Shown here: piece by piece, positions 1 through 64,000 of the stretch | How positions within the stretch are numbered: the first letter of the stretch is position 1 | How the letters are laid out: every line of letters begins with the position of its first letter | Source of the DNA: Elusimicrobiota bacterium | GTDB lineage: Bacteria; Elusimicrobiota; Elusimicrobia; UBA1565; UBA9628 | DNA: 64,000 bases | Direction of reading: 5' to 3' | Assembly: GCA_003151975.1 (NCBI GenBank) | Contig: PLZD01000027.1 | Span: forward strand, 1 to 64,000 | Program-made: the position numbers and the translations under genes | The notes under the pieces: model-generated | Told to the model about the DNA's origin: nothing | Database searches by the model: none | What the model saw: the letters and a program-made list of their open reading frames with translations, nothing else

Positions 1-2
1 GA

Positions 3-866
3 CCCGCCCTGTTGGCGCGGCGGCGCATCGCCTCGGTGTCGGCTTGCGCGCCGCTGCTGGCGCTGGCCAGCCTCGCGGCGGCCTCCGCCGTCGCGGCTTG
101 CGTGGCCCGCCTGGGCTTCGGCCGCGTCGAGCAAGCGCTGAGCTCGCGCTACGCGGCGACGGCCAATCTTCTGTGGATCGCCGACTTGGCTTTCGCCGGC
201 GCGCTCGCATCCGCGCTGCCAAAATCGGCCCGGCTGGAGAGGCTCCTGTGCCGCGCCTTCGTCGCATGCGCCGCCGCCTCCGCTCTGGCGAGCACAGTCT
301 ACGGCGCGGCGGGCTTCGCGTACCGCGGACGCGAGATGGCCGCGGTGCGCGATGAGCTGCTGCGCGTGAAGCCCTTTCACGTGACCTCGATGCACGAGCC
401 GTCCCCGCAGTATCTCGAGCAGCTGCTGGCGCCGATGCGCGCGCAGGGGCTGTCGCTCTTCCGCGCCGCCGCGGCACCCGCGCAAACGGGCCGCCTTGGC
501 GACGGCGTCTTGGAATTCGAGGGAGAGCGGCATCCCATCGTTCCCGGCGCAGCCTCCGGCGAATTCGGACGGCGCCCGCTTGGCGGCGGCAACGTCGAGC
601 TCTACGGCTGGGCGGCGGATTTGGCCGGCGCGCGCGAGGCGAAGTCCCTGCTGGTGTTCGCGGGACCGACGCTGATCTACGCCGGACCCACCTTCGGCCC
701 GCGGCCGAGCCTGGCGTGGCGCGCCAAATCGCTTTCGCTGCTGCTCACGGGCTTCAGCCTGGTGGCGCCCGCCGAGGCTTTGGGGAGCGCGGCGGACGGC
801 GCGTCGCTGCGCGTCTTCGCCTTGTCCGAGGACGGTCGCGCTTCGGAGCTCGCCTCCAGTCCTTGA
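3..866 (+). CDS. C-terminal part of a multipass membrane protein (5' end outside window)
   Basis: The frame is open to the left edge, so this is the end of a longer gene; a TTG at 12 is only the first in-window start-like codon. The visible part has hydrophobic segments near residues 10-30, 45-65 and 80-100, with a motif RYAATANLLWIADL of a kind I associate with the last membrane helices of large polytopic envelope proteins. A soluble tail of about 180 residues follows, with the segment YLEQLLAPMRAQGLSLFR. I do not recognise a family with certainty and assign no function. The stop codon overlaps the -35 box of the next gene. Confidence 0.6.
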   Translation, partial: PALLARRRIASVSACAPLLALASLAAASAVAACVARLGFGRVEQALSSRYAATANLLWIADLAFAGALASALPKSARLERLLCRAFVACAAASALASTVYGAAGFAYRGREMAAVRDELLRVKPFHVTSMHEPSPQYLEQLLAPMRAQGLSLFRAAAAPAQTGRLGDGVLEFEGERHPIVPGAASGEFGRRPLGGGNVELYGWAADLAGAREAKSLLVFAGPTLIYAGPTFGPRPSLAWRAKSLSLLLTGFSLVAPAEALGSAADGASLRVFALSEDGRASELASSP

Positions 867-891
867 TTGTGCCGGTCAAATCCGGCACAAT
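863..891 (+). promoter_or_regulatory. Promoter of the cyclase gene with an 8-bp inverted repeat in the spacer
   Basis: TTGATT (863-868), a 17-bp spacer and CACAAT (886-891) end 6 nt before the ATG at 898, so the transcript would start at or beside the start codon. The spacer holds a perfect inverted repeat, TGTGCCGG (868-875) and CCGGCACA (882-889), separated by 6 nt. A protein bound there would block the polymerase, so an operator is plausible. It could also be the end hairpin of the upstream gene, but no T tract follows. Confidence 0.6.
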
Positions 892-897
892 GAGCCC

Positions 898-2706
898 ATG
901 CCCGAACCGATCCCGATGCGCCGGGAGCTGCGGCTCGAGTCCTCGCCGCAAGACCTCTGGCCGCTGCTCTCCAACACGAACCGCTTCAATAAGGCTCTAG
1001 GCCTGCCCGCGATGACGCGCGACGGCGGCAGCGGGTTCACCCGGCCCGTGAGCGCGCGTTTCTTCGGCATGAGGCTCTCGTGGAATGAGCTGCCCTTCGA
1101 GTGGGTCGAAGGACGCTTTTATAATTCCGTGCGCGAGTTCGACTCCGGGCCCATCGCGCGCTTCGAAGGGGGGATGGAGTTCACGCCCGACGGCCGCGGC
1201 ACCACAGTCAAGATGAACTCGACTTTCACTCCGCGCAGCGCACTGGGGACTTTCCTCGTGAAATATATCACCGGACGCAAAGCGATCAACGACGCGGAGG
1301 GGCTCGTGCGCGCCATCGACCGCTCGATCCAAGCGGCCGGTCACGAGCCGTTCCCGGTCCGTCGCGTTCGCAGCGAGCCGCGCGAGCACTCGCTCAAGCT
1401 CAAGTGCGACGCCCTGCACAAAGCTCCCGTCGACCAGCGCGTCGCCGACCGTCTCGTCTCTTTCCTGCGCAACGCCTACGACGACCAGCTCTCGCGCATG
1501 CGTCCTTACGAGCTCGCCGACCTTTGGGGCTTCGACCGCTGCAAGACGCTGAAAGTCTTCCTGCACGCCGTGAAGGTGGGGCTGCTCGATCTGAACTGGG
1601 AGGTGCTGTGCCCCAACTGCGGCAGCCCGAAGGAAACCATCGAACACCTCAAGGATCTCAGGGGCACGGCTCATTGCCCGAGCTGCGGCATCGAGTACGG
1701 CGTGAACATGGACCAAGGCGTCGAGCTGCGCTTCACCGTGAGCGCCTCGGTGCGCCCCGTCGAGACGGCGATCTTCTGCGTCGGAAACCCGTCCGCCGCG
1801 TCGTTCGCGCTGGCTCAGCTCATCGTCGAGCCGCACGAGCCGCGCGTCGTCGAGCTCGACCTCAAGGCCGAATCCTACATCCTCAGGGAGCTAGGCTGCC
1901 GGAAGTTCATGTGGCTGCGGCCCTCCCCGGAAGCCCCGTCGACGCTCAATATGGACCTCCCCAAATGCGAGGGGGGGTGCGAAATCCGCTTCAAGCCGGG
2001 CACGGTCAAGCTCATCATCCAACCCGGCACGGAGCGGATGCTCGTGCGCGTAGAGAAAGAAAGCTGGAGGGAGAAGGCCGCGACCGCCTGCGCCGTCACC
2101 GCGCTTCAAGAGTTCCGCGACCTGTTCTCGTCCGAGGTGCTCGCTCCCGGCGTCGAGATCGCCGTCAAGAACATCGCCGTGCTCTTCTCCGATCTGAAGG
2201 ATTCCACCGCGCTTTACGAACGCATCGGAGACGCGACGGCGTACGCCGTCGTCCGCGACCATTTCGAGTACATGTTCGCCAAGATCGCCGAGCAGGACGG
2301 CGCCGTGGTCAAGACGATCGGCGACGCCGTGATGGCCGTCTTCCCGCACGCGGCCCCGGCGCTGGAGGCCGCGCTCGAGATACAGGAGCATGTCGCCGAG
2401 CTCAACGCCCGCCTCAAGCCCAGGCCCGCGGTCGTCATCAAGCTGGGCGTGCACATCGGGCCCGTCATCGCGATCAACGCCAACGGCGTGCTCGATTATT
2501 TCGGCACGACCGTCAACGTCGGCGCCCGCGTGCAGAACGAAAGCAGGGGCGGCGACGTCGTCGTGACGCAAGCGGTCGTGTCCGACGCCGCGGCCTGCCA
2601 GTGCGTCGCCGGCCATCCGGTTACGACCGAGGATTTCGAGATCAAGCTGAAGGGCCTCTCGGACTCTTTCATGCTGCGCCGGCTGATCCCTAAGATTCCG
2701 GTTTAG
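898..2706 (+). CDS. Class III adenylyl cyclase with SRPBCC-like, zinc-ribbon and DUF5939-like N-terminal regions
   Basis: Predicted to make cAMP from ATP. Residues about 1-150 look like an SRPBCC/START lipid-type fold (RRELRLESSPQDLWPLL). Residues about 235-280 carry two CPxCG knuckles (CPNCGS and CPSCGI), probably binding zinc. The catalytic domain runs from about 422 to 600: metal aspartates lie in LFSDLKDST and TIGDAVMAVF, adenine-selecting Lys in VKTIGD and Asp in LDYFG, and transition-state Asn/Arg in VNVGARVQ, so all key residues are present. There is no membrane segment. The multi-domain N-terminus resembles DUF5939-type cyclases and may sense a ligand. The glycosylase gene follows after 5 nt. 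Confidence 0.85.
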   Translation: MPEPIPMRRELRLESSPQDLWPLLSNTNRFNKALGLPAMTRDGGSGFTRPVSARFFGMRLSWNELPFEWVEGRFYNSVREFDSGPIARFEGGMEFTPDGRGTTVKMNSTFTPRSALGTFLVKYITGRKAINDAEGLVRAIDRSIQAAGHEPFPVRRVRSEPREHSLKLKCDALHKAPVDQRVADRLVSFLRNAYDDQLSRMRPYELADLWGFDRCKTLKVFLHAVKVGLLDLNWEVLCPNCGSPKETIEHLKDLRGTAHCPSCGIEYGVNMDQGVELRFTVSASVRPVETAIFCVGNPSAASFALAQLIVEPHEPRVVELDLKAESYILRELGCRKFMWLRPSPEAPSTLNMDLPKCEGGCEIRFKPGTVKLIIQPGTERMLVRVEKESWREKAATACAVTALQEFRDLFSSEVLAPGVEIAVKNIAVLFSDLKDSTALYERIGDATAYAVVRDHFEYMFAKIAEQDGAVVKTIGDAVMAVFPHAAPALEAALEIQEHVAELNARLKPRPAVVIKLGVHIGPVIAINANGVLDYFGTTVNVGARVQNESRGGDVVVTQAVVSDAAACQCVAGHPVTTEDFEIKLKGLSDSFMLRRLIPKIPV

Positions 2707-2711
2707 ATCCC

Positions 2712-3200
2712 ATGCCGAAATCATTCCCGCCTCTGGTCGCGCCCGGCGCCCGAGTCCTCATCCTCGGCTCGATGCCCGGCGCGGCGTCGTTGAAGAAGAA
2801 GCAGTACTACGCGCATCCGCAAAATCAATTCTGGCGTTTGCTCGGCGAAGTCCTCGGCGAGAAGCTGGCGGAAGCGAGCTACGAAGCGCGCTTTGAAATT
2901 CTCGCGAAACGAAAGATCGCCCTGTGGGACGTGCTCGCCGAATGCTCACGCGAGGGCAGCCTCGACGCCGACATCTCCGACGAGGAGCCCAACCGCATCG
3001 CGGAACTCCTGCGCGAGACGGGCATCAAGTCGGTCTTCCTCAACGGCGGCAAGGCGCAAGCCGCGTTCAAGCAGTTCATCGAGGACGGCATGCCGTCGGG
3101 TGTGAGCGTCCGACGGCTTCCTTCCAGCAGCCCCGCGCACGCGGGACTGACCTACGCGGAGAAGCTCGACGTCTGGCGCGCGATCGCCGACGCGCTCTAA
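2712..3200 (+). CDS. DNA-deoxyinosine (hypoxanthine) glycosylase, UDG superfamily
   Basis: This 162-residue protein has the marks of family 6 uracil-DNA-glycosylase-like enzymes: GSMPGAASL near residue 17, YYAHPQNQFWR, ALWDVLAECSREGSLD, an NGGKA segment and a C-terminal LPSSSPAHAG. The family excises deaminated bases, mainly hypoxanthine, as the first step of base excision repair in the cytoplasm. Length and motif order match the family. It begins 5 nt after the cyclase stop and is probably co-transcribed with it, although no functional link between the two is obvious. Confidence 0.85.
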   Translation: MPKSFPPLVAPGARVLILGSMPGAASLKKKQYYAHPQNQFWRLLGEVLGEKLAEASYEARFEILAKRKIALWDVLAECSREGSLDADISDEEPNRIAELLRETGIKSVFLNGGKAQAAFKQFIEDGMPSGVSVRRLPSSSPAHAGLTYAEKLDVWRAIADAL

Positions 3201-3959
3201 TTACTGCGCTGGCGTATCCGCGTCGACCTTCGACGCGGCGCCGAGGTCCGGCATCTGCCCCGTCAAGCGCGGGTCCTTAAGAAGATTGGCCAAGCGCGGG
3301 TCCTTGGCGAGCGACTCTACGTCGCCGGACTGAAGCGCCTTGACCAGGCTGTCGTCCTTCAGCGCCGCCTTGAGCTCGGGATTCTCCAGCAGAGCCTGAA
3401 GCTTCGGGTCGCTGCCGAGTGCTGCCAGCGCCGCGGGATTGTTGGCCGCATCCGACAGCTTTTGGATGTTGGCCAACGCCGGCAACGGGATCTTCGAGAG
3501 CAGGTTGTTGCGCCGCACGAAATCGGTCGCTCGGGTATGCGGCACAGCGAAGGCCGCGGCCGCGTTTCCGGGAAGCTTGCCTTCCATGAACAGCCAGAGC
3601 GAGAGACCTAGGTAGCTGAGCAGCGCGCCCTTTCCCGCGCCGAGGGCGAAGCCTCCCGCGCGGTCCCAGCGGCCGCGCTCAACCGCGCCCAGCGTTTTGT
3701 GAAGGATCAGCCCGGAGAGAAGCGCGGCCCCCATGTAGAGGGGGTAGAAACCAACAGCCGAGAGGCCGATCTTGACGGCGGCGGGCGGCAGCGAGAACTT
3801 CACCGCAAGCGCGGGCGCCGCGAGAGCCGCCAGCGGACGCGCCAGCAGATAGGCGGCGGCCAGGCCGATCCAGTTGCCGAGCTGCTTGATCGCGCCCGAG
3901 AACGCGCCGAGCGCGCCGAAAACCAGCACCAGCGCGAGCAAGCCGAGGTCGATGGCCAT
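3201..3959 (-). CDS. CvpA family inner-membrane protein with a helical C-terminal tail
   Basis: Residues about 1-145 contain four hydrophobic helices in CvpA arrangement (DLGLLALVLVFGALGAFSGA, then GNWIGLAAAYLLARPL). The family is linked to colicin V production and envelope stress, with no known enzymatic activity. The tail (about 170-252) is unusual: short repeats DPKLQALLENPELKAAL, DDSLVKALQSGD and DPRLANLLKDPRL resemble STI1/DP-type helical peptide-binding repeats, which suggests a protein partner. It converges end to end with the glycosylase gene and is transcribed from a promoter back to back with that of the gene at 4045. Confidence 0.8.
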   Translation of the reverse strand: MAIDLGLLALVLVFGALGAFSGAIKQLGNWIGLAAAYLLARPLAALAAPALAVKFSLPPAAVKIGLSAVGFYPLYMGAALLSGLILHKTLGAVERGRWDRAGGFALGAGKGALLSYLGLSLWLFMEGKLPGNAAAAFAVPHTRATDFVRRNNLLSKIPLPALANIQKLSDAANNPAALAALGSDPKLQALLENPELKAALKDDSLVKALQSGDVESLAKDPRLANLLKDPRLTGQMPDLGAASKVDADTPAQ

Positions 3960-3968
3960 GATATTCGC

Positions 3969-4035
3969 AGGGTAGCAGAGCGCGCGCCGCGCGTCAAGCC
4001 TCGCCCTTGACGCGCCGGGATTTCGGGGCTATGCT
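3969..4035. promoter_or_regulatory. Back-to-back divergent promoters (cvpA-like and small membrane protein)
   Basis: On the minus strand TTGACG (3997-3992), a 17-bp spacer and TACCCT (3974-3969) stand 9 nt before the cvpA-like ATG. On the plus strand TTGACG (4007-4012), 17 bp and TATGCT (4030-4035) stand 9 nt before ATG 4045. The two -35 boxes are 9 bp apart. Either leader would be only a few nucleotides long. Confidence 0.7.
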
Positions 4036-4044
4036 CGAAAGTGC

Positions 4045-4293
4045 ATGGAAATCAAAGATCTGCTCATGAACAACGAGAAGAGCCTGCCGACCATCGACCA
4101 GTCGAATTCGACCGGTACCGCCGTCTCCATGCCGGTCCTGACCGCGACCCCGCAGATCTACGTCAAGACGGGCCTGAGCGTCGTCACCGGCGTGGCGGGC
4201 ATGTGCTATCTCATGTACGGGAAAAAGGCCGGCGACGTCCAGAAAATGATCATCGGCGCCATGCTGACAATCTTAAGTTTCTTCTTTTACTAG
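4045..4293 (+). CDS. Small two-helix membrane protein (paralog of the gene at 31515)
   Basis: The protein has 82 residues. After a polar N-terminus of about 38 residues come two predicted helices (residues about 39-56 and 66-82) joined by a GKKAGDVQKMIIG loop. The same layout and the GKK-x2-D-x3-MIIG core occur in the small protein at 31515-31718, so these are paralogs. The core resembles small DUF3185-like proteins; the function is unknown. The GNAT gene begins 5 nt downstream. Confidence 0.7.
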   Translation: MEIKDLLMNNEKSLPTIDQSNSTGTAVSMPVLTATPQIYVKTGLSVVTGVAGMCYLMYGKKAGDVQKMIIGAMLTILSFFFY

Positions 4294-4298
4294 CGAGC

Positions 4299-4730
4299 GT
4301 GAATATCCGGCCGATGTCGCCCTCAGACGTCGAGGCCGTCGCGGCGCTTTGCCGCCAACTTGCCTCGGAAGCCCGCAATTGGGATGGCTTCGAGAAACGC
4401 GTCGCGCTGGCTTTTTCCGATCCGCGGCACGCGCTCATCGTCGCCGTCGACGAGACGGGAAAAATCGTCGCCTGGATGCATCTGCACGAGACTTTTCTTG
4501 TCGCCGCCGAGCCCTGCCTGCAAGTCCTGGCGCTCGTCGTCGACCAGGAATGCCGCGGCAGAGGAGTCGGCAAAGAGATGATGGCGTTCGCCGAAAAAGA
4601 AGCCTCGGCGCGCGGCTTGCCTCGAGTCTACCTTCACTCGCAGATCAAGCGCACTGATGCGCACAAGTTCTACGAGGATCTCGGCTACTCCCAGCTCAAG
4701 ACGCAGGTCGTCTTCGAGAAGCGGCTTTAG
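4299..4730 (+). CDS. GNAT family N-acetyltransferase
   Basis: This 143-residue GCN5-related acetyltransferase would transfer acetyl from acetyl-CoA to an amine of unknown identity. The acetyl-CoA-binding motif A is visible (LALVVDQECRGRGVGKEMM, near residues 73-92), followed by the motif B segment HKFYEDLGY. I chose GTG 4299 over ATG 4314 because it restores the usual first strand VNIRPMSPSDV. It lies 5 nt after the small membrane protein gene and probably shares its transcript. Confidence 0.85.
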   Translation: MNIRPMSPSDVEAVAALCRQLASEARNWDGFEKRVALAFSDPRHALIVAVDETGKIVAWMHLHETFLVAAEPCLQVLALVVDQECRGRGVGKEMMAFAEKEASARGLPRVYLHSQIKRTDAHKFYEDLGYSQLKTQVVFEKRL

Positions 4731-4731
4731 G

Positions 4732-4761
4732 TTGACCCCGCCCGGGTCAAACGGGCACAAT
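4732..4761 (+). promoter_or_regulatory. Promoter of the LolA-like/ABC operon with an inverted repeat in the spacer
   Basis: TTGACC (4732-4737), 18 bp and CACAAT (4756-4761) end 6 nt before ATG 4768. An inverted repeat TTGACCC/GGGTCAA overlaps the -35 box and spacer (4732-4750). The arrangement closely resembles the promoter at 863-891: both have GGTCAAA in the spacer and GGCACAAT at the -10, which may mean a shared regulator. Confidence 0.55.
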
Positions 4762-4767
4762 ACACTC

Positions 4768-5601
4768 ATGCGGTTAGCTGCCATCGCCGTTCTATTTTCT
4801 CTCCGCGCTGTACCCGCCATCGCCGCCTCCGGCACGAACCCGCCCGTCGCCGGCGTCGCGGCCTTGGCCGACTCGAGCGGAACGGTCAAATCGAACGCCG
4901 ACCTGTCCGTCCACGAGCTCGTCGACCGCGCCAACAAGGCCCTGCGCGGCGAATCGTCTCACGGCAAGCTCACGATGACGATCGTCAATCCCAAGTGGGG
5001 CTCGCGGACGATGGAGATCGAAGGCTGGAACCGCGAGCGCGCCTACGCCTTCATCTCGATCCTGGCTCCCGCCAAGGAGAAGGGCGACGTCACCTTGCGG
5101 CGCAAGACCGAGATGTGGCTTTGGACTAAGCGCACCGAGATCACGACCAAGATTCCGCCGACGATGATGCACATGACCTGGCAAGGCTCGGACTTCACCT
5201 ACGAGGACATCGTCAAGGCCGACTCGGTGGTCAAGGATTACAATCACAAGCTGCTGTCCAAGAGCTTTCACAAAGACCGGACCGTCTACCGCATCGAAGG
5301 GATACCCAAGCCTGACGCGCCCGTCGTCTGGGGCAAGGTCATCCTCGAGGTCGGTCTTTACGGCGAGGAGGCGATCCCGCTCAAGGAAGAGGACTGGAGC
5401 GAGCGCGGCGACCTCATCCGCACGATTTCCTTCTCCGACGTCAAGCGCCTCGGCGGGCGCCTCATCCCCGCGCGCATGGAGTGCCAGCCGACGGGCAAGC
5501 CCGGCCAGCGCACCATCGTGCAGTACGAGGACCTCGAGTTCGACCTCCCGCTCTCCGACTCGTTCTTCTCGCAGTCGCGCCTGCAGCGCGGCGGCCGATG
5601 A
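4768..5601 (+). CDS. Outer-membrane lipoprotein-sorting (LolA-like) periplasmic protein
   Basis: A signal peptide (MRLAAIAVLFSLRAVPAIAA) precedes a LolA-like half-barrel fold: VHELVDRANKALRGESS, GDVTLRRKTEMWLW, YEDIVKADSVVKDY and a C-terminal YEDLEFDLPLSDSFF. Members of this family carry lipidated or hydrophobic cargo across the periplasm; proteins of this subtype usually sit beside FtsX-type ABC permeases, as here. Mature length of about 255 residues is normal. The stop overlaps the permease start by 4 bp (ATGA), so translation is probably coupled. Confidence 0.8.
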   Translation: MRLAAIAVLFSLRAVPAIAASGTNPPVAGVAALADSSGTVKSNADLSVHELVDRANKALRGESSHGKLTMTIVNPKWGSRTMEIEGWNRERAYAFISILAPAKEKGDVTLRRKTEMWLWTKRTEITTKIPPTMMHMTWQGSDFTYEDIVKADSVVKDYNHKLLSKSFHKDRTVYRIEGIPKPDAPVVWGKVILEVGLYGEEAIPLKEEDWSERGDLIRTISFSDVKRLGGRLIPARMECQPTGKPGQRTIVQYEDLEFDLPLSDSFFSQSRLQRGGR

Positions 5602-6812
5602 TCACGCTGGCGTGGCGCAACGTCTGGCGCAACTTCCGCCGCAGCCTCATCACAATCGCTTCGATGGCCTGCGGGCTGGCCGCGATCATGTTCGGGCAGA
5701 GCATGATCAAGAGCGTCCAGTACCAGCTCGTCGAGAAAGCCACCGGCTCGATCACCGGCCACATCCAGATCCAGCACCGCAACATCAAGGAGTATAAGTT
5801 TCCCGACCGCTACATCGACGACCCCGACGCCGTCGAGGCCGTGCTCAAGACTCAGGCCGGCATCAAGCAGTTCGGCCGGCGCATCCACATGACGGGCCTC
5901 ATCGCGTCGCCGAAGACCTCGATGGGCGCGCTGATCTCGGCGGTCCAGCCGGAGCGCGAGAAGGACATCACCACCATGGCGTCCTACATCACCAGGGGAG
6001 TTTTCCTCGGCAAAGATCCCAAAGCCATCGTCATGGGCGACCGCATGGCAACCAAGCTCGACCTGCGACTCGGCGAGAAGGTCGTCGTCATGGCCCAGGC
6101 CGAGGACGGCAGCATGGGAGCGGAAGCCTTTCGGCTGGCCGGCGTTTTTCACACGGGCTCGGAAACGTTCGACGGGCAAATCGTGTATCTCCCCGTTAAG
6201 GCGATGCAGGATCTGCTCGTCGTCGGCAACCGCGTCAACCACTTCGTCATCGCGCTCAACGACATCGGCCAGACCGATGTCATCGCCCAGGAACTGCGCG
6301 AGAAGCTCGCGGGCCAGCCGCTGCAGGTCCTGCGCTGGAAGGACGTCGACCATGAGATCGTCGGAGTCCAGCGCTTTCAAAACGCCCTGCTCGACATCGT
6401 GCTGATGGTCGTCTTCGCGATCGTGGCGCTCGGCGTGCTCAACACCTTGCTCATGAGCCTCTTCGAGCGCGTGCGCGAGTTCGGCGTGCTCATGGCCATC
6501 GGCGCGCGGCCGTCCTGGGTCATGAAGCTCGTGCTCATCGAGTCTTTTCTTCTGGGCCTGGTCGGCACGGTGATCGGGCTCGTGATCGGAAGCTTGATGA
6601 TCGCCTACTTCGGCCGCAACGGCCTGCACCTGCCGCTGGGAGACGCGCTTTCCTACTTCATCCCGTTTCCCGACGTCATCTACATGCGCTACGAGTGGAG
6701 CAGCCACGCCTTCGCGGCAGGCTCGGTGCTGGTCGTCAGCCTGCTTGCCGCGATCGCGCCGTCCTTGCGCGCTTGCCGTCTGCGTCCCGCGGAGGCTCTG
6801 CGCCATGTTTGA
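5598..6812 (+). CDS. FtsX-like ABC transporter permease (LolC/E-like)
   Basis: The protein has 404 residues and the MacB/LolC topology: one N-terminal helix (residues about 17-40), a periplasmic domain of about 230 residues and three C-terminal helices (about 270-400, with IVALGVLNTLLMSLFERVREFG). Permeases of this kind do not pump across the inner membrane; they use ATP to release or extract periplasmic or membrane cargo. The cargo is probably handed to the LolA-like protein encoded just upstream. The gene overlaps the upstream gene by 4 bp and the ATPase gene by 8 bp. Confidence 0.85.
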   Translation: MITLAWRNVWRNFRRSLITIASMACGLAAIMFGQSMIKSVQYQLVEKATGSITGHIQIQHRNIKEYKFPDRYIDDPDAVEAVLKTQAGIKQFGRRIHMTGLIASPKTSMGALISAVQPEREKDITTMASYITRGVFLGKDPKAIVMGDRMATKLDLRLGEKVVVMAQAEDGSMGAEAFRLAGVFHTGSETFDGQIVYLPVKAMQDLLVVGNRVNHFVIALNDIGQTDVIAQELREKLAGQPLQVLRWKDVDHEIVGVQRFQNALLDIVLMVVFAIVALGVLNTLLMSLFERVREFGVLMAIGARPSWVMKLVLIESFLLGLVGTVIGLVIGSLMIAYFGRNGLHLPLGDALSYFIPFPDVIYMRYEWSSHAFAAGSVLVVSLLAAIAPSLRACRLRPAEALRHV

Positions 6813-7521
6813 CGGGGGAACTCATCCGCATCCGCTGATCGAAGTCCGCCACGTGACGAAGGTCTACAAGAGCGGGACGAAAGTCTCGGCGCTCTCGGGA
6901 CTTTCTCTCGAATTCCAATCCGGGGAGTTCACGGCCATCGCCGGGCCGTCGGGCTCGGGCAAGTCGACTTTGCTCAATCTGATCGGCACGCTCGACGCGC
7001 CGACCCACGGCGAGATCTTCCACGGCGGACGCAAGGTCACGGGGCTCACTCCCGAGGAGCTCGCGGACTTCCGGCTCCGGCACCTCGGCTTCATTTTCCA
7101 GGCCTATAATCTGATCCCCGTGCTTAGCGCCGTCGAGAACACCGAGTACCCGCTCGTGCTCCAGAAGGTTCCGGCGCACGAGCGCCGCGCGCGCGCGATG
7201 GAAGCCCTGCGCTCGGTCGGCCTCGAGAGCCTGGCGCACCGCCGACCCGACGCGCTCTCCGGCGGACAGCAGCAGCGCGTGGCGGTGGCGCGCTCGATGG
7301 TGCACCGCCCGATGGTCGTGCTGGCCGACGAGCCGACCGCCAACCTCGACTCCAAGACGGCCGCCTCCTTGCTCGATCTCATGCAGGGTCTCAACCGCGA
7401 GCAAGGCCTGACCTTCATCTTCTCGAGCCACGACCCGGCCGTGCTCTCGCGCGCCACGCGCGTCGTGCACATCCACGATGGCAAGCTCGCGGACAGCCCG
7501 GCCCCCGATGGGGTCGCGTAG
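6805..7521 (+). CDS. ABC transporter ATPase (LolD/MacB type)
   Basis: This 238-residue nucleotide-binding subunit has Walker A GPSGSGKST (near residue 50), a Q-loop in FIFQAYNLIPVLSAVEN, signature LSGGQQQRVAVARS, Walker B VVLADEPTANLDS and the switch His in SSHDP. Sequence and length match the LolD/FtsE/MacB group that pairs with FtsX-like permeases. It overlaps the permease gene by 8 bp and the barrel gene by 17 bases or fewer, so the four genes form one unit. Confidence 0.9.
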   Translation: MFDGGTHPHPLIEVRHVTKVYKSGTKVSALSGLSLEFQSGEFTAIAGPSGSGKSTLLNLIGTLDAPTHGEIFHGGRKVTGLTPEELADFRLRHLGFIFQAYNLIPVLSAVENTEYPLVLQKVPAHERRARAMEALRSVGLESLAHRRPDALSGGQQQRVAVARSMVHRPMVVLADEPTANLDSKTAASLLDLMQGLNREQGLTFIFSSHDPAVLSRATRVVHIHDGKLADSPAPDGVA

Positions 7522-8674
7522 CCTCGCCGCCCTTCTCCTCCTGGTCGCGGCGATCGCGCACGCCGAGGACGCCCCGAAGCCCGTGCAGGCCTCCGGCTAT
7601 CTGAAGGAACTTTGGGAGTATTCGAGCTCCTCGATCGACGGCCGCCCGTATTTCCTGAACATCGACCGCGCCCGCCTGACTCTGGACGCGTCCAAGTCCG
7701 TGTTCAAGGCGCACGTCGATTACGATCACGAAGTCGACGCCGGCAGCTTTTTCCGCACTCGGGACTTCCAGGCCTTCGGCATCCCTCAGCCGCCGTTTTG
7801 GCTGACGATGGATCAGACGATCAGCACGGGCACCACGAATCGTTACTTCCACCGGCTCTACCGCGGCTGGGCCGGCCTCGACGGCGATTCAGGGACGCTG
7901 CGCTTTGGCCGCCAGCGCATCGCTTGGGGGACCGGCAAGCTGTGGAACCCCACCGACGTGCTCAATCCCTACCAGCCCACCGCCGTCGAAAACGACGAAC
8001 GCGCCGGCGTCGACGCGCTGTACAGCCGCTACGCCTTGGGCGACCTGAGCTCGGCCGAGCTCGCCTGGGCGCCCAACGACCGCTGGCCTGCGCACTCGCT
8101 GCTCGCGCGCTTCAAAACCAACGTCAAGAATTACGACGCCTCGATCATGGGCGGCAAGATCAGCTCATCGACCGACAGCTGGATGGTCGGCGGCGACCTC
8201 GCGGGGAATTTCTACGACGGGACCTTGCACGCGGAATGGTCCTACACCGATCTCAAGGTCCGCACGCCGTTCTGGAAGGCCGACCTGGGCTACGATTACA
8301 CCTTCCCGACCGAGACCAAGCTGTGGCCCCTGCGCGACGCCGCCGTCGTCGTCGAGTACTTTCACTCGGGTTCCGGCGCGCTCGATCGTTCGCAATATCA
8401 GTTCTCGCAGCTGCTGACGGGAAGGACCGTCACGCTCGCGCAGGATTACCTCGGCTTCACCTATGCCAAAGACCTGCACACGCTTCTGAAGCTTCAGCTG
8501 GCCCTCATCACCAACCTCAACGACGGAAGCGGCTTCTACAGCCCGACGCTGCAGTACAACGTCATGGAGAACCTATATCTGACCGGCGGCTTGCAGCGCT
8601 TCGGCGGGGGGAAGGGCACGGAGTTCGGACGCGTGCCGAACCTCGGCTTCCTGCAGGCGCAGTATTTCTTCTAG
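7508..8674 (+). CDS. Predicted outer-membrane beta-barrel protein, last gene of the LolA/ABC operon
   Basis: A signal peptide (MGSRSLAALLLLVAAIAHAE) is followed by alternating aromatic strands and a terminal Phe (QAQYFF), as in outer-membrane barrels. The conserved patch LRFGRQRIAWGTGKLWNPTD resembles DUF1302-like barrels. I chose ATG 7508 because it starts the signal peptide directly; it overlaps the ATPase gene by 14 bp. With the LolA-like carrier and ABC pump it may complete a path from inner to outer membrane. The cargo cannot be read from the sequence. Confidence 0.7.
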   Translation: MGSRSLAALLLLVAAIAHAEDAPKPVQASGYLKELWEYSSSSIDGRPYFLNIDRARLTLDASKSVFKAHVDYDHEVDAGSFFRTRDFQAFGIPQPPFWLTMDQTISTGTTNRYFHRLYRGWAGLDGDSGTLRFGRQRIAWGTGKLWNPTDVLNPYQPTAVENDERAGVDALYSRYALGDLSSAELAWAPNDRWPAHSLLARFKTNVKNYDASIMGGKISSSTDSWMVGGDLAGNFYDGTLHAEWSYTDLKVRTPFWKADLGYDYTFPTETKLWPLRDAAVVVEYFHSGSGALDRSQYQFSQLLTGRTVTLAQDYLGFTYAKDLHTLLKLQLALITNLNDGSGFYSPTLQYNVMENLYLTGGLQRFGGGKGTEFGRVPNLGFLQAQYFF

Positions 8675-8925
8675 CGCGGCGCTTCAACGCGGCTCGCCAG
8701 CCGCTCGCCGACGACGATCCAGACCACCACGCCGAGCACGACGGCTTGGCCCCAGAAGAGATAGCCCTGGCTGAACGGGTCGCCCGCCGTCTCGAGATAG
8801 AAGGCCGAGAGCAGCGCGTCGAGCCACTCGAGCCCATCGAGGAAGCGGAACATCAGCACGCCGGCGGCCAACCACGCGGCCATTAAGCCGAGCGGCCGGC
8901 TCACGCGCCGCCAACGCGCGCTCAT
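8671..8925 (-). CDS. Small two-helix membrane protein
   Basis: The 84-residue protein has two predicted helices (residues about 12-28 and 54-74) and basic ends. I recognise no family. It is coupled to the aminopeptidase-like gene by a 4-bp ATGA overlap and is the last gene of the ispG operon. Its stop overlaps the stop of the convergent barrel gene by 3 bases within CTAG. Confidence 0.55.
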   Translation of the reverse strand: MSARWRRVSRPLGLMAAWLAAGVLMFRFLDGLEWLDALLSAFYLETAGDPFSQGYLFWGQAVVLGVVVWIVVGERLASRVEAPR

Positions 8926-9932
8926 CGCGCGAGCTCCGCGGTCCGGCGTTTGAGATCATTCATCGGATCACGACGGTCGAGCGAACGGAAGAGCGCGACG
9001 GTCTTGGGCCAGTCGCGGCCCTCGGCCTTATAGGCGTCTTCAAAGACGCTCAAATCCATGTGGTAAACCTTGTGCGCCATAATGACCGCGTTGTTGAGCA
9101 CCTGATAATGATAGCCTTCGTCGTTGAGCCGCTTCAATCCTGCCTTTAGAATATTTTCCCGGAGCGAAAGCTTGACTGACTCCGTCGACGAGTTCTTGTA
9201 CACGGCGTCGAGCTCGGCGTAGAGGCCGTCGATGTCGCGGCCGAGGCGCTCCTCGTCGGCTTGAGACTTGAGGAAGTCCTTGAGCTCCTCGGAGTCGGCG
9301 CCGTAGCGCTTGGAGAGGAACTCCTTGGCGCCTTGTCCGCCGACGAAGGTCGCCATCGACTCGTTGAAGACGACCTGATCCTTGAAAAAGGCCGTGCTGT
9401 GCGTGAGCTCGTGAATGATCAGGTCGGCGAGATCTCCGGGAGAATAAGAGAGCACCGTCGACGGCACCGGATCCGAGAGCCAGAATCCCGTGTTGTAGGC
9501 GCCGACGCCGCCGACATAGGTATCGAGTCCAAGCGCCGCCAGCGAGTCGGCCTCGCGCTGCGCGTCCTTGGGATTAAAATATCCTTTGTACGGAAAGGAG
9601 CCGATGATCGGGAAATGGAAGAGATGCTGCGTAAAGCTCAGCCTGTCGCAGGCCTCGACGACGTAAGTCAGATACGGACGCTTCACCATCGAGTAAGTGC
9701 TGTACTGGCGGCTGCGCCTGAGGCCCATGACGTCGAAGGCGAAGCGCCGCGCGGCGCCTGCGATCTCGAGTTTTTCCTTGAGCTCCGGCGGGGTCTTGGG
9801 ATCCTTGAGGGCCTTGTCGATGCTGCGGCGATGCCACAGCAGGCTCGCATGGCCGGCGGCGGCCTTGTAGACGTAGACCGGAGAACAGGCGCATAGTGAA
9901 ATGGCCAGGACCGCGGCGAGCATTCTAATCAA
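8922..9932 (-). CDS. Putative zinc aminopeptidase lipoprotein (Pfam Aminopep type)
   Basis: The protein has 336 residues and a lipoprotein signal peptide (MIRMLAAVLAISLCAC, lipidation probably at Cys16). The zinc site is HELTHST (HExxH) with a third ligand probably in FNESMATF about 20 residues later. The segments YVVEACDRLSF and LGLDTYVGGVGAYNTGFWLSDP are typical of the predicted aminopeptidase family PF10023. It should act in the periplasm, anchored to a membrane. Its start overlaps the preceding lipoprotein gene by 8 bp. Confidence 0.8.
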   Translation of the reverse strand: MIRMLAAVLAISLCACSPVYVYKAAAGHASLLWHRRSIDKALKDPKTPPELKEKLEIAGAARRFAFDVMGLRRSRQYSTYSMVKRPYLTYVVEACDRLSFTQHLFHFPIIGSFPYKGYFNPKDAQREADSLAALGLDTYVGGVGAYNTGFWLSDPVPSTVLSYSPGDLADLIIHELTHSTAFFKDQVVFNESMATFVGGQGAKEFLSKRYGADSEELKDFLKSQADEERLGRDIDGLYAELDAVYKNSSTESVKLSLRENILKAGLKRLNDEGYHYQVLNNAVIMAHKVYHMDLSVFEDAYKAEGRDWPKTVALFRSLDRRDPMNDLKRRTAELAR

Positions 9933-10933
9933 GCTTGGGCAGTATGCGCGCGACGTCGTTGCGCCAGTTCCACAAGCACAGCCGGCCGTTGATCACGATC
10001 GCAAGCCAGTTGCCATCCGGCGACCACGCGATGTTCGAAGTCGAGGCGGCTGCCTCCGGAATCTCCCGCGAGACCGCGTCCATGAAATGCTTTCCGTGAG
10101 TCTTAATCTTGCCCTTGGCGTCGACGATCTCAAAGGAATCCCGCGTGAAAAGAGTTTGGGCGCGATTGATGAAAACGGCCCCCGTGTCGACTTCCTTGCC
10201 GTTTCCCGGCGTCTCGGTCTCCTTCGGCAGCGCGGCCTTCATCCGCAGGCGGCCGGCCTCGTCGAAACAATATAGCTTCGTGCCCTCGTCGTGCTTCTGG
10301 GTGACGCACGGCGGATTGCCCCAGGGCCACATCATCGCCGAGCCGCTGTCGCCCAGGATCGCCTGATCCTCGTCGCTGAGCGGCAGCACGCCGTGGTCGA
10401 GCCCCTCGCGCACGAAGACCATCCTGTCCTGTTGATGGCCGACGGCGGCCTGATTGACCCAAAGAATCCAACTCCCGCCAGGACCGTAAACGCCGTAGCC
10501 CGGCGACGTGTCGATGGTCTCGGAGGAGGCGACGATCTCGCTGGTCGAGATCTTGTCGCCGGACTGCACGAGAAGCAATCTCTTTTCCTTCGGGTGCCAA
10601 GATAAAACGAAATCGGTCGCGCCGTCGAGCTCCGGCGCCGTGAAGACGGCGGAGGCCGCGTAGCGGCCTTGGTCTTCGGAGACGAGCTCGACGACGTTCC
10701 GCGTTGAGATGGCGAGCAGGCTCTCCTGCGAAGACCACGCGACCTGGTCGGCGGTCGCGACGGGAGCCACGACCTTCGTCAGGGAGCCGGAGGCGAAGTC
10801 ATAGACCCACGGGCGTCCGTTCGAAAGAAAAGCCACCGCGCGCCCGGAAGGAGACCACGCGACCCGCGTGCCGACGCTGACGTCGCACGCGGCCAGGAGC
10901 GGGAAAAGGAAAAGAGAAGCGAGCGACGCGGCT

Positions 10934-10959
<26 letters not shown>
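9925..10959 (-). CDS. TolB/WD40-like beta-propeller lipoprotein
   Basis: This 344-residue protein begins with a lipobox signal (SLFLFPLLAAC). PD40-type repeats occur at both ends: VAWSPSGRAVAFLS near residue 33 and IAWSPDGNWLAIV near residue 310, with VAWSSQESLLAIS between, which suggests a six- or seven-bladed propeller closed by its ends. Such lipoproteins usually serve as protein-binding scaffolds. The start lies 26 bp inside ispG, so it is translated as part of the ispG operon. Confidence 0.65.
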
Positions 10960-12925
<1,966 letters not shown>

Positions 12926-12933
12926 GCAATACA

Positions 12934-12980
12934 ATTATACCAATTCGGCCCGTCGAAAATCCCGCGTCGCGTGATATAAT
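12934..12980. promoter_or_regulatory. Divergent promoters between ispG and the beta-rich secreted protein
   Basis: Minus strand: TATAAT (12939-12934), preceded by TG at extended -10 spacing, lies 8 nt before the ispG ATG, giving an almost leaderless mRNA. Plus strand: TATAAT (12975-12980) lies 26 nt before ATG 13007, and a GGAGG ribosome binding site (12994-12998) stands between. The two neighbours therefore use different modes of initiation. Confidence 0.65.
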
Positions 12981-13006
12981 AAAATTCCATTTTGGAGGCC
13001 TCAACG

Positions 13007-13672
13007 ATGAAAATCAGCTTCTGCGCCGTGATTCTCGCCCTCGCCGCTCCCGCTTTCGCCGCGGAGACTTCTCTTGAGACGCTCAGCGCCTCCTCCAACC
13101 TGACGATGCCCTCGGTCGCGCAGTTCGCGCCCGTTGCGCCGCTTCCCGCCAGGGGCCGCCCCGGCCACCCGGGCGACACCGTCCCTGGCCGCCTGCCGGA
13201 TGGTTCGATGAGCGGAACGATCGGCGGAGTCCAAGTCGGACTGACCTTCAGCCGGCGCGAAGGCCGGATCTACGGCTCGGCGGAACAACGGACCGTCGAG
13301 TTGGCCTACCAGCCGGACGGGAATACGGTCTCCGGCAGCGCCTTCGGACAGGGCCTGACGGCGACGACGACCCTCAACGACGACGGCACGACCACCGTCG
13401 ACGGCAGCGTCCGCGGGATGAAATTCAAATACACCGTCGACGACGCCAATCACAACGTCAAGGGCGCGATCGGCGGCCGCGAGCTGACGATTTCATTCGA
13501 CCCGGCGGAAGGCACGGCCAACGGCGCGGCCGGCGGTTCGAAATTCGAGCTGACCAGCGACACCGTCAGCGGCGAGACGACCGGGACCATCCAAGAGCAG
13601 GCCGTCAAGATGACGCTCGTCAACGAGGGCGTCGGCGGCGTGCTTCTGCACCTCTACCTCTTCGTCAAGTAG
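13007..13672 (+). CDS. Secreted beta-strand repeat protein of unknown function
   Basis: A signal peptide (MKISFCAVILALAAPAFAAE) precedes a mature protein of about 200 residues. From residue about 65 onward it consists of short repeats of about 18-22 residues with alternating hydrophobic and Thr/Gly-rich strands, for example GTIGGVQVGLTFS, GSAFGQGLTATTTL, GSVRGMKFKYTV and GAIGGRELTISF. This predicts a beta-solenoid or sheet. No catalytic motif is visible. The GGAGG site 8 nt before the ATG decides the start. It converges with the membrane protein gene at 13679. Confidence 0.6.
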   Translation: MKISFCAVILALAAPAFAAETSLETLSASSNLTMPSVAQFAPVAPLPARGRPGHPGDTVPGRLPDGSMSGTIGGVQVGLTFSRREGRIYGSAEQRTVELAYQPDGNTVSGSAFGQGLTATTTLNDDGTTTVDGSVRGMKFKYTVDDANHNVKGAIGGRELTISFDPAEGTANGAAGGSKFELTSDTVSGETTGTIQEQAVKMTLVNEGVGGVLLHLYLFVK

Positions 13673-13678
13673 CCCTAA

Positions 13679-14956
13679 TCAGGGCGCGGGCTGCGTGGAT
13701 GGCGGGTTGCGGAACAGGCCCTTGAACGCCAAGGGCAGGACGATCAGCGATAAGTTGACCGCCAGCGGCACGGGAATCCACTTGAAGAAGTAGTTCCCTG
13801 CGTACAACCCGCCTTGAACGGCCATGATCGTCAGGGCCTGCGTCGCCGTCATCTGGTAGTCCGCGAAATTGCTCGCCATCGCGTGCGCGTCTTGCCTCCA
13901 AATCTCCATGCGCTGGGCCTGGGTCTGGTGCTTATCGGCCACCGGGATCAGGATGTAAATGTAAAAGGCGCTCGCCGCCAGATAGGTGAAGCCCATGCCC
14001 GTCAGGAAAAGGTCTAAGGGCCGCGGCTCGGTGTAGCGCGAGGTCCAAATGAACGACATGTCGCCGAAGCGCACCTGAAAGCACGAAATGACGAGCACGA
14101 GGATCAAAAACCAAACGTAGCACGCCAGGCGCACCGTGAAGCTCCACTGGCGTATCGTCAGGGCGATCACCAAGGTCATCAGGGTGGGGAACGCCGCGAT
14201 CGACATGAAGGCTCTCTCGGTCGCGTGATGGTTGAAGTATGAGAGAAACAGGTACCAGAAAATCAGGCTGTTGATCAGCAGGCTCGACTCGTTGACTTTC
14301 GCCATGATGTCGTCCTTGAACTGGGAGAAGATCATAAACGCGAATATGATGAAGCAGTAGCAGACATGGAAGTGCAGCTCGTAATTGCGCTCGTGCTTCC
14401 CCGGCAGCAGCCCAACGAGCGAGATGGCCAGAGCCCCCGCGATTTTCCCGAGGCGGTTCGGCGACTGACTGTTCGTCAGGAACAGGACGGTTTGGAGCAC
14501 GATCCCGGCGCCGAAGATGAAGCTCAACATCAGGCGGCCGCCTTCCGAGTCCGCTTCGCGCTTCTGCTCGGCCCTCTGCGCGGCGACAAGCGCGTCCTTG
14601 TTGTTCTGGTCCCGATAGGTTTCGAAATTATGGAGCCACCAATCGACGTCGGAGGCGGATTTGCGGAGGTCGCGGTCCTTGGATTGTTCGCCCGGAGCCA
14701 CGATCGCCCGGAGCCGCCCGACGCCCGACGGCCCGAAGCGAGGGTCATCCCAGATGACGCGATTGATGAGGTTCTCCATGATGAACGCGCGAAGCGCGTC
14801 GTCGGCCTTGTCGTAGCAGGAAAAAAGCGGCTCGAGCGTCTTCACCGACGGCGCCGCGTGATAGGCGGCGACGGCGCCGCCGCAGGCCGTTTGCGGATCG
14901 ATCTTGGCGGAGGCCGGGACGGCGATGAGCAGGACGCCGAGAACCAGCGGCTTCAT
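13679..14956 (-). CDS. Polytopic membrane protein of a two-component operon
   Basis: This 425-residue protein has a signal peptide (MKPLVLGVLLIAVPASA), a periplasmic region of about 130 residues with two Cys, and then seven or eight membrane helices. It resembles no family I can name. It follows the response regulator gene with a 4-bp ATGA overlap, so it is made with the kinase/regulator pair and could be a sensor partner or a target. The much longer open frame upstream only runs antiparallel or out of phase through the regulator and kinase. Confidence 0.6.
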   Translation of the reverse strand: MKPLVLGVLLIAVPASAKIDPQTACGGAVAAYHAAPSVKTLEPLFSCYDKADDALRAFIMENLINRVIWDDPRFGPSGVGRLRAIVAPGEQSKDRDLRKSASDVDWWLHNFETYRDQNNKDALVAAQRAEQKREADSEGGRLMLSFIFGAGIVLQTVLFLTNSQSPNRLGKIAGALAISLVGLLPGKHERNYELHFHVCYCFIIFAFMIFSQFKDDIMAKVNESSLLINSLIFWYLFLSYFNHHATERAFMSIAAFPTLMTLVIALTIRQWSFTVRLACYVWFLILVLVISCFQVRFGDMSFIWTSRYTEPRPLDLFLTGMGFTYLAASAFYIYILIPVADKHQTQAQRMEIWRQDAHAMASNFADYQMTATQALTIMAVQGGLYAGNYFFKWIPVPLAVNLSLIVLPLAFKGLFRNPPSTQPAP

Positions 14957-15345
14957 TTTCCCGGAGGGGCGGCCCCGCCGGTGAGAATCTTGTGGGCGAC
15001 GCTGATGGCCTGCTGAAGATTGACGGGCTTGGGGACGAAGCCCACGGCGCCCTTCACTCGGGCCGTGTCCTGGGTCGCCTCGTCGCTGAGGCTCGAGCTG
15101 ACCACGACCGGCGGCAGCTTGTCTCCCTTGAGGCTCCTCATCGCGTCCAGCGTGGCGAAACCCGACATGCCGAGCAGTTCGAGGTCCAGATAAATGAGGT
15201 CGAAGATCTCGCCCTTCTCGATGTGCGCCACGCCGTCCTCGCCGTTTGTGCAGAAGGTAACGGCGAAATCCGCGAACAGTTCCGCGTAAAATTCGTGCAT
15301 GTTCAGATCGTCGTCGACGATCAGGATCTTCTTCGGCGCGCTCAT
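14953..15345 (-). CDS. Single-domain response regulator
   Basis: The 130-residue protein is a CheY-like receiver only. The acidic pocket is DDD (residues 11-13), the phosphoacceptor is Asp54 in IYLDLELLG, the switch Ser/Thr lies in VVVSSSLS and the Lys in FVPKPVN. It has no DNA-binding output, so it should act by protein contact. It overlaps the kinase gene upstream and the membrane protein gene downstream by 4 bp each. Confidence 0.85.
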   Translation of the reverse strand: MSAPKKILIVDDDLNMHEFYAELFADFAVTFCTNGEDGVAHIEKGEIFDLIYLDLELLGMSGFATLDAMRSLKGDKLPPVVVSSSLSDEATQDTARVKGAVGFVPKPVNLQQAISVAHKILTGGAAPPGK

Positions 15346-16439
15346 GCGGCCCCCTTGGCGGGAGCCGCGGGCAAGGTGAACGAAAGCACGCTCCCCGATT
15401 TCCCGTCGCTCTCCGCCCAAATCTTCCCGCCGTGGCTCTCGACCATTTCTTTCGCGATCCCCAGGCCCAGCCCGGTGCCGGAGACGCGCGCCTTCTTGCG
15501 CGTCTCATCGACCTGGGCGAAATTGTCGAAGATGGTCTGCAGCTTGTCCTGCGGGATGCCGACGCCGCTGTCCTTGACCCGCACGATGACCTCGGCGTCT
15601 TTCTTGGCCGCGATGACTTCCACCGTGCCGCCCGACGGAGTGAATTTAAAAGCGTTGAACACGAGATTGGTGGCGACGCGCGCGATCTGATTCTTGTCGA
15701 CGCAGACCAGGGGCAGGCCGTCCTCCATTTTCAAGCTGAGCACGATGCCGAACTTTTCGGCGCTGGCCTTCTGCAGGTCGAAGACGCCTTGCAGGATCGC
15801 GCCGATCGGCAAGGTCGTCTTCTCGAAGTGCATGCGCCCCGCCTGGACCTTCGCGAGGTCCAGGATGTCGTCGATGAACCGCGCCAGGTCCTCCGTGCTC
15901 GAGGCGATGATGCCGAGCTGGCGCTGCTGGGTGGTGGTGAGCGCCTGGCCGCCGAGCATGAGTTGGGCGTAAGCCTGGATCGCGTTGAGCGGCGCCTTGA
16001 GGTCGTGGGTCACGCTGCGCATGAAGCGGTCCTTGAGCTCCTCGAGCTGCTTGAGCTGATTGATCTGCAGGTCCAGGCCCTTGCCGTGCGCGACCTCGTT
16101 GATGAGTTCGGACTTCATGTGATCGACCAAGATCGCCGAGAGCAAAAGGAAGCAGCCCCAGGTCGCCAGGCTCAAGTAAAGCTCCATGCGGCTGTGCGAG
16201 CCCATGAAGCGCTGCGGAGCCATATGCACGTTGACCAAGGTCACCAGGATGCAGGCGATACCGCCGAGCAAGGTCCGGCGCAGGTCGAGGTAGTACGCCG
16301 CCATCAAGACCGGGATCGCGTAGAGGTTCAGAAACGCCATCCGGTACGGGACGAAGAAATTGATGAAGCCGCCCGCGAAGATGACCGCGAAAACGAAATA
16401 GGCCTCGAACTTGGCCTTCTTTTCCTCGGGAGCGATCAT
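15342..16439 (-). CDS. Membrane sensor histidine kinase
   Basis: The 365-residue kinase has four or five N-terminal helices (residues about 12-105) and little periplasmic sequence, then a short coiled linker. The H-box is SVTHDLKAPLNA with phosphoacceptor His145. The ATPase domain has N-box NLVFNAFKFTPSGG, G1 DSGVGIP, F-box FDNFAQ and G2 GTGLGLGIAKEM. It should phosphorylate Asp54 of the adjacent single-domain regulator. Sensing within the membrane is likely because there is no extracellular domain. Confidence 0.88.
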   Translation of the reverse strand: MIAPEEKKAKFEAYFVFAVIFAGGFINFFVPYRMAFLNLYAIPVLMAAYYLDLRRTLLGGIACILVTLVNVHMAPQRFMGSHSRMELYLSLATWGCFLLLSAILVDHMKSELINEVAHGKGLDLQINQLKQLEELKDRFMRSVTHDLKAPLNAIQAYAQLMLGGQALTTTQQRQLGIIASSTEDLARFIDDILDLAKVQAGRMHFEKTTLPIGAILQGVFDLQKASAEKFGIVLSLKMEDGLPLVCVDKNQIARVATNLVFNAFKFTPSGGTVEVIAAKKDAEVIVRVKDSGVGIPQDKLQTIFDNFAQVDETRKKARVSGTGLGLGIAKEMVESHGGKIWAESDGKSGSVLSFTLPAAPAKGAA

Positions 16440-16447
16440 GCCTTCAG

Positions 16448-16476
16448 AGTGTGCCCTAGAAACGGCGGCTCGTCAA
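16448..16476 (-). promoter_or_regulatory. Promoter of the histidine kinase operon
   Basis: TTGACG (16476-16471), a 17-bp spacer and CACACT (16453-16448) end 8 nt before the kinase ATG. The predicted transcript begins at the start codon or within one or two bases of it. Confidence 0.6.
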
Positions 16477-16503
16477 GGCCGTTATCGGGGCAAATCTGAG
16501 GAT

Positions 16504-17433
16504 CTAAAGGGAAAGCGCTTCGCGCGCCTTTTTATAGCGCGGGTCTTGGGTGCGGATGGAGTCCGGGTCGAGGCTCAGCTGCCGGCACGCGTCCGCCGTG
16601 AAGCGCTGGCCCCAGAAAAGCTGTTCCAGCCACGAGCCCTTGACCTCGAGGAGCGGCACTTCGACGGTCTTCAAGAAATCGCGCACGGTCTGCCAGCGCG
16701 GCTCCTCTGAGACGAAGGCGACCACGGAGCTCTTCGCGTCGGCGGAGATGCGCGGGCCGTGCAAAAACTCCTCGAGGCCGAACGGCCGCGCGCGCAGGTA
16801 GGCGGCCTCCATCAGCTTGAGCGAGATCTCGCGCGCGATCCACTCGCGCTCCAAGTCGCCCAGCAGGATGACGTCGGTGTCGGGGCCGACCTTCGGGAAC
16901 GCCGGTCCTTTTTCGAGACCAGCGCAGGCGTCCAAGAGTTCCTTGTCGAGCTTCCTGGAATCGATCCAGCGCGCGATCCAGGCCAGCGTGGCGGTCATCG
17001 ACTTCGTGAAGGCTCCGGTGTCCTCGACCTCGCAGGCCTCGATCTTATGATCGAGCGAATCCTTCCAAGGGCTCCCGACGCTGGTGATGCCGACGGTGAC
17101 CGCGCCGGCCTTGTGCGCGGCGTCGGCCGACTCGACGGTATAAGATTTCGTTCCGCGGTGCGAGAGCAGCACCACGACGTCGCCCTTTCCCGCGGGTTGT
17201 GGAATGCGCGCGAAGTCGAAGCTGTGCGCGGCGTGAGCCTTCAAGGACACGTGCCGGCGCCAGAGCATCTTCGCGATCTGCGCGAGATGAAAGCTCGTGC
17301 CGACGCCGACGAAATAAATCGGGCGATTCTTGAGCTCGTCCATCCAGGCGGGGCGCGGCTCCTTCAAGATCGCGGCGATCTTGCCGGGCTGAAGCGCGAT
17401 GTTTTTCTCGTAGCGAGAGGGCATTGGCCTCAT
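16504..17433 (-). CDS. SIS-domain phosphosugar-binding protein (GlmS isomerase-like)
   Basis: The 309-residue protein has two SIS halves. The first has the sugar-phosphate loop VGVGTSFHLAQIA and VVLLSHRGTKSYTVESADAA; the second has VILLGDLEREWIAREISLKLMEAAY followed by EEFLHGP, the motif family of GlmS/AgaS isomerases. There is no glutaminase domain, so it may be a deaminase/isomerase or a sugar-phosphate sensor. ATG 17433 is preferred over 17424 because TTTAAT lies 8 nt before it. Its start codon is only 17 bp from that of the divergent VOC gene. Confidence 0.75.
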   Translation of the reverse strand: MRPMPSRYEKNIALQPGKIAAILKEPRPAWMDELKNRPIYFVGVGTSFHLAQIAKMLWRRHVSLKAHAAHSFDFARIPQPAGKGDVVVLLSHRGTKSYTVESADAAHKAGAVTVGITSVGSPWKDSLDHKIEACEVEDTGAFTKSMTATLAWIARWIDSRKLDKELLDACAGLEKGPAFPKVGPDTDVILLGDLEREWIAREISLKLMEAAYLRARPFGLEEFLHGPRISADAKSSVVAFVSEEPRWQTVRDFLKTVEVPLLEVKGSWLEQLFWGQRFTADACRQLSLDPDSIRTQDPRYKKAREALSL

Positions 17434-17450
17434 TTGATACAATTAAACTC
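17434..17450. promoter_or_regulatory. 17-bp divergent promoter between SIS and VOC genes
   Basis: Only 17 bp separate the two start codons. Plus strand: extended -10 TGATACAAT (17436-17443 core) ends 7 nt before GTG 17451. Minus strand: TTTAAT (17447-17442) ends 8 nt before ATG 17433. There is no room for leaders, and each promoter would reach into the opposite gene. Confidence 0.6.
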
Positions 17451-17870
17451 GTGGCTAAGACAAGCGCGCCGCCCGAGACGCTCGGCATCCGTCACATCGC
17501 CTTGAAGGTCGCCGACCTCGAGGCCGCCGAGAACTTCTACGCGAAGATTCTCGGCTACAAAGTCGAGTGGCGCCCCGACGCCGACAACGTCTACCTGACT
17601 CTCGGACAAGACAACCTCGCCTTGCACCGCGACAAGGCGATCTCGCCGGGGGGAAACCTCGACCATTTCGGCATCATGCTCAAGCGCGCCGACGACGTCG
17701 ACGCGTGGGCCGCGCACCTCAAGGCGCACGGCGTCAAGCTCTCCAAGGAGCCCAAAACGCACCGCGACGGCGCGCGCTCGTTCTACACGAGCGACCCCGA
17801 AGGCAACACGATCCAGTTCATCCACCACCCGCCGATCGCCGAGGGTGCCGCGAGTCCCAATTCGCGCTAG
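17451..17870 (+). CDS. VOC family (glyoxalase/dioxygenase-like) protein
   Basis: This 139-residue vicinal-oxygen-chelate protein shows the two paired beta-alpha-beta modules: IRHIALKVADLEAAENFYAKI and LDHFGIMLKRADDVDAW, ending in FYTSDPEGNTIQFIHHP. Metal ligands may be His in RHIAL and LDHFG. The usual Glu near the C-terminus reads Gln (TIQFIHH), so metal use is uncertain. The substrate is unknown. GTG 17451 is chosen over an upstream TTG because of the -10 box 7 nt before it. Confidence 0.75.
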   Translation: MAKTSAPPETLGIRHIALKVADLEAAENFYAKILGYKVEWRPDADNVYLTLGQDNLALHRDKAISPGGNLDHFGIMLKRADDVDAWAAHLKAHGVKLSKEPKTHRDGARSFYTSDPEGNTIQFIHHPPIAEGAASPNSR

Positions 17871-17928
17871 GCCCATTGCCCGAGGCGTTCTGGGCCCGCA
17901 CCGAGCGCAGCGCGCTCGCAGCACTCGC

Positions 17929-17934
17929 TATAAT
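17929..17934 (+). promoter_or_regulatory. -10 box of the secreted metallophosphoesterase
   Basis: A perfect TATAAT ends 7 nt before ATG 17942. No good -35 box is visible at 17 bp spacing. The transcript should be leaderless or nearly so. Confidence 0.55.
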
Positions 17935-17941
17935 CATCACA

Positions 17942-19207
17942 ATGCTTAAGGATTTCTTACGCCTGGGCCTGGTTTTCCTTTTGGCTGTTGGCCCGGCCGG
18001 CGCCGTCGATCTCAATTTCCGTCCAGAGATTCCGACCGGCCCGCAGGTCAGGCCCGTCGAGCCGCTCAAGACTGCGGAGCTCCCCAATTTCGCGACGCCG
18101 CTGATCACGCCGCAAATCTCCGAACTTTCGCTGAAAACGCCTTCCGTGCAGGAGATTCAGCCGGAAATATCAGCGCCCTCGCCGATCGCGCCGAATCTCC
18201 AACCGGAAACCTCGCGACGAGACGCCGAATTCAAGCTTCCCGACGATCCCGCGGCCCAACAGACGCGGCTCGATCTGACTTTCGACAAGCGCGCTCCGCT
18301 CAAGGCGTCGTTCTTCGATCCTCTGCCGGTCCACGGCGTCGTTGAGGCGACGGGCTTGAATCTTCGCCGCGAGGTCTCGCGGCTCGCGCAGCCCTGGCGC
18401 ACCGAGACCCAGCTGGAGAAGCTTAAAGCTGCTCCGCGCAAGGAGGGAGAGAGCTTCAAGTTCACCGTCATCGGCGACGCCGAGCCCGGGCGCTTCGCGC
18501 TCTGGCGCGTGCTCTTCAACGAGCCCGGAGTCTTCGCGCGCCTGCTCAAGGACTCGTTTCGCCACGCGACGGATTTCACCGTCCAGCTCGGCGACATGGT
18601 CAGCCGCGGCACGCTGCGCAATTTCCTCGAGTTCTTCCGCGGGCTGACGCAGATCGGCTCGCCGAACCCATACATCACCGTGATCGGCAACCACGACCGC
18701 CGCAAGCCGCACGGCGTCAGCGACGACCGCGCTTACCGCTCGCTGTTCGGCAAGACCGATTATTTCTTCGACCACGCCGGCGTGCGTTTCGTGACGCTCG
18801 ACTCGAGCGCGGGCCGCGTGAGCGACGACCAGCTGCGCTGGCTTGAGCGCGCGCTCGACACGCCGAACCGCAAGATCGTCTTCACGCACATCCCGCCCGC
18901 CGTCATCAAGCCTTGGGGCAAGGACGGCGGCGACAAGTCGTGGGGGGGCTTTCGCGAGGGGTCGGAGCGCTTCACGCAGATCGTCTCGCGCGCGGGAGTC
19001 GAGCGAGTCTACATGGGCCACATCCACGGCCTGCGCTTCAAGGATTTCGCGGGCGTCAAGTACGTGATCTCGGGCGGCGGCGGCTCGCCGCTCTACCCCG
19101 GCGGCGTGCACAACAACTTTCACCACTACCTGACCGTCGAGGTCACGCCCGACGGCATCCGCGAGACGGTCCACCGGACAGACGGCACCAGCTACTCCGT
19201 CCCCTGA
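17942..19207 (+). CDS. Secreted calcineurin-like metallophosphoesterase with non-canonical motif I
   Basis: The 421-residue protein has a signal peptide (MLKDFLRLGLVFLLAVGPAGA), a Pro-rich linker of about 110 residues and a C-terminal phosphoesterase domain from about residue 170. Motif II is LGDMVS, III GNHD, IV FTHIPP and V GHIHG, all normal. Motif I, usually DxH, reads GDAEPGR, so the first His ligand is missing or replaced by Glu. The paralog at 36392 has the same GDAEPGR. A phosphohydrolase with altered metal selectivity is likely; the substrate is unknown. Confidence 0.82.
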   Translation: MLKDFLRLGLVFLLAVGPAGAVDLNFRPEIPTGPQVRPVEPLKTAELPNFATPLITPQISELSLKTPSVQEIQPEISAPSPIAPNLQPETSRRDAEFKLPDDPAAQQTRLDLTFDKRAPLKASFFDPLPVHGVVEATGLNLRREVSRLAQPWRTETQLEKLKAAPRKEGESFKFTVIGDAEPGRFALWRVLFNEPGVFARLLKDSFRHATDFTVQLGDMVSRGTLRNFLEFFRGLTQIGSPNPYITVIGNHDRRKPHGVSDDRAYRSLFGKTDYFFDHAGVRFVTLDSSAGRVSDDQLRWLERALDTPNRKIVFTHIPPAVIKPWGKDGGDKSWGGFREGSERFTQIVSRAGVERVYMGHIHGLRFKDFAGVKYVISGGGGSPLYPGGVHNNFHHYLTVEVTPDGIRETVHRTDGTSYSVP

Positions 19208-19222
19208 CGACGGTCCTTAATA

Positions 19223-19228
19223 TATAAT
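19223..19228 (+). promoter_or_regulatory. -10 box that decides the start of the MFS gene
   Basis: TATAAT overlaps a potential ATG at 19227, so that codon would not be transcribed at full strength. It ends exactly 7 nt before an in-frame GTG at 19236. The spacing matches other leaderless genes here and supports GTG as the start. Confidence 0.55.
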
Positions 19229-19235
19229 GGTCGCG

Positions 19236-20522
19236 GTGACCACACCAGCTCCCGCCGTCGCGGCGACAGCACCCGCCGCGGTGCCATTGAGCGCCGCCTA
19301 TCGCTGGCGCGCCTACGCCGTCTGCCTGATGGGCTGGCTCTTCGATTTCTACAACATGATGGTCTTCGCGTATCTCGCCAAGGCCATCGGCCGGGATCTG
19401 GGCTGGGGCGCGCAGCTTGACCGCAACAAAGGGCTGCTCGTCGGCGTGACGTTGGCCGCCTCCGGCGTCGGCGGCATCCTGTTCGGGGGCTTGGCCGATC
19501 GCTACGGCCGCAAGCGCGTCATGGCGTGGACGATCGTGATTTACTGCGTGGGCACGGGCCTCTGCGGGCTGGGCGTGGGTCTTTGGAGCCTCGGGCTCTT
19601 CCGCGTCATCACGGGCTTTGGCGTAGGCGGCGAATGGGCCACGGGACATGCCTTGATGGCCGAGATTTTTCCGAAGGAGCAGCGCGGGCGAGCGGCGGCC
19701 CTGCTTCAGGCCGGCGAGCCGCTCGGAGTGGCGCTGGCGGTGCTCGGCGGCCTCGTGCTCGAGCCGCGCGTCGGCTGGCGCATGGTGTTCTTTCTGTCAG
19801 CCCTGCCCGCGGTGCTGATCGTCTTCATCCGGCGCTACATCCATGAGTCGCCGTTATGGCTCGCACGGCAAGCGATCATCAAGCCCGCGGGGTTTTTCGA
19901 GCAGTACGCGGTTCTCGCGCGTTGTCATTGGCGTCGAGCGCTGCAGGGCTGGATTCTCGGCTGTTCCAAGCTCGCCACTTATTGGCTGACCTTCGTCTGG
20001 CTTCCCGAATATTTCGCCGAGCTCGACAAGCTCAACCACTCCAACGCCTTCGACGCGATCCGGCTCAAGTTCATACTCGTGGCGCAGGGAGGACAGCTCG
20101 TCGGCATGCTGGCTTTCGGCTGGCTCTCCGACCGCGCGGGCCGCAGGCCCGCCTTCACGCTTTATTCGTTGGTCACGGCCGCCGGCATTTTGGCCCTCTC
20201 GCTCTACGGGCCCCAGATGATCGCCAACCCCGTACTTTTCTGGCCCGCGATGGGCGCCGTGGGCCTAGGCTCGGGCTGCACGGCGGGATTTGGAGCCCTG
20301 CTCGCCGAGCTGTTCCCGACCTCGATCCGCAACACGGCGATGGGAACGGTCTACAACATGGCGCGCGGCTTTCAGTTCGTCACGCAGCTCGCGATGGGAT
20401 ATCTCGCGGCCACCGCCGGAGTCGCCAAAGGGCTGCTGCTGGCCGTGGCCTTCGCATTATTTACCGCGACGTGGGTTTGGACTTTTCCGGAGACTCGGGG
20501 CATCGCCCTCAGCCAGGAGTAA
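19236..20522 (+). CDS. MFS transporter, metabolite:H+ symporter type
   Basis: This 428-residue protein has 12 predicted helices. The loop 2-3 signature is GGLADRYGRKRVM and its half-repeat is GWLSDRAGRRPAF; the segment GFGVGGEWATGHALMAEIFP is typical of the MHS/aromatic-acid:H+ symporter subfamilies. It probably imports an organic acid or similar metabolite across the inner membrane; the substrate cannot be read. The lipoprotein gene begins 4 nt after its stop. Confidence 0.85.
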   Translation: MTTPAPAVAATAPAAVPLSAAYRWRAYAVCLMGWLFDFYNMMVFAYLAKAIGRDLGWGAQLDRNKGLLVGVTLAASGVGGILFGGLADRYGRKRVMAWTIVIYCVGTGLCGLGVGLWSLGLFRVITGFGVGGEWATGHALMAEIFPKEQRGRAAALLQAGEPLGVALAVLGGLVLEPRVGWRMVFFLSALPAVLIVFIRRYIHESPLWLARQAIIKPAGFFEQYAVLARCHWRRALQGWILGCSKLATYWLTFVWLPEYFAELDKLNHSNAFDAIRLKFILVAQGGQLVGMLAFGWLSDRAGRRPAFTLYSLVTAAGILALSLYGPQMIANPVLFWPAMGAVGLGSGCTAGFGALLAELFPTSIRNTAMGTVYNMARGFQFVTQLAMGYLAATAGVAKGLLLAVAFALFTATWVWTFPETRGIALSQE

Positions 20523-20526
20523 CGAC

Positions 20527-21303
20527 ATGAACAGCCGAAACAAAACGCCGCTCTCGACGTGGCTCGCCGCGATTTTCTTCTTCGCGATATTGCCGATCTT
20601 CCCGGGCTGCACCGGGGGCTGCGGCGAGGACACCTCGGACAAATCCGCCGACCAAGGGCAGGGTGCTCCCGGACAGGCAACCGCGCCGTCGGGGGGACAC
20701 GGAACGACTGAGGCAAAGAGCGCCAAGCCCGGCGGCACGGTCAAGGACGGTAGCCTCGGCGACGCGGGCAAGGCCAGCCGTTTCGACAGCGCGGGCAAGG
20801 ACCCGAGCAAGGGTGCCAACAGCGCGCTCGGCGCGCTCGGTGAGGTTTCGACGCAGCTTTCGGCCGGCCAAACCAGGACCGTCTCCGAGGACGAATTCAA
20901 GGCGAAGGTCCTGCGCCAGGGCGCGACCGTCTTCCTGACGGTGACCCGCTCCGATTGCCCCGACTGCGACATGGTGGCGCCCGTCATCAAGGCGCTGTCT
21001 CCGGAATTTGCCGGCAAGTTCGAGTTCATGCAGCTCGACGGCGCGGCCGTCGGCGCCTCGGGCCTCCTGCCCAAGGGCGTCGCGCTGGAGCCTCTGCCGG
21101 CCTTCATCATGTACAAGGACGGCAAGGCCACGAGCTTTCAGCAGGGCTTGCCTTTCCCGCGCGCCGTCAACGCTCAAGGGGCATACACGGAGGCGGTCGA
21201 GGACTACCAGGGCCGGCTCATGCGCTGGTTCCACGACGCGCTCGCGCAGAAAAATCTCAACTTCGCAAGGATGATGAGGAAGGCCGCGCCGAAGAAAGGG
21301 TAA
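20527..21303 (+). CDS. Thioredoxin-like lipoprotein
   Basis: The 258-residue protein starts with a lipoprotein signal ending FFFAILPIFPGC, then a low-complexity Gly/Ser/Lys linker (residues about 35-105). The C-terminal domain resembles thioredoxin: the active site is SDCPDCDM (CxxC) after FLTVTR, and the cis-Pro segment LEPLPAFIMYKDGK is present. It should act as a periplasmic thiol-disulfide protein tethered to a membrane. It is translated 4 nt after the MFS gene, and co-transcription is likely. Confidence 0.72.
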   Translation: MNSRNKTPLSTWLAAIFFFAILPIFPGCTGGCGEDTSDKSADQGQGAPGQATAPSGGHGTTEAKSAKPGGTVKDGSLGDAGKASRFDSAGKDPSKGANSALGALGEVSTQLSAGQTRTVSEDEFKAKVLRQGATVFLTVTRSDCPDCDMVAPVIKALSPEFAGKFEFMQLDGAAVGASGLLPKGVALEPLPAFIMYKDGKATSFQQGLPFPRAVNAQGAYTEAVEDYQGRLMRWFHDALAQKNLNFARMMRKAAPKKG

Positions 21304-21306
21304 CGG

Positions 21307-21858
21307 CTAGGCTTTGTCGGGAAGCTGCTTCTTCAGGCACTGGGGGCAGATGCCGTGCGAGAACTTGACCTTCGAGCGGTCGGAAAAATAAGTCTCGAGC
21401 GCCTGGTAGTCGCCGTCATCGCCCCTGATCTTCTTGCAGTAAGAGCAGATCGGCAAAATCTTCTCCAGGGCATCGACGCGGCTGGTCAAAGTCATGATGC
21501 GCTCGGCCACGCGCAGGCGGATGCGGAAGGCCTCCGCGTCGACGGGCTTAGGCAGGAAGTCGTCGACGCCGACCTCCATCGCGTTGAGGTAGTCCTGCTT
21601 GCCGGTCATCGCGCCGGAGAGCATGATGAAGTACGCGTAGTCGACGCCCTTGGCGCCGCGGATCTTCTTGCAGAGCTCGAGGCCGTCGAGCCCCGGCATC
21701 ATCCAATCGCTGATGACGACCTTGGGGGCGTGCGTGCGGAACTCGCCCCAGGCGGTGAGCCCGTCGTTGGCCTCGACCACCTCGTGGCCTAGGCGCCCCA
21801 GGCGCAGCTTGAGAATCTCGCGGCTGTCCTCGTCGTCATCGGCGATCAGTATCTTCAT
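21307..21858 (-). CDS. Response regulator with a C-terminal Cys-rich ICSYCKKIR domain
   Basis: The 183-residue protein has a receiver domain (phosphoacceptor Asp51 in VVISDWMMPG, Lys in FLPKPV), a coiled segment RVDALEKIL and then a conserved tail: LPICSYCKKIRGDDGDY followed by FSHGICPQCLKK. This tail, with two CxxC pairs, is known attached to many PAS, GAF and receiver proteins, but its role is not established; zinc binding is likely. It lies 31 nt after the Pls-like synthetase and may be co-transcribed with it. Confidence 0.82.
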   Translation of the reverse strand: MKILIADDDEDSREILKLRLGRLGHEVVEANDGLTAWGEFRTHAPKVVISDWMMPGLDGLELCKKIRGAKGVDYAYFIMLSGAMTGKQDYLNAMEVGVDDFLPKPVDAEAFRIRLRVAERIMTLTSRVDALEKILPICSYCKKIRGDDGDYQALETYFSDRSKVKFSHGICPQCLKKQLPDKA

Positions 21859-21889
21859 TGCTGGATTTAACTGTATAAAATCCCGCGGG

Positions 21890-24800
21890 CTAAGGGAAAG
21901 CCTCATTGGCGCGCTGAGCCGGAATTCCGCGCCAGCGCGTGCCTTTGGGCAGCGACTCGCCTTTCATAAGGAGCGACAGGTCGCCGAGCGACGAGCCCTC
22001 CTCCATTTTCGCGTCGTAGAGGACCGTCGACATGGCGCCAAGGCTGCAGCGCGCGCCCAAGAGGACGGGGCCCGTCTTGAAGACTCGATCCTCGAAGAGA
22101 TGCGTCTGCACGTTGGCGTTGTCGTTGAGCGCGGCCTCCTCGCCGAGCTCGATGAGGTCGAACTCCGTGAACCAAGTCGTATCGACGAAGCAGCGCCGGC
22201 CGATCTTCATCCCTAAGGCCCGAAGAACCCAAACGATGTACGGCGTGCCTTTGAGCAGGTCCACGAAGAACAGGACGCCGAGATTCTCGTAGACGCCCGT
22301 CACAAGCTCCGAGCGCCAGACGAAGCCGCACCAGAGCGGCCAGCGCCCGACCCGATAGCGCCCGATTAAAACCTTCTTAAGCAGGATGGTCGCGCCCATC
22401 GCCAACATGCCGGCCGCGATGTAAAGCAGCGGCACCAGGGACAGCCACTCGGCAAGCCCGATGTAGTCCTGCAGGACGTCGGTCGCGTTCACGATCAACG
22501 AGGCCAGCACCACGAAGATGGTCGAGGGCAAAATCACGCGGAAGAACTCGATGAACAAACGCAGGGCGACCAGCCGCCGCGAGGGGCGGTAGGTTTGAGC
22601 CTCGGAGAAGCCCTCGGGGCGCTGGCGCACGGGCAGCGCGATCGGCGGCGAGCCGAACCATGAGCCGCCGTCGGCCGCGCGGTCCGGCGCGATGGAAAGC
22701 GTGCCGATGAGCACGTTGTTGCCCAGAGTCGAGCCCGCCGGCAGCACCGCGCTGTTGCCGGCGAACGCCCGATTTCCCACGCGCGCCGGCCCGATCGTGA
22801 CCCAGCCCGCGCGCACGCGCGGCGCGCCCACCAGCACGTCGTCGGCGAGGAAGCACTCCTCGCCGGCCTCAAGCAGGTCCGGGTCGATGAAGCGGACCGT
22901 CGAGATCTCCGAGCGCGGGCCGATGCGCGCGCCCAGCGCCTTGAGCCAGGGCTGGAGGTAGAGCGTCGTGTACAAAGTCCCGGTCACCTCGAGGCTGAGG
23001 TTCATGAGCTGGTCGAAGAACCATTTCCGGACGTAGAACCAGCCGCCGACCGGATAGCATTCGTCGCGCAGGCGGCCGACCATGAGGCGCTTGAAGGCGA
23101 GTACGACGAGGCAGAGCAGGCAGACGAACGAGACCGCGACCAAGGGCGCCGCCACGAGGAAGAAGAAACCCTCGTCATGGTGCCCGAGGTGAGTGATCAC
23201 CATGAGGCCAGGGAAAATTGCGGCGAGAATCACCAGCGGAAAGGCGAAGACGCCGGCGACGGTCGCGGCCCAGGATCCGGCGCCCCACGGCGGCCGCGCG
23301 GGGCCGGATTCCAAGCGGCCCGCGGTCCGCGCCGGAGAGCCGCGCCAGAGCTCGCCGGCCGGCACGCGCGCGCCGTCCGGGAGCATCGAGAGATCGTCGA
23401 GCCCCGCGCCGTCCTCGAGCACGGCGCCGGCGCCGAGTGCGCAGCGGTTGCCGATCCAGCACCCGCGGCCGATCGTGACGGGCGCGATTTTCAGGAGCCC
23501 TCCCTCGACGGAGGCCCCGTCGAGCGGAGTGTCCATCCCGACGCTCGAGCCGTCGCCGATCTCGAGGAGATCGAAGGTGGAGAGGCCCTCGCCGCCGATG
23601 TAGACATCGCGGCCGATGCGCGCTCCCATGAGCCGGTAATACAGGTTGAGCAGCGGAGTGCCGGCGAGGTAGTTCAGCGGAGCCGCGCGCACCATGGCGC
23701 GGACAAACCAAAACCTCAGGAAGAACCAGCCCCAAAGCGGATAACTGCCGGGCTTTACGCGCCCGAGCAGGAGCCACTTCAGCGCGATCGAGAGGGCGAG
23801 CACGGCGGGCGTGGTGACGGCGTAGACCCCGAACGCGGCGAGCAGCGCCTCGCGGACCGGCCAATCTGCGACGACGAGATAGCCGTAAGCCAGATAAGCT
23901 CCGATCCATTGCCAGGCGTACATTCCCGCGAGAAAGAAAATGCCCACGGCCTGCCCCGCCGCGCAGGCGAAATAGGCGGCTTGAGAGACGCGGGCGAACG
24001 GCGCGGCCGCGGGCCCGCCCGCCGAGGTCTGAGAGAGCCGAGCCAGCCCCTCGACGGTCGGATGCGCGTAGAGGTCCGCGATCGAAACACGCGAAAAGCC
24101 CGATCGGCCGCGCAGCCGCGACACCGCGGTCGCCGCGAGCATCGAGTGGCCGTCGAGATCCTTGAAGAAATCGTCCGTCGCTCCGATGCCGTCGCGTCCG
24201 AGCACGGAAGACCACTCTTCGGCCACGGTCTTCTCCGCCCCGGGGCTTGGGAGCCGGCCGCGCGCGGCTTGGCCCAACGGCGTCTTCGCGGCGGGGAGGC
24301 GCTTGCGGTCGATCTTGCCGCTGGACGTCATCGGCAGAGCGTCGATCTCATCGAGGAAAGCGGGAACCATGTAGGGAGGAAGCCGCGCGGCCAGCGTCTC
24401 GCGCACGCCGGAACGGTCCAGCGCGCCGCTCGAGGCGCGCACGACGAACGCGGCGAGGCGCTGACCCTCGGGCTCAAGCCGCACGGCGGCGGCCTGGACG
24501 CCGGGACAGCGCATCAAAGCGGCCTCGACTTCGGAGAGCTCCACGCGGTAGCCTCTCACCTTGACCTGGTCGTCGGCGCGGCCCAGGTACTCGAGCTCGC
24601 CGTCCTTGGTCCAGCGCGCGAGATCTCCCGTGCGATATAGACGCAAAGGCTTGCCGGTCGGGCGGTCCGTCACGACGAACTTCTCGGCGTCGAGCTCGGG
24701 GCGGTTCAAATATCCGCGCGCCACGCCCTGGCCCGCGATGCAGAGCTCGCCCTCGGCGCCGTCGACGACCAAAGAGAGTTTGTCGTCGAGCAGGAAGACC

Positions 24801-25786
24801 TGGGCGTTGGCGATGGGACGGCCGATCGTCACGGGCTTGCTGGATTCAAGCACGGAGGCCGTGGCGATGACGGTCGCCTCCGTGGGCCCGTAGGTGTTGA
24901 AGACCGTCCGGCCCGGACGGCACCACCTTCGCGCGATGCTCTCCGGGCAGATTTCTCCGCCGAGGATGACAATCCTCAGACTCGGAATGTCGCCCTCAAG
25001 CATCGCCACGAAGGTCGGCACGGAGGAGAATACGGTGACGCCGAGGTTGGATAGAAGTTTCGTGAATTCCGGGCCGGCGCGCAGGGCGTCTCCCGCGGCT
25101 GGGACGAGCGTCGCGCCGTGGAAGAAAGCCAGCCAGAATTCCTCGACGGAAGCGTCGAACGCGATCGAGAAGAACTGCAGGATCCGGTCGTCCCGCGTGA
25201 CGCCGTAGAGGCTCGACTCGGCGCGCACGAGCGACACCGCGTTGCGGTGCTCGATCTGCACGCCCTTGGGCTGTCCCGTCGTGCCTGAGGTGTAGATGAC
25301 GTAGCAAAGCGACTCGGGGGCGGTCCCGGTCTCCGCGCGCGGAACACGGGCCGAGGACAGCGCTTCGAGCGCGGCGCTCTCGGCGTCGAGAAGAACGACG
25401 GCAACTCCGTCGGGGATGCTCTCGCCTAGCTTATCGGCGAATCCCGCGACGGTGATCAGGCATTTGGCCCCGCTGTCCGAGAGGATGAAAGCCGCGCGGT
25501 CGGCGGGAGTCTGAGGATCGAGGGGGACGTAGGCGGCGCCGGCCTTGAGCACGCCGAGCATCGCGGCGTAGACTTCGGCCGAGCGCGGCAAATATAGTGC
25601 GACGCGGTCCTCGCGTCCGGCGCCGAGCTCGCGCAGCCGCCGAGCGATCCGGTTGGCGCGCTCCTCGAGCTCGCGGTAAGTCAGGCGGGCCTCGCCGAAA
25701 AGCACCGCGACGCGCTCCGGCCCCCGGTCGGCGGAGGACTCGAAGAGCTCGTGCAAAAGCTCGCCTTCCATATTGTCTTGGCTCAC
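21890..25786 (-). CDS. Pls/PosA family poly-amino-acid synthetase (A-PCP-three membrane/hexapeptide repeats)
   Basis: The 1,298-residue protein is close to the length of epsilon-poly-L-lysine synthetase. Residues about 10-510 form an adenylation domain (YVIYTSGTTGQPKG, NTYGPTEAT, GELCIAGQGVARGYLNRP, TSSGKIDRK). The carrier domain has DGHSMLA with the phosphopantetheine Ser near 547. Three repeats follow, each with a membrane helix pair, a GR-x-YPLW-like motif and a left-handed hexapeptide helix, the hallmark of Pls. There is no condensation or thioesterase domain. By alignment to GrsA I read the specificity code as D-A-E-S-I-G-T-V-I-K; Glu at the third position suits a basic amino acid such as lysine. 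The product should be an isopeptide polymer. Confidence 0.88.
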   Translation of the reverse strand: MSQDNMEGELLHELFESSADRGPERVAVLFGEARLTYRELEERANRIARRLRELGAGREDRVALYLPRSAEVYAAMLGVLKAGAAYVPLDPQTPADRAAFILSDSGAKCLITVAGFADKLGESIPDGVAVVLLDAESAALEALSSARVPRAETGTAPESLCYVIYTSGTTGQPKGVQIEHRNAVSLVRAESSLYGVTRDDRILQFFSIAFDASVEEFWLAFFHGATLVPAAGDALRAGPEFTKLLSNLGVTVFSSVPTFVAMLEGDIPSLRIVILGGEICPESIARRWCRPGRTVFNTYGPTEATVIATASVLESSKPVTIGRPIANAQVFLLDDKLSLVVDGAEGELCIAGQGVARGYLNRPELDAEKFVVTDRPTGKPLRLYRTGDLARWTKDGELEYLGRADDQVKVRGYRVELSEVEAALMRCPGVQAAAVRLEPEGQRLAAFVVRASSGALDRSGVRETLAARLPPYMVPAFLDEIDALPMTSSGKIDRKRLPAAKTPLGQAARGRLPSPGAEKTVAEEWSSVLGRDGIGATDDFFKDLDGHSMLAATAVSRLRGRSGFSRVSIADLYAHPTVEGLARLSQTSAGGPAAAPFARVSQAAYFACAAGQAVGIFFLAGMYAWQWIGAYLAYGYLVVADWPVREALLAAFGVYAVTTPAVLALSIALKWLLLGRVKPGSYPLWGWFFLRFWFVRAMVRAAPLNYLAGTPLLNLYYRLMGARIGRDVYIGGEGLSTFDLLEIGDGSSVGMDTPLDGASVEGGLLKIAPVTIGRGCWIGNRCALGAGAVLEDGAGLDDLSMLPDGARVPAGELWRGSPARTAGRLESGPARPPWGAGSWAATVAGVFAFPLVILAAIFPGLMVITHLGHHDEGFFFLVAAPLVAVSFVCLLCLVVLAFKRLMVGRLRDECYPVGGWFYVRKWFFDQLMNLSLEVTGTLYTTLYLQPWLKALGARIGPRSEISTVRFIDPDLLEAGEECFLADDVLVGAPRVRAGWVTIGPARVGNRAFAGNSAVLPAGSTLGNNVLIGTLSIAPDRAADGGSWFGSPPIALPVRQRPEGFSEAQTYRPSRRLVALRLFIEFFRVILPSTIFVVLASLIVNATDVLQDYIGLAEWLSLVPLLYIAAGMLAMGATILLKKVLIGRYRVGRWPLWCGFVWRSELVTGVYENLGVLFFVDLLKGTPYIVWVLRALGMKIGRRCFVDTTWFTEFDLIELGEEAALNDNANVQTHLFEDRVFKTGPVLLGARCSLGAMSTVLYDAKMEEGSSLGDLSLLMKGESLPKGTRWRGIPAQRANEAFP

Positions 25787-25838
25787 GATGTTAGACGGGG
25801 GGGATGCCGCGAAAGTGTCGCAATTTGCGGGTCTTTGC

Positions 25839-25844
25839 TACAAT
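25839..25844 (+). promoter_or_regulatory. -10 box of the truncated tRNA
   Basis: TACAAT ends 8 nt before the first base of the tRNA-like sequence at 25853. This places a transcription start next to the tRNA 5' end. The -35 region at 17 bp (TGTCGC) is weak. Confidence 0.45.
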
Positions 25845-25852
25845 GAGGGCTC

Positions 25853-25880
25853 GTCCCCATAGCTCAATGGTTAGAGCGCC
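25853..25880 (+). pseudogene. Truncated tRNA (5' acceptor strand and D arm only)
   Basis: GTCCCCA-TA-GCTC, an AATGGTTA loop and GAGC form a normal acceptor 5' strand and D arm, matching the intact tRNA-Arg at 28015 in 25 of 27 positions. After that no anticodon arm with U33, no T arm and no acceptor 3' strand can be found; the sequence turns purine-rich and becomes the ribosome binding site of the KaiC-like gene. A CGCCT/AGGCG pairing (25878-25900) is present instead. It could be the scar of an insertion into a tRNA. Confidence 0.7.
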
Positions 25881-25928
25881 TATAACTGCTACGGGAAGGC
25901 GAAAAAGGAAGAGGAAAAGGAATATAGA

Positions 25929-27365
25929 GTGACCAAACGCGTCCATGTGCGTAAGTGCGTCACCGGGATCAAGGGCTTCGACCAGATCACGGGCGGAGGT
26001 CTTCCGAGAAATCGGACCACTTTGATTTGCGGCGGCGCCGGCTCGGGAAAAACCCTCTGGGGAATCGATTTTCTGATCAAGGGCGCGACCCAGCACGGCG
26101 AGCCCGGCGTCTTCATGTCCTTCGAGGAGACCGAAGGCGAGCTTTATGAGGACGTGGCCTCCCTGAGCTTGAATCTGCGACAGGCCGTCGCGAGGAATAA
26201 GATCCGGCTCGAGCACGTCCGCTTGGAGAGTGCGGACATCGCGGAAAAGAACTTTAATCTTGAAGGGTTGCTCGTTCGTCTGGAATATGCGATCGACTCG
26301 ATCGGCGCCAAACGAGTGGTTCTGGACTCCATTGACTCGCTCTTCGCGGGCCTTTCGGATCCCGGAATGCTTCGCCTGGAGATGAAAAGACTTTTCCGGT
26401 GGCTCAAGGCGAAACAGGTCACCGCGCTCATCACGGGAGAGGCCGGACGAGACTCTCTGAGCCGGCATGGGCTCGAGGAGCACATCTCGGACTGCATGCT
26501 TTTCCTCGACAATAGAATTAAGGACCAAGCTTCGGTGCGCAGGATCCGGGTGGTCAAATATCGAGGCTCGAACCACGGAGCCAACGAGTATCCGTTCGTC
26601 ATCGATGCGGCTGGGGTGTCAGTCATCCCGATCACCTCGATGAGTCTCGATCACCCCGGGTCGGCCAAGAAGATCTCGACCGGCATCGCGTCATTGGACG
26701 GGTTGTTCGATGGCGGGGGTTATACCCGAGGCAGCACGATCCTCGCTTCGGGGACCGCGGGCACCGGCAAGACCAGCCTCGCGGCCGCGTTCGCGCTCGA
26801 GAGGTGCCGGCGCGGCGAGCGGTGCCTCTTCGTGTCCTATGAAGAATCGCCCGGGCAGATTGTTCAAAACATGAAGTCCATCGGCATCCATCTTGATCCC
26901 GCGATCAAGAAGGGGTTATTGAAGATCGTGGCCACGAGAGCTTCGGCAATAGGGCTCGAGATGCATCTGCTCGATCTGTACAAGACCATCGAAGTGCTAA
27001 AGCCGCGGGCCGTCGTCATCGACCCGCTGACAAGCCTCCTCGCGGAGGGCAGCCCGCGCGAGATCCAGTCGATGGTGACGCGCGTGATCGACCTGCTCAA
27101 GACCAATGGCATCACCGGTTTCTTTACGAGCCTCGTCTCATCGACCTCGCGAAACTATACCAGCGGCGAGATCGGCGTGTCGTCCTTGATCGACACATGG
27201 CTCGTCGTCCGAGAGATCGAGGAAGATGGCGGGAACAGGCGGACCCGCGGGCTGTATATCGTGAAGTCTCGCGGCACGGCTCACTCAAGCGACGTGCATA
27301 AGCTGAGCTTGAGCGACAAAGGAATCTCATTGGGCCCGGTCAGTGAAAAACAACGAAAAGACTGA
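25929..27365 (+). CDS. KaiC-like double RecA-domain ATPase
   Basis: The 478-residue protein has two RecA/KaiC domains. Domain 1 has Walker A GGAGSGKT (residues 35-42), catalytic Glu pair in SFEETEGE and Walker B VVLDSIDSL. Domain 2 has Walker A GTAGTGKT (about 275), VSYEESPGQ and Walker B VVIDPLTSL. The position of the cyanobacterial KaiC phosphosites reads Ser-Ser (GVSSLID), so autophosphorylation is possible. There is no KaiA or KaiB nearby. Start GTG 25929 follows a purine-rich AAAAGGAAT site. A CheB-like gene follows by 4 nt. In such pairs KaiC homologs probably act in signalling rather than timing. Confidence 0.87.
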   Translation: MTKRVHVRKCVTGIKGFDQITGGGLPRNRTTLICGGAGSGKTLWGIDFLIKGATQHGEPGVFMSFEETEGELYEDVASLSLNLRQAVARNKIRLEHVRLESADIAEKNFNLEGLLVRLEYAIDSIGAKRVVLDSIDSLFAGLSDPGMLRLEMKRLFRWLKAKQVTALITGEAGRDSLSRHGLEEHISDCMLFLDNRIKDQASVRRIRVVKYRGSNHGANEYPFVIDAAGVSVIPITSMSLDHPGSAKKISTGIASLDGLFDGGGYTRGSTILASGTAGTGKTSLAAAFALERCRRGERCLFVSYEESPGQIVQNMKSIGIHLDPAIKKGLLKIVATRASAIGLEMHLLDLYKTIEVLKPRAVVIDPLTSLLAEGSPREIQSMVTRVIDLLKTNGITGFFTSLVSSTSRNYTSGEIGVSSLIDTWLVVREIEEDGGNRRTRGLYIVKSRGTAHSSDVHKLSLSDKGISLGPVSEKQRKD

Positions 27366-27369
27366 CCGT

Positions 27370-27984
27370 ATGGCTCAGGCCTTTATGGAACCATCGCGGC
27401 CTGGATTCATCGTCGGGATTGGCGGCTCCGCCGGCGGCCTCGGCGCCTATAAGGCGCTCTTAGGGTCGCTCTCCGTCGATACCGGCATGGCCTTCGTCGT
27501 CGTTTCTCATATGATGCCGACGGCGTCGAGCGAACTGGCCCAGATTCTGTCCTGGCACACGGAAATGCCCGTCATCGTGGCGTCCGATGGGATGCGGGTT
27601 CGGGGTAATCAGGTCTATGTCAGCTCGCCGAACTCTGATCTCTTGATTGAGAAAGATACCTTGAAGGTCGTCATTCCGCGCACGAGCAGGAACACTGAGA
27701 TTGACCGGTTCTTGATCTCTTTGGCGGAGGCCGGAGGCGCGCGCGCGATCGGCGTCATCTTCTCGGGGTACGACGGCGACGGCACTGAGGGCTGCCGCCG
27801 CATAAAGAAAGAGGGAGGAATGACCTTCGCGCAAGATGAGTCCGCGGAGGTGAACTCCATGCCTCTCAGCGCTCAGGCCTCAGGAAGCATCGACTTCGTC
27901 CTTCCACCGGCTAGGATCGCTAAAGAGCTGCAGAAGATCGCGAGCGCCGCACGGCGCGCAAAACGCGATGCGCCGGGGCCGTGA
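27370..27984 (+). CDS. CheB-type methylesterase domain protein without receiver
   Basis: The 204-residue protein is a stand-alone CheB catalytic domain. The triad is Ser20 in GIGGSAGGL, His47 in VVVSHMMP and Asp in FSGYDGDGTEG (near 137). CheB removes methyl esters or deamidates glutamines on chemoreceptors, but no receptor, CheR or CheA is in the window. Lack of a receiver domain means activity is not set by CheA-type phosphorylation; the adjacent KaiC-like ATPase may do this. GTG 27343, overlapping the KaiC-like gene, is an alternative start. Confidence 0.82.
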   Translation: MAQAFMEPSRPGFIVGIGGSAGGLGAYKALLGSLSVDTGMAFVVVSHMMPTASSELAQILSWHTEMPVIVASDGMRVRGNQVYVSSPNSDLLIEKDTLKVVIPRTSRNTEIDRFLISLAEAGGARAIGVIFSGYDGDGTEGCRRIKKEGGMTFAQDESAEVNSMPLSAQASGSIDFVLPPARIAKELQKIASAARRAKRDAPGP

Positions 27985-28014
27985 TCAAAGTTATTGTTGT
28001 AAAATCAGTCTAAC

Positions 28015-28086
28015 GTCCCCATAGCTCAATGGATAGAGCACGTGCCTTCTAAGCATGCGATAGAGGTTCGATTCCTCTTGGGGACA
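28015..28086 (+). tRNA. tRNA-Arg (anticodon TCT)
   Basis: The full cloverleaf can be drawn: acceptor GTCCCCA/TGGGGAC, D arm GCTC/GAGC, anticodon stem CGTGC/GCATG with loop CTTCTAA (U33, anticodon TCT, purine 37), a 4-nt variable loop and T arm AGAGG-TTCGATT-CCTCT. The discriminator is A; CCA is not encoded. A TAAAAT at 28000-28005 stands 9 nt upstream as a probable -10 box. It reads AGA codons. Confidence 0.95.
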
Positions 28087-28114
28087 CGATTTCCCGGGCT
28101 TAACGCCGCCGGCC

Positions 28115-28143
28115 TTGACAGGCCCAGCCCATAGCCCTATACT
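28115..28143 (+). promoter_or_regulatory. Consensus sigma70 promoter of the lipoprotein gene
   Basis: TTGACA (28115-28120), exactly 17 bp and TATACT (28138-28143) make the best -35/-10 pair in the window. A start near 28150 gives a leader of about 35 nt carrying AAGGAG (28171-28176) 8 nt before ATG 28185. High constitutive expression is likely. Confidence 0.8.
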
Positions 28144-28184
28144 TGAAACCGTCGCGTCCGATGAGTTATTAAGGAGATAGAACA

Positions 28185-28916
28185 ATGATGTCCCGATATT
28201 TTCTGCTTCCGACTTTGATCGCGGCCATGACGGCCTGCGCCACCGCCCCGGCCTCGGCCAAGGACAAGCCGAAATCCGACTCCGCCGGTCTGACCGATCA
28301 GGAACTCGATCAGAAGCGCGCAGATCTCGACGTCAAGCTGGCCAACCGCGCCGGCCACGTCAAGCAGGACCTGGACAAGATCGCTTCGTTCCAGCTCTCC
28401 GCCGAGAAGGACCGCCTCGATTTCGAGCGCCACGTCGCCGAAGAGCGCAAAGCCTTTTACCTGTTTCTCAAGTCCGTCAACGCCGACGCCCGCGGCAAAG
28501 AGCTCGACGAGTTCGGCGATAAGCAGCAGAAGGCGCGCGAAGATTTCGACAAGAAACAACTCGACGCGCAAAAGGATTGGTTCGGCGACACGATCGAGAA
28601 GTCATGGAGAACCGACAGCCTCGAGGTCGAGTCCGGTGCCGCTCCTGCGCCGGCGGCCGCTCCGGCGCCAGCTCCGGAGAAGCCGGCGGCGGAAACCCCC
28701 AAGAAGCCCGCGCCCGCCCACAAAGCGGTCTACAAGAAGAAGAGCAAGCCCGCGGTTAAGAAAAAGCCCAAGGCCGTGGCGGCCGAGGCCCCCGCGCAGG
28801 CTCCCTCGGTGCCGGCGGAGCAGAACTCGTCCGGACAGCCCGCGGTACAGCCCCCGGCGCCGCCCGCCGAAACTACCAGCCCCGACGCGCCGCCGCCCCC
28901 GCCGCCCGGCAACTAG
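28185..28916 (+). CDS. Lipoprotein with coiled coil and Pro/Ala/Lys-rich tail
   Basis: The 243-residue protein begins with a signal ending LIAAMTAC, a probable lipobox. Residues about 35-135 are charged and helical (LTDQELDQKRADLDVKLANR), probably a coiled coil. The last 100 residues are Pro/Ala-rich with a basic core (VYKKKSKPAVKKKPK) that could bind peptidoglycan or span the wall. No enzyme motif is visible. The strong promoter and ribosome binding site suggest an abundant envelope protein. Confidence 0.65.
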   Translation: MMSRYFLLPTLIAAMTACATAPASAKDKPKSDSAGLTDQELDQKRADLDVKLANRAGHVKQDLDKIASFQLSAEKDRLDFERHVAEERKAFYLFLKSVNADARGKELDEFGDKQQKAREDFDKKQLDAQKDWFGDTIEKSWRTDSLEVESGAAPAPAAAPAPAPEKPAAETPKKPAPAHKAVYKKKSKPAVKKKPKAVAAEAPAQAPSVPAEQNSSGQPAVQPPAPPAETTSPDAPPPPPPGN

Positions 28917-28950
28917 CCCTAGGCCCTTCGGGGCGTCCTCTAGTCCAAAA

Positions 28951-29020
28951 GACCTACTTCAGTCATAGGTCCATAGACCCTCGAAGGTCTAGGCCATCGG
29001 ACTTAGACTCAAGTAGGACC
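28951..29020 (+). other. Long imperfect hairpin, probable structured RNA before the subtilase
   Basis: A 70-nt segment folds on itself. The outer stem is CCTACTT (28953-28959) with AAGTAGG (29011-29017); inside are AGTC/GACT, GGTCC/GGACT and an apical TAGACC/GGTCTA around a CTCGAA loop (28973-28990). A separate GCCC-TTCG-GGGC tetraloop hairpin lies at 28923-28934. No T tract follows, so it is not an ordinary terminator. It may be a leader structure for the subtilase mRNA or a processing site between two co-transcribed genes. Confidence 0.55.
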
Positions 29021-29055
29021 TTGTAATCCTCGAGATCAGGTCGGGGAGCTTCCAC

Positions 29056-29074
29056 CACCGGGCCTAATCCGGTG
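29056..29074 (+). other. Short perfect hairpin in the subtilase leader
   Basis: CACCGG (29056-29061) and CCGGTG (29069-29074) pair around a 7-nt loop, 33 nt before the start codon. With the 28951 hairpin it fills the whole leader between lipoprotein and subtilase. Confidence 0.5.
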
Positions 29075-29107
29075 TCACCAGGGGACGACTCATTCAGGGG
29101 GAATGAA

Positions 29108-30415
29108 ATGACTTATCATCGTCAAGCCTGGTCTCTGCTTCTTGCCTTGATCCTCGGATTCTCCGCGGCGCCCGCTTTCGCCCGCGGTCATCACGGAGGC
29201 AAACGCCTCATCATCAGCGTCGATTCGCGTCTGTCGGACCAGGACAAGGCCGACCTCGCGAAGATGCTGGGACTCGACTCTGTCGAGGACCTGGCCAACA
29301 TCGACCTGATCATCGTCGAGATCCCCGACAACCGCTACGCCGCGGCCAAGGCCAAGCTGATCGGCTACAATCACATCCAGAGCGTCGAAGACGACTTCTA
29401 CGTCAACTGGCTCAAGATGGACGGCCCGCAGACCTTCTCGCAGACGCCCTTGCCGGACTTCGGCGGCGTCATGGGCGGGCTGCCCAAGTTCTCGTCCAGC
29501 GCCAAGACTCCTCGGACCGTTCCGGCCCCGGCGGCGCCTCAGCCCTCGGCTCCCGACCCCAGCCTTATACAAGGAGAGGTTCCGTGGGGCATCGCCCGAG
29601 TCAAGGCCCCGGATCTGTGGGACAAGAATAATCCCGCCACGATGGGCGCGGGCGTCAACGTCGCGGTCATCGACACCGGCATCGACTGCAGCCATCCCGA
29701 CCTTAGCTGCAATCTCTCCGAGGGCGTGAATTTCGTCGACCCCACGGTCGCTCCGATGGACGACCAGGGGCACGGCACGCACGTCTCGGGCACCATCGCG
29801 GCGCGCTGGGACGGGCACGGCGTCGTCGGCGTGGCGCCCTTGGCCCACGTGATCCCGGTCAAGGTCCTCGACTCGACAGGCGGAGGCTCGGTCTCCAACA
29901 TCGTCCGCGGCATCAACTGGGCCGCCAGCCAAGGCGTCGACGTGATCAACATGTCGCTGGGCTCTCCGCAGACCAGCCCTTCTTTGGAGAAGGCGGTCAA
30001 CAACGCCCTGCGCAAGGGCGTGACGATCGTCGCGGCCTCCGGCAACGAGGGCCCCGACAACGCGCCTTCCTACCCCGGCGCCTACCCCGGCGTGATCGCC
30101 GTGGGCGCCAGCGACAAGAACGACCAGCTCGCCTCGTTCTCGAGCCAGGGCGACTATGTCTCCTTCATAGCGCCCGGAGTGGACGTGATCTCGACGGCCC
30201 CGGGCGGCAAGTACGCCCAGCACTCGGGTACTTCGATGGCGTCGCCGCACGTCGCGGGCTTGGCCGCGATCGCGGTCGCGATGGGCGCGCGCGGCCCGCA
30301 GGCCGTCGCCCAAGCCCTGAGCAACGCCGCCAGCCGGCTCTGCTCGGCGAGTACCTGCCTGCCCGCCGCCGCGGAGGGCGTCGGTCTGCCGGAAGCCACC
30401 AAGATCAGGCCGTAG
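29108..30415 (+). CDS. Secreted subtilisin-like serine protease (S8)
   Basis: The 435-residue preproprotein has a signal peptide (SLLLALILGFSAAPAFA), an inhibitor-I9-like propeptide (residues about 35-105, KRLIISVDSRLSDQDKADLA) and a complete S8 catalytic domain. The catalytic residues are Asp in VIDTGID (near 188), His in GHGTHVSG (near 222), oxyanion Asn in ASGNEG and Ser in GTSMASPHVAG (near 374). Two cysteine pairs may form disulfides. It should be exported and self-processed. AGGGGG about 7 nt before the ATG is the ribosome binding site. Confidence 0.93.
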   Translation: MTYHRQAWSLLLALILGFSAAPAFARGHHGGKRLIISVDSRLSDQDKADLAKMLGLDSVEDLANIDLIIVEIPDNRYAAAKAKLIGYNHIQSVEDDFYVNWLKMDGPQTFSQTPLPDFGGVMGGLPKFSSSAKTPRTVPAPAAPQPSAPDPSLIQGEVPWGIARVKAPDLWDKNNPATMGAGVNVAVIDTGIDCSHPDLSCNLSEGVNFVDPTVAPMDDQGHGTHVSGTIAARWDGHGVVGVAPLAHVIPVKVLDSTGGGSVSNIVRGINWAASQGVDVINMSLGSPQTSPSLEKAVNNALRKGVTIVAASGNEGPDNAPSYPGAYPGVIAVGASDKNDQLASFSSQGDYVSFIAPGVDVISTAPGGKYAQHSGTSMASPHVAGLAAIAVAMGARGPQAVAQALSNAASRLCSASTCLPAAAEGVGLPEATKIRP

Positions 30416-30428
30416 ATAACCGCAACGA

Positions 30429-30464
30429 GCGCCGCCGGGTGACCAAAGTCATACCCGGCGGCGC
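30429..30464 (+). terminator. Perfect 12-bp stem-loop after the subtilase
   Basis: GCGCCGCCGGGT (30429-30440) and ACCCGGCGGCGC (30453-30464) are perfectly complementary around a 12-nt loop, 14 nt after the stop. There is no T run, so termination would depend on the stem alone or on Rho; transcript end protection is also possible. It abuts the -35 box of the next promoter. Confidence 0.65.
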
Positions 30465-30493
30465 TTGACGCTGTGGTGCCGCGTCGCTATACT
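30465..30493 (+). promoter_or_regulatory. Promoter of the trypsin-like protease gene
   Basis: TTGACG (30465-30470), 17 bp and TATACT (30488-30493) end 6 nt before ATG 30500. This is the clearest leaderless promoter in the window. Confidence 0.75.
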
Positions 30494-30499
30494 GTCGGT

Positions 30500-31510
30500 A
30501 TGACCAAATACGCCCTGCTTCTGCTCCTCGCGCTTCCCGCCGCCGCCGCAGATCTCTCGCCGCGCCAGATTTACCAGAAAGACGGCCCCGCCGTCGTGCT
30601 TCTGCTCTGCACCGGCCCCGACGGCACCGGAGAGCTCGGCTCGGGCTCGATCATCGACGACAACGGACACATCCTGACCAACGCCCACGTCGTGCTCAAG
30701 GCCTCGAGCGGCGAGCCCTACGACAACATCCATGTCTACTTCAAGCCGGCCAAGCTGACCGGAGACACCAAGCAGGACCTGGTCAACGGAAAATCCGCGC
30801 GCATCATCAAGTCCGATCGCGCGCTCGACTTGGCCCTGCTCGAGCTCGACGACAAGCCCGCGGGCGCTGCCGTCATGCCCATCGGCGACGCCGCCGGCGT
30901 CCAGCCGGGAGACCCCGTGGTCGCGATCGGCCACCCGGAGCAGGGCGGGCTCTGGACGCTGACGACCGGCGTGGTCAGCACGACCTTGGCGGACCTCGGC
31001 GGCGTCAAAGGCAAGAACGTCTTTCAGACCGACGCCTCCATCAACCGCGGCAACTCCGGCGGGCCGCTGATCGACCGGCAGGGCAACCTAATCGGAGTGA
31101 ACACCTCGATGGCGCGCAAGGCCGCCGACGGGCTGACGATCACGAGCGTCAATTTCTCGCTCAAGTCCAGCGTCGTCAAGAAGTGGCTAGGCGGCGAGAT
31201 CGCTCTCGCCAAGCCCGTCGAACCCACCGATGACCAGGCCAGCGCTCAGCCCGCGGCGGCTCCAGAGGCCAAGCCGGAGGCAAAACCTGAAGCGATTACC
31301 AAGCCTCAGCCAAAGCCCGAGGTAGTACAGGAATCAAAGCCCGAGGCCAAACCTGAAGCCAAGCCGACGGTCAAACCCGCCGCCTCCAAGCCCGAGATCG
31401 TGACGCCCGTTAAGCCTTACCAGATCAGCCAGCTGATGCAAGACATGGCCGATATGGAGGATCTCGAGAAGGAGATGCAGGGCGAGATCCGCAAGCGGCG
31501 CCCGCAGTAG
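30500..31510 (+). CDS. Secreted trypsin-like serine protease (DegP-like, without PDZ)
   Basis: The 336-residue protein has a signal peptide (MTKYALLLLLALPAAAAD) and an S1C-type protease domain: His in TNAHVVL (near 61), Asp in ALDLALLEL (near 108) and Ser in NRGNSGGPLI (near 184). Where HtrA proteins have PDZ domains, this one has a tail of KPEAKPEA-type repeats (about 250-300) and a short acidic helix. It may be a periplasmic quality-control protease with the tail bound to the wall or membrane. Confidence 0.87.
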   Translation: MTKYALLLLLALPAAAADLSPRQIYQKDGPAVVLLLCTGPDGTGELGSGSIIDDNGHILTNAHVVLKASSGEPYDNIHVYFKPAKLTGDTKQDLVNGKSARIIKSDRALDLALLELDDKPAGAAVMPIGDAAGVQPGDPVVAIGHPEQGGLWTLTTGVVSTTLADLGGVKGKNVFQTDASINRGNSGGPLIDRQGNLIGVNTSMARKAADGLTITSVNFSLKSSVVKKWLGGEIALAKPVEPTDDQASAQPAAAPEAKPEAKPEAITKPQPKPEVVQESKPEAKPEAKPTVKPAASKPEIVTPVKPYQISQLMQDMADMEDLEKEMQGEIRKRRPQ

Positions 31511-31514
31511 ATCT

Positions 31515-31718
31515 CTAAAAGATCAGCAGGCCGGCCAGGGCGATCACGCACCCGATGATCATGCGGCCGAAATCGCTCTCCTTCTTTCCCGTCGCGAGGA
31601 AGGACAAACCCAGCAAAATCAAGGTCACGCTGAGCACGATCTTCGTGGCCAGCTGCGAAGTCAGCTTTAAGCTATAAACCGTCGAAGGGGTTTGCGATTG
31701 CGCCCAGCTAGCGTCCAT
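31515..31718 (-). CDS. Small two-helix membrane protein (paralog of the gene at 4045)
   Basis: The 67-residue protein has two helices joined by TGKKESDFGRMIIG, the same core as GKKAGDVQKMIIG in the protein at 4045. ATG 31718 is chosen because the frame further upstream lies in the HEAT-protein gene. It overlaps the end of that gene by 11 bp, so translation is coupled. Function unknown. Confidence 0.65.
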   Translation of the reverse strand: MDASWAQSQTPSTVYSLKLTSQLATKIVLSVTLILLGLSFLATGKKESDFGRMIIGCVIALAGLLIF

Positions 31719-32790
31719 GCTTCTTCGTGTCTTGCGCGGGAGGAGCCGAGGCCGCCTTCTGCGCCCAATCCTCCCATGCGTCGTAATCATGCTGGCCGAA
31801 AGGCTGCTGCGAGAGGACGGACAGCAAAGTAAAGGCCGAGTCGTGATTAGCGGGCTGGTCGAGCCTCAGCAGGGGCATGAGCTTGGGCGTCGCGCGGGTC
31901 GTGAGGAAGGATTTGTAAGCGTCGGTGTCGGCCAGCGCCACGAGCAGGCCCAGCGCCTTGCCGCGCTCACTGACCGTCGGGAAATCGAGCGCCGCGACGA
32001 CGCGGCTGATGTCGACGACGACGGTCTTGTGGTAGATCGCGATGTCCGAGAGGATCCCGAGCGCCGCCTCGCGCACGTCCGCGGAGGGATCGGACAGGCC
32101 GTCGGCCGCGACCCGGGCCGCCTCGCCGCCGTCCTGCACGTAGGAAAGGGCGCAGAGCGCAGATGACCGCCGCGCGGGGTCGGCGTCTTCCTTGGCGGCT
32201 TTCGTGAGAGCGGCCTTGTTTTTCTCGGCGCCGTCGGCGAGCTTGCGCTCGAGCGCGGCCAGCTCGGGAGTCGACGAGCCCCACTTGCAGAAAAAACCGG
32301 GGCACTCGGGACGCTCGATGACCGATAAGTTGCCCTGGTTCATCAGCGAAGTGCCCAGCACGTCATACTGCTGCCATGACGTGATCAGGCCTCCGGGGTC
32401 CGTCGGGGTTCCAATGGGCGGCGCGTGGAAAGGCATCCGTTGCGCGGCGTCCTTGGCGTCGACGAGATCGAAGGTCAGATACACCGTGCGCTCGGCCGAC
32501 GTGATGTACTCACCGTAATAGAGTTTGACGAAGGCGAATTTTCCCATGGCCCGCACGGACGACTCAAGCTGGTCGTGAAGCCGCGCCCTCTCTTTCTCGC
32601 GGTTCTTGTGATTCTCGTAGCGCAAGCGCGCGTAGTCGGAGAGCATCGAGCCCAATTTTTGCTTGAGCTGGTCGGTCGTGACTTGCTCGGAGCGGTAGAC
32701 GTCGATGCCGCGCAGCGTCGTCGAGGAAAACTGCGCGCGAGCCGAGACGGAAATCAGCAGCAGCGCGACGGAAAACGAAAGTGCTCTCAC
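31708..32790 (-). CDS. Secreted HEAT-repeat protein
   Basis: The 360-residue protein starts at GTG 32790 with a signal peptide (VRALSFSVALLLISVSARA). Residues about 190-330 carry armadillo/HEAT-like helical pairs (SSALCALSYVQDGGEAARVAADGL, shortened here; then VREAALGILSDIA and ALGLLVALADTDAYK). They probably bind another protein in the periplasm. The N-terminal half is unassigned. Starting further upstream would run through the divergent promoter, so GTG is preferred. It is the first gene of a two-gene operon. Confidence 0.65.
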   Translation of the reverse strand: MRALSFSVALLLISVSARAQFSSTTLRGIDVYRSEQVTTDQLKQKLGSMLSDYARLRYENHKNREKERARLHDQLESSVRAMGKFAFVKLYYGEYITSAERTVYLTFDLVDAKDAAQRMPFHAPPIGTPTDPGGLITSWQQYDVLGTSLMNQGNLSVIERPECPGFFCKWGSSTPELAALERKLADGAEKNKAALTKAAKEDADPARRSSALCALSYVQDGGEAARVAADGLSDPSADVREAALGILSDIAIYHKTVVVDISRVVAALDFPTVSERGKALGLLVALADTDAYKSFLTTRATPKLMPLLRLDQPANHDSAFTLLSVLSQQPFGQHDYDAWEDWAQKAASAPPAQDTKKHGR

Positions 32791-32796
32791 GCCCTG

Positions 32797-32819
32797 ATTA
32801 TAACACAATTTGTTATATT
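32797..32819. promoter_or_regulatory. Overlapping divergent extended -10 promoters built on an inverted repeat
   Basis: TATAACA (32799-32805) and TGTTATA (32811-32817) form a perfect inverted repeat. Each arm is the core of an extended -10: TGTTATATT on the plus strand, ending 8 nt before ATG 32828, and TGTTATAAT on the minus strand, ending 6 nt before GTG 32790. The two start codons are separated by 37 bp. Confidence 0.65.
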
Positions 32820-32827
32820 GCCCAGGA

Positions 32828-33874
32828 ATGGCAGAAACCATCCGCGATTGCGCCGTCCGCGTCTTCGAGATGCCGCTCAAGCGCCCGTTCGTGACCTCGC
32901 TCGGCCGCAAGACGCACACGGTCAACGCTGGCGTCACTCTGCGCTTAAGCGGCGGAGCGTCGGGTTACGGCGAGGCGTCCACTTCCTTGGCGTCCGCCCA
33001 TCTCAAACCCGAGCGCCTGCGCGCGAGCCTCGAGTCGCTGGGGCGCTGGGCGAAGGGCCGAGACGCCGATCAATACCGCGCCGTAATCGAGGGCGCGTGG
33101 AAGAAGGATCTGCCCTCTCCCGCGGCGGCGGCCTTCGAATGCGCCTTGCTCGACGCCGTGGCCGCGTCCAGCGGCCTGTCGCTGACGCGCTGGTTCGGCG
33201 GCAAGCTCGACCGCCTCGAGACCGACATCACCCTTTCGGCCTGGGAAGACCCGTCGATGACGCGCGACGCCGCGCGCGAAGCCGCGCGCGAAGGCTTCCG
33301 GATCTTCAAGATCAAGGTCGGGGGGGACCTGAAAGTGAACCTCGCGCGCGTGCGCGCGGCGCGCTCCGCCCGGCCGAAGGCTCCCTTGATCCTCGACGGC
33401 AATCAAGGGATGACGCCCGCCTCGGCGCTCCATCTCGTCGAGGCGTGCCTGAAAGAGGGAGCCGACGTGCGCCTGCTCGAGCAGCCGCTGCTCAAGGCCG
33501 ACATTGCGAAGATGCCCGCGCTGACCCGGCGCTGCCCGGTGCCGATCGCGCTCGACGAGTCATGCCAGACGCCTCAGGACGCGGTGCTGATCGTAGAGGC
33601 GAAAGCCGCGACGGCGATCAACATCAAGATCGCCAAATCAGGCTTGCTGCGCTCTCTCGATATCGCCGCTGTCGCGCGCGCAGCGGGCCTCAAGCTCATG
33701 ATCGGCTGCATGACCGAGACCGGGGCGGGACTATCGGCGAGCGTGCATTTCGCGCTGGGCACCGGGTTCTTCGAATTCGTCGATCTCGACAGCGATCATC
33801 TTCTGTCCGGGCCGCAGAAACGGCGGGATTGGGAGAGGACGGGACCCGAGCTGCGGCTTAGTTGCAGGACTTGA
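32828..33874 (+). CDS. Dipeptide epimerase (L-Ala-D/L-Glu epimerase-like, enolase superfamily)
   Basis: The 348-residue protein has the enolase capping domain (residues 1-115) and a barrel with the MLE-subgroup acid/base lysines: KIKVGG near 160 and NIKIAKSG near 265. Metal ligands are in LDGNQG, LLEQPL and ALDESC. This set fits epimerases of L-Ala-D/L-Glu type, which recycle murein peptides. Specificity for other dipeptides is equally possible. It lies among secreted proteases, which fits peptide use, but it has no signal peptide and acts in the cytoplasm. Its 3' end overlaps the convergent neighbour by 17 bp. Confidence 0.87.
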   Translation: MAETIRDCAVRVFEMPLKRPFVTSLGRKTHTVNAGVTLRLSGGASGYGEASTSLASAHLKPERLRASLESLGRWAKGRDADQYRAVIEGAWKKDLPSPAAAAFECALLDAVAASSGLSLTRWFGGKLDRLETDITLSAWEDPSMTRDAAREAAREGFRIFKIKVGGDLKVNLARVRAARSARPKAPLILDGNQGMTPASALHLVEACLKEGADVRLLEQPLLKADIAKMPALTRRCPVPIALDESCQTPQDAVLIVEAKAATAINIKIAKSGLLRSLDIAAVARAAGLKLMIGCMTETGAGLSASVHFALGTGFFEFVDLDSDHLLSGPQKRRDWERTGPELRLSCRT

Positions 33875-34895
33875 TCAGCTTCTTGGTCCCGCGGTCGTCG
33901 AAGAGCTTCTTCTCATCGGCAGCGAGATCCTTGCCGTCGTTTTGCGTCGCGCCCTCGAGGCGCGCTCCCAAACCCAGCATGTCGTTGACGATGTAATCTG
34001 GGAACTGCCCACCGTTGTCGGCCTGTGCCTGCAGGATCTTACAGCGCACGGCGCAAAGCTGGCCTTTGACGGCGCCTCCGCAGGATTTGACGTCGTTGAT
34101 GGAGTCGCAGCCGTTGAGCAGGCCTTCAGCGATGCACTTCGGCGCGCCGCCCTTGTGCGCGGCGGCCTTGACCTCCTTCGTGACGACCGGCTTGGCGGTG
34201 TCGCAGAGGTAGACGTACTTCTCCAGCGTTCCGCAATCTTGTCCGTTGTCGCAATCGACTTTGCGGTCGCTGGCCGGTATGTCCGCGCCGTCGCCGAGCT
34301 GCCGAAGGTAGCGGACCATCGCCTTGCGTTCGTCATCGTAGACGCCGCCGTAGCAGGTGAACTGACAGCCATAGACGGGGTCCGGGAAACCAGCGGTCTT
34401 GTGGAACTCTGGAGACACGATGTAGCGCTGATTGGGATTTCCATCGACGGCGTGGATCATTTCGTGGAAAACGCGCGCCTCCAGCGAATACTGGCTCATG
34501 CGCGTGTGCATCGTCATCGAGATGTCCGCAGACTTTAAAGGGCCCGTCGTGGGCTCGCGCACCGTCTCGCCGCCCGACGCCCGCATTTCTTGAGCGCAGG
34601 AGAATCGGAACTTCGGGAAGTCCCGCTTGATGTCGCGCGCCATGACGCCTTTGTTGTACGTGGAAAGGCAGCTGTCGACCATCTTCATGGCCCCGTCGAT
34701 GGCCGCGCGCATGCGCTGCTGCTGCTTCTCGTCGCAGCCGGGAAACGGGATCTCCTTGGCCGACACGGAAGCCGTGGGAGCGGCGGCCGCGTCAGCGCCG
34801 GACGGACCGGCCTGGGATTTCAGCGCGGCCAGAGAATCGGCGCGCGCGGAGGGCGCGAGGGCGAGGAGCAGCACGGCGAGGGGAAGCCGGCTCAT
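33858..34895 (-). CDS. Secreted Cys-rich putative zinc metallopeptidase
   Basis: The 345-residue protein has a signal peptide (MSRLPLAVLLLALAPSARA) and a HEMIH motif (HExxH) in VFHEMIHAVDGNP near residue 150, with possible third ligands in EFHKT 17 residues on. More than a dozen cysteines (for example YGCQFTCYGG and CDNGQDCGTLEKYVYLC) suggest disulfides outside the cytoplasm. I cannot assign it to a named peptidase family, so the activity call rests on the motif and export signal. Confidence 0.62.
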   Translation of the reverse strand: MSRLPLAVLLLALAPSARADSLAALKSQAGPSGADAAAAPTASVSAKEIPFPGCDEKQQQRMRAAIDGAMKMVDSCLSTYNKGVMARDIKRDFPKFRFSCAQEMRASGGETVREPTTGPLKSADISMTMHTRMSQYSLEARVFHEMIHAVDGNPNQRYIVSPEFHKTAGFPDPVYGCQFTCYGGVYDDERKAMVRYLRQLGDGADIPASDRKVDCDNGQDCGTLEKYVYLCDTAKPVVTKEVKAAAHKGGAPKCIAEGLLNGCDSINDVKSCGGAVKGQLCAVRCKILQAQADNGGQFPDYIVNDMLGLGARLEGATQNDGKDLAADEKKLFDDRGTKKLIKSCN

Positions 34896-34911
34896 GGTCT
34901 TCTCTTAACGA

Positions 34912-34940
34912 AGGATAGCCCCGGAGCCGGACAAAATCAA
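34912..34940 (-). promoter_or_regulatory. Promoter of the Cys-rich secreted protein
   Basis: TTGATT (34940-34935), a 17-bp spacer and TATCCT (34917-34912) precede the ATG by 16 nt. The predicted leader is about 9 nt, too short for a normal ribosome binding site. Confidence 0.6.
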
Positions 34941-34954
34941 TAGAGAAGTTCCAG

Positions 34955-35239
34955 CTACGCCTTCTCCTGCCTCAGCCTCTCGGTGATCCACATCCGCATC
35001 AGCGTCGAGTAATTTAATCCCTTATGGGCCGCGATCTCCTTGATCTTCGCCAGCGTGTCGTCCTCGAGGCGCAAAGCGACGAGACGCCTCGGGCTGACGA
35101 TCTTGATCTTCAAGCCCTTCGCGAAGGTCATTTTGACCGGGCGGACAATGCCCTGATCTACCATCGAAGTCTTGTCGTACCAATCCCGCAGTTCCTCGTC
35201 CGTCATTTTCTTCCGATTCTCGGTTTTCTTCATTTTCAT
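34955..35239 (-). CDS. BrnA-like antitoxin
   Basis: The 94-residue protein has a charged N-terminus (MTDEELRDWYDKTSM) and a C-terminal ribbon-helix-helix-like region (RLVALRLEDDTLAKIKEIAA followed by NYSTLMRMWITERL), the layout of BrnA/CopG antitoxins that bind DNA and neutralise BrnT-type toxins. Its ATG follows the toxin stop TAA directly with no gap. Toxin-first order is typical of BrnTA. Confidence 0.82.
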   Translation of the reverse strand: MKMKKTENRKKMTDEELRDWYDKTSMVDQGIVRPVKMTFAKGLKIKIVSPRRLVALRLEDDTLAKIKEIAAHKGLNYSTLMRMWITERLRQEKA

Positions 35240-35518
35240 TTAGTGCGCGATGTGCGCATTGTACCGTCGACGTTCGGCGTCGGTCATCTCCCGCGAAGTA
35301 ATGACTCGAGCCACGCCTTTTCCCAACGAGCGAACCGCCACCATCAGGTATCTGCCCTCCTCGGTCCGCCCCAGAATCTCGTAAAGCCCCTTTTCCCGAC
35401 CGCGATACAAAAAGCTTCGACCAAAAACCGCCTGGCTTGCTTCTTCGGCCGTGATGTTGTGCCCCGCCGCGATGTGAACATCAGTTTCCTCGCCGCAGAG
35501 AAGCTCGAGAATCCTCAT
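35240..35518 (-). CDS. BrnT-like ribonuclease toxin
   Basis: The 92-residue protein shows the BrnT pattern: an early segment HNITAEEASQAVFGRSFL, then GLYEILGRTEEGRYLMVAVR and the C-terminal VARVITSREMTDAERRRY. BrnT cleaves RNA and is neutralised by BrnA. The N-terminal start is not the usual FEWDxxK, so it is a divergent member. ATG 35518 is preferred because it lies next to the palindromic operator; a start further upstream would cross the operator. Confidence 0.8.
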   Translation of the reverse strand: MRILELLCGEETDVHIAAGHNITAEEASQAVFGRSFLYRGREKGLYEILGRTEEGRYLMVAVRSLGKGVARVITSREMTDAERRRYNAHIAH

Positions 35519-35544
35519 ACAGTGTAATCCGTATAACACTGTAT
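35517..35544. promoter_or_regulatory. Palindromic operator of the toxin-antitoxin pair
   Basis: ATACAGTGT (35517-35525) and ACACTGTAT (35536-35544) form a perfect 9-bp inverted repeat with a 10-bp centre. It overlaps the toxin start codon, and a TATAC -10-like element lies in its centre on the minus strand. Repression by the antitoxin bound here is the natural reading. Confidence 0.75.
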
Positions 35545-35662
35545 GTCAAGGCTGATTGGGGTGCCCATAAAGAGTATACGATTGAGCCCCCTAAATTGCT
35601 CCACTTCAGGACTAGGACTAAAGACCCTGGCCGCGATCAGAAACGAGCGTCACCCTCATGAT

Positions 35663-35839
35663 ATGAAGGCGATCCGCGGCCGGCGGGGCCAAAGCTCCGT
35701 CGAATACGTCATGCTCTTGAGCGCCGTTCTCGTCGTCATCCAGATCGTGGGCCTCACGATCTCGAAATACGGCCGCGACCTGACCGACCGCGTGCTGGAC
35801 CGCGCGATGTCGGCGGCCATCGCACTGGCCTCGCCCTGA
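35663..35839 (+). CDS. Flp-type (class III) pilin-like peptide
   Basis: The 58-residue peptide has a basic leader MKAIRGRRG followed by QSSVEYVMLLSAVLVVIQ, which is a class III prepilin pattern: cleavage after Gly, Glu at position +5 and a hydrophobic helix. It could be a Flp/TadE-like pilin or pseudopilin. No other Tad genes lie in the window. The 118 bp between the toxin operator and this gene hold no clear promoter. Confidence 0.62.
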   Translation: MKAIRGRRGQSSVEYVMLLSAVLVVIQIVGLTISKYGRDLTDRVLDRAMSAAIALASP

Positions 35840-35844
35840 AGGCC

Positions 35845-35873
35845 TTGCGCTAAACGCGACCGCAGGCTATCCT
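35845..35873 (+). promoter_or_regulatory. Promoter of the signal peptidase gene
   Basis: TTGCGC (35845-35850), 17 bp and TATCCT (35868-35873) end 6 nt before GTG 35880, giving a leaderless transcript. Confidence 0.6.
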
Positions 35874-35879
35874 AACGCC

Positions 35880-36395
35880 GTGAAGCTGTCCCGGCTGCTG
35901 TTTCTGGTGTCGGTCGCCGTCTCGATCACCTTCGCCCTGCGCACCTGGGTCGTCGAGTTCATTTATGTGGCCACGGGCTCGATGGAGCCCACGTTGATGG
36001 TCGGCCAGAAGCTCTGGTCGGACAAGATCACTTTGCGCAGGCGCCCGCCGCAGCGCGGCGACATCGTGGTCTTCCATTCGCCGACAGGCGAGGACATCGA
36101 CCTCGTCAAGCGCGTCATCGCGCTGCCGGGCGAGACCGTCGAGCTCAAGGCCAAGACGGTCTACATCAACGACCAGCAGCTCAGCGAGTCCTACACGATC
36201 CACAAGCGGGTCGGGGAACATCTCATCGGCGATACGCTGGGCCCGCTGACCGTGCCGCCCGACGGGGTCTTCGTGCTCGGGGACAACCGCGACGAGTCGG
36301 AGGATGCCTCGGTCTGGAAGGACAAGGACGGAAACCGCGTCTACTTCGTGAAGATCAGCGACTTGAAGGGCTTGGTCCGGGACCCGTACAACTAG
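35880..36395 (+). CDS. lepB: Signal peptidase I
   Basis: The 171-residue protein has one N-terminal anchor (LLFLVSVAVSITFALRTWVV) and the catalytic dyad: Ser in GSMEPTL (near 33) and Lys in DLVKRVIALPGE (near 76). Box E is GDNRDES. It removes signal peptides on the outer face of the inner membrane. It is short, like Gram-positive and minimal forms. Its stop overlaps the convergent phosphoesterase stop within CTAG. Confidence 0.92.
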   Translation: MKLSRLLFLVSVAVSITFALRTWVVEFIYVATGSMEPTLMVGQKLWSDKITLRRRPPQRGDIVVFHSPTGEDIDLVKRVIALPGETVELKAKTVYINDQQLSESYTIHKRVGEHLIGDTLGPLTVPPDGVFVLGDNRDESEDASVWKDKDGNRVYFVKISDLKGLVRDPYN

Positions 36396-37288
36396 GCGAG
36401 CAGGACTTTGCCGGCGGGAACCGTGAAGGACGAACCATCGAGCGAGTGCACGCGCTCCTTGATCCCAGAGGGGCCGACCGAGACCGTCAAGTAGTGGTGG
36501 AACTTGTCCGAAGCGCCCGACGGAAACAGCGGAGATCCGCCGCCGCCCGTCAGTATGTAGCGCACGCCCTTGAAATCCTGCACGCCGAAGCAGTGCACGT
36601 GGCCCATGTAGACGCGCTCGACCTCTAGTGCCGTCATAATGTCGGTGAAGCGGTCGGCCCCGTGGTTGAACCCTCCGAAGCCGTGCGCCGCGGCCCCGCC
36701 CCAAAGCTTGAGCGCGACGGGGGGCATGTGCGTGAAGACCACCTTGCGCAGGCGAGTATTCAGCACGATGCGCAGCCATTTGAGCTGAGCCTCCGTCAGG
36801 CGCCCGCGCGAGGAGTCGAGCGTCACGAAGCGCACGCCTCCGTAGTCGAAGAAATAGTTGCTGCGTCCGAACAGCGAGCGGTACATCCGCGAGTGCGAGC
36901 CGCCGTGCGGGTTGGAGCGGTCGTGGTTGCCGCAGACGGTCAAGTAAGGCTTGACCACGCGGACTTCGTTGAGCTGGCTGAAGAACTTGAGGTAGTTGTG
37001 GGCGTGGCCGCAGGAGACCATGTCGCCGAGCTGGACGCTGAAATCGACGGCCTGATCCTGGATGGCGGCCAGCTGGCGCTGAAAAACGCCGGGCTGGTTG
37101 AATAGGGTCCGGAAAATCCAGAAGCGCCCGGGCTCGGCGTCGCCCAGCACGGCGAACTCGAAGCTCTCGTGAGGCTGGCGCGCGATGGTCTTCAGGCGCG
37201 CCATTTGGGCGTGCGACTTCCACGGCGCGGATAGGACCGCGAGCTGTTGGGCGTGCGAGAGGTTGTCGGCGTTCGTGCGGAACATCAT
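36392..37288 (-). CDS. Calcineurin-like metallophosphoesterase, paralog of 17942
   Basis: The 298-residue protein aligns through its whole length with the domain at 18430-19207. Motif I again reads GDAEPGR; motif II is LGDMVS, III GNHD, IV FTHMPP and V GHVHC. It has no signal peptide and lacks the Pro-rich linker, so the two paralogs probably work in different compartments. A second in-frame ATG follows the first directly, so the start is uncertain by one codon. Confidence 0.83.
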   Translation of the reverse strand: MMFRTNADNLSHAQQLAVLSAPWKSHAQMARLKTIARQPHESFEFAVLGDAEPGRFWIFRTLFNQPGVFQRQLAAIQDQAVDFSVQLGDMVSCGHAHNYLKFFSQLNEVRVVKPYLTVCGNHDRSNPHGGSHSRMYRSLFGRSNYFFDYGGVRFVTLDSSRGRLTEAQLKWLRIVLNTRLRKVVFTHMPPVALKLWGGAAAHGFGGFNHGADRFTDIMTALEVERVYMGHVHCFGVQDFKGVRYILTGGGGSPLFPSGASDKFHHYLTVSVGPSGIKERVHSLDGSSFTVPAGKVLLA

Positions 37289-37342
37289 GTCAGTAGAAGG
37301 ATGACCCCGTCAGCGTTTTTTGTCAAGACCCGTTTTGTGCCG

Positions 37343-37942
37343 TTAGTCCTCGAGCTGGCTGTCCCAATACGCGCGGTCGACGAAGCGCTGCCAGCTCCTT
37401 CGCACCTTGAACGGCGCGCGCCACATGATGGTCACGCCCACGCGGAACTTCGGCTTCGAGATGGGAATCTTGAGCTTCATGTGCGCTTCGTTGGGGAGGC
37501 GGCAGCCTTTCCTGAGGTTGCAGGGGATGCAGGCCGTCACGATGTTGGTCCAATCCGTCGTGCCGCCGCGCGAGCGGGGGACGACATGGTCCAGGTTGAG
37601 TTCGCTGGGCGGGAAATGTCTGCCGCAGTAACAGCAATGGTGTCCGTAGTGCTCGTAGATATTGCGCCGCGTGAACGGGATTTCCTGTTTTGGGACCTTG
37701 TCGAAGAAATTGAGAGCGATGACTTCCGGGATGGCGATCTTGAGGTTCGGGCTGTGGACAAAACCCGCGGGGTTCTCACCGATGACCTGGGAGAGCTGAA
37801 CCCAATTCTCGAAATTGTGGACGTTGTAATCCTCGTCGACGACCGAGGCGCGGCCCAAATAGAGCAACGCCATGGCCCTCTCCCAAGAGGCCACCTCGAT
37901 CGCGAAGAAATTGCGGTTTAAGACGAGGACTTCTGCCGGCAT
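37343..37942 (-). CDS. HNH endonuclease family protein
   Basis: The 199-residue protein has an HNH/McrA-like zinc finger nuclease in its middle: CCYCGRHF, LDHVVPRSRGGTTDW with the catalytic His, then NIVTACIPCNLRKG. The N-terminal VLVLNRNFFAIEVASWERA is typical of a widespread chromosomal HNH group of unknown role, not of homing enzymes. GGAGGT lies 5 nt before the ATG. The TATACT -10 box (37959-37954) touches this site, so the leader would begin within it. Confidence 0.85.
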   Translation of the reverse strand: MPAEVLVLNRNFFAIEVASWERAMALLYLGRASVVDEDYNVHNFENWVQLSQVIGENPAGFVHSPNLKIAIPEVIALNFFDKVPKQEIPFTRRNIYEHYGHHCCYCGRHFPPSELNLDHVVPRSRGGTTDWTNIVTACIPCNLRKGCRLPNEAHMKLKIPISKPKFRVGVTIMWRAPFKVRRSWQRFVDRAYWDSQLED

Positions 37943-37953
37943 AGTCTACCTCC

Positions 37954-37959
37954 AGTATA
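37954..37959 (-). promoter_or_regulatory. -10 box directly touching the HNH ribosome binding site
   Basis: Extended -10 TGTTATACT on the minus strand ends 11 nt before the ATG, with GGAGGT immediately after. A start 7 nt downstream would cut into the Shine-Dalgarno sequence. The rest of the 37943-38098 gap shows no gene. Confidence 0.5.
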
Positions 37960-38084
37960 ACAGGCCAATCACGCCGCCGCCAGGGCGCGCGCTGTTTCCT
38001 TAATAAGACGGCAACAGCACAGAAGAATAGGGGGTAAACCCATTTTTGTCAAGTAAGGTCGGACCGATAGGCGCGGTATATTTT

Positions 38085-38092
38085 GATAGAAT
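38085..38092 (+). promoter_or_regulatory. Extended -10 promoter of the flippase gene
   Basis: TGATAGAAT on the plus strand, with core TAGAAT at 38087-38092, ends 6 nt before ATG 38099. The upstream 17-bp position shows no good -35, as expected for an extended -10. Confidence 0.55.
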
Positions 38093-38098
38093 CCGCCA

Positions 38099-39565
38099 AT
38101 GCTCGAAGAGCTCAAGAAGCTTTCCAAGGAAACAGCCGTTTACGGCGTCTCCACGGTCGTCGGCCGCCTCCTGAACTTCCTGCTTCTTCCTCTTTATACG
38201 CACTATTTGGTTCCCGCGGAATACGGCGTCGTGGCGACTCTTTTCTCCTATCTCGCTTTCTTAAACGTTCTGTACGGCCACGGCATGGATTTCGCCTTCA
38301 TGCGCTTTTTCGACCCCGGCTCGGAGCAGAGCGAGGAGACCTCCTTCTCGACCGCGTTCTGGTCGCTGGCCGCGACCTCTTTGGTCATCTCGGGGCTCAT
38401 CCATGTCTTCGCGAGCACGCTGTCGGTCTACGCGGGTGTTCCCGAGAATCTCTCGGACATCACGCGCTACGCGGCGTGGATCCTGGCCTTCGACGCCGTG
38501 GCTCTCGTGCCTTTCGCCTATCTGCGCATGACCCATCGCGCCGCGGTCTACGCCGGGATCAAGGTCGTCAACATCGTCATGAACCTCGCGCTCAACATCG
38601 TCTTCGTCTCGAATATGCACATGGGCGTGCGCGGCGTGTTTCTGGCGAGCCTGGTCACGGCCTGCGCGACCTTCGCGATGCTGACGCCGGTCTTCGTGCC
38701 GCTACTGACGAGCGTGTTCGACCGGTCTCTGCACAAGACCTTGCTGCGCTTCGCGCTGCCGCTCGTGCCGGCGGGCCTGGCCTCGATGATGGTGCAGGTC
38801 ATCGACCGGCCCATCCTCAAGTTCATGACCGACGACGCCACTGTGGGCCTCTACCAGGCCAACTATCGCCTCGGCATCTTCATGATGATGGTCGTCAACA
38901 TGTTCGACGCGAGCTGGCGCCCGTTCTTTCTTCAGCGCGCCGACAAGCCCGGCGCAGGCGCGGTCTTCGGCCGCGTGCTGACCTACTGGCTGGCGGGGGG
39001 AAGCTTTCTTCTCATCCTGATCACGCTGTTCGTAGCACCCGCCGTGACCTTCCCGATTTTCGCTGGGCGCGCCTTGATCGCGAAGGCTTATTGGCCGGGC
39101 CTCTCGATCGTCCCCGTCGTGACTCTCGGCTACTTATTCAACGGCATATACATCAACATGCTCGTAGCACCTACGCTCGCCAAGCGCAGCGAGCTCGTGG
39201 CGTACGCGACGGCGCTGGGCGCGATCGTCAACATCGGCACGAACCTGCTTTGGATCCCGCGCTGGGGCATGATGGGCGCGGCTATGGCCACGCTTGCCGC
39301 CTACGCGGCGATGGCGCTGGCGCTCTATCTCATGGGACGCGGTTTGTATCCCGTGGCTTACGAGCCCGGAAGGCTGGCGCGCGTGACTCTCTGCGCCGCC
39401 GCCGTCGCCGCGGCGACGAAGATTTTTGGCGTGCACGTGGCGTCGGGAAACCAATTGATCCTGCGCCTGGGACTTCTCGCCGCCTTTCCCGTCTTGTTGG
39501 CCCTGTCCGGCTTCCTCGATCAGGAAGAACTCGGCGCGCTCAAGCGCCGCTTGGGCCTAGCGTAG
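38099..39565 (+). CDS. Oligosaccharide flippase (Wzx/MATE-like)
   Basis: The 488-residue protein has 12-14 predicted helices and the MOP-superfamily start (KKLSKETAVYGVSTVVGRLLN) and repeated half (LLRFALPLVPAGLASMMVQ). Such proteins flip lipid-linked glycans to the periplasm for O-antigen or capsule assembly. No glycosyltransferase cluster is adjacent; a GT4 enzyme is encoded at 53290. Its end overlaps the convergent PEP-synthase-like gene by 9 bp. Confidence 0.85.
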   Translation: MLEELKKLSKETAVYGVSTVVGRLLNFLLLPLYTHYLVPAEYGVVATLFSYLAFLNVLYGHGMDFAFMRFFDPGSEQSEETSFSTAFWSLAATSLVISGLIHVFASTLSVYAGVPENLSDITRYAAWILAFDAVALVPFAYLRMTHRAAVYAGIKVVNIVMNLALNIVFVSNMHMGVRGVFLASLVTACATFAMLTPVFVPLLTSVFDRSLHKTLLRFALPLVPAGLASMMVQVIDRPILKFMTDDATVGLYQANYRLGIFMMMVVNMFDASWRPFFLQRADKPGAGAVFGRVLTYWLAGGSFLLILITLFVAPAVTFPIFAGRALIAKAYWPGLSIVPVVTLGYLFNGIYINMLVAPTLAKRSELVAYATALGAIVNIGTNLLWIPRWGMMGAAMATLAAYAAMALALYLMGRGLYPVAYEPGRLARVTLCAAAVAAATKIFGVHVASGNQLILRLGLLAAFPVLLALSGFLDQEELGALKRRLGLA

Positions 39566-41368
39566 CGAGCGCACGCCCTCGACGTCGGGCGCGGGCGCCG
39601 ACATTGGGTTGACGGAAGGCACGATGATCGCCCGCGGCGACGCGATGATTTTTACGGAAAGGACCGAGAGCTTGCCGCCGGTCCATGCGAGACGCGCTTC
39701 CACCGCCGCGCCGAAATGCCCGTCCAACGCCCGCGCGGCGCGCGCGGCGGCCTCAAGCTGCCCGGGAGTCAAGCACCGCTTGCCCGCCACGACCGCCGGC
39801 AGGACCTCGCGGCCCGTGCGGCGGTCGAGCGAATACTCGTCGGCCGGCGCGTCGCCCTCGTCGAGCGTCTCGCGCTCGCCCCAGGCCGCCTCGACGACGA
39901 CGCGATCGCGGAGCAAGGTGCCCGGATCGCGCGAGAACAAGAGTCCCGAGACTTCCGCGGGCACGGCGGACTCGATCAGAACCTCGGGAGACAATGTCTC
40001 GCCCTGACGCTTGCGCAGGCCGAATGGCCCGGGATTCCAGTAAGACGCCCACGCGCGTTTGACCGCCTCGAGAAGCTTGGCGCGCGGCACGAAGCGCTGG
40101 CTGTCCTCGGCCGTCTCAACGTGCAGCGCGTCGCCTTCGGGCGCGGCCGTTACGATGTCCTTTCCGAGTTGGGAGTCGCCGTCGAGCTTGGCGCCCACGA
40201 TCGCGGCGCGGATGCGCTCCGACTTGAGGCGAAGGTCTAATGAGGCGTTTTCGCTCATGTCGTCGATCAAAGGCTGAAGGCCGTTGTCATCGAGAAAGCG
40301 CCGGTAGAAATCGCCGCCGAGACGCGCGCTCGGAGGAGCGGCGGCTCCAGCGGCCGCGGCGGCCGCGCGCCAGTCGGAGTCGACTCCCTTCAAGACAGCG
40401 AGGCGCGCGTTGGCCGCTTTCTCGAATGCCGAGAACGCCGCCGCGGAGGGCTGAGCCGCCGCCGGCGATCCGAGCGTGACCGCCGCGGCCGCCAGTCGCT
40501 TGCGCGCGGCCGCGGTCTCATCGAGAAGGCGGCGGGCCGCCGACTCGGTGCCCGCTTCCTTGAGCGCTACGGCGGCGTCTACTGTCGCGTCGGCATTCTC
40601 GGAAGCAAGCCGCGCAGCCAGGGCCTTCGCGTCGGAGGCGAAGCGGCCCACCTGAGCTTGAGGCAGAGCGGCCTGCAGGGATTTCACGACCTTGTCGAAA
40701 TCGGAAGCGGAGACCGTCCCGGCCAGAAGACGCTCGGCTGACTCATCGGCCACGCGCGCGGCGAGAAGCGCGCCGCCGGAATCGACCCGGCTCTCGAACC
40801 AGTGGGCCAAGGATTGCGGGTCGCGCAAGCCCTCGAAGGCGCGCACGGCCTCGGCGAAATCCAGTTCGCCCTGCTGGTCTTCCGCCGCGTAGAGCTGCAA
40901 AGTGCCCTGCAGCGCGTCAATGGTGACGACCTCGCCTTCCGCGACCTTACGCGGGCGCGTGCCCTCGACGACGCGGCGCGAGAGACCGCCGGGGCCGGGC
41001 TTGCTGGGCCCGAACTTCGGCTCGTCGACGATTAACGTCGGACCTGGCCCCCAAGAGGCGCGGCTCAGGATCAGGGCGAGCACCCGGTGCGCGCGCGCCT
41101 CGACGGCGGCGCGGCTCAAAAGGCCGCCGGAGGTCGTGACGACGCCCTCGGAAAGCCGGATGGCCTCGGCGTCAGACGACTCGGCCCGCGCGACCGCGTA
41201 GATCATGCCTCCTTGCGCGGCTTGTCTGCGGTCATAGGTGAGTTTGGCCGTGACGCGGGGATAGCGCCCTAGGCTCGCGCCGAGTCCCGAGAACACCGCC
41301 TCCGGAGCGGGTTGGGAAAAAGAGTCCGCCGCCAGCAGGATCAGCGAGAGGAGAAGGGCGCGCTTCAA
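39557..41368 (-). CDS. Secreted PEP-synthase-like protein, degenerate and with domains in reverse order
   Basis: The 603-residue protein has a signal peptide (MKRALLLSLILLAADSFS). Residues about 50-160 resemble the phosphohistidine swivel domain of PEP synthase/PPDK, but the TSHAA site reads GGLLSRAAVEAR with Arg instead of the catalytic His. A helical middle of about 250 residues follows. The C-terminal 170 residues resemble the ATP-grasp/PPDK N-terminal domain (VLIESAVPAEVSGLLFSRDP, ending in ARLAWTGGKLSVL). Order is inverted relative to PEP synthase. Export and loss of the His argue for a pseudoenzyme. It overlaps the upstream gene by 4 bp. Confidence 0.68.
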   Translation of the reverse strand: MKRALLLSLILLAADSFSQPAPEAVFSGLGASLGRYPRVTAKLTYDRRQAAQGGMIYAVARAESSDAEAIRLSEGVVTTSGGLLSRAAVEARAHRVLALILSRASWGPGPTLIVDEPKFGPSKPGPGGLSRRVVEGTRPRKVAEGEVVTIDALQGTLQLYAAEDQQGELDFAEAVRAFEGLRDPQSLAHWFESRVDSGGALLAARVADESAERLLAGTVSASDFDKVVKSLQAALPQAQVGRFASDAKALAARLASENADATVDAAVALKEAGTESAARRLLDETAAARKRLAAAAVTLGSPAAAQPSAAAFSAFEKAANARLAVLKGVDSDWRAAAAAAGAAAPPSARLGGDFYRRFLDDNGLQPLIDDMSENASLDLRLKSERIRAAIVGAKLDGDSQLGKDIVTAAPEGDALHVETAEDSQRFVPRAKLLEAVKRAWASYWNPGPFGLRKRQGETLSPEVLIESAVPAEVSGLLFSRDPGTLLRDRVVVEAAWGERETLDEGDAPADEYSLDRRTGREVLPAVVAGKRCLTPGQLEAAARAARALDGHFGAAVEARLAWTGGKLSVLSVKIIASPRAIIVPSVNPMSAPAPDVEGVRSLR

Positions 41369-43644
41369 TGGGCCGGGATGGCGACGGCCGCGCCGAAGAC
41401 CGGACGCCGCGTGCGGAGATCGCGCAGCAGGTAAAGGTCCTGCAGCTTGCCGTCGAGCTTGCGTCGCGCGCGCTCGACCATGAAGCCTTTAGCGCCTTTC
41501 TCGACGATCTCGGCCGGCGCGAACTGGGACAGAGCGGGATCGATGGCTTCGAAATCGGCGAGGCGGTCCTTGCCCGAATGACCGAGGTACGCGGTGACGA
41601 CGCGCGAGATCGCCGCCTCATCGGCGGTAGGCTGAGCTTCCTTCGAGGCTGGGGAATTGATGACGCTCAAGGCGTTGGTGAGAGACGCGGTGGCGTCCAG
41701 GCCGGAGTCCCAATCGTAGATCGCCACCGCGGAACCGCCGGTCTGCTCGATTCGGAAACCCAGTTTGGAAAGACCGGCGGCAGTTTCGTGTCCGTTATCT
41801 TTGAAGTAGACGCGAATCATAGCGGCTTGTCCCTTTAGATCGGCGTAGATTTGAGCGGAGTCGGATTGCTTAGAAAGTGTTTTGAGCGCCCCCGCATCGA
41901 GCCTCTCCATCGCCGAGGCCTGAATGCGATCGAGCCAAGCCGACAACCCGCCGCCTTCTCCCGGAACCAGCATCGCGGCAGCGCTCAAGGGCAACGCATC
42001 GGAATCCGAAAGTCCAGCGGTCAGGCGCGACACGCGCGAGTTCAGCGACGCCACGGCGCTGATTCCCGCGCTGTGGCCCGTGATCGCAGCTCCAGCATCC
42101 GCGGACTGCGCCGCCAGCGCCAAGGCCTTGCGCGCCTGCGCGACGGTGAGTTCTCCGGAACGGGACAAAATCCTTTGCGCCGCCAGGTACGGGCCGTTGA
42201 CCTTTGCGTAGTCGACGAAAACCGCCCTGCCGCCGTCCGCGGCTTGCGACTCTTCTGCGGAAGCCGGCCGCCCGAGCTTGGCCAGCGCCGCCTCCGGCGT
42301 GCGGCCCAGCAGCGACATGATCCCGTCAACAATTTTCTGCCAAACCGTCATGACGGCGCCCTTGACCCAGACCGTAATGGCCGCCGCCAGCCCCGCGCGG
42401 CGGCGGACGACGCGGAACGCATTGGCCAGAGTCGGCTCGCGCTCGTATTCCGAAAGATCGGAGACTGCCGCGGCCGAGACCTCGGGACCCATCGAAAGCT
42501 GCGCGGAAAGCTCGGGCAGGCGGCTGACCGACGAGTTGGGCAGGACCGCGAAATAGGCGCCGTCCTGCACCCTGAGGACGACCCGCGAGGCCATGCGCGA
42601 GGTGGAGGGGCCCTCCTTGGCGGCCTCTTCCTGCGCGCGCCAGACGTCCTTCTTAAGACGGCCGAGATTCGAGACCAGCGGCTTGCCGTCTTGGCCAAGC
42701 AGTTCCTGCCACTGATCGAAAGCGCCCGGTTTGCGGGGCTTGGCGCCGATGTCGGAGGATTCTTCTTTCAGGCCGACGGCGCGCTCGACTTCGTGCTCCC
42801 CCGCGCCGCCGGTCGCCGCCGCTTGATAGGCGGTGTTGGCGAGCTCGCCCAACGAGGTTTTGGCTTTTTCGGCGGCGAAAGCGGTGACCTTCTGAACGAC
42901 CGCGGCGGCCGTTTCTTTCGAAAGCAATCCGGTGTCCGCGGCTTTGCGCGCCGCGGCCAAGCCCGCGAGATAAAGCCCGGGGACGTCGGCGGGATGAGTG
43001 CTGGGCTCGTTGGCGATGCGCACGTTCTGAACGACCGAGTTCTTGAGGACCTGCCCTGGGCTCGAAGCGCTGCCGATCAGACCTCCGTCGCCCGGTCCCG
43101 CTACTTTCGCGTCGTACTTGCCCGCGGAATCGAAAACGTGGCTGAGCTCGGCGGCGGCGTCGCCGGTCGCGTTGGCGCCTGTTGGGGTCGACTCGGGCTT
43201 GGCCATGCCCTCGATGGCCTTGTTGAGAGATTGGGGGGTCGTTTTCGCCGGATTGGGAGCGGCGATCTTTGCGGCGGGGCCGGAGTCGTCCCCGACCGGG
43301 GCGGTCTGGCTCGGCGCGATCGATTTTCCCGTATGAGGGCCCGTCGGCTGGGCCTGGGGACCGATGAGCTGAGCGCCGGGGCCAGTCAACTGGGCCTGAT
43401 TGGGACCGCTGAGCTGAGCCTCGGGGCCCGTCGGGTTGGCCGTCGGACCGTTAAAATCGGAGACTCCGGTCTGAGTGTTGATCGTGTTGACGTTGGAGAC
43501 ATTGGTGTTAATGATCGGCGTCGTCAGGCCGCCCGCGTTCGTGTTCAGCGTCGGCTTGGTCTGAATGACGGGGCCCGAAGCCCGGTCGTCGGCGCGCAAG
43601 GGCGTCGCGAGAGCAAGAGCCAGAACGGCCGCACGAATTCTCAT
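41365..43644 (-). CDS. Large secreted protein with N-terminal GP-x-AQL repeats
   Basis: The 759-residue protein has a signal peptide (MRIRAAVLALALATPLRA). Residues about 65-115 contain short imperfect repeats of the type TGPEAQLSGP, TGPGAQLIGP and IGPQAQPTGP. The remainder is Ala-rich and largely helical, with one hydrophobic segment around 415-445. I recognise no domain. It is coupled to the secreted PEP-synthase-like gene by an ATGA overlap, so the two exported proteins probably act together. Confidence 0.6.
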   Translation of the reverse strand: MRIRAAVLALALATPLRADDRASGPVIQTKPTLNTNAGGLTTPIINTNVSNVNTINTQTGVSDFNGPTANPTGPEAQLSGPNQAQLTGPGAQLIGPQAQPTGPHTGKSIAPSQTAPVGDDSGPAAKIAAPNPAKTTPQSLNKAIEGMAKPESTPTGANATGDAAAELSHVFDSAGKYDAKVAGPGDGGLIGSASSPGQVLKNSVVQNVRIANEPSTHPADVPGLYLAGLAAARKAADTGLLSKETAAAVVQKVTAFAAEKAKTSLGELANTAYQAAATGGAGEHEVERAVGLKEESSDIGAKPRKPGAFDQWQELLGQDGKPLVSNLGRLKKDVWRAQEEAAKEGPSTSRMASRVVLRVQDGAYFAVLPNSSVSRLPELSAQLSMGPEVSAAAVSDLSEYEREPTLANAFRVVRRRAGLAAAITVWVKGAVMTVWQKIVDGIMSLLGRTPEAALAKLGRPASAEESQAADGGRAVFVDYAKVNGPYLAAQRILSRSGELTVAQARKALALAAQSADAGAAITGHSAGISAVASLNSRVSRLTAGLSDSDALPLSAAAMLVPGEGGGLSAWLDRIQASAMERLDAGALKTLSKQSDSAQIYADLKGQAAMIRVYFKDNGHETAAGLSKLGFRIEQTGGSAVAIYDWDSGLDATASLTNALSVINSPASKEAQPTADEAAISRVVTAYLGHSGKDRLADFEAIDPALSQFAPAEIVEKGAKGFMVERARRKLDGKLQDLYLLRDLRTRRPVFGAAVAIPAH

Positions 43645-43650
43645 ACCTTA

Positions 43651-43670
43651 ATGATACCCGCCTAAGCGGG
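43651..43670 (-). promoter_or_regulatory. Hairpin at the IIA stop codon and -10 box for the secreted pair
   Basis: CCCGC/GCGGG (43657-43670) forms a small hairpin over the stop codon of the IIA-like gene. TATCAT (43656-43651) then ends 6 nt before ATG 43644. The secreted pair may therefore have its own leaderless transcript in addition to readthrough from the MgtA gene. Confidence 0.5.
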
Positions 43671-44510
43671 GGTTCCGCCTGGGCCTTTGGGCCCTCCAGG
43701 CTCCTGGGTCCCTGGGGCGGCCGCCGGGACGGCCAATTTGATGGCCCAGTAGTCGTAGAGCGTTCGCGTGTCGAAGGGAATCGCGCTGTGGAAAACGAGG
43801 CGATAGCCCGCGCGGTCGAACTGGGCCTGCTGCTCGAGCAGCGGACGCAGCCCGTTTTCTTTCTCAAGCACGGCGGTCAGCTCGGAGCTTTGACAGAGCA
43901 CGACGGTATGCCCGTCGGAGAGCGCGATGATCATGGCGCGCACGACCTGCAGGCCGCCCACGCCCGGGCCCAGGGGTGCTGCTTCCGCGACGGCCTGGCG
44001 AGCCTCGAGGCGGATCATGCGCGCCTTGGCGTCGGGGATGTTCGCCTCGATGGCGGCGCTCACCCAGTCGAGCAGGCGTTCGCGGACCGTGGCGATGTCC
44101 TCGGCCGACGCGATGGGGGAGATGCCGCCTTCCTTGCGGATGGCGCCCGCCAGCGACGAGACTTCCTTCAAATAGACGTTCTTCTGCGAGTCCGGGATGT
44201 AGTACATCACGACGAGATGGACCTTCTTGCCGTCGGTCGCACCGTAGTCGATGCCCGTCGGCGACCAGCCGACCGCGCAGATCAATTCTCCCGAACCCGC
44301 GGCGCGCACGTGCGGGCAAGCGACGCCGAGGCCGATGCCGGTGTTGGCCGCGGTCTCGCGCTGCTGCATGGCCTCATAAAGTTCCGGAACGCCGGGCAAA
44401 TCGGGAACGGCCTCGATGAGATGCGCGAGATACTCCAAAGACTTGCCTTTGTCGGAATCTGGGAGCTCGACGAGGCGGCCTTCCTGAAGCGCGTTCAACA
44501 GGCTTTTCAT
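43662..44510 (-). CDS. PTS IIA (fructose/mannitol-type) domain protein with additional C-terminal domain
   Basis: Residues 1-150 form an EIIA type 2 domain: the phosphorylatable His67 lies in GVACPHVRAAG, and LGEL-like core strands surround it. Residues about 150-270 form an additional Rossmann-like unit (QVVRAMIIALSDGHTVVLCQ) that I cannot name. No sugar permease is nearby, so a regulatory role like PtsN is more likely than transport. The start lies 3 nt after the MgtA stop, which suggests control of Mg2+ transport by phosphorylation state. Confidence 0.78.
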   Translation of the reverse strand: MKSLLNALQEGRLVELPDSDKGKSLEYLAHLIEAVPDLPGVPELYEAMQQRETAANTGIGLGVACPHVRAAGSGELICAVGWSPTGIDYGATDGKKVHLVVMYYIPDSQKNVYLKEVSSLAGAIRKEGGISPIASAEDIATVRERLLDWVSAAIEANIPDAKARMIRLEARQAVAEAAPLGPGVGGLQVVRAMIIALSDGHTVVLCQSSELTAVLEKENGLRPLLEQQAQFDRAGYRLVFHSAIPFDTRTLYDYWAIKLAVPAAAPGTQEPGGPKGPGGTPA

Positions 44511-44513
44511 CTC

Positions 44514-47162
44514 TTAGTCCGCTCCATAATGTTTGATGAACATGGTCTTCACCGTGTGGGTGATTATGACATAGAGCACGACGGTCGCCAGCATGAACGG
44601 CCAAAAGGACATGGGCAGGGGCACGAGTCCGAGGTAGCCGGCCATCGGCGAGTAGGGCAGAAGACAGGCGGCGGCCATGACGGCGAGCGTGGTCAGCGTC
44701 AGAGCCATGCTGGCCCGGCTCTGGATGAACGGGATGCGGTTGGTGCGGATGATGTGCACGATGAGGGTCTGCGTCAGCAGGGACTCGACGAACCAGCCCG
44801 TGTGGAAGAGGCTCTCGAAATGCGTCTTAAGAATCTCGCTGTCCGTCGTCTTGTAGGCGATGCAGCCGTAGAAGTAAAGCATGAGGAAATAGGTCGTGTA
44901 GTCGAAGATCGAGCTGATCGGCCCGATCCAGATCATAAACTTCTTGATGCTCTCGATGTTCCAGCGCCGCGGCTTGAGGAGGTACTCGTCGTCGACGATG
45001 TCGGTCGGAATGCCGACTTGGGAGAAATCATATAAAAGGTTGTTGACCAAGACTTGAATGGGCGCCATCGGCAAAAAGGGGAGGAAGTAAGAGCCGCCCA
45101 CGACGCTGAACATGTTGCCGAAATTGGAGGAGGCGCCCATCTTGATGTACTTGATGATGTTGCCGAAGACTTTGCGCCCCTCGATGATGCCGTCCTCGAG
45201 CACGAGCAGGCTTTTCTTGAGCAGAATGATGTCGGCCGACTCCTTGGCCACGTCCACGGCCGAGTCGACCGAGATGCCGACGTCGGCGGTCTTCATCGCG
45301 GGCGCGTCGTTGATGCCGTCGCCCATGAAGCCCACGACGTGGCCGCCGCGCTGCAGAGCCCGGATGATATCTTCCTTCTGCGCCGGGGTCAGCCGCGCGA
45401 AGACGTTGCACTTCTGGGCGACATCGGTCAGCTCCGCGTCGGAGAGGCCGCGCAGCTGGTCGCCGGTCTTGAGGCCCTCGATGGTCAAGCCGACGTCGCG
45501 GCAAACTTTTTGCGTCACGAGCGCGTTGTCTCCCGTCAGGATCTTGGTCGCGACGCCGGCCTTGTGCAGGGCCTCGAGCGCGGCGGTGGCGTCCTCCTTG
45601 GGCGGATCGAAGAAAGCGAGATAGCCCAGCAGGATCAGGTCGCTCTCGTCGGCCGCGGAGAAGACCTCCTTGTCGCGGGTGTACTCGCGATAGGCGATGG
45701 CGACCACGCGGTAGCCGTCGCGGGAAAGGTTCTCGTACTCCTCGATGAGGTCGCCCTTGAGCATGTCGATGAGCGGATAGATCTCGTCGTCGACCTGGTA
45801 GCGGTTGCAGACGTGGAAAATCTCCTCGACGGCGCCCTTGCAGATGAGCACGTGATCGCCCTCGTAGTCGATGATGACCGACATGCGGCGGCGCTGGAAG
45901 TCGAACGGAATCTCGTCGACCTTGCGGGCCGTCTTCTCGACGTCGAGGTCGGAGTGCGCCAGGATCGCGCGGTCGAGCAGGTTGCGCAGGCCGGTCTGGT
46001 AGTGCGAGTTCATGTAGGCGTAGCGCAGGACGTCGTCGGACTCGCGGTTGGTGACGTCGACGTAGCGCTCCAGCACGATCTTGTCCTGCGTCAGCGTGCC
46101 GGTCTTGTCGGTGCAAAGGATGTTCATCGCGCCGAAGTTCTGGATCGAGTTGAGGCGCTTGACGATGACTTTCTTTTTCGACATCGCCAGCGCGCCCTTC
46201 GAAAGATTGACGGTGACGATCATCGGCAGCATCTCGGGGGTTAGGCCGACGGCCACCGAGAGGCCGAACAGCAGGGCTTCGGACCAGTTGTGCTTCGTGA
46301 TTCCCACGATCAAGAATACGACGGAAACCATCACGACCATGAACTTGATCATGAGCCAGGTGAAAGCCTCGATGCCGCGGTCGAAGCTCGTCATCACGCG
46401 CTGGCCGGCCAGCCGAGCCGAGATCGCGCCGAAATAGGTCCGCGAGCCGGTGTTGACCACGATGCCTCGCGCGGTGCCCGAGAGGACGTTGGAGCCCTGG
46501 AAGCAGGCGTTGGGCAGGTCGATGGAGTTCTTGCCCGCGGTCTCGGCGGGCCCGCAGCTCTTCTCGACGGGCATCGATTCTCCCGTTAACGCGGCTTGAG
46601 AGACGTAAAAGTCCTTCGCGGAAATCAGGCGCAGGTCGGCGGGGATGATGGAGCCCGCGGCCAGGATCACGATGTCGCCGGGCACGAGGTCGCGCAGCGG
46701 AAGCTCTTCCTCCTTGCCGTCGCGCACGACGATGCAGGTCGCCTTGATCATCGAGAGGAGGCGTTCTACCGCATTGCTCGACCGGGCTTCCTGTATGTAG
46801 CCCAGCATCACGCTGAGCACGACCATGCCGCCGACGACGACGGCTGAGCGCACGTCGCCCATCCATAATGATACGCCCGCGATCACGAGCAGCTGGATGA
46901 CGAGGGGGTTCTTGGAGCGCTGGTAGATCTCGCCGAGAAAGCCGAGGTGCTTGGCCTTCTCGACCTCGTTGAGCCCGAAGCGCTCGAGCCGCTCCTGGAC
47001 TTGGCTCGCGTTGAGGCCCTTTTCGGTGGCGCCCAGCTTCGAGAGCAAGGCCTCCAGCGCGAGGCCGCCGCAGTCGAGCATCTCGCGCTCGCCTTGACCG
47101 GCTTTGGCCGCCGCGGTCTCCGCGGGGCGAGTCGGCTTGACGGCTTCTTTCGTGCTGGCCAT
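44514..47162 (-). CDS. mgtA: Mg2+-translocating P-type ATPase (P3B)
   Basis: The 882-residue pump has all P-type motifs: TGES, phosphorylated Asp in DKTGTLT (near 354), MGDGINDAP and ten predicted helices. The transmembrane cores NNLLYDFSQVGIPTD and FHTGWFVESLLTQTLIVH are characteristic of MgtA/MgtB. It imports Mg2+ across the inner membrane. An AAGGA-type site precedes the ATG. I see no leader peptide or Mg2+ riboswitch: only 37 bp separate it from the divergent ABC gene. The IIA-like gene follows by 3 nt. Confidence 0.92.
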   Translation of the reverse strand: MASTKEAVKPTRPAETAAAKAGQGEREMLDCGGLALEALLSKLGATEKGLNASQVQERLERFGLNEVEKAKHLGFLGEIYQRSKNPLVIQLLVIAGVSLWMGDVRSAVVVGGMVVLSVMLGYIQEARSSNAVERLLSMIKATCIVVRDGKEEELPLRDLVPGDIVILAAGSIIPADLRLISAKDFYVSQAALTGESMPVEKSCGPAETAGKNSIDLPNACFQGSNVLSGTARGIVVNTGSRTYFGAISARLAGQRVMTSFDRGIEAFTWLMIKFMVVMVSVVFLIVGITKHNWSEALLFGLSVAVGLTPEMLPMIVTVNLSKGALAMSKKKVIVKRLNSIQNFGAMNILCTDKTGTLTQDKIVLERYVDVTNRESDDVLRYAYMNSHYQTGLRNLLDRAILAHSDLDVEKTARKVDEIPFDFQRRRMSVIIDYEGDHVLICKGAVEEIFHVCNRYQVDDEIYPLIDMLKGDLIEEYENLSRDGYRVVAIAYREYTRDKEVFSAADESDLILLGYLAFFDPPKEDATAALEALHKAGVATKILTGDNALVTQKVCRDVGLTIEGLKTGDQLRGLSDAELTDVAQKCNVFARLTPAQKEDIIRALQRGGHVVGFMGDGINDAPAMKTADVGISVDSAVDVAKESADIILLKKSLLVLEDGIIEGRKVFGNIIKYIKMGASSNFGNMFSVVGGSYFLPFLPMAPIQVLVNNLLYDFSQVGIPTDIVDDEYLLKPRRWNIESIKKFMIWIGPISSIFDYTTYFLMLYFYGCIAYKTTDSEILKTHFESLFHTGWFVESLLTQTLIVHIIRTNRIPFIQSRASMALTLTTLAVMAAACLLPYSPMAGYLGLVPLPMSFWPFMLATVVLYVIITHTVKTMFIKHYGAD

Positions 47163-47181
47163 ATGATATTCCTTCGTATTT

Positions 47182-47192
47182 TATAATAATAT
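47182..47192 (+). promoter_or_regulatory. -10 region of the Gld-type ABC operon
   Basis: An AT-rich TATAATAATAT run gives TATAAT (47182-47187) or TAATAT (47187-47192); the second ends 7 nt before ATG 47200. Part of it also lies in the mgtA leader on the other strand. Confidence 0.45.
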
Positions 47193-47199
47193 TCGACAC

Positions 47200-47891
<692 letters not shown>

Positions 47892-47895
<4 letters not shown>

Positions 47896-48632
47896 GCGGC
47901 TCTCTGTTTCAGCGCGACGCCGTACGCACGCTGGCCCGCCAAGGTCTGCGCCGCTATTTCGACACGCCCTCCGCGTGCATGGCGCTTCTCGTGTTCTACA
48001 TCCTCACGAGCGTGTCCTTCGGTGTGCCTTTGTTCTACCTAGGCCAGGCGTCGATCAAGAGCCTCATGGAGTTCGAGCCTTTGTTTCTCACTTTCCTGGT
48101 GCCGGCGCTGACGATGGGACTCATCTCCGACGAGCTGAAGTCGGGGACTTTCGAGAGCCTGGCTACGCTCCCGCTCGAGGACTGGGACATCGTCCTCGGA
48201 AAGTTCCTGGGATTTGCGCGCCTGCACGCGATCGCCATCGCAGGGCTGGCCGTCTTTCCCGTCGCGCTGATCTTCCTCGCCCTGCCGGGATCGGGGCTGG
48301 ACTGGGGAGAGACCTTGGGCGTCATGCTCGCCTTGCTGCTCCAGGGCTTCCTGCTGGGCGCCGTCGGGCTCTTCGCGTCATGCTTGAGCGCGAGCCAAGT
48401 TGTCGCCTTCGTGACGGCGTTCTTGATCGGCTTCGGCTTTTTCGCGGCCGGCAAGCTCGCCGTCTTCTTTCCGGGCTCGGCCGGAACCATTCTCGACTTC
48501 ATCGGAATCGACGCCCACATGCAAGCCTTGGCCAAGGGCGTGCTCGACACGCGCGATTTTCTCTACTTCGCGACCATGATCCCGGCGTTTCTGTGCGCCG
48601 CGGTCGAGCGCCTGAAGGCGCGCAGATCATGA
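47892..48632 (+). CDS. ABC-2 type permease, GldF-like
   Basis: The 246-residue protein has six predicted helices and the ABC-2 segment LTFLVPALTMGLISDELKSG, followed by ESLATLPLEDWDIVLGKFLG. It partners with the ATPase encoded upstream. Both ends overlap neighbouring genes by 4 bp (ATGA). Confidence 0.85.
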
Positions 48633-50125
48633 ACGACCGGCGCGCGCGCGCGCGGCTCTTCTCCGGCGCAGGCCTCGCGCTGACGCTCGGCGCTCTTGCC
48701 GCGGTCAACGTGCTGGCGCATTTCTTTTACGCGCGCGCGGACTTCTCGGCCGGCCGCGCGTACTCCATCTCGAAGAGCACGAAAGCCGTCCTGGCGCGGG
48801 TCAAGGATCCTCTCGTCATCCGCGTTTATTTCACGCCCCACCTGCCGCCGCCGTACGGCCAGGCAGAGCAATATCTGCGCGACCTGCTCGGCGAATACCG
48901 CGACGCGGGGCGCGGGCGAGTGCGCGTGGAGTTCCTCGATCCCGCAGCCTCGGAGGCCCGCCGCAAGGAAGCCGCGAGCGCCGGCGTCGCGCTGGTCCCC
49001 ATCAATCTGATGTCGCGCGACAAGTTCGAGGCCGCCGAGGTCATGATGGGCGTCGTGTTCCTTTACCAAGGACGGACCGAGGTCATGCCCGTCATCGACG
49101 ATCCCGGAGATCTCGAGTACGACGTCACGCGGCGCATCAAGAAGCTCGTCGACGCCAAGCCCAAGACCTTGGGGTTCGTCTCCGGCCACGGAGAGCTCAG
49201 CCCCGCGGACTCGGTATCCGCGCCGCTGTTCCGCATGATTTCCGAGCGCATGCAAACGCGCGCCGTCGCGCTCGACAAGCCGCTTCCGATCGGCCTCGAC
49301 GCGCTTTGGATCGTCGAGCCCTCCGCGCCTTTTAAACCCGCGGAGCTCTCCGCGCTCAAGGACTGGGTCTCCGCCGGCAACACGCTCGGCGTTGTCGCGG
49401 GACGGCGCAGGATCGACTTCGGCAGATTCGTCTCCGCGCCGCTCGACACGGGGCTCATCGGGCTGCTCTCCGGCTGGGGCCTCGACTTGCGCGAGGGCTT
49501 CGTCGTCGACGCGCTGTGCGAGAAGATCGGCAAACCGACGGCTCGCGGCGGGATCGTCGCGCCGTACCCGTACATGCCGATCTCCCGGCGCCTCAACCGC
49601 GACAGTCCGGCCACCCGCGCGCTGGATTCGGTCTCCTTTCGCTACGCGCACCCGCTCTCCCTGCGCGCCGGCTCCGGCTCCCGCTACACGAGCCTCGCCG
49701 ACTCGAGCCGCATCAGCTGGTACCAAAAGTCCGCCGAACTCGTTCCCGGCGTCTCCGTCGACCAGCTCAAGACCGGCGTCGAGGGGCCTTTCTCTCTGGC
49801 GGGCATACTCGAGCCGCCGCGCGGAAAGATCATCGTCGTCGGAAGTCAGTACGTGCTCGATCCGGGGCTCCCCATGCAGCCCTCGAGTCTCGCATTCTTT
49901 TTTAACCTCCTGGACTTGTCGGTGCAGGACTCCGAGCTCGCGGCCATCCGCTCGAAAGGCTTGGCATTCCGTCCCTTGCGCCCGCTCTCCGAGGGCCAGA
50001 GCGCCGCGGTGAAGTGCGCGCTGATCTTGTTCCTGCCGCTGGCCGTGCTGGCCTGCGCCGCGGCCGCCCTCATTCGGCGGCGGGCGCGGCTGGCGAGCCT
50101 GCCGGGGCTCTACGCCGATGCCTAA
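48629..50125 (+). CDS. GldG-like ABC auxiliary protein (PF09822 type)
   Basis: The 498-residue protein has an N-terminal helix (GLALTLGALAAVNVLAHFF), a large periplasmic region with YSISKSTKAVLARVKDPLVI, VEFLDPAASE and TLGFVSGHGELSP, and a C-terminal helix ending in a basic tail. This is the GldG/ABC-associated IFT-like fold. It probably forms the periplasmic part of the ABC complex. The substrate is unknown. It overlaps the DUF4340 gene by 8 bp. Confidence 0.85.
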   Translation: MNDRRARARLFSGAGLALTLGALAAVNVLAHFFYARADFSAGRAYSISKSTKAVLARVKDPLVIRVYFTPHLPPPYGQAEQYLRDLLGEYRDAGRGRVRVEFLDPAASEARRKEAASAGVALVPINLMSRDKFEAAEVMMGVVFLYQGRTEVMPVIDDPGDLEYDVTRRIKKLVDAKPKTLGFVSGHGELSPADSVSAPLFRMISERMQTRAVALDKPLPIGLDALWIVEPSAPFKPAELSALKDWVSAGNTLGVVAGRRRIDFGRFVSAPLDTGLIGLLSGWGLDLREGFVVDALCEKIGKPTARGGIVAPYPYMPISRRLNRDSPATRALDSVSFRYAHPLSLRAGSGSRYTSLADSSRISWYQKSAELVPGVSVDQLKTGVEGPFSLAGILEPPRGKIIVVGSQYVLDPGLPMQPSSLAFFFNLLDLSVQDSELAAIRSKGLAFRPLRPLSEGQSAAVKCALILFLPLAVLACAAAALIRRRARLASLPGLYADA

Positions 50126-50978
50126 GCGGCTCTTCGCGCTCGCGGGCGTCTTCCTCGTTCTCGGCGGCGCTGCCGCGCTCATTTTGCGCCGCCCCGAGCG
50201 CCCCGAGCCGGCGCATCCGCTCAAAGCGTTCACCCCGGACGCGTTCTTTCGTGTCGTGATCGACCGCCAGGGGTCGCCCGAACTCGCGTTGGAGCGGAAG
50301 GCCGGCCTCTGGCGGCTGACCTCGCCGGTCGACGATCTCGCCGACGCCAAAGCGGCCGACGAGCTCGTCGCCGCCGTCTCGGGCGTCGGCATCGGAACGG
50401 TCGTGTCCGAGGACCCCGCCGCCTGGCCGTCCTACGGTCTGGCCGAGGCCGACGCCGTGCATGTGAAAGTCTTCTCGCGCGACCAGGCCGTGCCAATGTT
50501 CGACGGCTGGTTCGGCAAGCCCGCGCTCGGCGACCAGACGCTCTACCTTCGCGGCGCGCGCCAGAAGCCCGTTTACCTCGCGGAGAATGTGGCGCGCGCC
50601 GAGCTCTTGAAGTCGCCCGACGATTTCCGCGAGCGCGCGCTCTTCCCGGACAAACTCGGGCCCATCCAAAGCGTCGTGATTTCCGCGGGCGCGGAGAGCT
50701 TGCCTCTTGGCAAGGGAAGCGTCGAATGGTCCGCCGCCGTCCATCTGCGCATCGCTGATTTTTCCGCGGGCAAGGTTGAGGCGGGTTTCGATCATCCCGC
50801 GCTGATCGTCGAAGCCGTCGGTTCGGCGCGCGCGGCGCGCTGGCTCATCGGCAAACCTAAGCCCGAGGCGAAAGGAAAGCCCCTCTATCGCTACGCGCGC
50901 TGCGACGAACGGCCCGGCGTGCTCGCGCTTGTCGCGTTGTCGGACACCGAGCCCTTGATCAAGGCGCTTAAGCGCTGA
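50118..50978 (+). CDS. DUF4340 protein of the Gld-type ABC operon
   Basis: The 286-residue protein has one N-terminal helix and a periplasmic domain with repeating strands (LERKAGLWRLTSPVDDLAD, then YLAENVARAELLKSP). DUF4340 proteins usually follow GldG-like genes, as here, and are thought to be part of the same complex. It ends 11 bp inside the convergent aspartokinase gene. Confidence 0.82.
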   Translation: MPKRLFALAGVFLVLGGAAALILRRPERPEPAHPLKAFTPDAFFRVVIDRQGSPELALERKAGLWRLTSPVDDLADAKAADELVAAVSGVGIGTVVSEDPAAWPSYGLAEADAVHVKVFSRDQAVPMFDGWFGKPALGDQTLYLRGARQKPVYLAENVARAELLKSPDDFRERALFPDKLGPIQSVVISAGAESLPLGKGSVEWSAAVHLRIADFSAGKVEAGFDHPALIVEAVGSARAARWLIGKPKPEAKGKPLYRYARCDERPGVLALVALSDTEPLIKALKR

Positions 50979-52287
50979 AGAAGCGCGCGTGCAGGGCCTC
51001 GACGGCCCGCTGGACGGCGTCGTTCTCGACCACGAAGGCGATGTTGTTTTTCGAGGCGCCCTGGGAGATCATGAACACGTTGACGCGCGCGCCCTTGAGC
51101 GCGGAGAAAACGTCGCCCGCCACGCCCGGCGTCGCCTGAATGCCGTCGCCGACGACGCAGATGACGGCCTTGTCCTTGGCCACGCCCACCTCGAATTCGC
51201 CGGACAGATCGGCCTTGAGCTGCTCGAGATCCTTGGCGCCCGAGGTCGTCGCGGAGACCGAGACCTCCGAGGTCGCGATCATGTCGACGTCGACGTCGTT
51301 CTTGGCGAATGCGGAGAAGATGCGCGCGAGAAAGCCGGGGCCGGCCAGCATGCGCGGGCTCGAGACGGTCACGATCGCCTGATGGCGCTTGAAGGCGATG
51401 GATTTGACGGCGGCGGCGCCCTTTTGGGCATTCGGCACGATCTCGGTCCCGGGATGATCTGGCTTGAAGGTATTGAGAACGCGCACCGGGATGTTCTTGC
51501 GCATCGCCGGCACGAGCGTGTGCGGGTGCAGGACCTTGCCGCCGTAGTAGGCGAGCTCGCAGGCCTCGTCGAAGCTCAGGGCGGCGATGGGCAAGGCCTT
51601 CGGGACCAGCCGGGGGTCCGCCGTCATGATCCCGTCGGTGTCCGACCATATCTGCACTTCCTCGGCGCCTAGCGCCGCTCCGATGATCGTCGCCGAGAAG
51701 TCGCTGCCGTTGCGGCCGAGCGTGGTGGCCTCGCCGGTCTTGGTGCGGCCGATGAAGCCGGTGACGACGGGGAGTTCCTTGATCGTCGAGAAATATTTCT
51801 TGAGCGCGGCTTCGGCCTCGGGCAGGGGTGCCGCGCTCTCGAAGCGGTCGTCGGTCAGCAGGCCCGCGGCGTCGGCGTCGACCTGCCGCGCCGGAATCCC
51901 TTCCTTAGTGAAGGCCGCGGCGATCAGGCGCGTCGAGAAGCGCTCTCCGAAACCGGCGAGCCTATCGCGCGTTCGCGGAGTGAGTTCCTTTAATAGGCCG
52001 ATGCCGTGCACGAGTTCCGTCAATTCGTCGAAGAGGGGGGACAACGGCTTGAAATCGACTCCAAGTTCGGCGGCGGCCTGCTCGTGCGTCTTCCTCAGTA
52101 ACGCGATTCGAGACGCGTCACCCTTAAGTGCGTCCTTGGCGAGCGCGAGCAGTTCGTCGGTCACGCCGCGGAACGCCGAGGCGACGATGACAGGATTCTT
52201 GGCGGCGCGCGATTTGACGATGGCCGCGACGCGGCGGATTTTCTCCGCGCCGGCCACGCTGGAACCGCCGAATTTCATAACGATCAT
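50968..52287 (-). CDS. lysC: Aspartate kinase
   Basis: The 439-residue enzyme phosphorylates L-aspartate, the first step to lysine, threonine, methionine and diaminopimelate. The nucleotide/substrate site is [39 protein letters not shown] is shortened in most listings but the core TTLGRNGSD is clear. Two ACT domains occupy about 310-439, so feedback inhibition is likely. It is monofunctional. The leader has TAGAAT 12 nt before the ATG and an AAGGA site. Confidence 0.92.
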
Positions 52288-52346
52288 GGATTCCTTAACA
52301 TTCTACGAATTTTCGGGCTTACTGCCTTGGCGCCTGCGGCGGGCGG

Positions 52347-52365
52347 CTTGCGCCTGCGGCGCAAG
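52347..52365. repeat. 8-bp hairpin within a tandem 20-bp repeat
   Basis: CTTGCGCC (52347-52354) and GGCGCAAG (52358-52365) pair around TGC. The core CGCCTGCGGCG also occurs 20 bp earlier at 52331-52341. It lies in the 181-bp space between the divergent lysC and ankyrin genes. Confidence 0.5.
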
Positions 52366-52381
52366 CGCCACAATTCAATGT

Positions 52382-52413
52382 CTACTTTCCTAGCCATATG
52401 GCTGGAAAAGTAG
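52382..52413. repeat. 32-bp near-perfect palindrome centred on CATATG
   Basis: Two 16-bp arms around CATATG match in 14 of 16 positions. It lies 15 bp upstream of the -35 box of the ankyrin gene and 94 bp upstream of lysC. An operator or a cruciform/RNA element is possible; no T run supports a terminator. Confidence 0.6.
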
Positions 52414-52428
52414 CTAATGTTTGCGGTA

Positions 52429-52457
52429 TTGACAAATCGACGCTAGAGAGGCATCCT
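52429..52457 (+). promoter_or_regulatory. Promoter of the ankyrin lipoprotein gene
   Basis: A consensus TTGACA (52429-52434), 17 bp and CATCCT (52452-52457) precede ATG 52469 by 11 nt. Confidence 0.6.
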
Positions 52458-52468
52458 TGATCTCGTCG

Positions 52469-53278
52469 ATGAAGAAGATAGGCTTCTTGGCCCTTCTCGC
52501 GCTTTCCGCCGCATTGGCGGGCTGCGTCGACCCGTTTCTTGAGGCCGCGCTGCTCGGCCACACTGATCAAGTCAAACGGCTGGCCGCCGACTCCGACAAG
52601 ATCAAGATCGCGCTCGACCTCGCGGCGACCAACGGCCACGTCGAGGCGGTCCGCGCCCTGCTCGACCGCGGGGCCGACCCCAATCAGCGCTACGAGCACG
52701 GCCGCACAATCCTCATGCGGGCGGCCAACGCCGGCAAGGCCGGCGTCGTGCTCATGCTGCTAGTGCGCGGGGCGGACCCCAACGCCGTCGATGACGACGG
52801 CGTCACGCCGCTGGGCTGGGGAATCGGGGGAGAGAACACCGAAGTCGTGCGCTTCCTGCTAGGCAAGGGCGCCGACATCACGGTCCGCGACCGCAACAGC
52901 GGCTGGACACCCTTGATGGGCGCCATCGACGCAAATCGCAGCGAGATCATCCAGATTCTGCTGGAGAAAGGCGCCGACGTCCACGCAGTCGACAAGAAGG
53001 GCTGGACGCCGCTCATACTCGCAGCCGACAAGGGAAATCTCGACGTCGTCAACGTCCTGATCTACTTGAAGGCCGACGTCAACGCGCGGGGCTTCCTGGG
53101 CAACAGCGCGCTCATGCACGCCGCGCAGAACTGCCACGCCGACGTCGTGCAGTCGCTGCTGGCGGCCGGCGCCGACGCGCGCATCAAGGACAACGACGGC
53201 AAGACGGCCTTGGACCTGTCCGACGCCGCGGGCTGCTCGGACGCCGCCAAGGCGCTCCAAGCCGCCGCTATTAAGTAA
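52469..53278 (+). CDS. Ankyrin-repeat lipoprotein
   Basis: The 269-residue protein has a lipoprotein signal (MKKIGFLALLALSAALAGC) and about seven ankyrin repeats, for example GHVEAVRALLDRGADPNQR, GWTPLMGAIDANRSEII and GNLDVVNVLIYLKADVN. The repeats should form a periplasmic protein-binding surface anchored by lipid. No enzyme domain is present. The upstream TTG at 52457 lies in the -10 box, so ATG is preferred. The glycosyltransferase gene begins 11 nt after its stop with its own weak -10. Confidence 0.85.
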   Translation: MKKIGFLALLALSAALAGCVDPFLEAALLGHTDQVKRLAADSDKIKIALDLAATNGHVEAVRALLDRGADPNQRYEHGRTILMRAANAGKAGVVLMLLVRGADPNAVDDDGVTPLGWGIGGENTEVVRFLLGKGADITVRDRNSGWTPLMGAIDANRSEIIQILLEKGADVHAVDKKGWTPLILAADKGNLDVVNVLIYLKADVNARGFLGNSALMHAAQNCHADVVQSLLAAGADARIKDNDGKTALDLSDAAGCSDAAKALQAAAIK

Positions 53279-53289
53279 AATACCGGTTC

Positions 53290-54405
53290 ATGCCGAAGGT
53301 CCTGCACGTTTCGGAGTCCAACGAATGGTCGGGCGGCGCGGCCCAGCTTCTCGCGCTCGCCGAGGGCCTGCGCGAGAAAGCCTGGGAAGTGCGCGTGGCC
53401 TGCCGCCCCGGCAGCGGCCTCGACTCCCACGCGACCGAGCGCAATTTTCCGACGGTCCACGCCGCGATGAAAGAGGACTACGATCTCGTCTCGGCCTGGA
53501 AGCTCGCCGATTATTTTTCAAAGCAAGGCATCGACGTCGTCCACGCGCACCACAACCGCTCGCACGCCGTCTGCCTGCTGGCCAAGTCCATCCTGCGCAT
53601 GCGCGGCAAGAAGGCCCCGGTGCTCGTCGTCAGCCGCCGTGTTTCGTTTCCGCCCGGCAAGAACCCGTTCTCGATGTGGAAGTATCAAAGCCGCCTGATC
53701 GACCGCATCGTCGCGGTCGCCGACGCGGTCAAGGACGTCCTCGTCGCGTCCGGCGTGCGCCCGGAGAGGGTCGCCGTCATTCACAGCGGCGTCGACACGG
53801 AGCGCTTCTCGCCGACGACGCCGACCGCGAAGTTCCGCGAATCGCTTGGGCTTCCCGAAGGCGTGCCGGTCATCGGCAAGATCGCCAACGCCTCCCCATG
53901 GAAGGGCCAGAACATTTTGCTCGAGGCCGCAGCCCTAGTGCTCAAGAGCGGCCGCCGCGCGCACTTTCTGCTCGCGGGCCGCGATACCGACGGCGAGTGG
54001 GTGCGCGGTGAGATCGCGCGCTGGAGACTCGAAGGGAAGGTCTCTCTGCTCGGTTTCCGGAAGGATGTTCCTGAGATCCTGTCGTGCTTGTCGATCAGCG
54101 TGAACGCCGCGGTGCAGGGAGAGGGACTCTCTGGCGCGCTGCGCGAGTCGCTCACCATGGGCGTGCCGGTCGTCGCCTCCGACATGGCCGGCAACCGCGA
54201 GCTATTGAAAGCGGGCGTGGGCGGCTATCTCTATCCGCCCGGCGACGCGGCGGCGCTGGCGGGAAAGCTCGAATGGGTGCTCGACCACATCGACGAGGCG
54301 CGCGCGTCGGCGCGTCAGTGGCGCGAGAAGGTCCTGCCGGATTTCAGCACGCGCCGCATGATCGAGAAGACCGACGAGCTCTACCGCTCTCTGCTCCGGC
54401 CTTAA
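53290..54405 (+). CDS. GT4 family glycosyltransferase
   Basis: The 371-residue GT-B enzyme has an N-terminal acceptor half (SESNEWSGGAAQLLALAEGL) and a C-terminal nucleotide-sugar half with VIGKIANASPWKGQNILLEA and the EGLSGALRESLTMGVPVVAS segment holding the retaining-type Glu pair. It transfers an unknown sugar, probably to a lipopolysaccharide or capsule precursor. TAAAAT lies 8 nt before the ATG. Its stop overlaps the convergent DUF1501 stop by 4 bp. Confidence 0.87.
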   Translation: MPKVLHVSESNEWSGGAAQLLALAEGLREKAWEVRVACRPGSGLDSHATERNFPTVHAAMKEDYDLVSAWKLADYFSKQGIDVVHAHHNRSHAVCLLAKSILRMRGKKAPVLVVSRRVSFPPGKNPFSMWKYQSRLIDRIVAVADAVKDVLVASGVRPERVAVIHSGVDTERFSPTTPTAKFRESLGLPEGVPVIGKIANASPWKGQNILLEAAALVLKSGRRAHFLLAGRDTDGEWVRGEIARWRLEGKVSLLGFRKDVPEILSCLSISVNAAVQGEGLSGALRESLTMGVPVVASDMAGNRELLKAGVGGYLYPPGDAAALAGKLEWVLDHIDEARASARQWREKVLPDFSTRRMIEKTDELYRSLLRP

Positions 54406-55636
54406 CCGATGATGCCGAGCGGCGGGAACACGCCGCCGGGAAAGACGGCCCCGAGGTCTTTGACGCCGAGGTGGCGGAACAGAACTTCGGAAAGCACCTG
54501 CCGAAAATCCGTCGTGACCTGAAGGTCGCGCTCTTCGAAAAGATTTTCTTTTTTCAACCCCGGCCACTTACCGTAGATTTTGCCGCCGTTGACGCGGCCG
54601 CCCATCAGCATCATGACGCTCGCGTGTCCGTGGTCGGTGCCGCCGTTGCCGTTCTCCTCGATCGTGCGCCCGAACTCGGTCATCGTGACGAGCACCACGT
54701 CTTCGGCCATCGAGCCGAGGTCCTTAAAGAACGCCGCCGCGGAACCGCCGAGCTCGTCCAAGCGCCGCCCGAGCTGGCCGTCGGCGCCGCCTTCGTTGTA
54801 GTGATGGTCCCAGCCGCCCATCTCGAGAAAGCCGACGCGCAGGCCGAGGTCGGCCTTGATGACGCGCGCGAGCTCGTAGAAATCGCGGCCCGTGCGGCCT
54901 TTGGGGTAGCCCATTTTCTCGAGTTCGAGCGGGTCGAACTTCGGGATGCCCTTGAGGCGTTTGCGCGCCTCGCCCAAATCCTTGACCGGCCCCGAGAGCA
55001 AAGAGTCGACGGCCTCGTCGTACATCGACTCGAACGAGTCGACGACCGCGCCGCCGCCCTTGAGCTGGTCGGCGTTGTTCATGGCGAGCACGGGGAAATT
55101 CCCGGAGAGCGTGCGCGGCAGGCGTGCCGTCACCGAGATCGCGGCCATCGGGTCTTGCGGAATCTTGCCCGAGACGAGCGCGCGGTTGAGCCAGCCGTCC
55201 TGCGTGACTTTCACGCCGGGCGTGCCGCTCTCCATGTAATCCTGCGCGTCGAAGTGCGAGCGCGTCTCTTCCGGCGAGCCCGCGGCCTGCACGATCGCGA
55301 AGCGATTGTCTTTCCAGAGCGGCATCAGAGACGCGAGCTTGGGATGCAGGCCGAACTTGCCGTCGAGGTCGATGGTGCGCGAGCCCGCGATGGGGGCTTC
55401 GATCTTGATCGACGGCCGAGCTTTTCTGTAGACCTCATCGTTGAAGGGGGGAACGATGTTGAGCCCGTCGGCCGCGCCGCGCTGAAAAAGCACGATCAGC
55501 ACCTTGCGCCCCTGCTTGGCCTGGGCCGAGGCCTCGCGCACCCAGCGCGGCAGGGCGCCGAAACCCGCGGCGGTCAGGCCGCCCGCGAAGGTTAGGAACT
55601 GGCGGCGCGTGATGCGCTTGTCGAGATTGCAATCGC

Positions 55637-55640
<4 letters not shown>
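54402..55640 (-). CDS. DUF1501 Tat-exported protein
   Basis: The 412-residue protein has a twin-arginine signal (ITRRQFLTFAGGLTAAGFGA). Conserved DUF1501 features are VLIVLFQRGAADGLNIVPP, SHFDAQDYMESG, MGGWDHHYN and VTMTEFGRTIEENG followed by DHGHA, placing it in the alkaline-phosphatase/sulfatase-like superfamily with a possible metal site. The role is unknown. It overlaps the DUF1800 gene by 4 bp, the standard pairing. Confidence 0.88.
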
Positions 55641-57265
<1,625 letters not shown>

Positions 57266-57271
57266 GGAAGT

Positions 57272-57277
57272 CTTATA
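57272..57277 (-). promoter_or_regulatory. Extended -10 box of the DUF1800/DUF1501 operon
   Basis: TGGTATAAG on the minus strand ends 6 nt before the ATG. It separates this unit from the MacB genes upstream, whose last stop is 44 nt away. Confidence 0.55.
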
Positions 57278-57308
57278 CCAGATTTTTCGGCCTTCCTGAA
57301 CTCTCAGG

Positions 57309-59297
57309 CTACTCGTAGCGCAGGGCTTCGATGGGCGAGAGCATCGAGGCTTTACGCGCGGGCCAAAAGCCGAATACGACTCCCACGCTCGATGAGAAGA
57401 CGAAGGCCAGCAGAATCGACTGCGGGGTGACGACGGCCGCCCACCCGGCGAAGCGCGACAAGACCAAAGACACCGCCAATCCCAGCGCCACGCCCATGAG
57501 ACCGCCGATCGTGGACAGCGCGGCCGCCTCGATGAGAAATTGAAGCAGGATGGCGCGCCGCGCGGCACCCACGGCCTTGCGCAGACCGATTTCTCGAGTC
57601 CGCTCATTGACCGACACCAGCATGATGTTCATGATGCCGACGCCTCCGACGAACAGGGAGATTCCCGCGACGATTCCCAAGAGCGAGGAGAAGGTTTTGG
57701 TCGTGTCGGAAAGCGTCGCCTGGACGTCGGCCATGTTCCGGAGCTGGAAGTCGTCCTCCTTGAACGCCGGTATGCGGTGGCGGCGCCGCATGAGCCGGGA
57801 CATCGCTTCCAGAACGTTTGGGATGTCGGCGGCTGAAGTGCATTCGATGGCCATCTCGTGGAGATACTCGGTGCCCAGCACGCGCCGCATCGCCGTGCGG
57901 ATCGGGACGACGATCATGTCGTCCTGATCGCTGTTGCCGTTGGAGCCCTTGAAGGGCAGTATGCCGATGACCTTGAAGGCGATGTGGTTGAGCTCGACGG
58001 TTTGGCCGATGGGATTCTCATTGCCGAAATCCTTATTGACCACGGTCTGACCCAACAGCACGACGCGCTCCAAGTCCGTGTCCTCCTTGTCGGTGAAGAA
58101 GCGGCCGTAGTAGGGCTTCGCGCTGCGTATGCCCTCGTAGTCGGTGGTCACTCCCTGCATCTCCGACACCCAATTCTTCCCGGCGTGAACGATGGTGACG
58201 TTGCCCTCGGCCTCGGGATATATGCGCACCACATGGGGGAGCCCCCGGACCGCCTTCGCGTCGGCCAAGGTCAGGCGGCTGTTGCTGCCGGCGGCGCTCC
58301 GAACGCCGCGCATGCTGGGCGCGCCCGCGAAGAGCATGACCAGGTTCGAGCCGAGGCTGGCCAGGCGCGCCTCGATGGCCTTCTGGGCGCCTTGACCGAT
58401 CGCGAGCATGGCGATGACCGCCGCCACACCGATCAGGATACCCAGCATCGAGAGGCCGCTGCGCACCTTGTTGGCAGCCATCGCGCGCAGCGCCGAGGCG
58501 CCGAATTCGCCGAACTCTGCCCAGGAAAACTCGGGGGTCTCGAGCTTGAGCGCGGTCGTGCTGGCGCCCTTGGCCGGCTTGGTCAAGACCGTGGCACTGC
58601 CTCCCAAGGAATGCTGCGCCACGTCCTTGCTGACGTCGGAGACCACGACGCCGTCCTTGATCTTGATGATCCGTTTGGCGTGGGCCGCGATGTCGGGCTC
58701 GTGGGTCACCATGATGACCGTGATGCCCGAGCGGTTGAGGAGCTTGATTTGGCCCAGAATTTCTTCGGCCTGGTCCGAGGCGAGGTTGCCGGTGGGCTCG
58801 TCGGCAAAAAGGATCCTCGGGCGATTGGCCAGAGCGCGCGCGATCGCGACGCGCTGTTGCTGGCCGCCGGAGAGCTGGTTGGGCTTGTGATCGAACCTGT
58901 CTCCCAGGCCGACCTCTTGGAGAACTTCCTTGGCCCGCTCGTCGCGGTTCGGGGCCCGCGAATAGATCATCGGCAAAGCGACGTTGTCGACGCAGGTGGT
59001 GCGTGCCAGCAGGTTGAACATTTGGAATATGAAGCCGATGGTCTTCGAGCGGAGGACTGCGCCCTCGTCGTCGGTGAGCTTGGAGACGTCGTTGCCGCCG
59101 AGGCGGTAGGTCCCCGAGCTCGGACGGTCGAGCAGACCGAGCAGCTGCATCAAGGTCGACTTGCCCGAGCCTGAGGGCCCCATGATGGCGACGAACTCTC
59201 CTTCCTCGATATCAAGGGTGATGCCCTTGAGCACCTGGAGGTCGTCGCCGCCGACCTTGTAGGAACGGGTGATGTTCTGCAGTTCTATGAGCGCCAT
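57309..59297 (-). CDS. MacB-like ABC transporter (second copy)
   Basis: The 662-residue fusion has an N-terminal ATPase (GPSGSGKST, LSGGQQQRVAIARALAN, FADEPTGNLAS, VTHEPDIAAHAK) and a C-terminal FtsX/MacB permease with four helices and a periplasmic domain (about 310-520). It drives tripartite efflux together with the adaptor and TolC encoded upstream. It is a tandem duplicate of the gene at 59313, sharing motif order throughout. It starts 15 nt after the first copy ends. Confidence 0.9.
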   Translation of the reverse strand: MALIELQNITRSYKVGGDDLQVLKGITLDIEEGEFVAIMGPSGSGKSTLMQLLGLLDRPSSGTYRLGGNDVSKLTDDEGAVLRSKTIGFIFQMFNLLARTTCVDNVALPMIYSRAPNRDERAKEVLQEVGLGDRFDHKPNQLSGGQQQRVAIARALANRPRILFADEPTGNLASDQAEEILGQIKLLNRSGITVIMVTHEPDIAAHAKRIIKIKDGVVVSDVSKDVAQHSLGGSATVLTKPAKGASTTALKLETPEFSWAEFGEFGASALRAMAANKVRSGLSMLGILIGVAAVIAMLAIGQGAQKAIEARLASLGSNLVMLFAGAPSMRGVRSAAGSNSRLTLADAKAVRGLPHVVRIYPEAEGNVTIVHAGKNWVSEMQGVTTDYEGIRSAKPYYGRFFTDKEDTDLERVVLLGQTVVNKDFGNENPIGQTVELNHIAFKVIGILPFKGSNGNSDQDDMIVVPIRTAMRRVLGTEYLHEMAIECTSAADIPNVLEAMSRLMRRRHRIPAFKEDDFQLRNMADVQATLSDTTKTFSSLLGIVAGISLFVGGVGIMNIMLVSVNERTREIGLRKAVGAARRAILLQFLIEAAALSTIGGLMGVALGLAVSLVLSRFAGWAAVVTPQSILLAFVFSSSVGVVFGFWPARKASMLSPIEALRYE

Positions 59298-59312
59298 TGA
59301 TGGGGTGCGAGG

Positions 59313-61312
<2,000 letters not shown>

Positions 61313-61313
<1 letters not shown>

Positions 61314-62296
61314 CAGCGGTTACCCTTTCCGCCTCCGCTGGGGACCTTGCCGCTGGAGGGAGCCGCCGTCAGAGGGCTTGATGCCAGAGCCTGCTGAGGC
61401 GTGTACTTGGCCTGCCGGATGAGGACCGTATCGCCCGCCGAGACGCCGGACACGATCTCGACGGATGTGTCGTTCTCGATGCCCGTCTTGACGTCGACCC
61501 AGACGTCCTTGCCGCCCTGCTCAGGGCTCGGGGTCAGGACCTGCTTGACGCCGTCCTTGTCGCGCACGGCGGCGGCGGGCACCAGGAGGGCGTCGTCCTT
61601 CTTGCGGACGATGAAGCTCATGTTGGCTGTCATCTGCGAGCGGAAAAAGGAAGGGACGTTGTCGACTTTGATCTTGACGCCGTACTGGATGACGTTGGAG
61701 ACGTTCTTTCCCTCGTAGAGGATATCGAACACCTTGCCCATGTCGTGCTTGTCCGGATACGAGTCCAGAGTGATGCGCACGGGCATGCCGAGGTGGATCT
61801 TGCCGATGTCCGACTCGTCGACTTGCGCCACCACGATCAAAACGTCCGACATCGCGTAGACGACGTCGTTGGAGCCGACGGTTTGGCCCTCGACGACGTT
61901 GCGCAGGATGATCAGGCCGGGAAGGGGCGCGATGATCGGCGTCGCCTTGTAGGTGTCCTCCCATTTCTTGAGAGCCTCGGGGCCCTGGGCGCGCGCGCCG
62001 TCGAGGATGGCGGCGCGGTCAGTCGAGCTCATCCAGGCGATGATCTGGCCCGGAACGACCTTCGAGCCTTCATCCACCAGCAGCTTTTCGATGCGGCCGG
62101 AGACTGTCGGCTTGACTTCGACGCGGTCCTTCGGCAGAACGGCGCCGGTCGCCTCGACGGTCTCCTCGATGGAGGCCTGGGTCACCTTGACGGCAAGAGC
62201 TTCCGTGCGCGCGGGCTTGGACAATTTGGCCTTCACGGCCCAGCCCCCGGCGCCGAGAACAACCAGGCCCGTCAAAATGATTACGGTGTTCTTCAT
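61313..62296 (-). CDS. Periplasmic adaptor protein (MacA/HlyD type)
   Basis: The 327-residue protein has an N-terminal anchor (VIILTGLVVLGAGGWAVKAK), a lipoyl/barrel-sandwich half (VEATGAVLPKDRVEVKPTVSG, then APLPGLIILRNVVEGQTV) and a beta-barrel domain. The usual alpha-hairpin is very short, about 20 residues around 108-125, so contact with TolC must be tip to tip or made by another protein. It bridges the MacB dimer and the TolC-like channel. It lies 2 nt after the TolC-like gene. Confidence 0.88.
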
Positions 62297-62298
62297 TC

Positions 62299-63594
62299 TT
62301 ATTCTCCCAAAGCCTTGCCGAGCGATTTTTCCCAGGCCGCTTGGGCTATCGCGGCGGTCAAACGAGCCTGGATCGCCTGCTGTTCGGCGCTGACCCACTC
62401 GGTGATGATGACTTCAAAGTTGTCGTAGGTGAGCAGGCCGCTGGCGTAGCGCACGGCCCCCTCGTCATTTCTCTGGCGCGCGGCAGCCAGCGCCGAGTCC
62501 GCGGCGATCGACTGGTCCACGGCGTTGGCGTAGGCCGCCCAAGTGTTCTCGAGGTCGACGACCGCGGAGTTGCGCACGGTGCGCAGATCCTGCTCCGACT
62601 TGTCGTAATTTTTCTTCGCCGCCTTCACGTTGTAATACGTCGCCGTGGGGCCTCCGCCGAAGACCGAGAGGCTCAGCGTCGCTCCCGCCGACCAGCCGTA
62701 AGTGGGATCGGGGAACTGATAATTCCCGCTCCGAGTCCGGTTGTAGTTGGCCGAAAGGCTCGGGAACAAAGGGCTCTCCGCCGAGTCGACGGCGGCGAGT
62801 TGGACCTTGACCACGGCCTTTTGGACCGCCACGTCGGGACGCAGCGAGACGAAATCCTCCATGCGCGCGGGAAAATCCGGGGGGGTCTCAGCGACCAACG
62901 ATCCCGTCGCCGCCACCTCCACGAAATCGTCCAAGCCGAGCTGGTTGTCGAGAGACCTGCGGGTGGTCCGCAGCGCCCTGAGCGACTGATAAAGAGTGGC
63001 TTGGGCCTGAAGGACCTGCGCCTTCGCGTTCATCATGTTGCCCTTGTATTCGTTTCCGGACTGATAGCGCAGCCCCACTTCCTCCGCGTTCTTCTCTTGG
63101 ATGTCCAGAATCTTGCGGGCGATATCGATGTTCTTCTCCGCAAAGTAGGCCTGGGAGAAGGACTGGCGCAGGCTGAAGCGCAAGTTGGCCGATGCCACCC
63201 TCAGGTTCGCCTGGGCCTGCGTGTAGCTCGCGGAGGCCGACTTGATGCTGGCCACCTGGCCCATGTTGAAGAGGTTCATGCTGGCAGAACCGGTCGCCGT
63301 GTAGCTCGGCTGGCCTCTCTGCGAGGTGATCGACGCGGAGTAGCCGTCGGACAGGGTCAGCGACGGCAGAAGCCCGTTAAAGCTGCTCAGATAAGTCGCG
63401 TGACCGGACTGGCTCGAGTAATCGGCCGACAACAGCGCCGGATTTTTTATGGCCGCCAGCGCGACGCAGTCCTCCCACGTCAGGGTCTTCGCGGCAGAAA
63501 CTTCAGGAGGAAGGGGGGAAGCGTGCTGAGCCAGAACCGGCTCAACGGCGCCCGTGAGAATCGAGACGGTGAGAACGACGACAAGTCTTTTCAT
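62299..63594 (-). CDS. TolC-like outer-membrane efflux protein
   Basis: The 431-residue protein has a signal peptide (MKRLVVVLTVSILTGAVEPVLA) and two OEP repeats of long helices with barrel strands (LTWEDCVALAAIKNPALLSA, and in repeat 2 DFVSLRPDVAVQKAVVKVQL). It is the outer channel of the efflux system and the first gene of the operon. An extended -10 TGGTATGCT stands 16 nt before the ATG. Confidence 0.9.
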   Translation of the reverse strand: MKRLVVVLTVSILTGAVEPVLAQHASPLPPEVSAAKTLTWEDCVALAAIKNPALLSADYSSQSGHATYLSSFNGLLPSLTLSDGYSASITSQRGQPSYTATGSASMNLFNMGQVASIKSASASYTQAQANLRVASANLRFSLRQSFSQAYFAEKNIDIARKILDIQEKNAEEVGLRYQSGNEYKGNMMNAKAQVLQAQATLYQSLRALRTTRRSLDNQLGLDDFVEVAATGSLVAETPPDFPARMEDFVSLRPDVAVQKAVVKVQLAAVDSAESPLFPSLSANYNRTRSGNYQFPDPTYGWSAGATLSLSVFGGGPTATYYNVKAAKKNYDKSEQDLRTVRNSAVVDLENTWAAYANAVDQSIAADSALAAARQRNDEGAVRYASGLLTYDNFEVIITEWVSAEQQAIQARLTAAIAQAAWEKSLGKALGE

Positions 63595-63619
63595 GGATTT
63601 CTTTCGCAGAAGCATACCA

Positions 63620-64000
63620 CTATTTGACGCCGAGACTCTGCAGAATGTGTCGGTCGTCGCCCTCCGGAAGCGCGATAATAAGGGAACGCCGCAGATAGAT
63701 CGCCCCGGCGGCGGCGCAGCACAAACCGCCGAAGGCGACCGTCATCGGAGCGCCGATGCGGTCGGCCGCGAAGCCCGAGATGAGGTTACCGAAGGGCGCC
63801 ACGGCCATAAAGGTCATCGTGAAGAGGCCCATGACGCGGCCGCGCATCGCATCGGAAGTCAGCGCTTGAAGCAAGGTGTTGCAGCCCGTGAACATGGTCA
63901 TCATGCAGAAGCCCGTCAGCGTCAGCAACGCGAGGCTCACGGGCATGCTGCGGGAGAAGGAGAATAGGATTAGGCTCACGCCAAAGCCCGCGGAAGTCAG
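63620..64000 (-). CDS. MFS exporter, C-terminal part (5' end outside window)
   Basis: The last 126 or so residues of an MFS protein are visible: three or four helices with NTLLQALTSDAMRGRVMGL, a sequence typical of the MFS_3/EntS-type exporters. The frame is open to the right edge, so the gene starts outside. It ends 26 nt before the TolC-like start and may belong to the same efflux unit. Confidence 0.8.
   Translation of the reverse strand: MTSAGFGVSLILFSFSRSMPVSLALLTLTGFCMMTMFTGCNTLLQALTSDAMRGRVMGLFTMTFMAVAPFGNLISGFAADRIGAPMTVAFGGLCCAAAGAIYLRRSLIIALPEGDDRHILQSLGVK

Follow-up and report, generated by a model that had tools for sequence, protein, structure and literature searches.

The 64,000-nucleotide stretch of Elusimicrobiota DNA analyzed here (positions 1 to 64,000 of contig PLZD01000027.1; hereafter, the window) contains an intact tRNA-Arg(UCU) gene that is preceded by a short copy of its own 5' end, with two protein-encoding genes lying between the copies. 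How those genes came to occupy this position was accordingly considered. As detailed below, the segment spanning positions 25853-28014 is, with considerable confidence, a small integrase-less cassette inserted site-specifically at the D arm of tRNA-Arg(UCU), through the type of recombination associated with a family of Elusimicrobiota large serine recombinases (LSRs).

The KaiC-CheB segment and its flanking tRNA sequences

Comparison of positions 25853-25877 with the beginning of the tRNA-Arg(UCU) gene (28015-28039) revealed 24 of 25 nucleotides to be identical, with a single mismatch and in the same orientation; by chance, about 9e-9 such 25-mers with at most one mismatch would be expected in 128 kb. 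The original prediction had described a repeat of the tRNA 5' end with two mismatches in 27 nucleotides, and the corresponding count here was 25/27. It had also assigned the stump its own -10 box, which was found as TACAAT at positions 25839-25844. This box, which is -10-like and belongs to the tRNA promoter that was displaced to the 5' side of the cassette, fell below the threshold of a sigma-70 scan. Nucleotides 1-20 of the tRNA make up the stump proper (25853-25872). ARAGORN called no tRNA at the stump, the intact gene at 28015-28087, with its normal D loop, being the only tRNA-Arg(UCU) found. Immediately 5' of this gene lies the promoter-like TATTGTTGTAAAATC (27992-28014), a type of sequence that also precedes tRNA-Arg(UCU) in many relatives (compared at L056, L058, L059, L060, L104, and L118). 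In the window, the promoter 5' of the stump and that 5' of the tRNA are unrelated (6/20 identities). The stump, both promoter-like sequences, the tRNA, and the two genes considered next all lie on the plus strand. Just 3' of the tRNA, a strong sigma-70-type promoter match (TTGACA-17-TATACT; 28115-28143) was noted upstream of a gene at 28185.

As previously proposed, the space between the stump and the tRNA is filled by genes encoding a KaiC-like ATPase and a receiver-less CheB. The first (25929-27365) encodes a double-domain KaiC protein (PF06745, 357 bits; NF006799 above cut-off), while the second (27343-27984) encodes a stand-alone CheB methylesterase domain, with PF01339 (162 bits) being its only domain. 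The genes overlap by a few codons, both run toward the intact tRNA, and both products look intact by domain match; their likely role would be that of an accessory signalling or stress module. The cassette had been judged by eye to be less GC-rich than its surroundings. When computed, its GC content was 0.589, as compared to a window mean of 0.642 (sd 0.022), with 0.65% of equal-sized intervals being as low, and GC3 values were 0.76 (KaiC) and 0.74 (CheB), as compared to roughly 0.82-0.90 in most neighboring genes. Hence, the normal composition that would count against insertion was not seen. Likewise, the cassette was not conserved across the lineage, and no relative contained a second, complete tRNA where the stump lies; either finding would also have counted against insertion. 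KaiC homologs were detected in 10/336 genomes, and the KaiC-CheB pair recurs in G042 and G058, at other genomic places; given this distribution, the possibility that KaiC-CheB is a gene pair of the lineage was rejected.

On the downstream side, a trypsin-like gene (at 30473 in the window) adjoins tRNA-Arg(UCU) in some 15 members of the family, several of which contain no stump. This indicates that the downstream side of the tRNA is ancestral and that unoccupied sites exist; as this comparison was made at the family level, with genomes outside the genus of the window, it reveals unoccupied sites rather than the exact empty site. The NRPS-like gene found upstream in the window was not beside tRNA-Arg(UCU) in any relative examined.

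The left junction and serine recombinase elements in relatives

When relatives were searched with the tRNA sequence, additional 5' fragments were detected ahead of intact tRNA-Arg(UCU) genes. In the window, G017 (two copies), G020, G054, G050, G033, G004, and G012, the fragment ends at the identical point and is followed by GCGCCTGTAACTGCTACGGGAAGGCGAAAAAGG, while G019 and G002 contain diverged versions of the same junction. A 33-nt pattern spanning this junction was present in 9/341 genomes of the phylum, including G229 of another order; the reversed control yielded 0. The window stump and the sequence following it aligned to L045 with 90% identity over 62 bp (E=4e-18), and the latter (25875-25932, plus strand) was also matched at L043, L103, L107, and other loci. 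The dinucleotide AG at 25873-25874 (plus strand), corresponding to nucleotides 21-22 of the tRNA, in the D arm, is the presumed crossover point, being at the center of the inverted repeat of the reconstructed attP and present in both attL and attR of G033. When compared with the P' arms of G033, G012, and others, positions 25853-25932 thus have the make-up of an LSR-type attL, with a host half, an element half (the P' arm), and a 2-bp core. The original prediction had pointed out that the 5' rather than the 3' end of the tRNA was duplicated. This holds, and is because the crossover AG lies in the D arm, such that the 5' part is displaced. In having the 5' part and not the 3' half duplicated, and in containing no integrase, the segment also departs from canonical tRNA genomic islands, which have a tyrosine integrase at the junction.

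An LSR gene lies directly 5' of tRNA-Arg(UCU) in G025, G012, G004, and G033, as well as in G017, where it is decayed. In the first four, the product contains Resolvase, Recombinase, and Zn-ribbon domains. The gene is found at the tRNA-proximal end of these elements, opposite the attL end, and LSR and attL occur together in 4/5 of the LSR-containing genomes (P=9e-4). An attR, consisting of a P arm, AG, and a 3' tRNA stump, was detected in these four genomes, in which the LSR is undecayed, and in no others; here, a 3' tRNA fragment downstream of the LSR-linked tRNA is preceded by GTAGCCAAGTTACAGGCGCT. In reverse complement, this P arm matches the one that adjoins the 5' stumps. Joining both arms, in a composite drawn from different loci, yields GTTACAGGCGCT-AG-AGCGCCTGTAAC, an inverted repeat centered on AG; within G033 alone, the match between the arms holds in CCTGTAACT and is imperfect towards the ends. 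Such an AG-centered near-palindrome is as expected of a serine integrase attP. No free attP palindrome was found in viral contigs or in 336 genomes of the phylum, nor did the viral contigs contain 21 exact nucleotides of the P' arm or relatives of the LSR. Among GTDB contigs, LSR relatives were limited to three already-known Elusimicrobia MAGs and a weak Bacteroidales match.

In G033, in which both element ends survive, the 5' fragment, AG, and the 3' fragment together form a good tRNA-Arg(UCU). As such, integration of the full element interrupts the host tRNA within the D arm, with the complete tRNA of the element serving as the replacement. A complete cognate tRNA encoded by the element, together with non-functional host halves, was found in G033, G025, G012, and G004; the cassette of the window instead adjoins an intact, normal tRNA, with no such rescue. 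The LSR-linked tRNAs (L043, L047, L048, L049, and L141) contain a single additional D-loop nucleotide at the point of crossover (GGATcAGAGC or GGATAGcAGC); these rescue tRNAs still fold well. The insertion may protect the element's own tRNA from the integrase and would also preserve the reading frame.

Indeed, in G025, G033, and G012, the LSR reading frame contains no stop before the tRNA and continues through the entire tRNA, spacer, and P arm. Upon integration, it ends in the host 3' stump with, for example, GARAPAF or, in G033, GPRASAF, the stop codon coming from the UCUAA of the anticodon loop. When the two ends of the G033 element were joined, a single LSR ORF of 555 residues was obtained that runs from the LSR through the complete rescue tRNA-Arg(UCU) and the P arm, with the attP centered on AG, into the P' arm, which contributes a basic tail ending in KVTGPRAPVTAMRPKKRKQK and a stop codon. 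One ORF that spans attP and is split on integration is thus found in G033, with G025 and G012 presenting the same frame at the right junction. As reconstructed from these ends, integration of such autonomous elements is shown to break the host tRNA and to cut the basic tail, namely, only some 12 C-terminal residues, from the integrase.

In most attL copies, the P' arm keeps the frame of this tail, with K/R-rich ends and indels of whole codons. Together with the joined G033 ORF, this identifies the arm following the window stump as the detached end of an LSR gene. The window junction, read in frame from 25855, gives PHSSMVRAPITATGRRKRKRKRNIE and then a stop codon that overlaps the KaiC start (GTGA); as judged from sequence, this stretch is a fossil remnant of the basic tail at the C-terminus of an LSR. 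The notion of the P' arm being a mere attP half in non-coding DNA was dropped, given the whole-codon indels and the closing of the LSR frame through the arm. Comparison of the junctions accordingly shows the window stump to correspond to an attL comprising the 5' part of the host tRNA, AG, and a detached basic LSR tail. The stump had been said to break off; it does end there, although not at random, as it is joined to a conserved and diagnostic integrase tail sequence. Given the conserved attL and the LSR elements of relatives, the earlier proposal of integration at a tRNA with target duplication is supported.

The G033 element also contains VirB2-, VirB4-, and VirB6-like genes and, as such, is probably an ICE. 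Genes for more distant LSRs (25-29% identity to the G025 LSR), as well as one of those in the genome that contains the window, terminate at tRNA-Gln, His, Asn, or Asp (L128-L133, L136, L138, and L178). Judging from these loci, it looks to be common in Elusimicrobiota for serine integrases to be located at tRNA genes.

Cassettes without an integrase and the origin of the window arrangement

Between positions 25853 and 28087, no integrase is encoded, in agreement with the original prediction; LSRs were found in the elements of relatives, with none cognate in the window genome. The two LSRs that this genome does encode are located elsewhere and show only about 22% identity; these were rejected as helpers, being non-cognate, with one ending at tRNA-Gln. 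The P arm and 3' stump of an attR were sought in the window and in the rest of the genome and were not found, as other tRNA-Arg matches considered as a 3' stump proved to be intact UCG and CCU tRNAs. Because the genome contains neither attR nor a cognate LSR, the right end of the segment is not independently diagnostic.

The window layout, i.e., a promoter and stump, the arm, cargo, and then a promoter and tRNA, recurs with katG in G019 (L065), with BRO and VOC genes in G229, and with mixed cargo in L045. Several stumps in series were found in G017, G053, G004, and G012, with cargo including RND efflux pumps, EamA, and TetR. G017 and G229 are members of different orders, and their BRO cassettes share 84% nucleotide identity from the stump on. 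We favor the view that cassettes lacking an LSR move on their own site, with the LSR being provided in trans or having been lost, and with partner sites that we infer. Accordingly, the KaiC-CheB cassette would have arrived with its own tRNA promoter and tRNA nucleotides 1-20, a complete and expressed tRNA would have been re-formed to the right of the cassette by recombination at AG, and the LSR would have been supplied in trans or since lost. KaiC-CheB would then be read, probably, from the displaced tRNA promoter, much as Pc drives the first cassette in an integron. The AG at 28035-28036 of the intact tRNA would again be a potentially usable attB. Recombination between attL and attB is not anticipated for serine integrases in the absence of a directionality factor. 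The cassette site, being a host tRNA half plus P' and so attL-like, is thus awkward for the proposed attL x attB insertion.

Several observations concern other arrangements at this tRNA. The cassettes at L113:10024 (G053) and L104:605 (G050) have differing P' arms and yet contain, at the left end, the same cargo gene (MQESLFPEPAALRSKVI..., no Pfam match). In G002 (L051:7410 and L052:7543; C19, at about 525.4 kb and about 467.5 kb), a diverged attL precedes the tRNA by some 58 kb, in the same orientation, which suggests a large island at the site. At L115:8956-9141, L108:8569-8700, and L044:8157-8425, the tRNA-Arg(UCU) promoter is directly preceded by a 5' stump together with a hairpin and a reverse-complemented portion of the tRNA (about nucleotides 17-34, or the anticodon arm); in L044, this unit repeats at about 98 bp. 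Finally, a second kind of 5' stump, of 40 nt and ending in the anticodon loop, accompanies small cargo at L112:8912-10287 and L046:698-1603, with an identical 43-bp promoter being duplicated with it in L112. This kind probably reflects another type of integrase at tRNA-Arg(UCU).

It is also conceivable, albeit rather unlikely, that the window contains the decayed remains of a full LSR/ICE element, from which the LSR, rescue tRNA, and attR were lost, leaving KaiC-CheB as the last cargo, with the tRNA restored by homologous recombination. The window attL is of the same kind as in full elements, at this tRNA in G017 (L043), an LSR in decay is found with no attR, and the 3' half of the rescue tRNA and the 3' stump form a short direct repeat that is prone to deletion. 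Yet, the window tRNA does not contain the one-nucleotide D-loop insertion of the LSR-linked tRNAs listed above, a native-type tRNA promoter lies only 30 nt past CheB, and no LSR fossil is found between CheB and the tRNA. Moreover, the tandem stumps of G004, G012, and G053 have no LSR between them, which argues that cassettes move as such.

Less probable still is integrase-free spread, in which a circle containing a promoter, the tRNA 5' half, P', and cargo enters by RecA-type homologous recombination at the promoter and 5' region of the tRNA. Duplication of the promoter together with the stump in G050 (at least 71 bp), G049 (43 bp), and the G004/G012 arrays (37-44 bp) is in line with such a route; in the window, however, the unrelated promoters leave only about 25 bp of homology, and, beyond the tRNA, the BRO transfer between orders likewise had little homology to draw on. 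It is very improbable that the stump arose, with no mobile element involved, as a tandem duplication of the 5' part of the tRNA with unrelated genes accreted, or that it is a regulatory half-tRNA leader. Short tandem 5'-part duplications do occur in L044, L108, and L115, but what follows the stump is shared by different families and orders, beside unrelated cargo, and corresponds to the 3' end of an LSR gene; the joined G033 frame already contradicts any such origin. Overall, we lean toward a bacterial serine integrase system in which rescue tRNA, attP, and the integrase C-terminus would form one overlapping frame, such that integration would at once break an essential tRNA, provide a substitute for it, and truncate the integrase, at a site adopted by integrase-less cassettes, KaiC-CheB among them, in integron-like arrays.

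Relation to known systems

Integron gene cassettes form arrays of small promoter-dependent units with a repeated site between them and rely on IntI and attC. The tRNA-Arg(UCU) cassettes are similar in being small, promoter-dependent, arranged in arrays with a repeated site, and carrying resistance- or stress-type cargo. They differ in that the repeat unit is a tRNA 5' half with a serine integrase P' arm, rather than attC, and no IntI was found in these cassettes.

Rescue-tRNA integration is known from the tRNA-dependent lysogeny of actinobacteriophages, mediated by tyrosine integrases, with its existence elsewhere being an open question (Guerrero-Bustamante and Hatfull, 2024; PMC10865867). There, too, related elements at the same site leave the tRNA intact, as in the window. 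By contrast, the elements described here involve a serine integrase of the Resolvase/Recombinase type, rather than a phage with a tyrosine integrase, a crossover in the D arm, an ICE-like element with VirB-like genes (G033), and a rescue tRNA inside the integrase frame. The 'suicidal' integrases of SSV1, pTN3, and pT26-2, tyrosine integrases described as exclusively archaeal, likewise contain attP inside the integrase gene, which is split by integration, and the pTN3 type also targets a tRNA 5' half, with the tRNA being expressed from the integrase promoter (PMC8371274). In those enzymes the catalytic part is cut, whereas the bacterial serine integrase considered here loses only its basic tail. 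Tandem serine recombinase elements at a single chromosomal site, with recombinase-less members beside complete ones, are familiar from SCC and pseudo-SCC of staphylococci (PMC3900703). Unlike in SCC, the target here is a tRNA 5' part and not orfX/rlmH, the cassettes are 1-4 kb, and scores of the LSR to CcrA/CcrB are far below cut-off (CcrB, 71 bits; cut-off 900), with no ccrA/B/C assigned. In a limited literature search, no description of rescue-tRNA integration combined with attP inside the integrase gene was found, these being reported only separately, for tyrosine integrases.

The LSR elements bring rescue-tRNA integration outside the actinobacteriophages and to another integrase chemistry, and may offer the first example in bacteria, involving a serine integrase, of integration that splits the integrase gene itself. 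A simple candidate for one-way control is the basic tail being lost upon integration, while LSRs with a known tRNA attB would be useful as integration tools. Finally, the conserved arm provides a searchable scar of mobile cassettes in a little-studied phylum, even after loss of the integrase.
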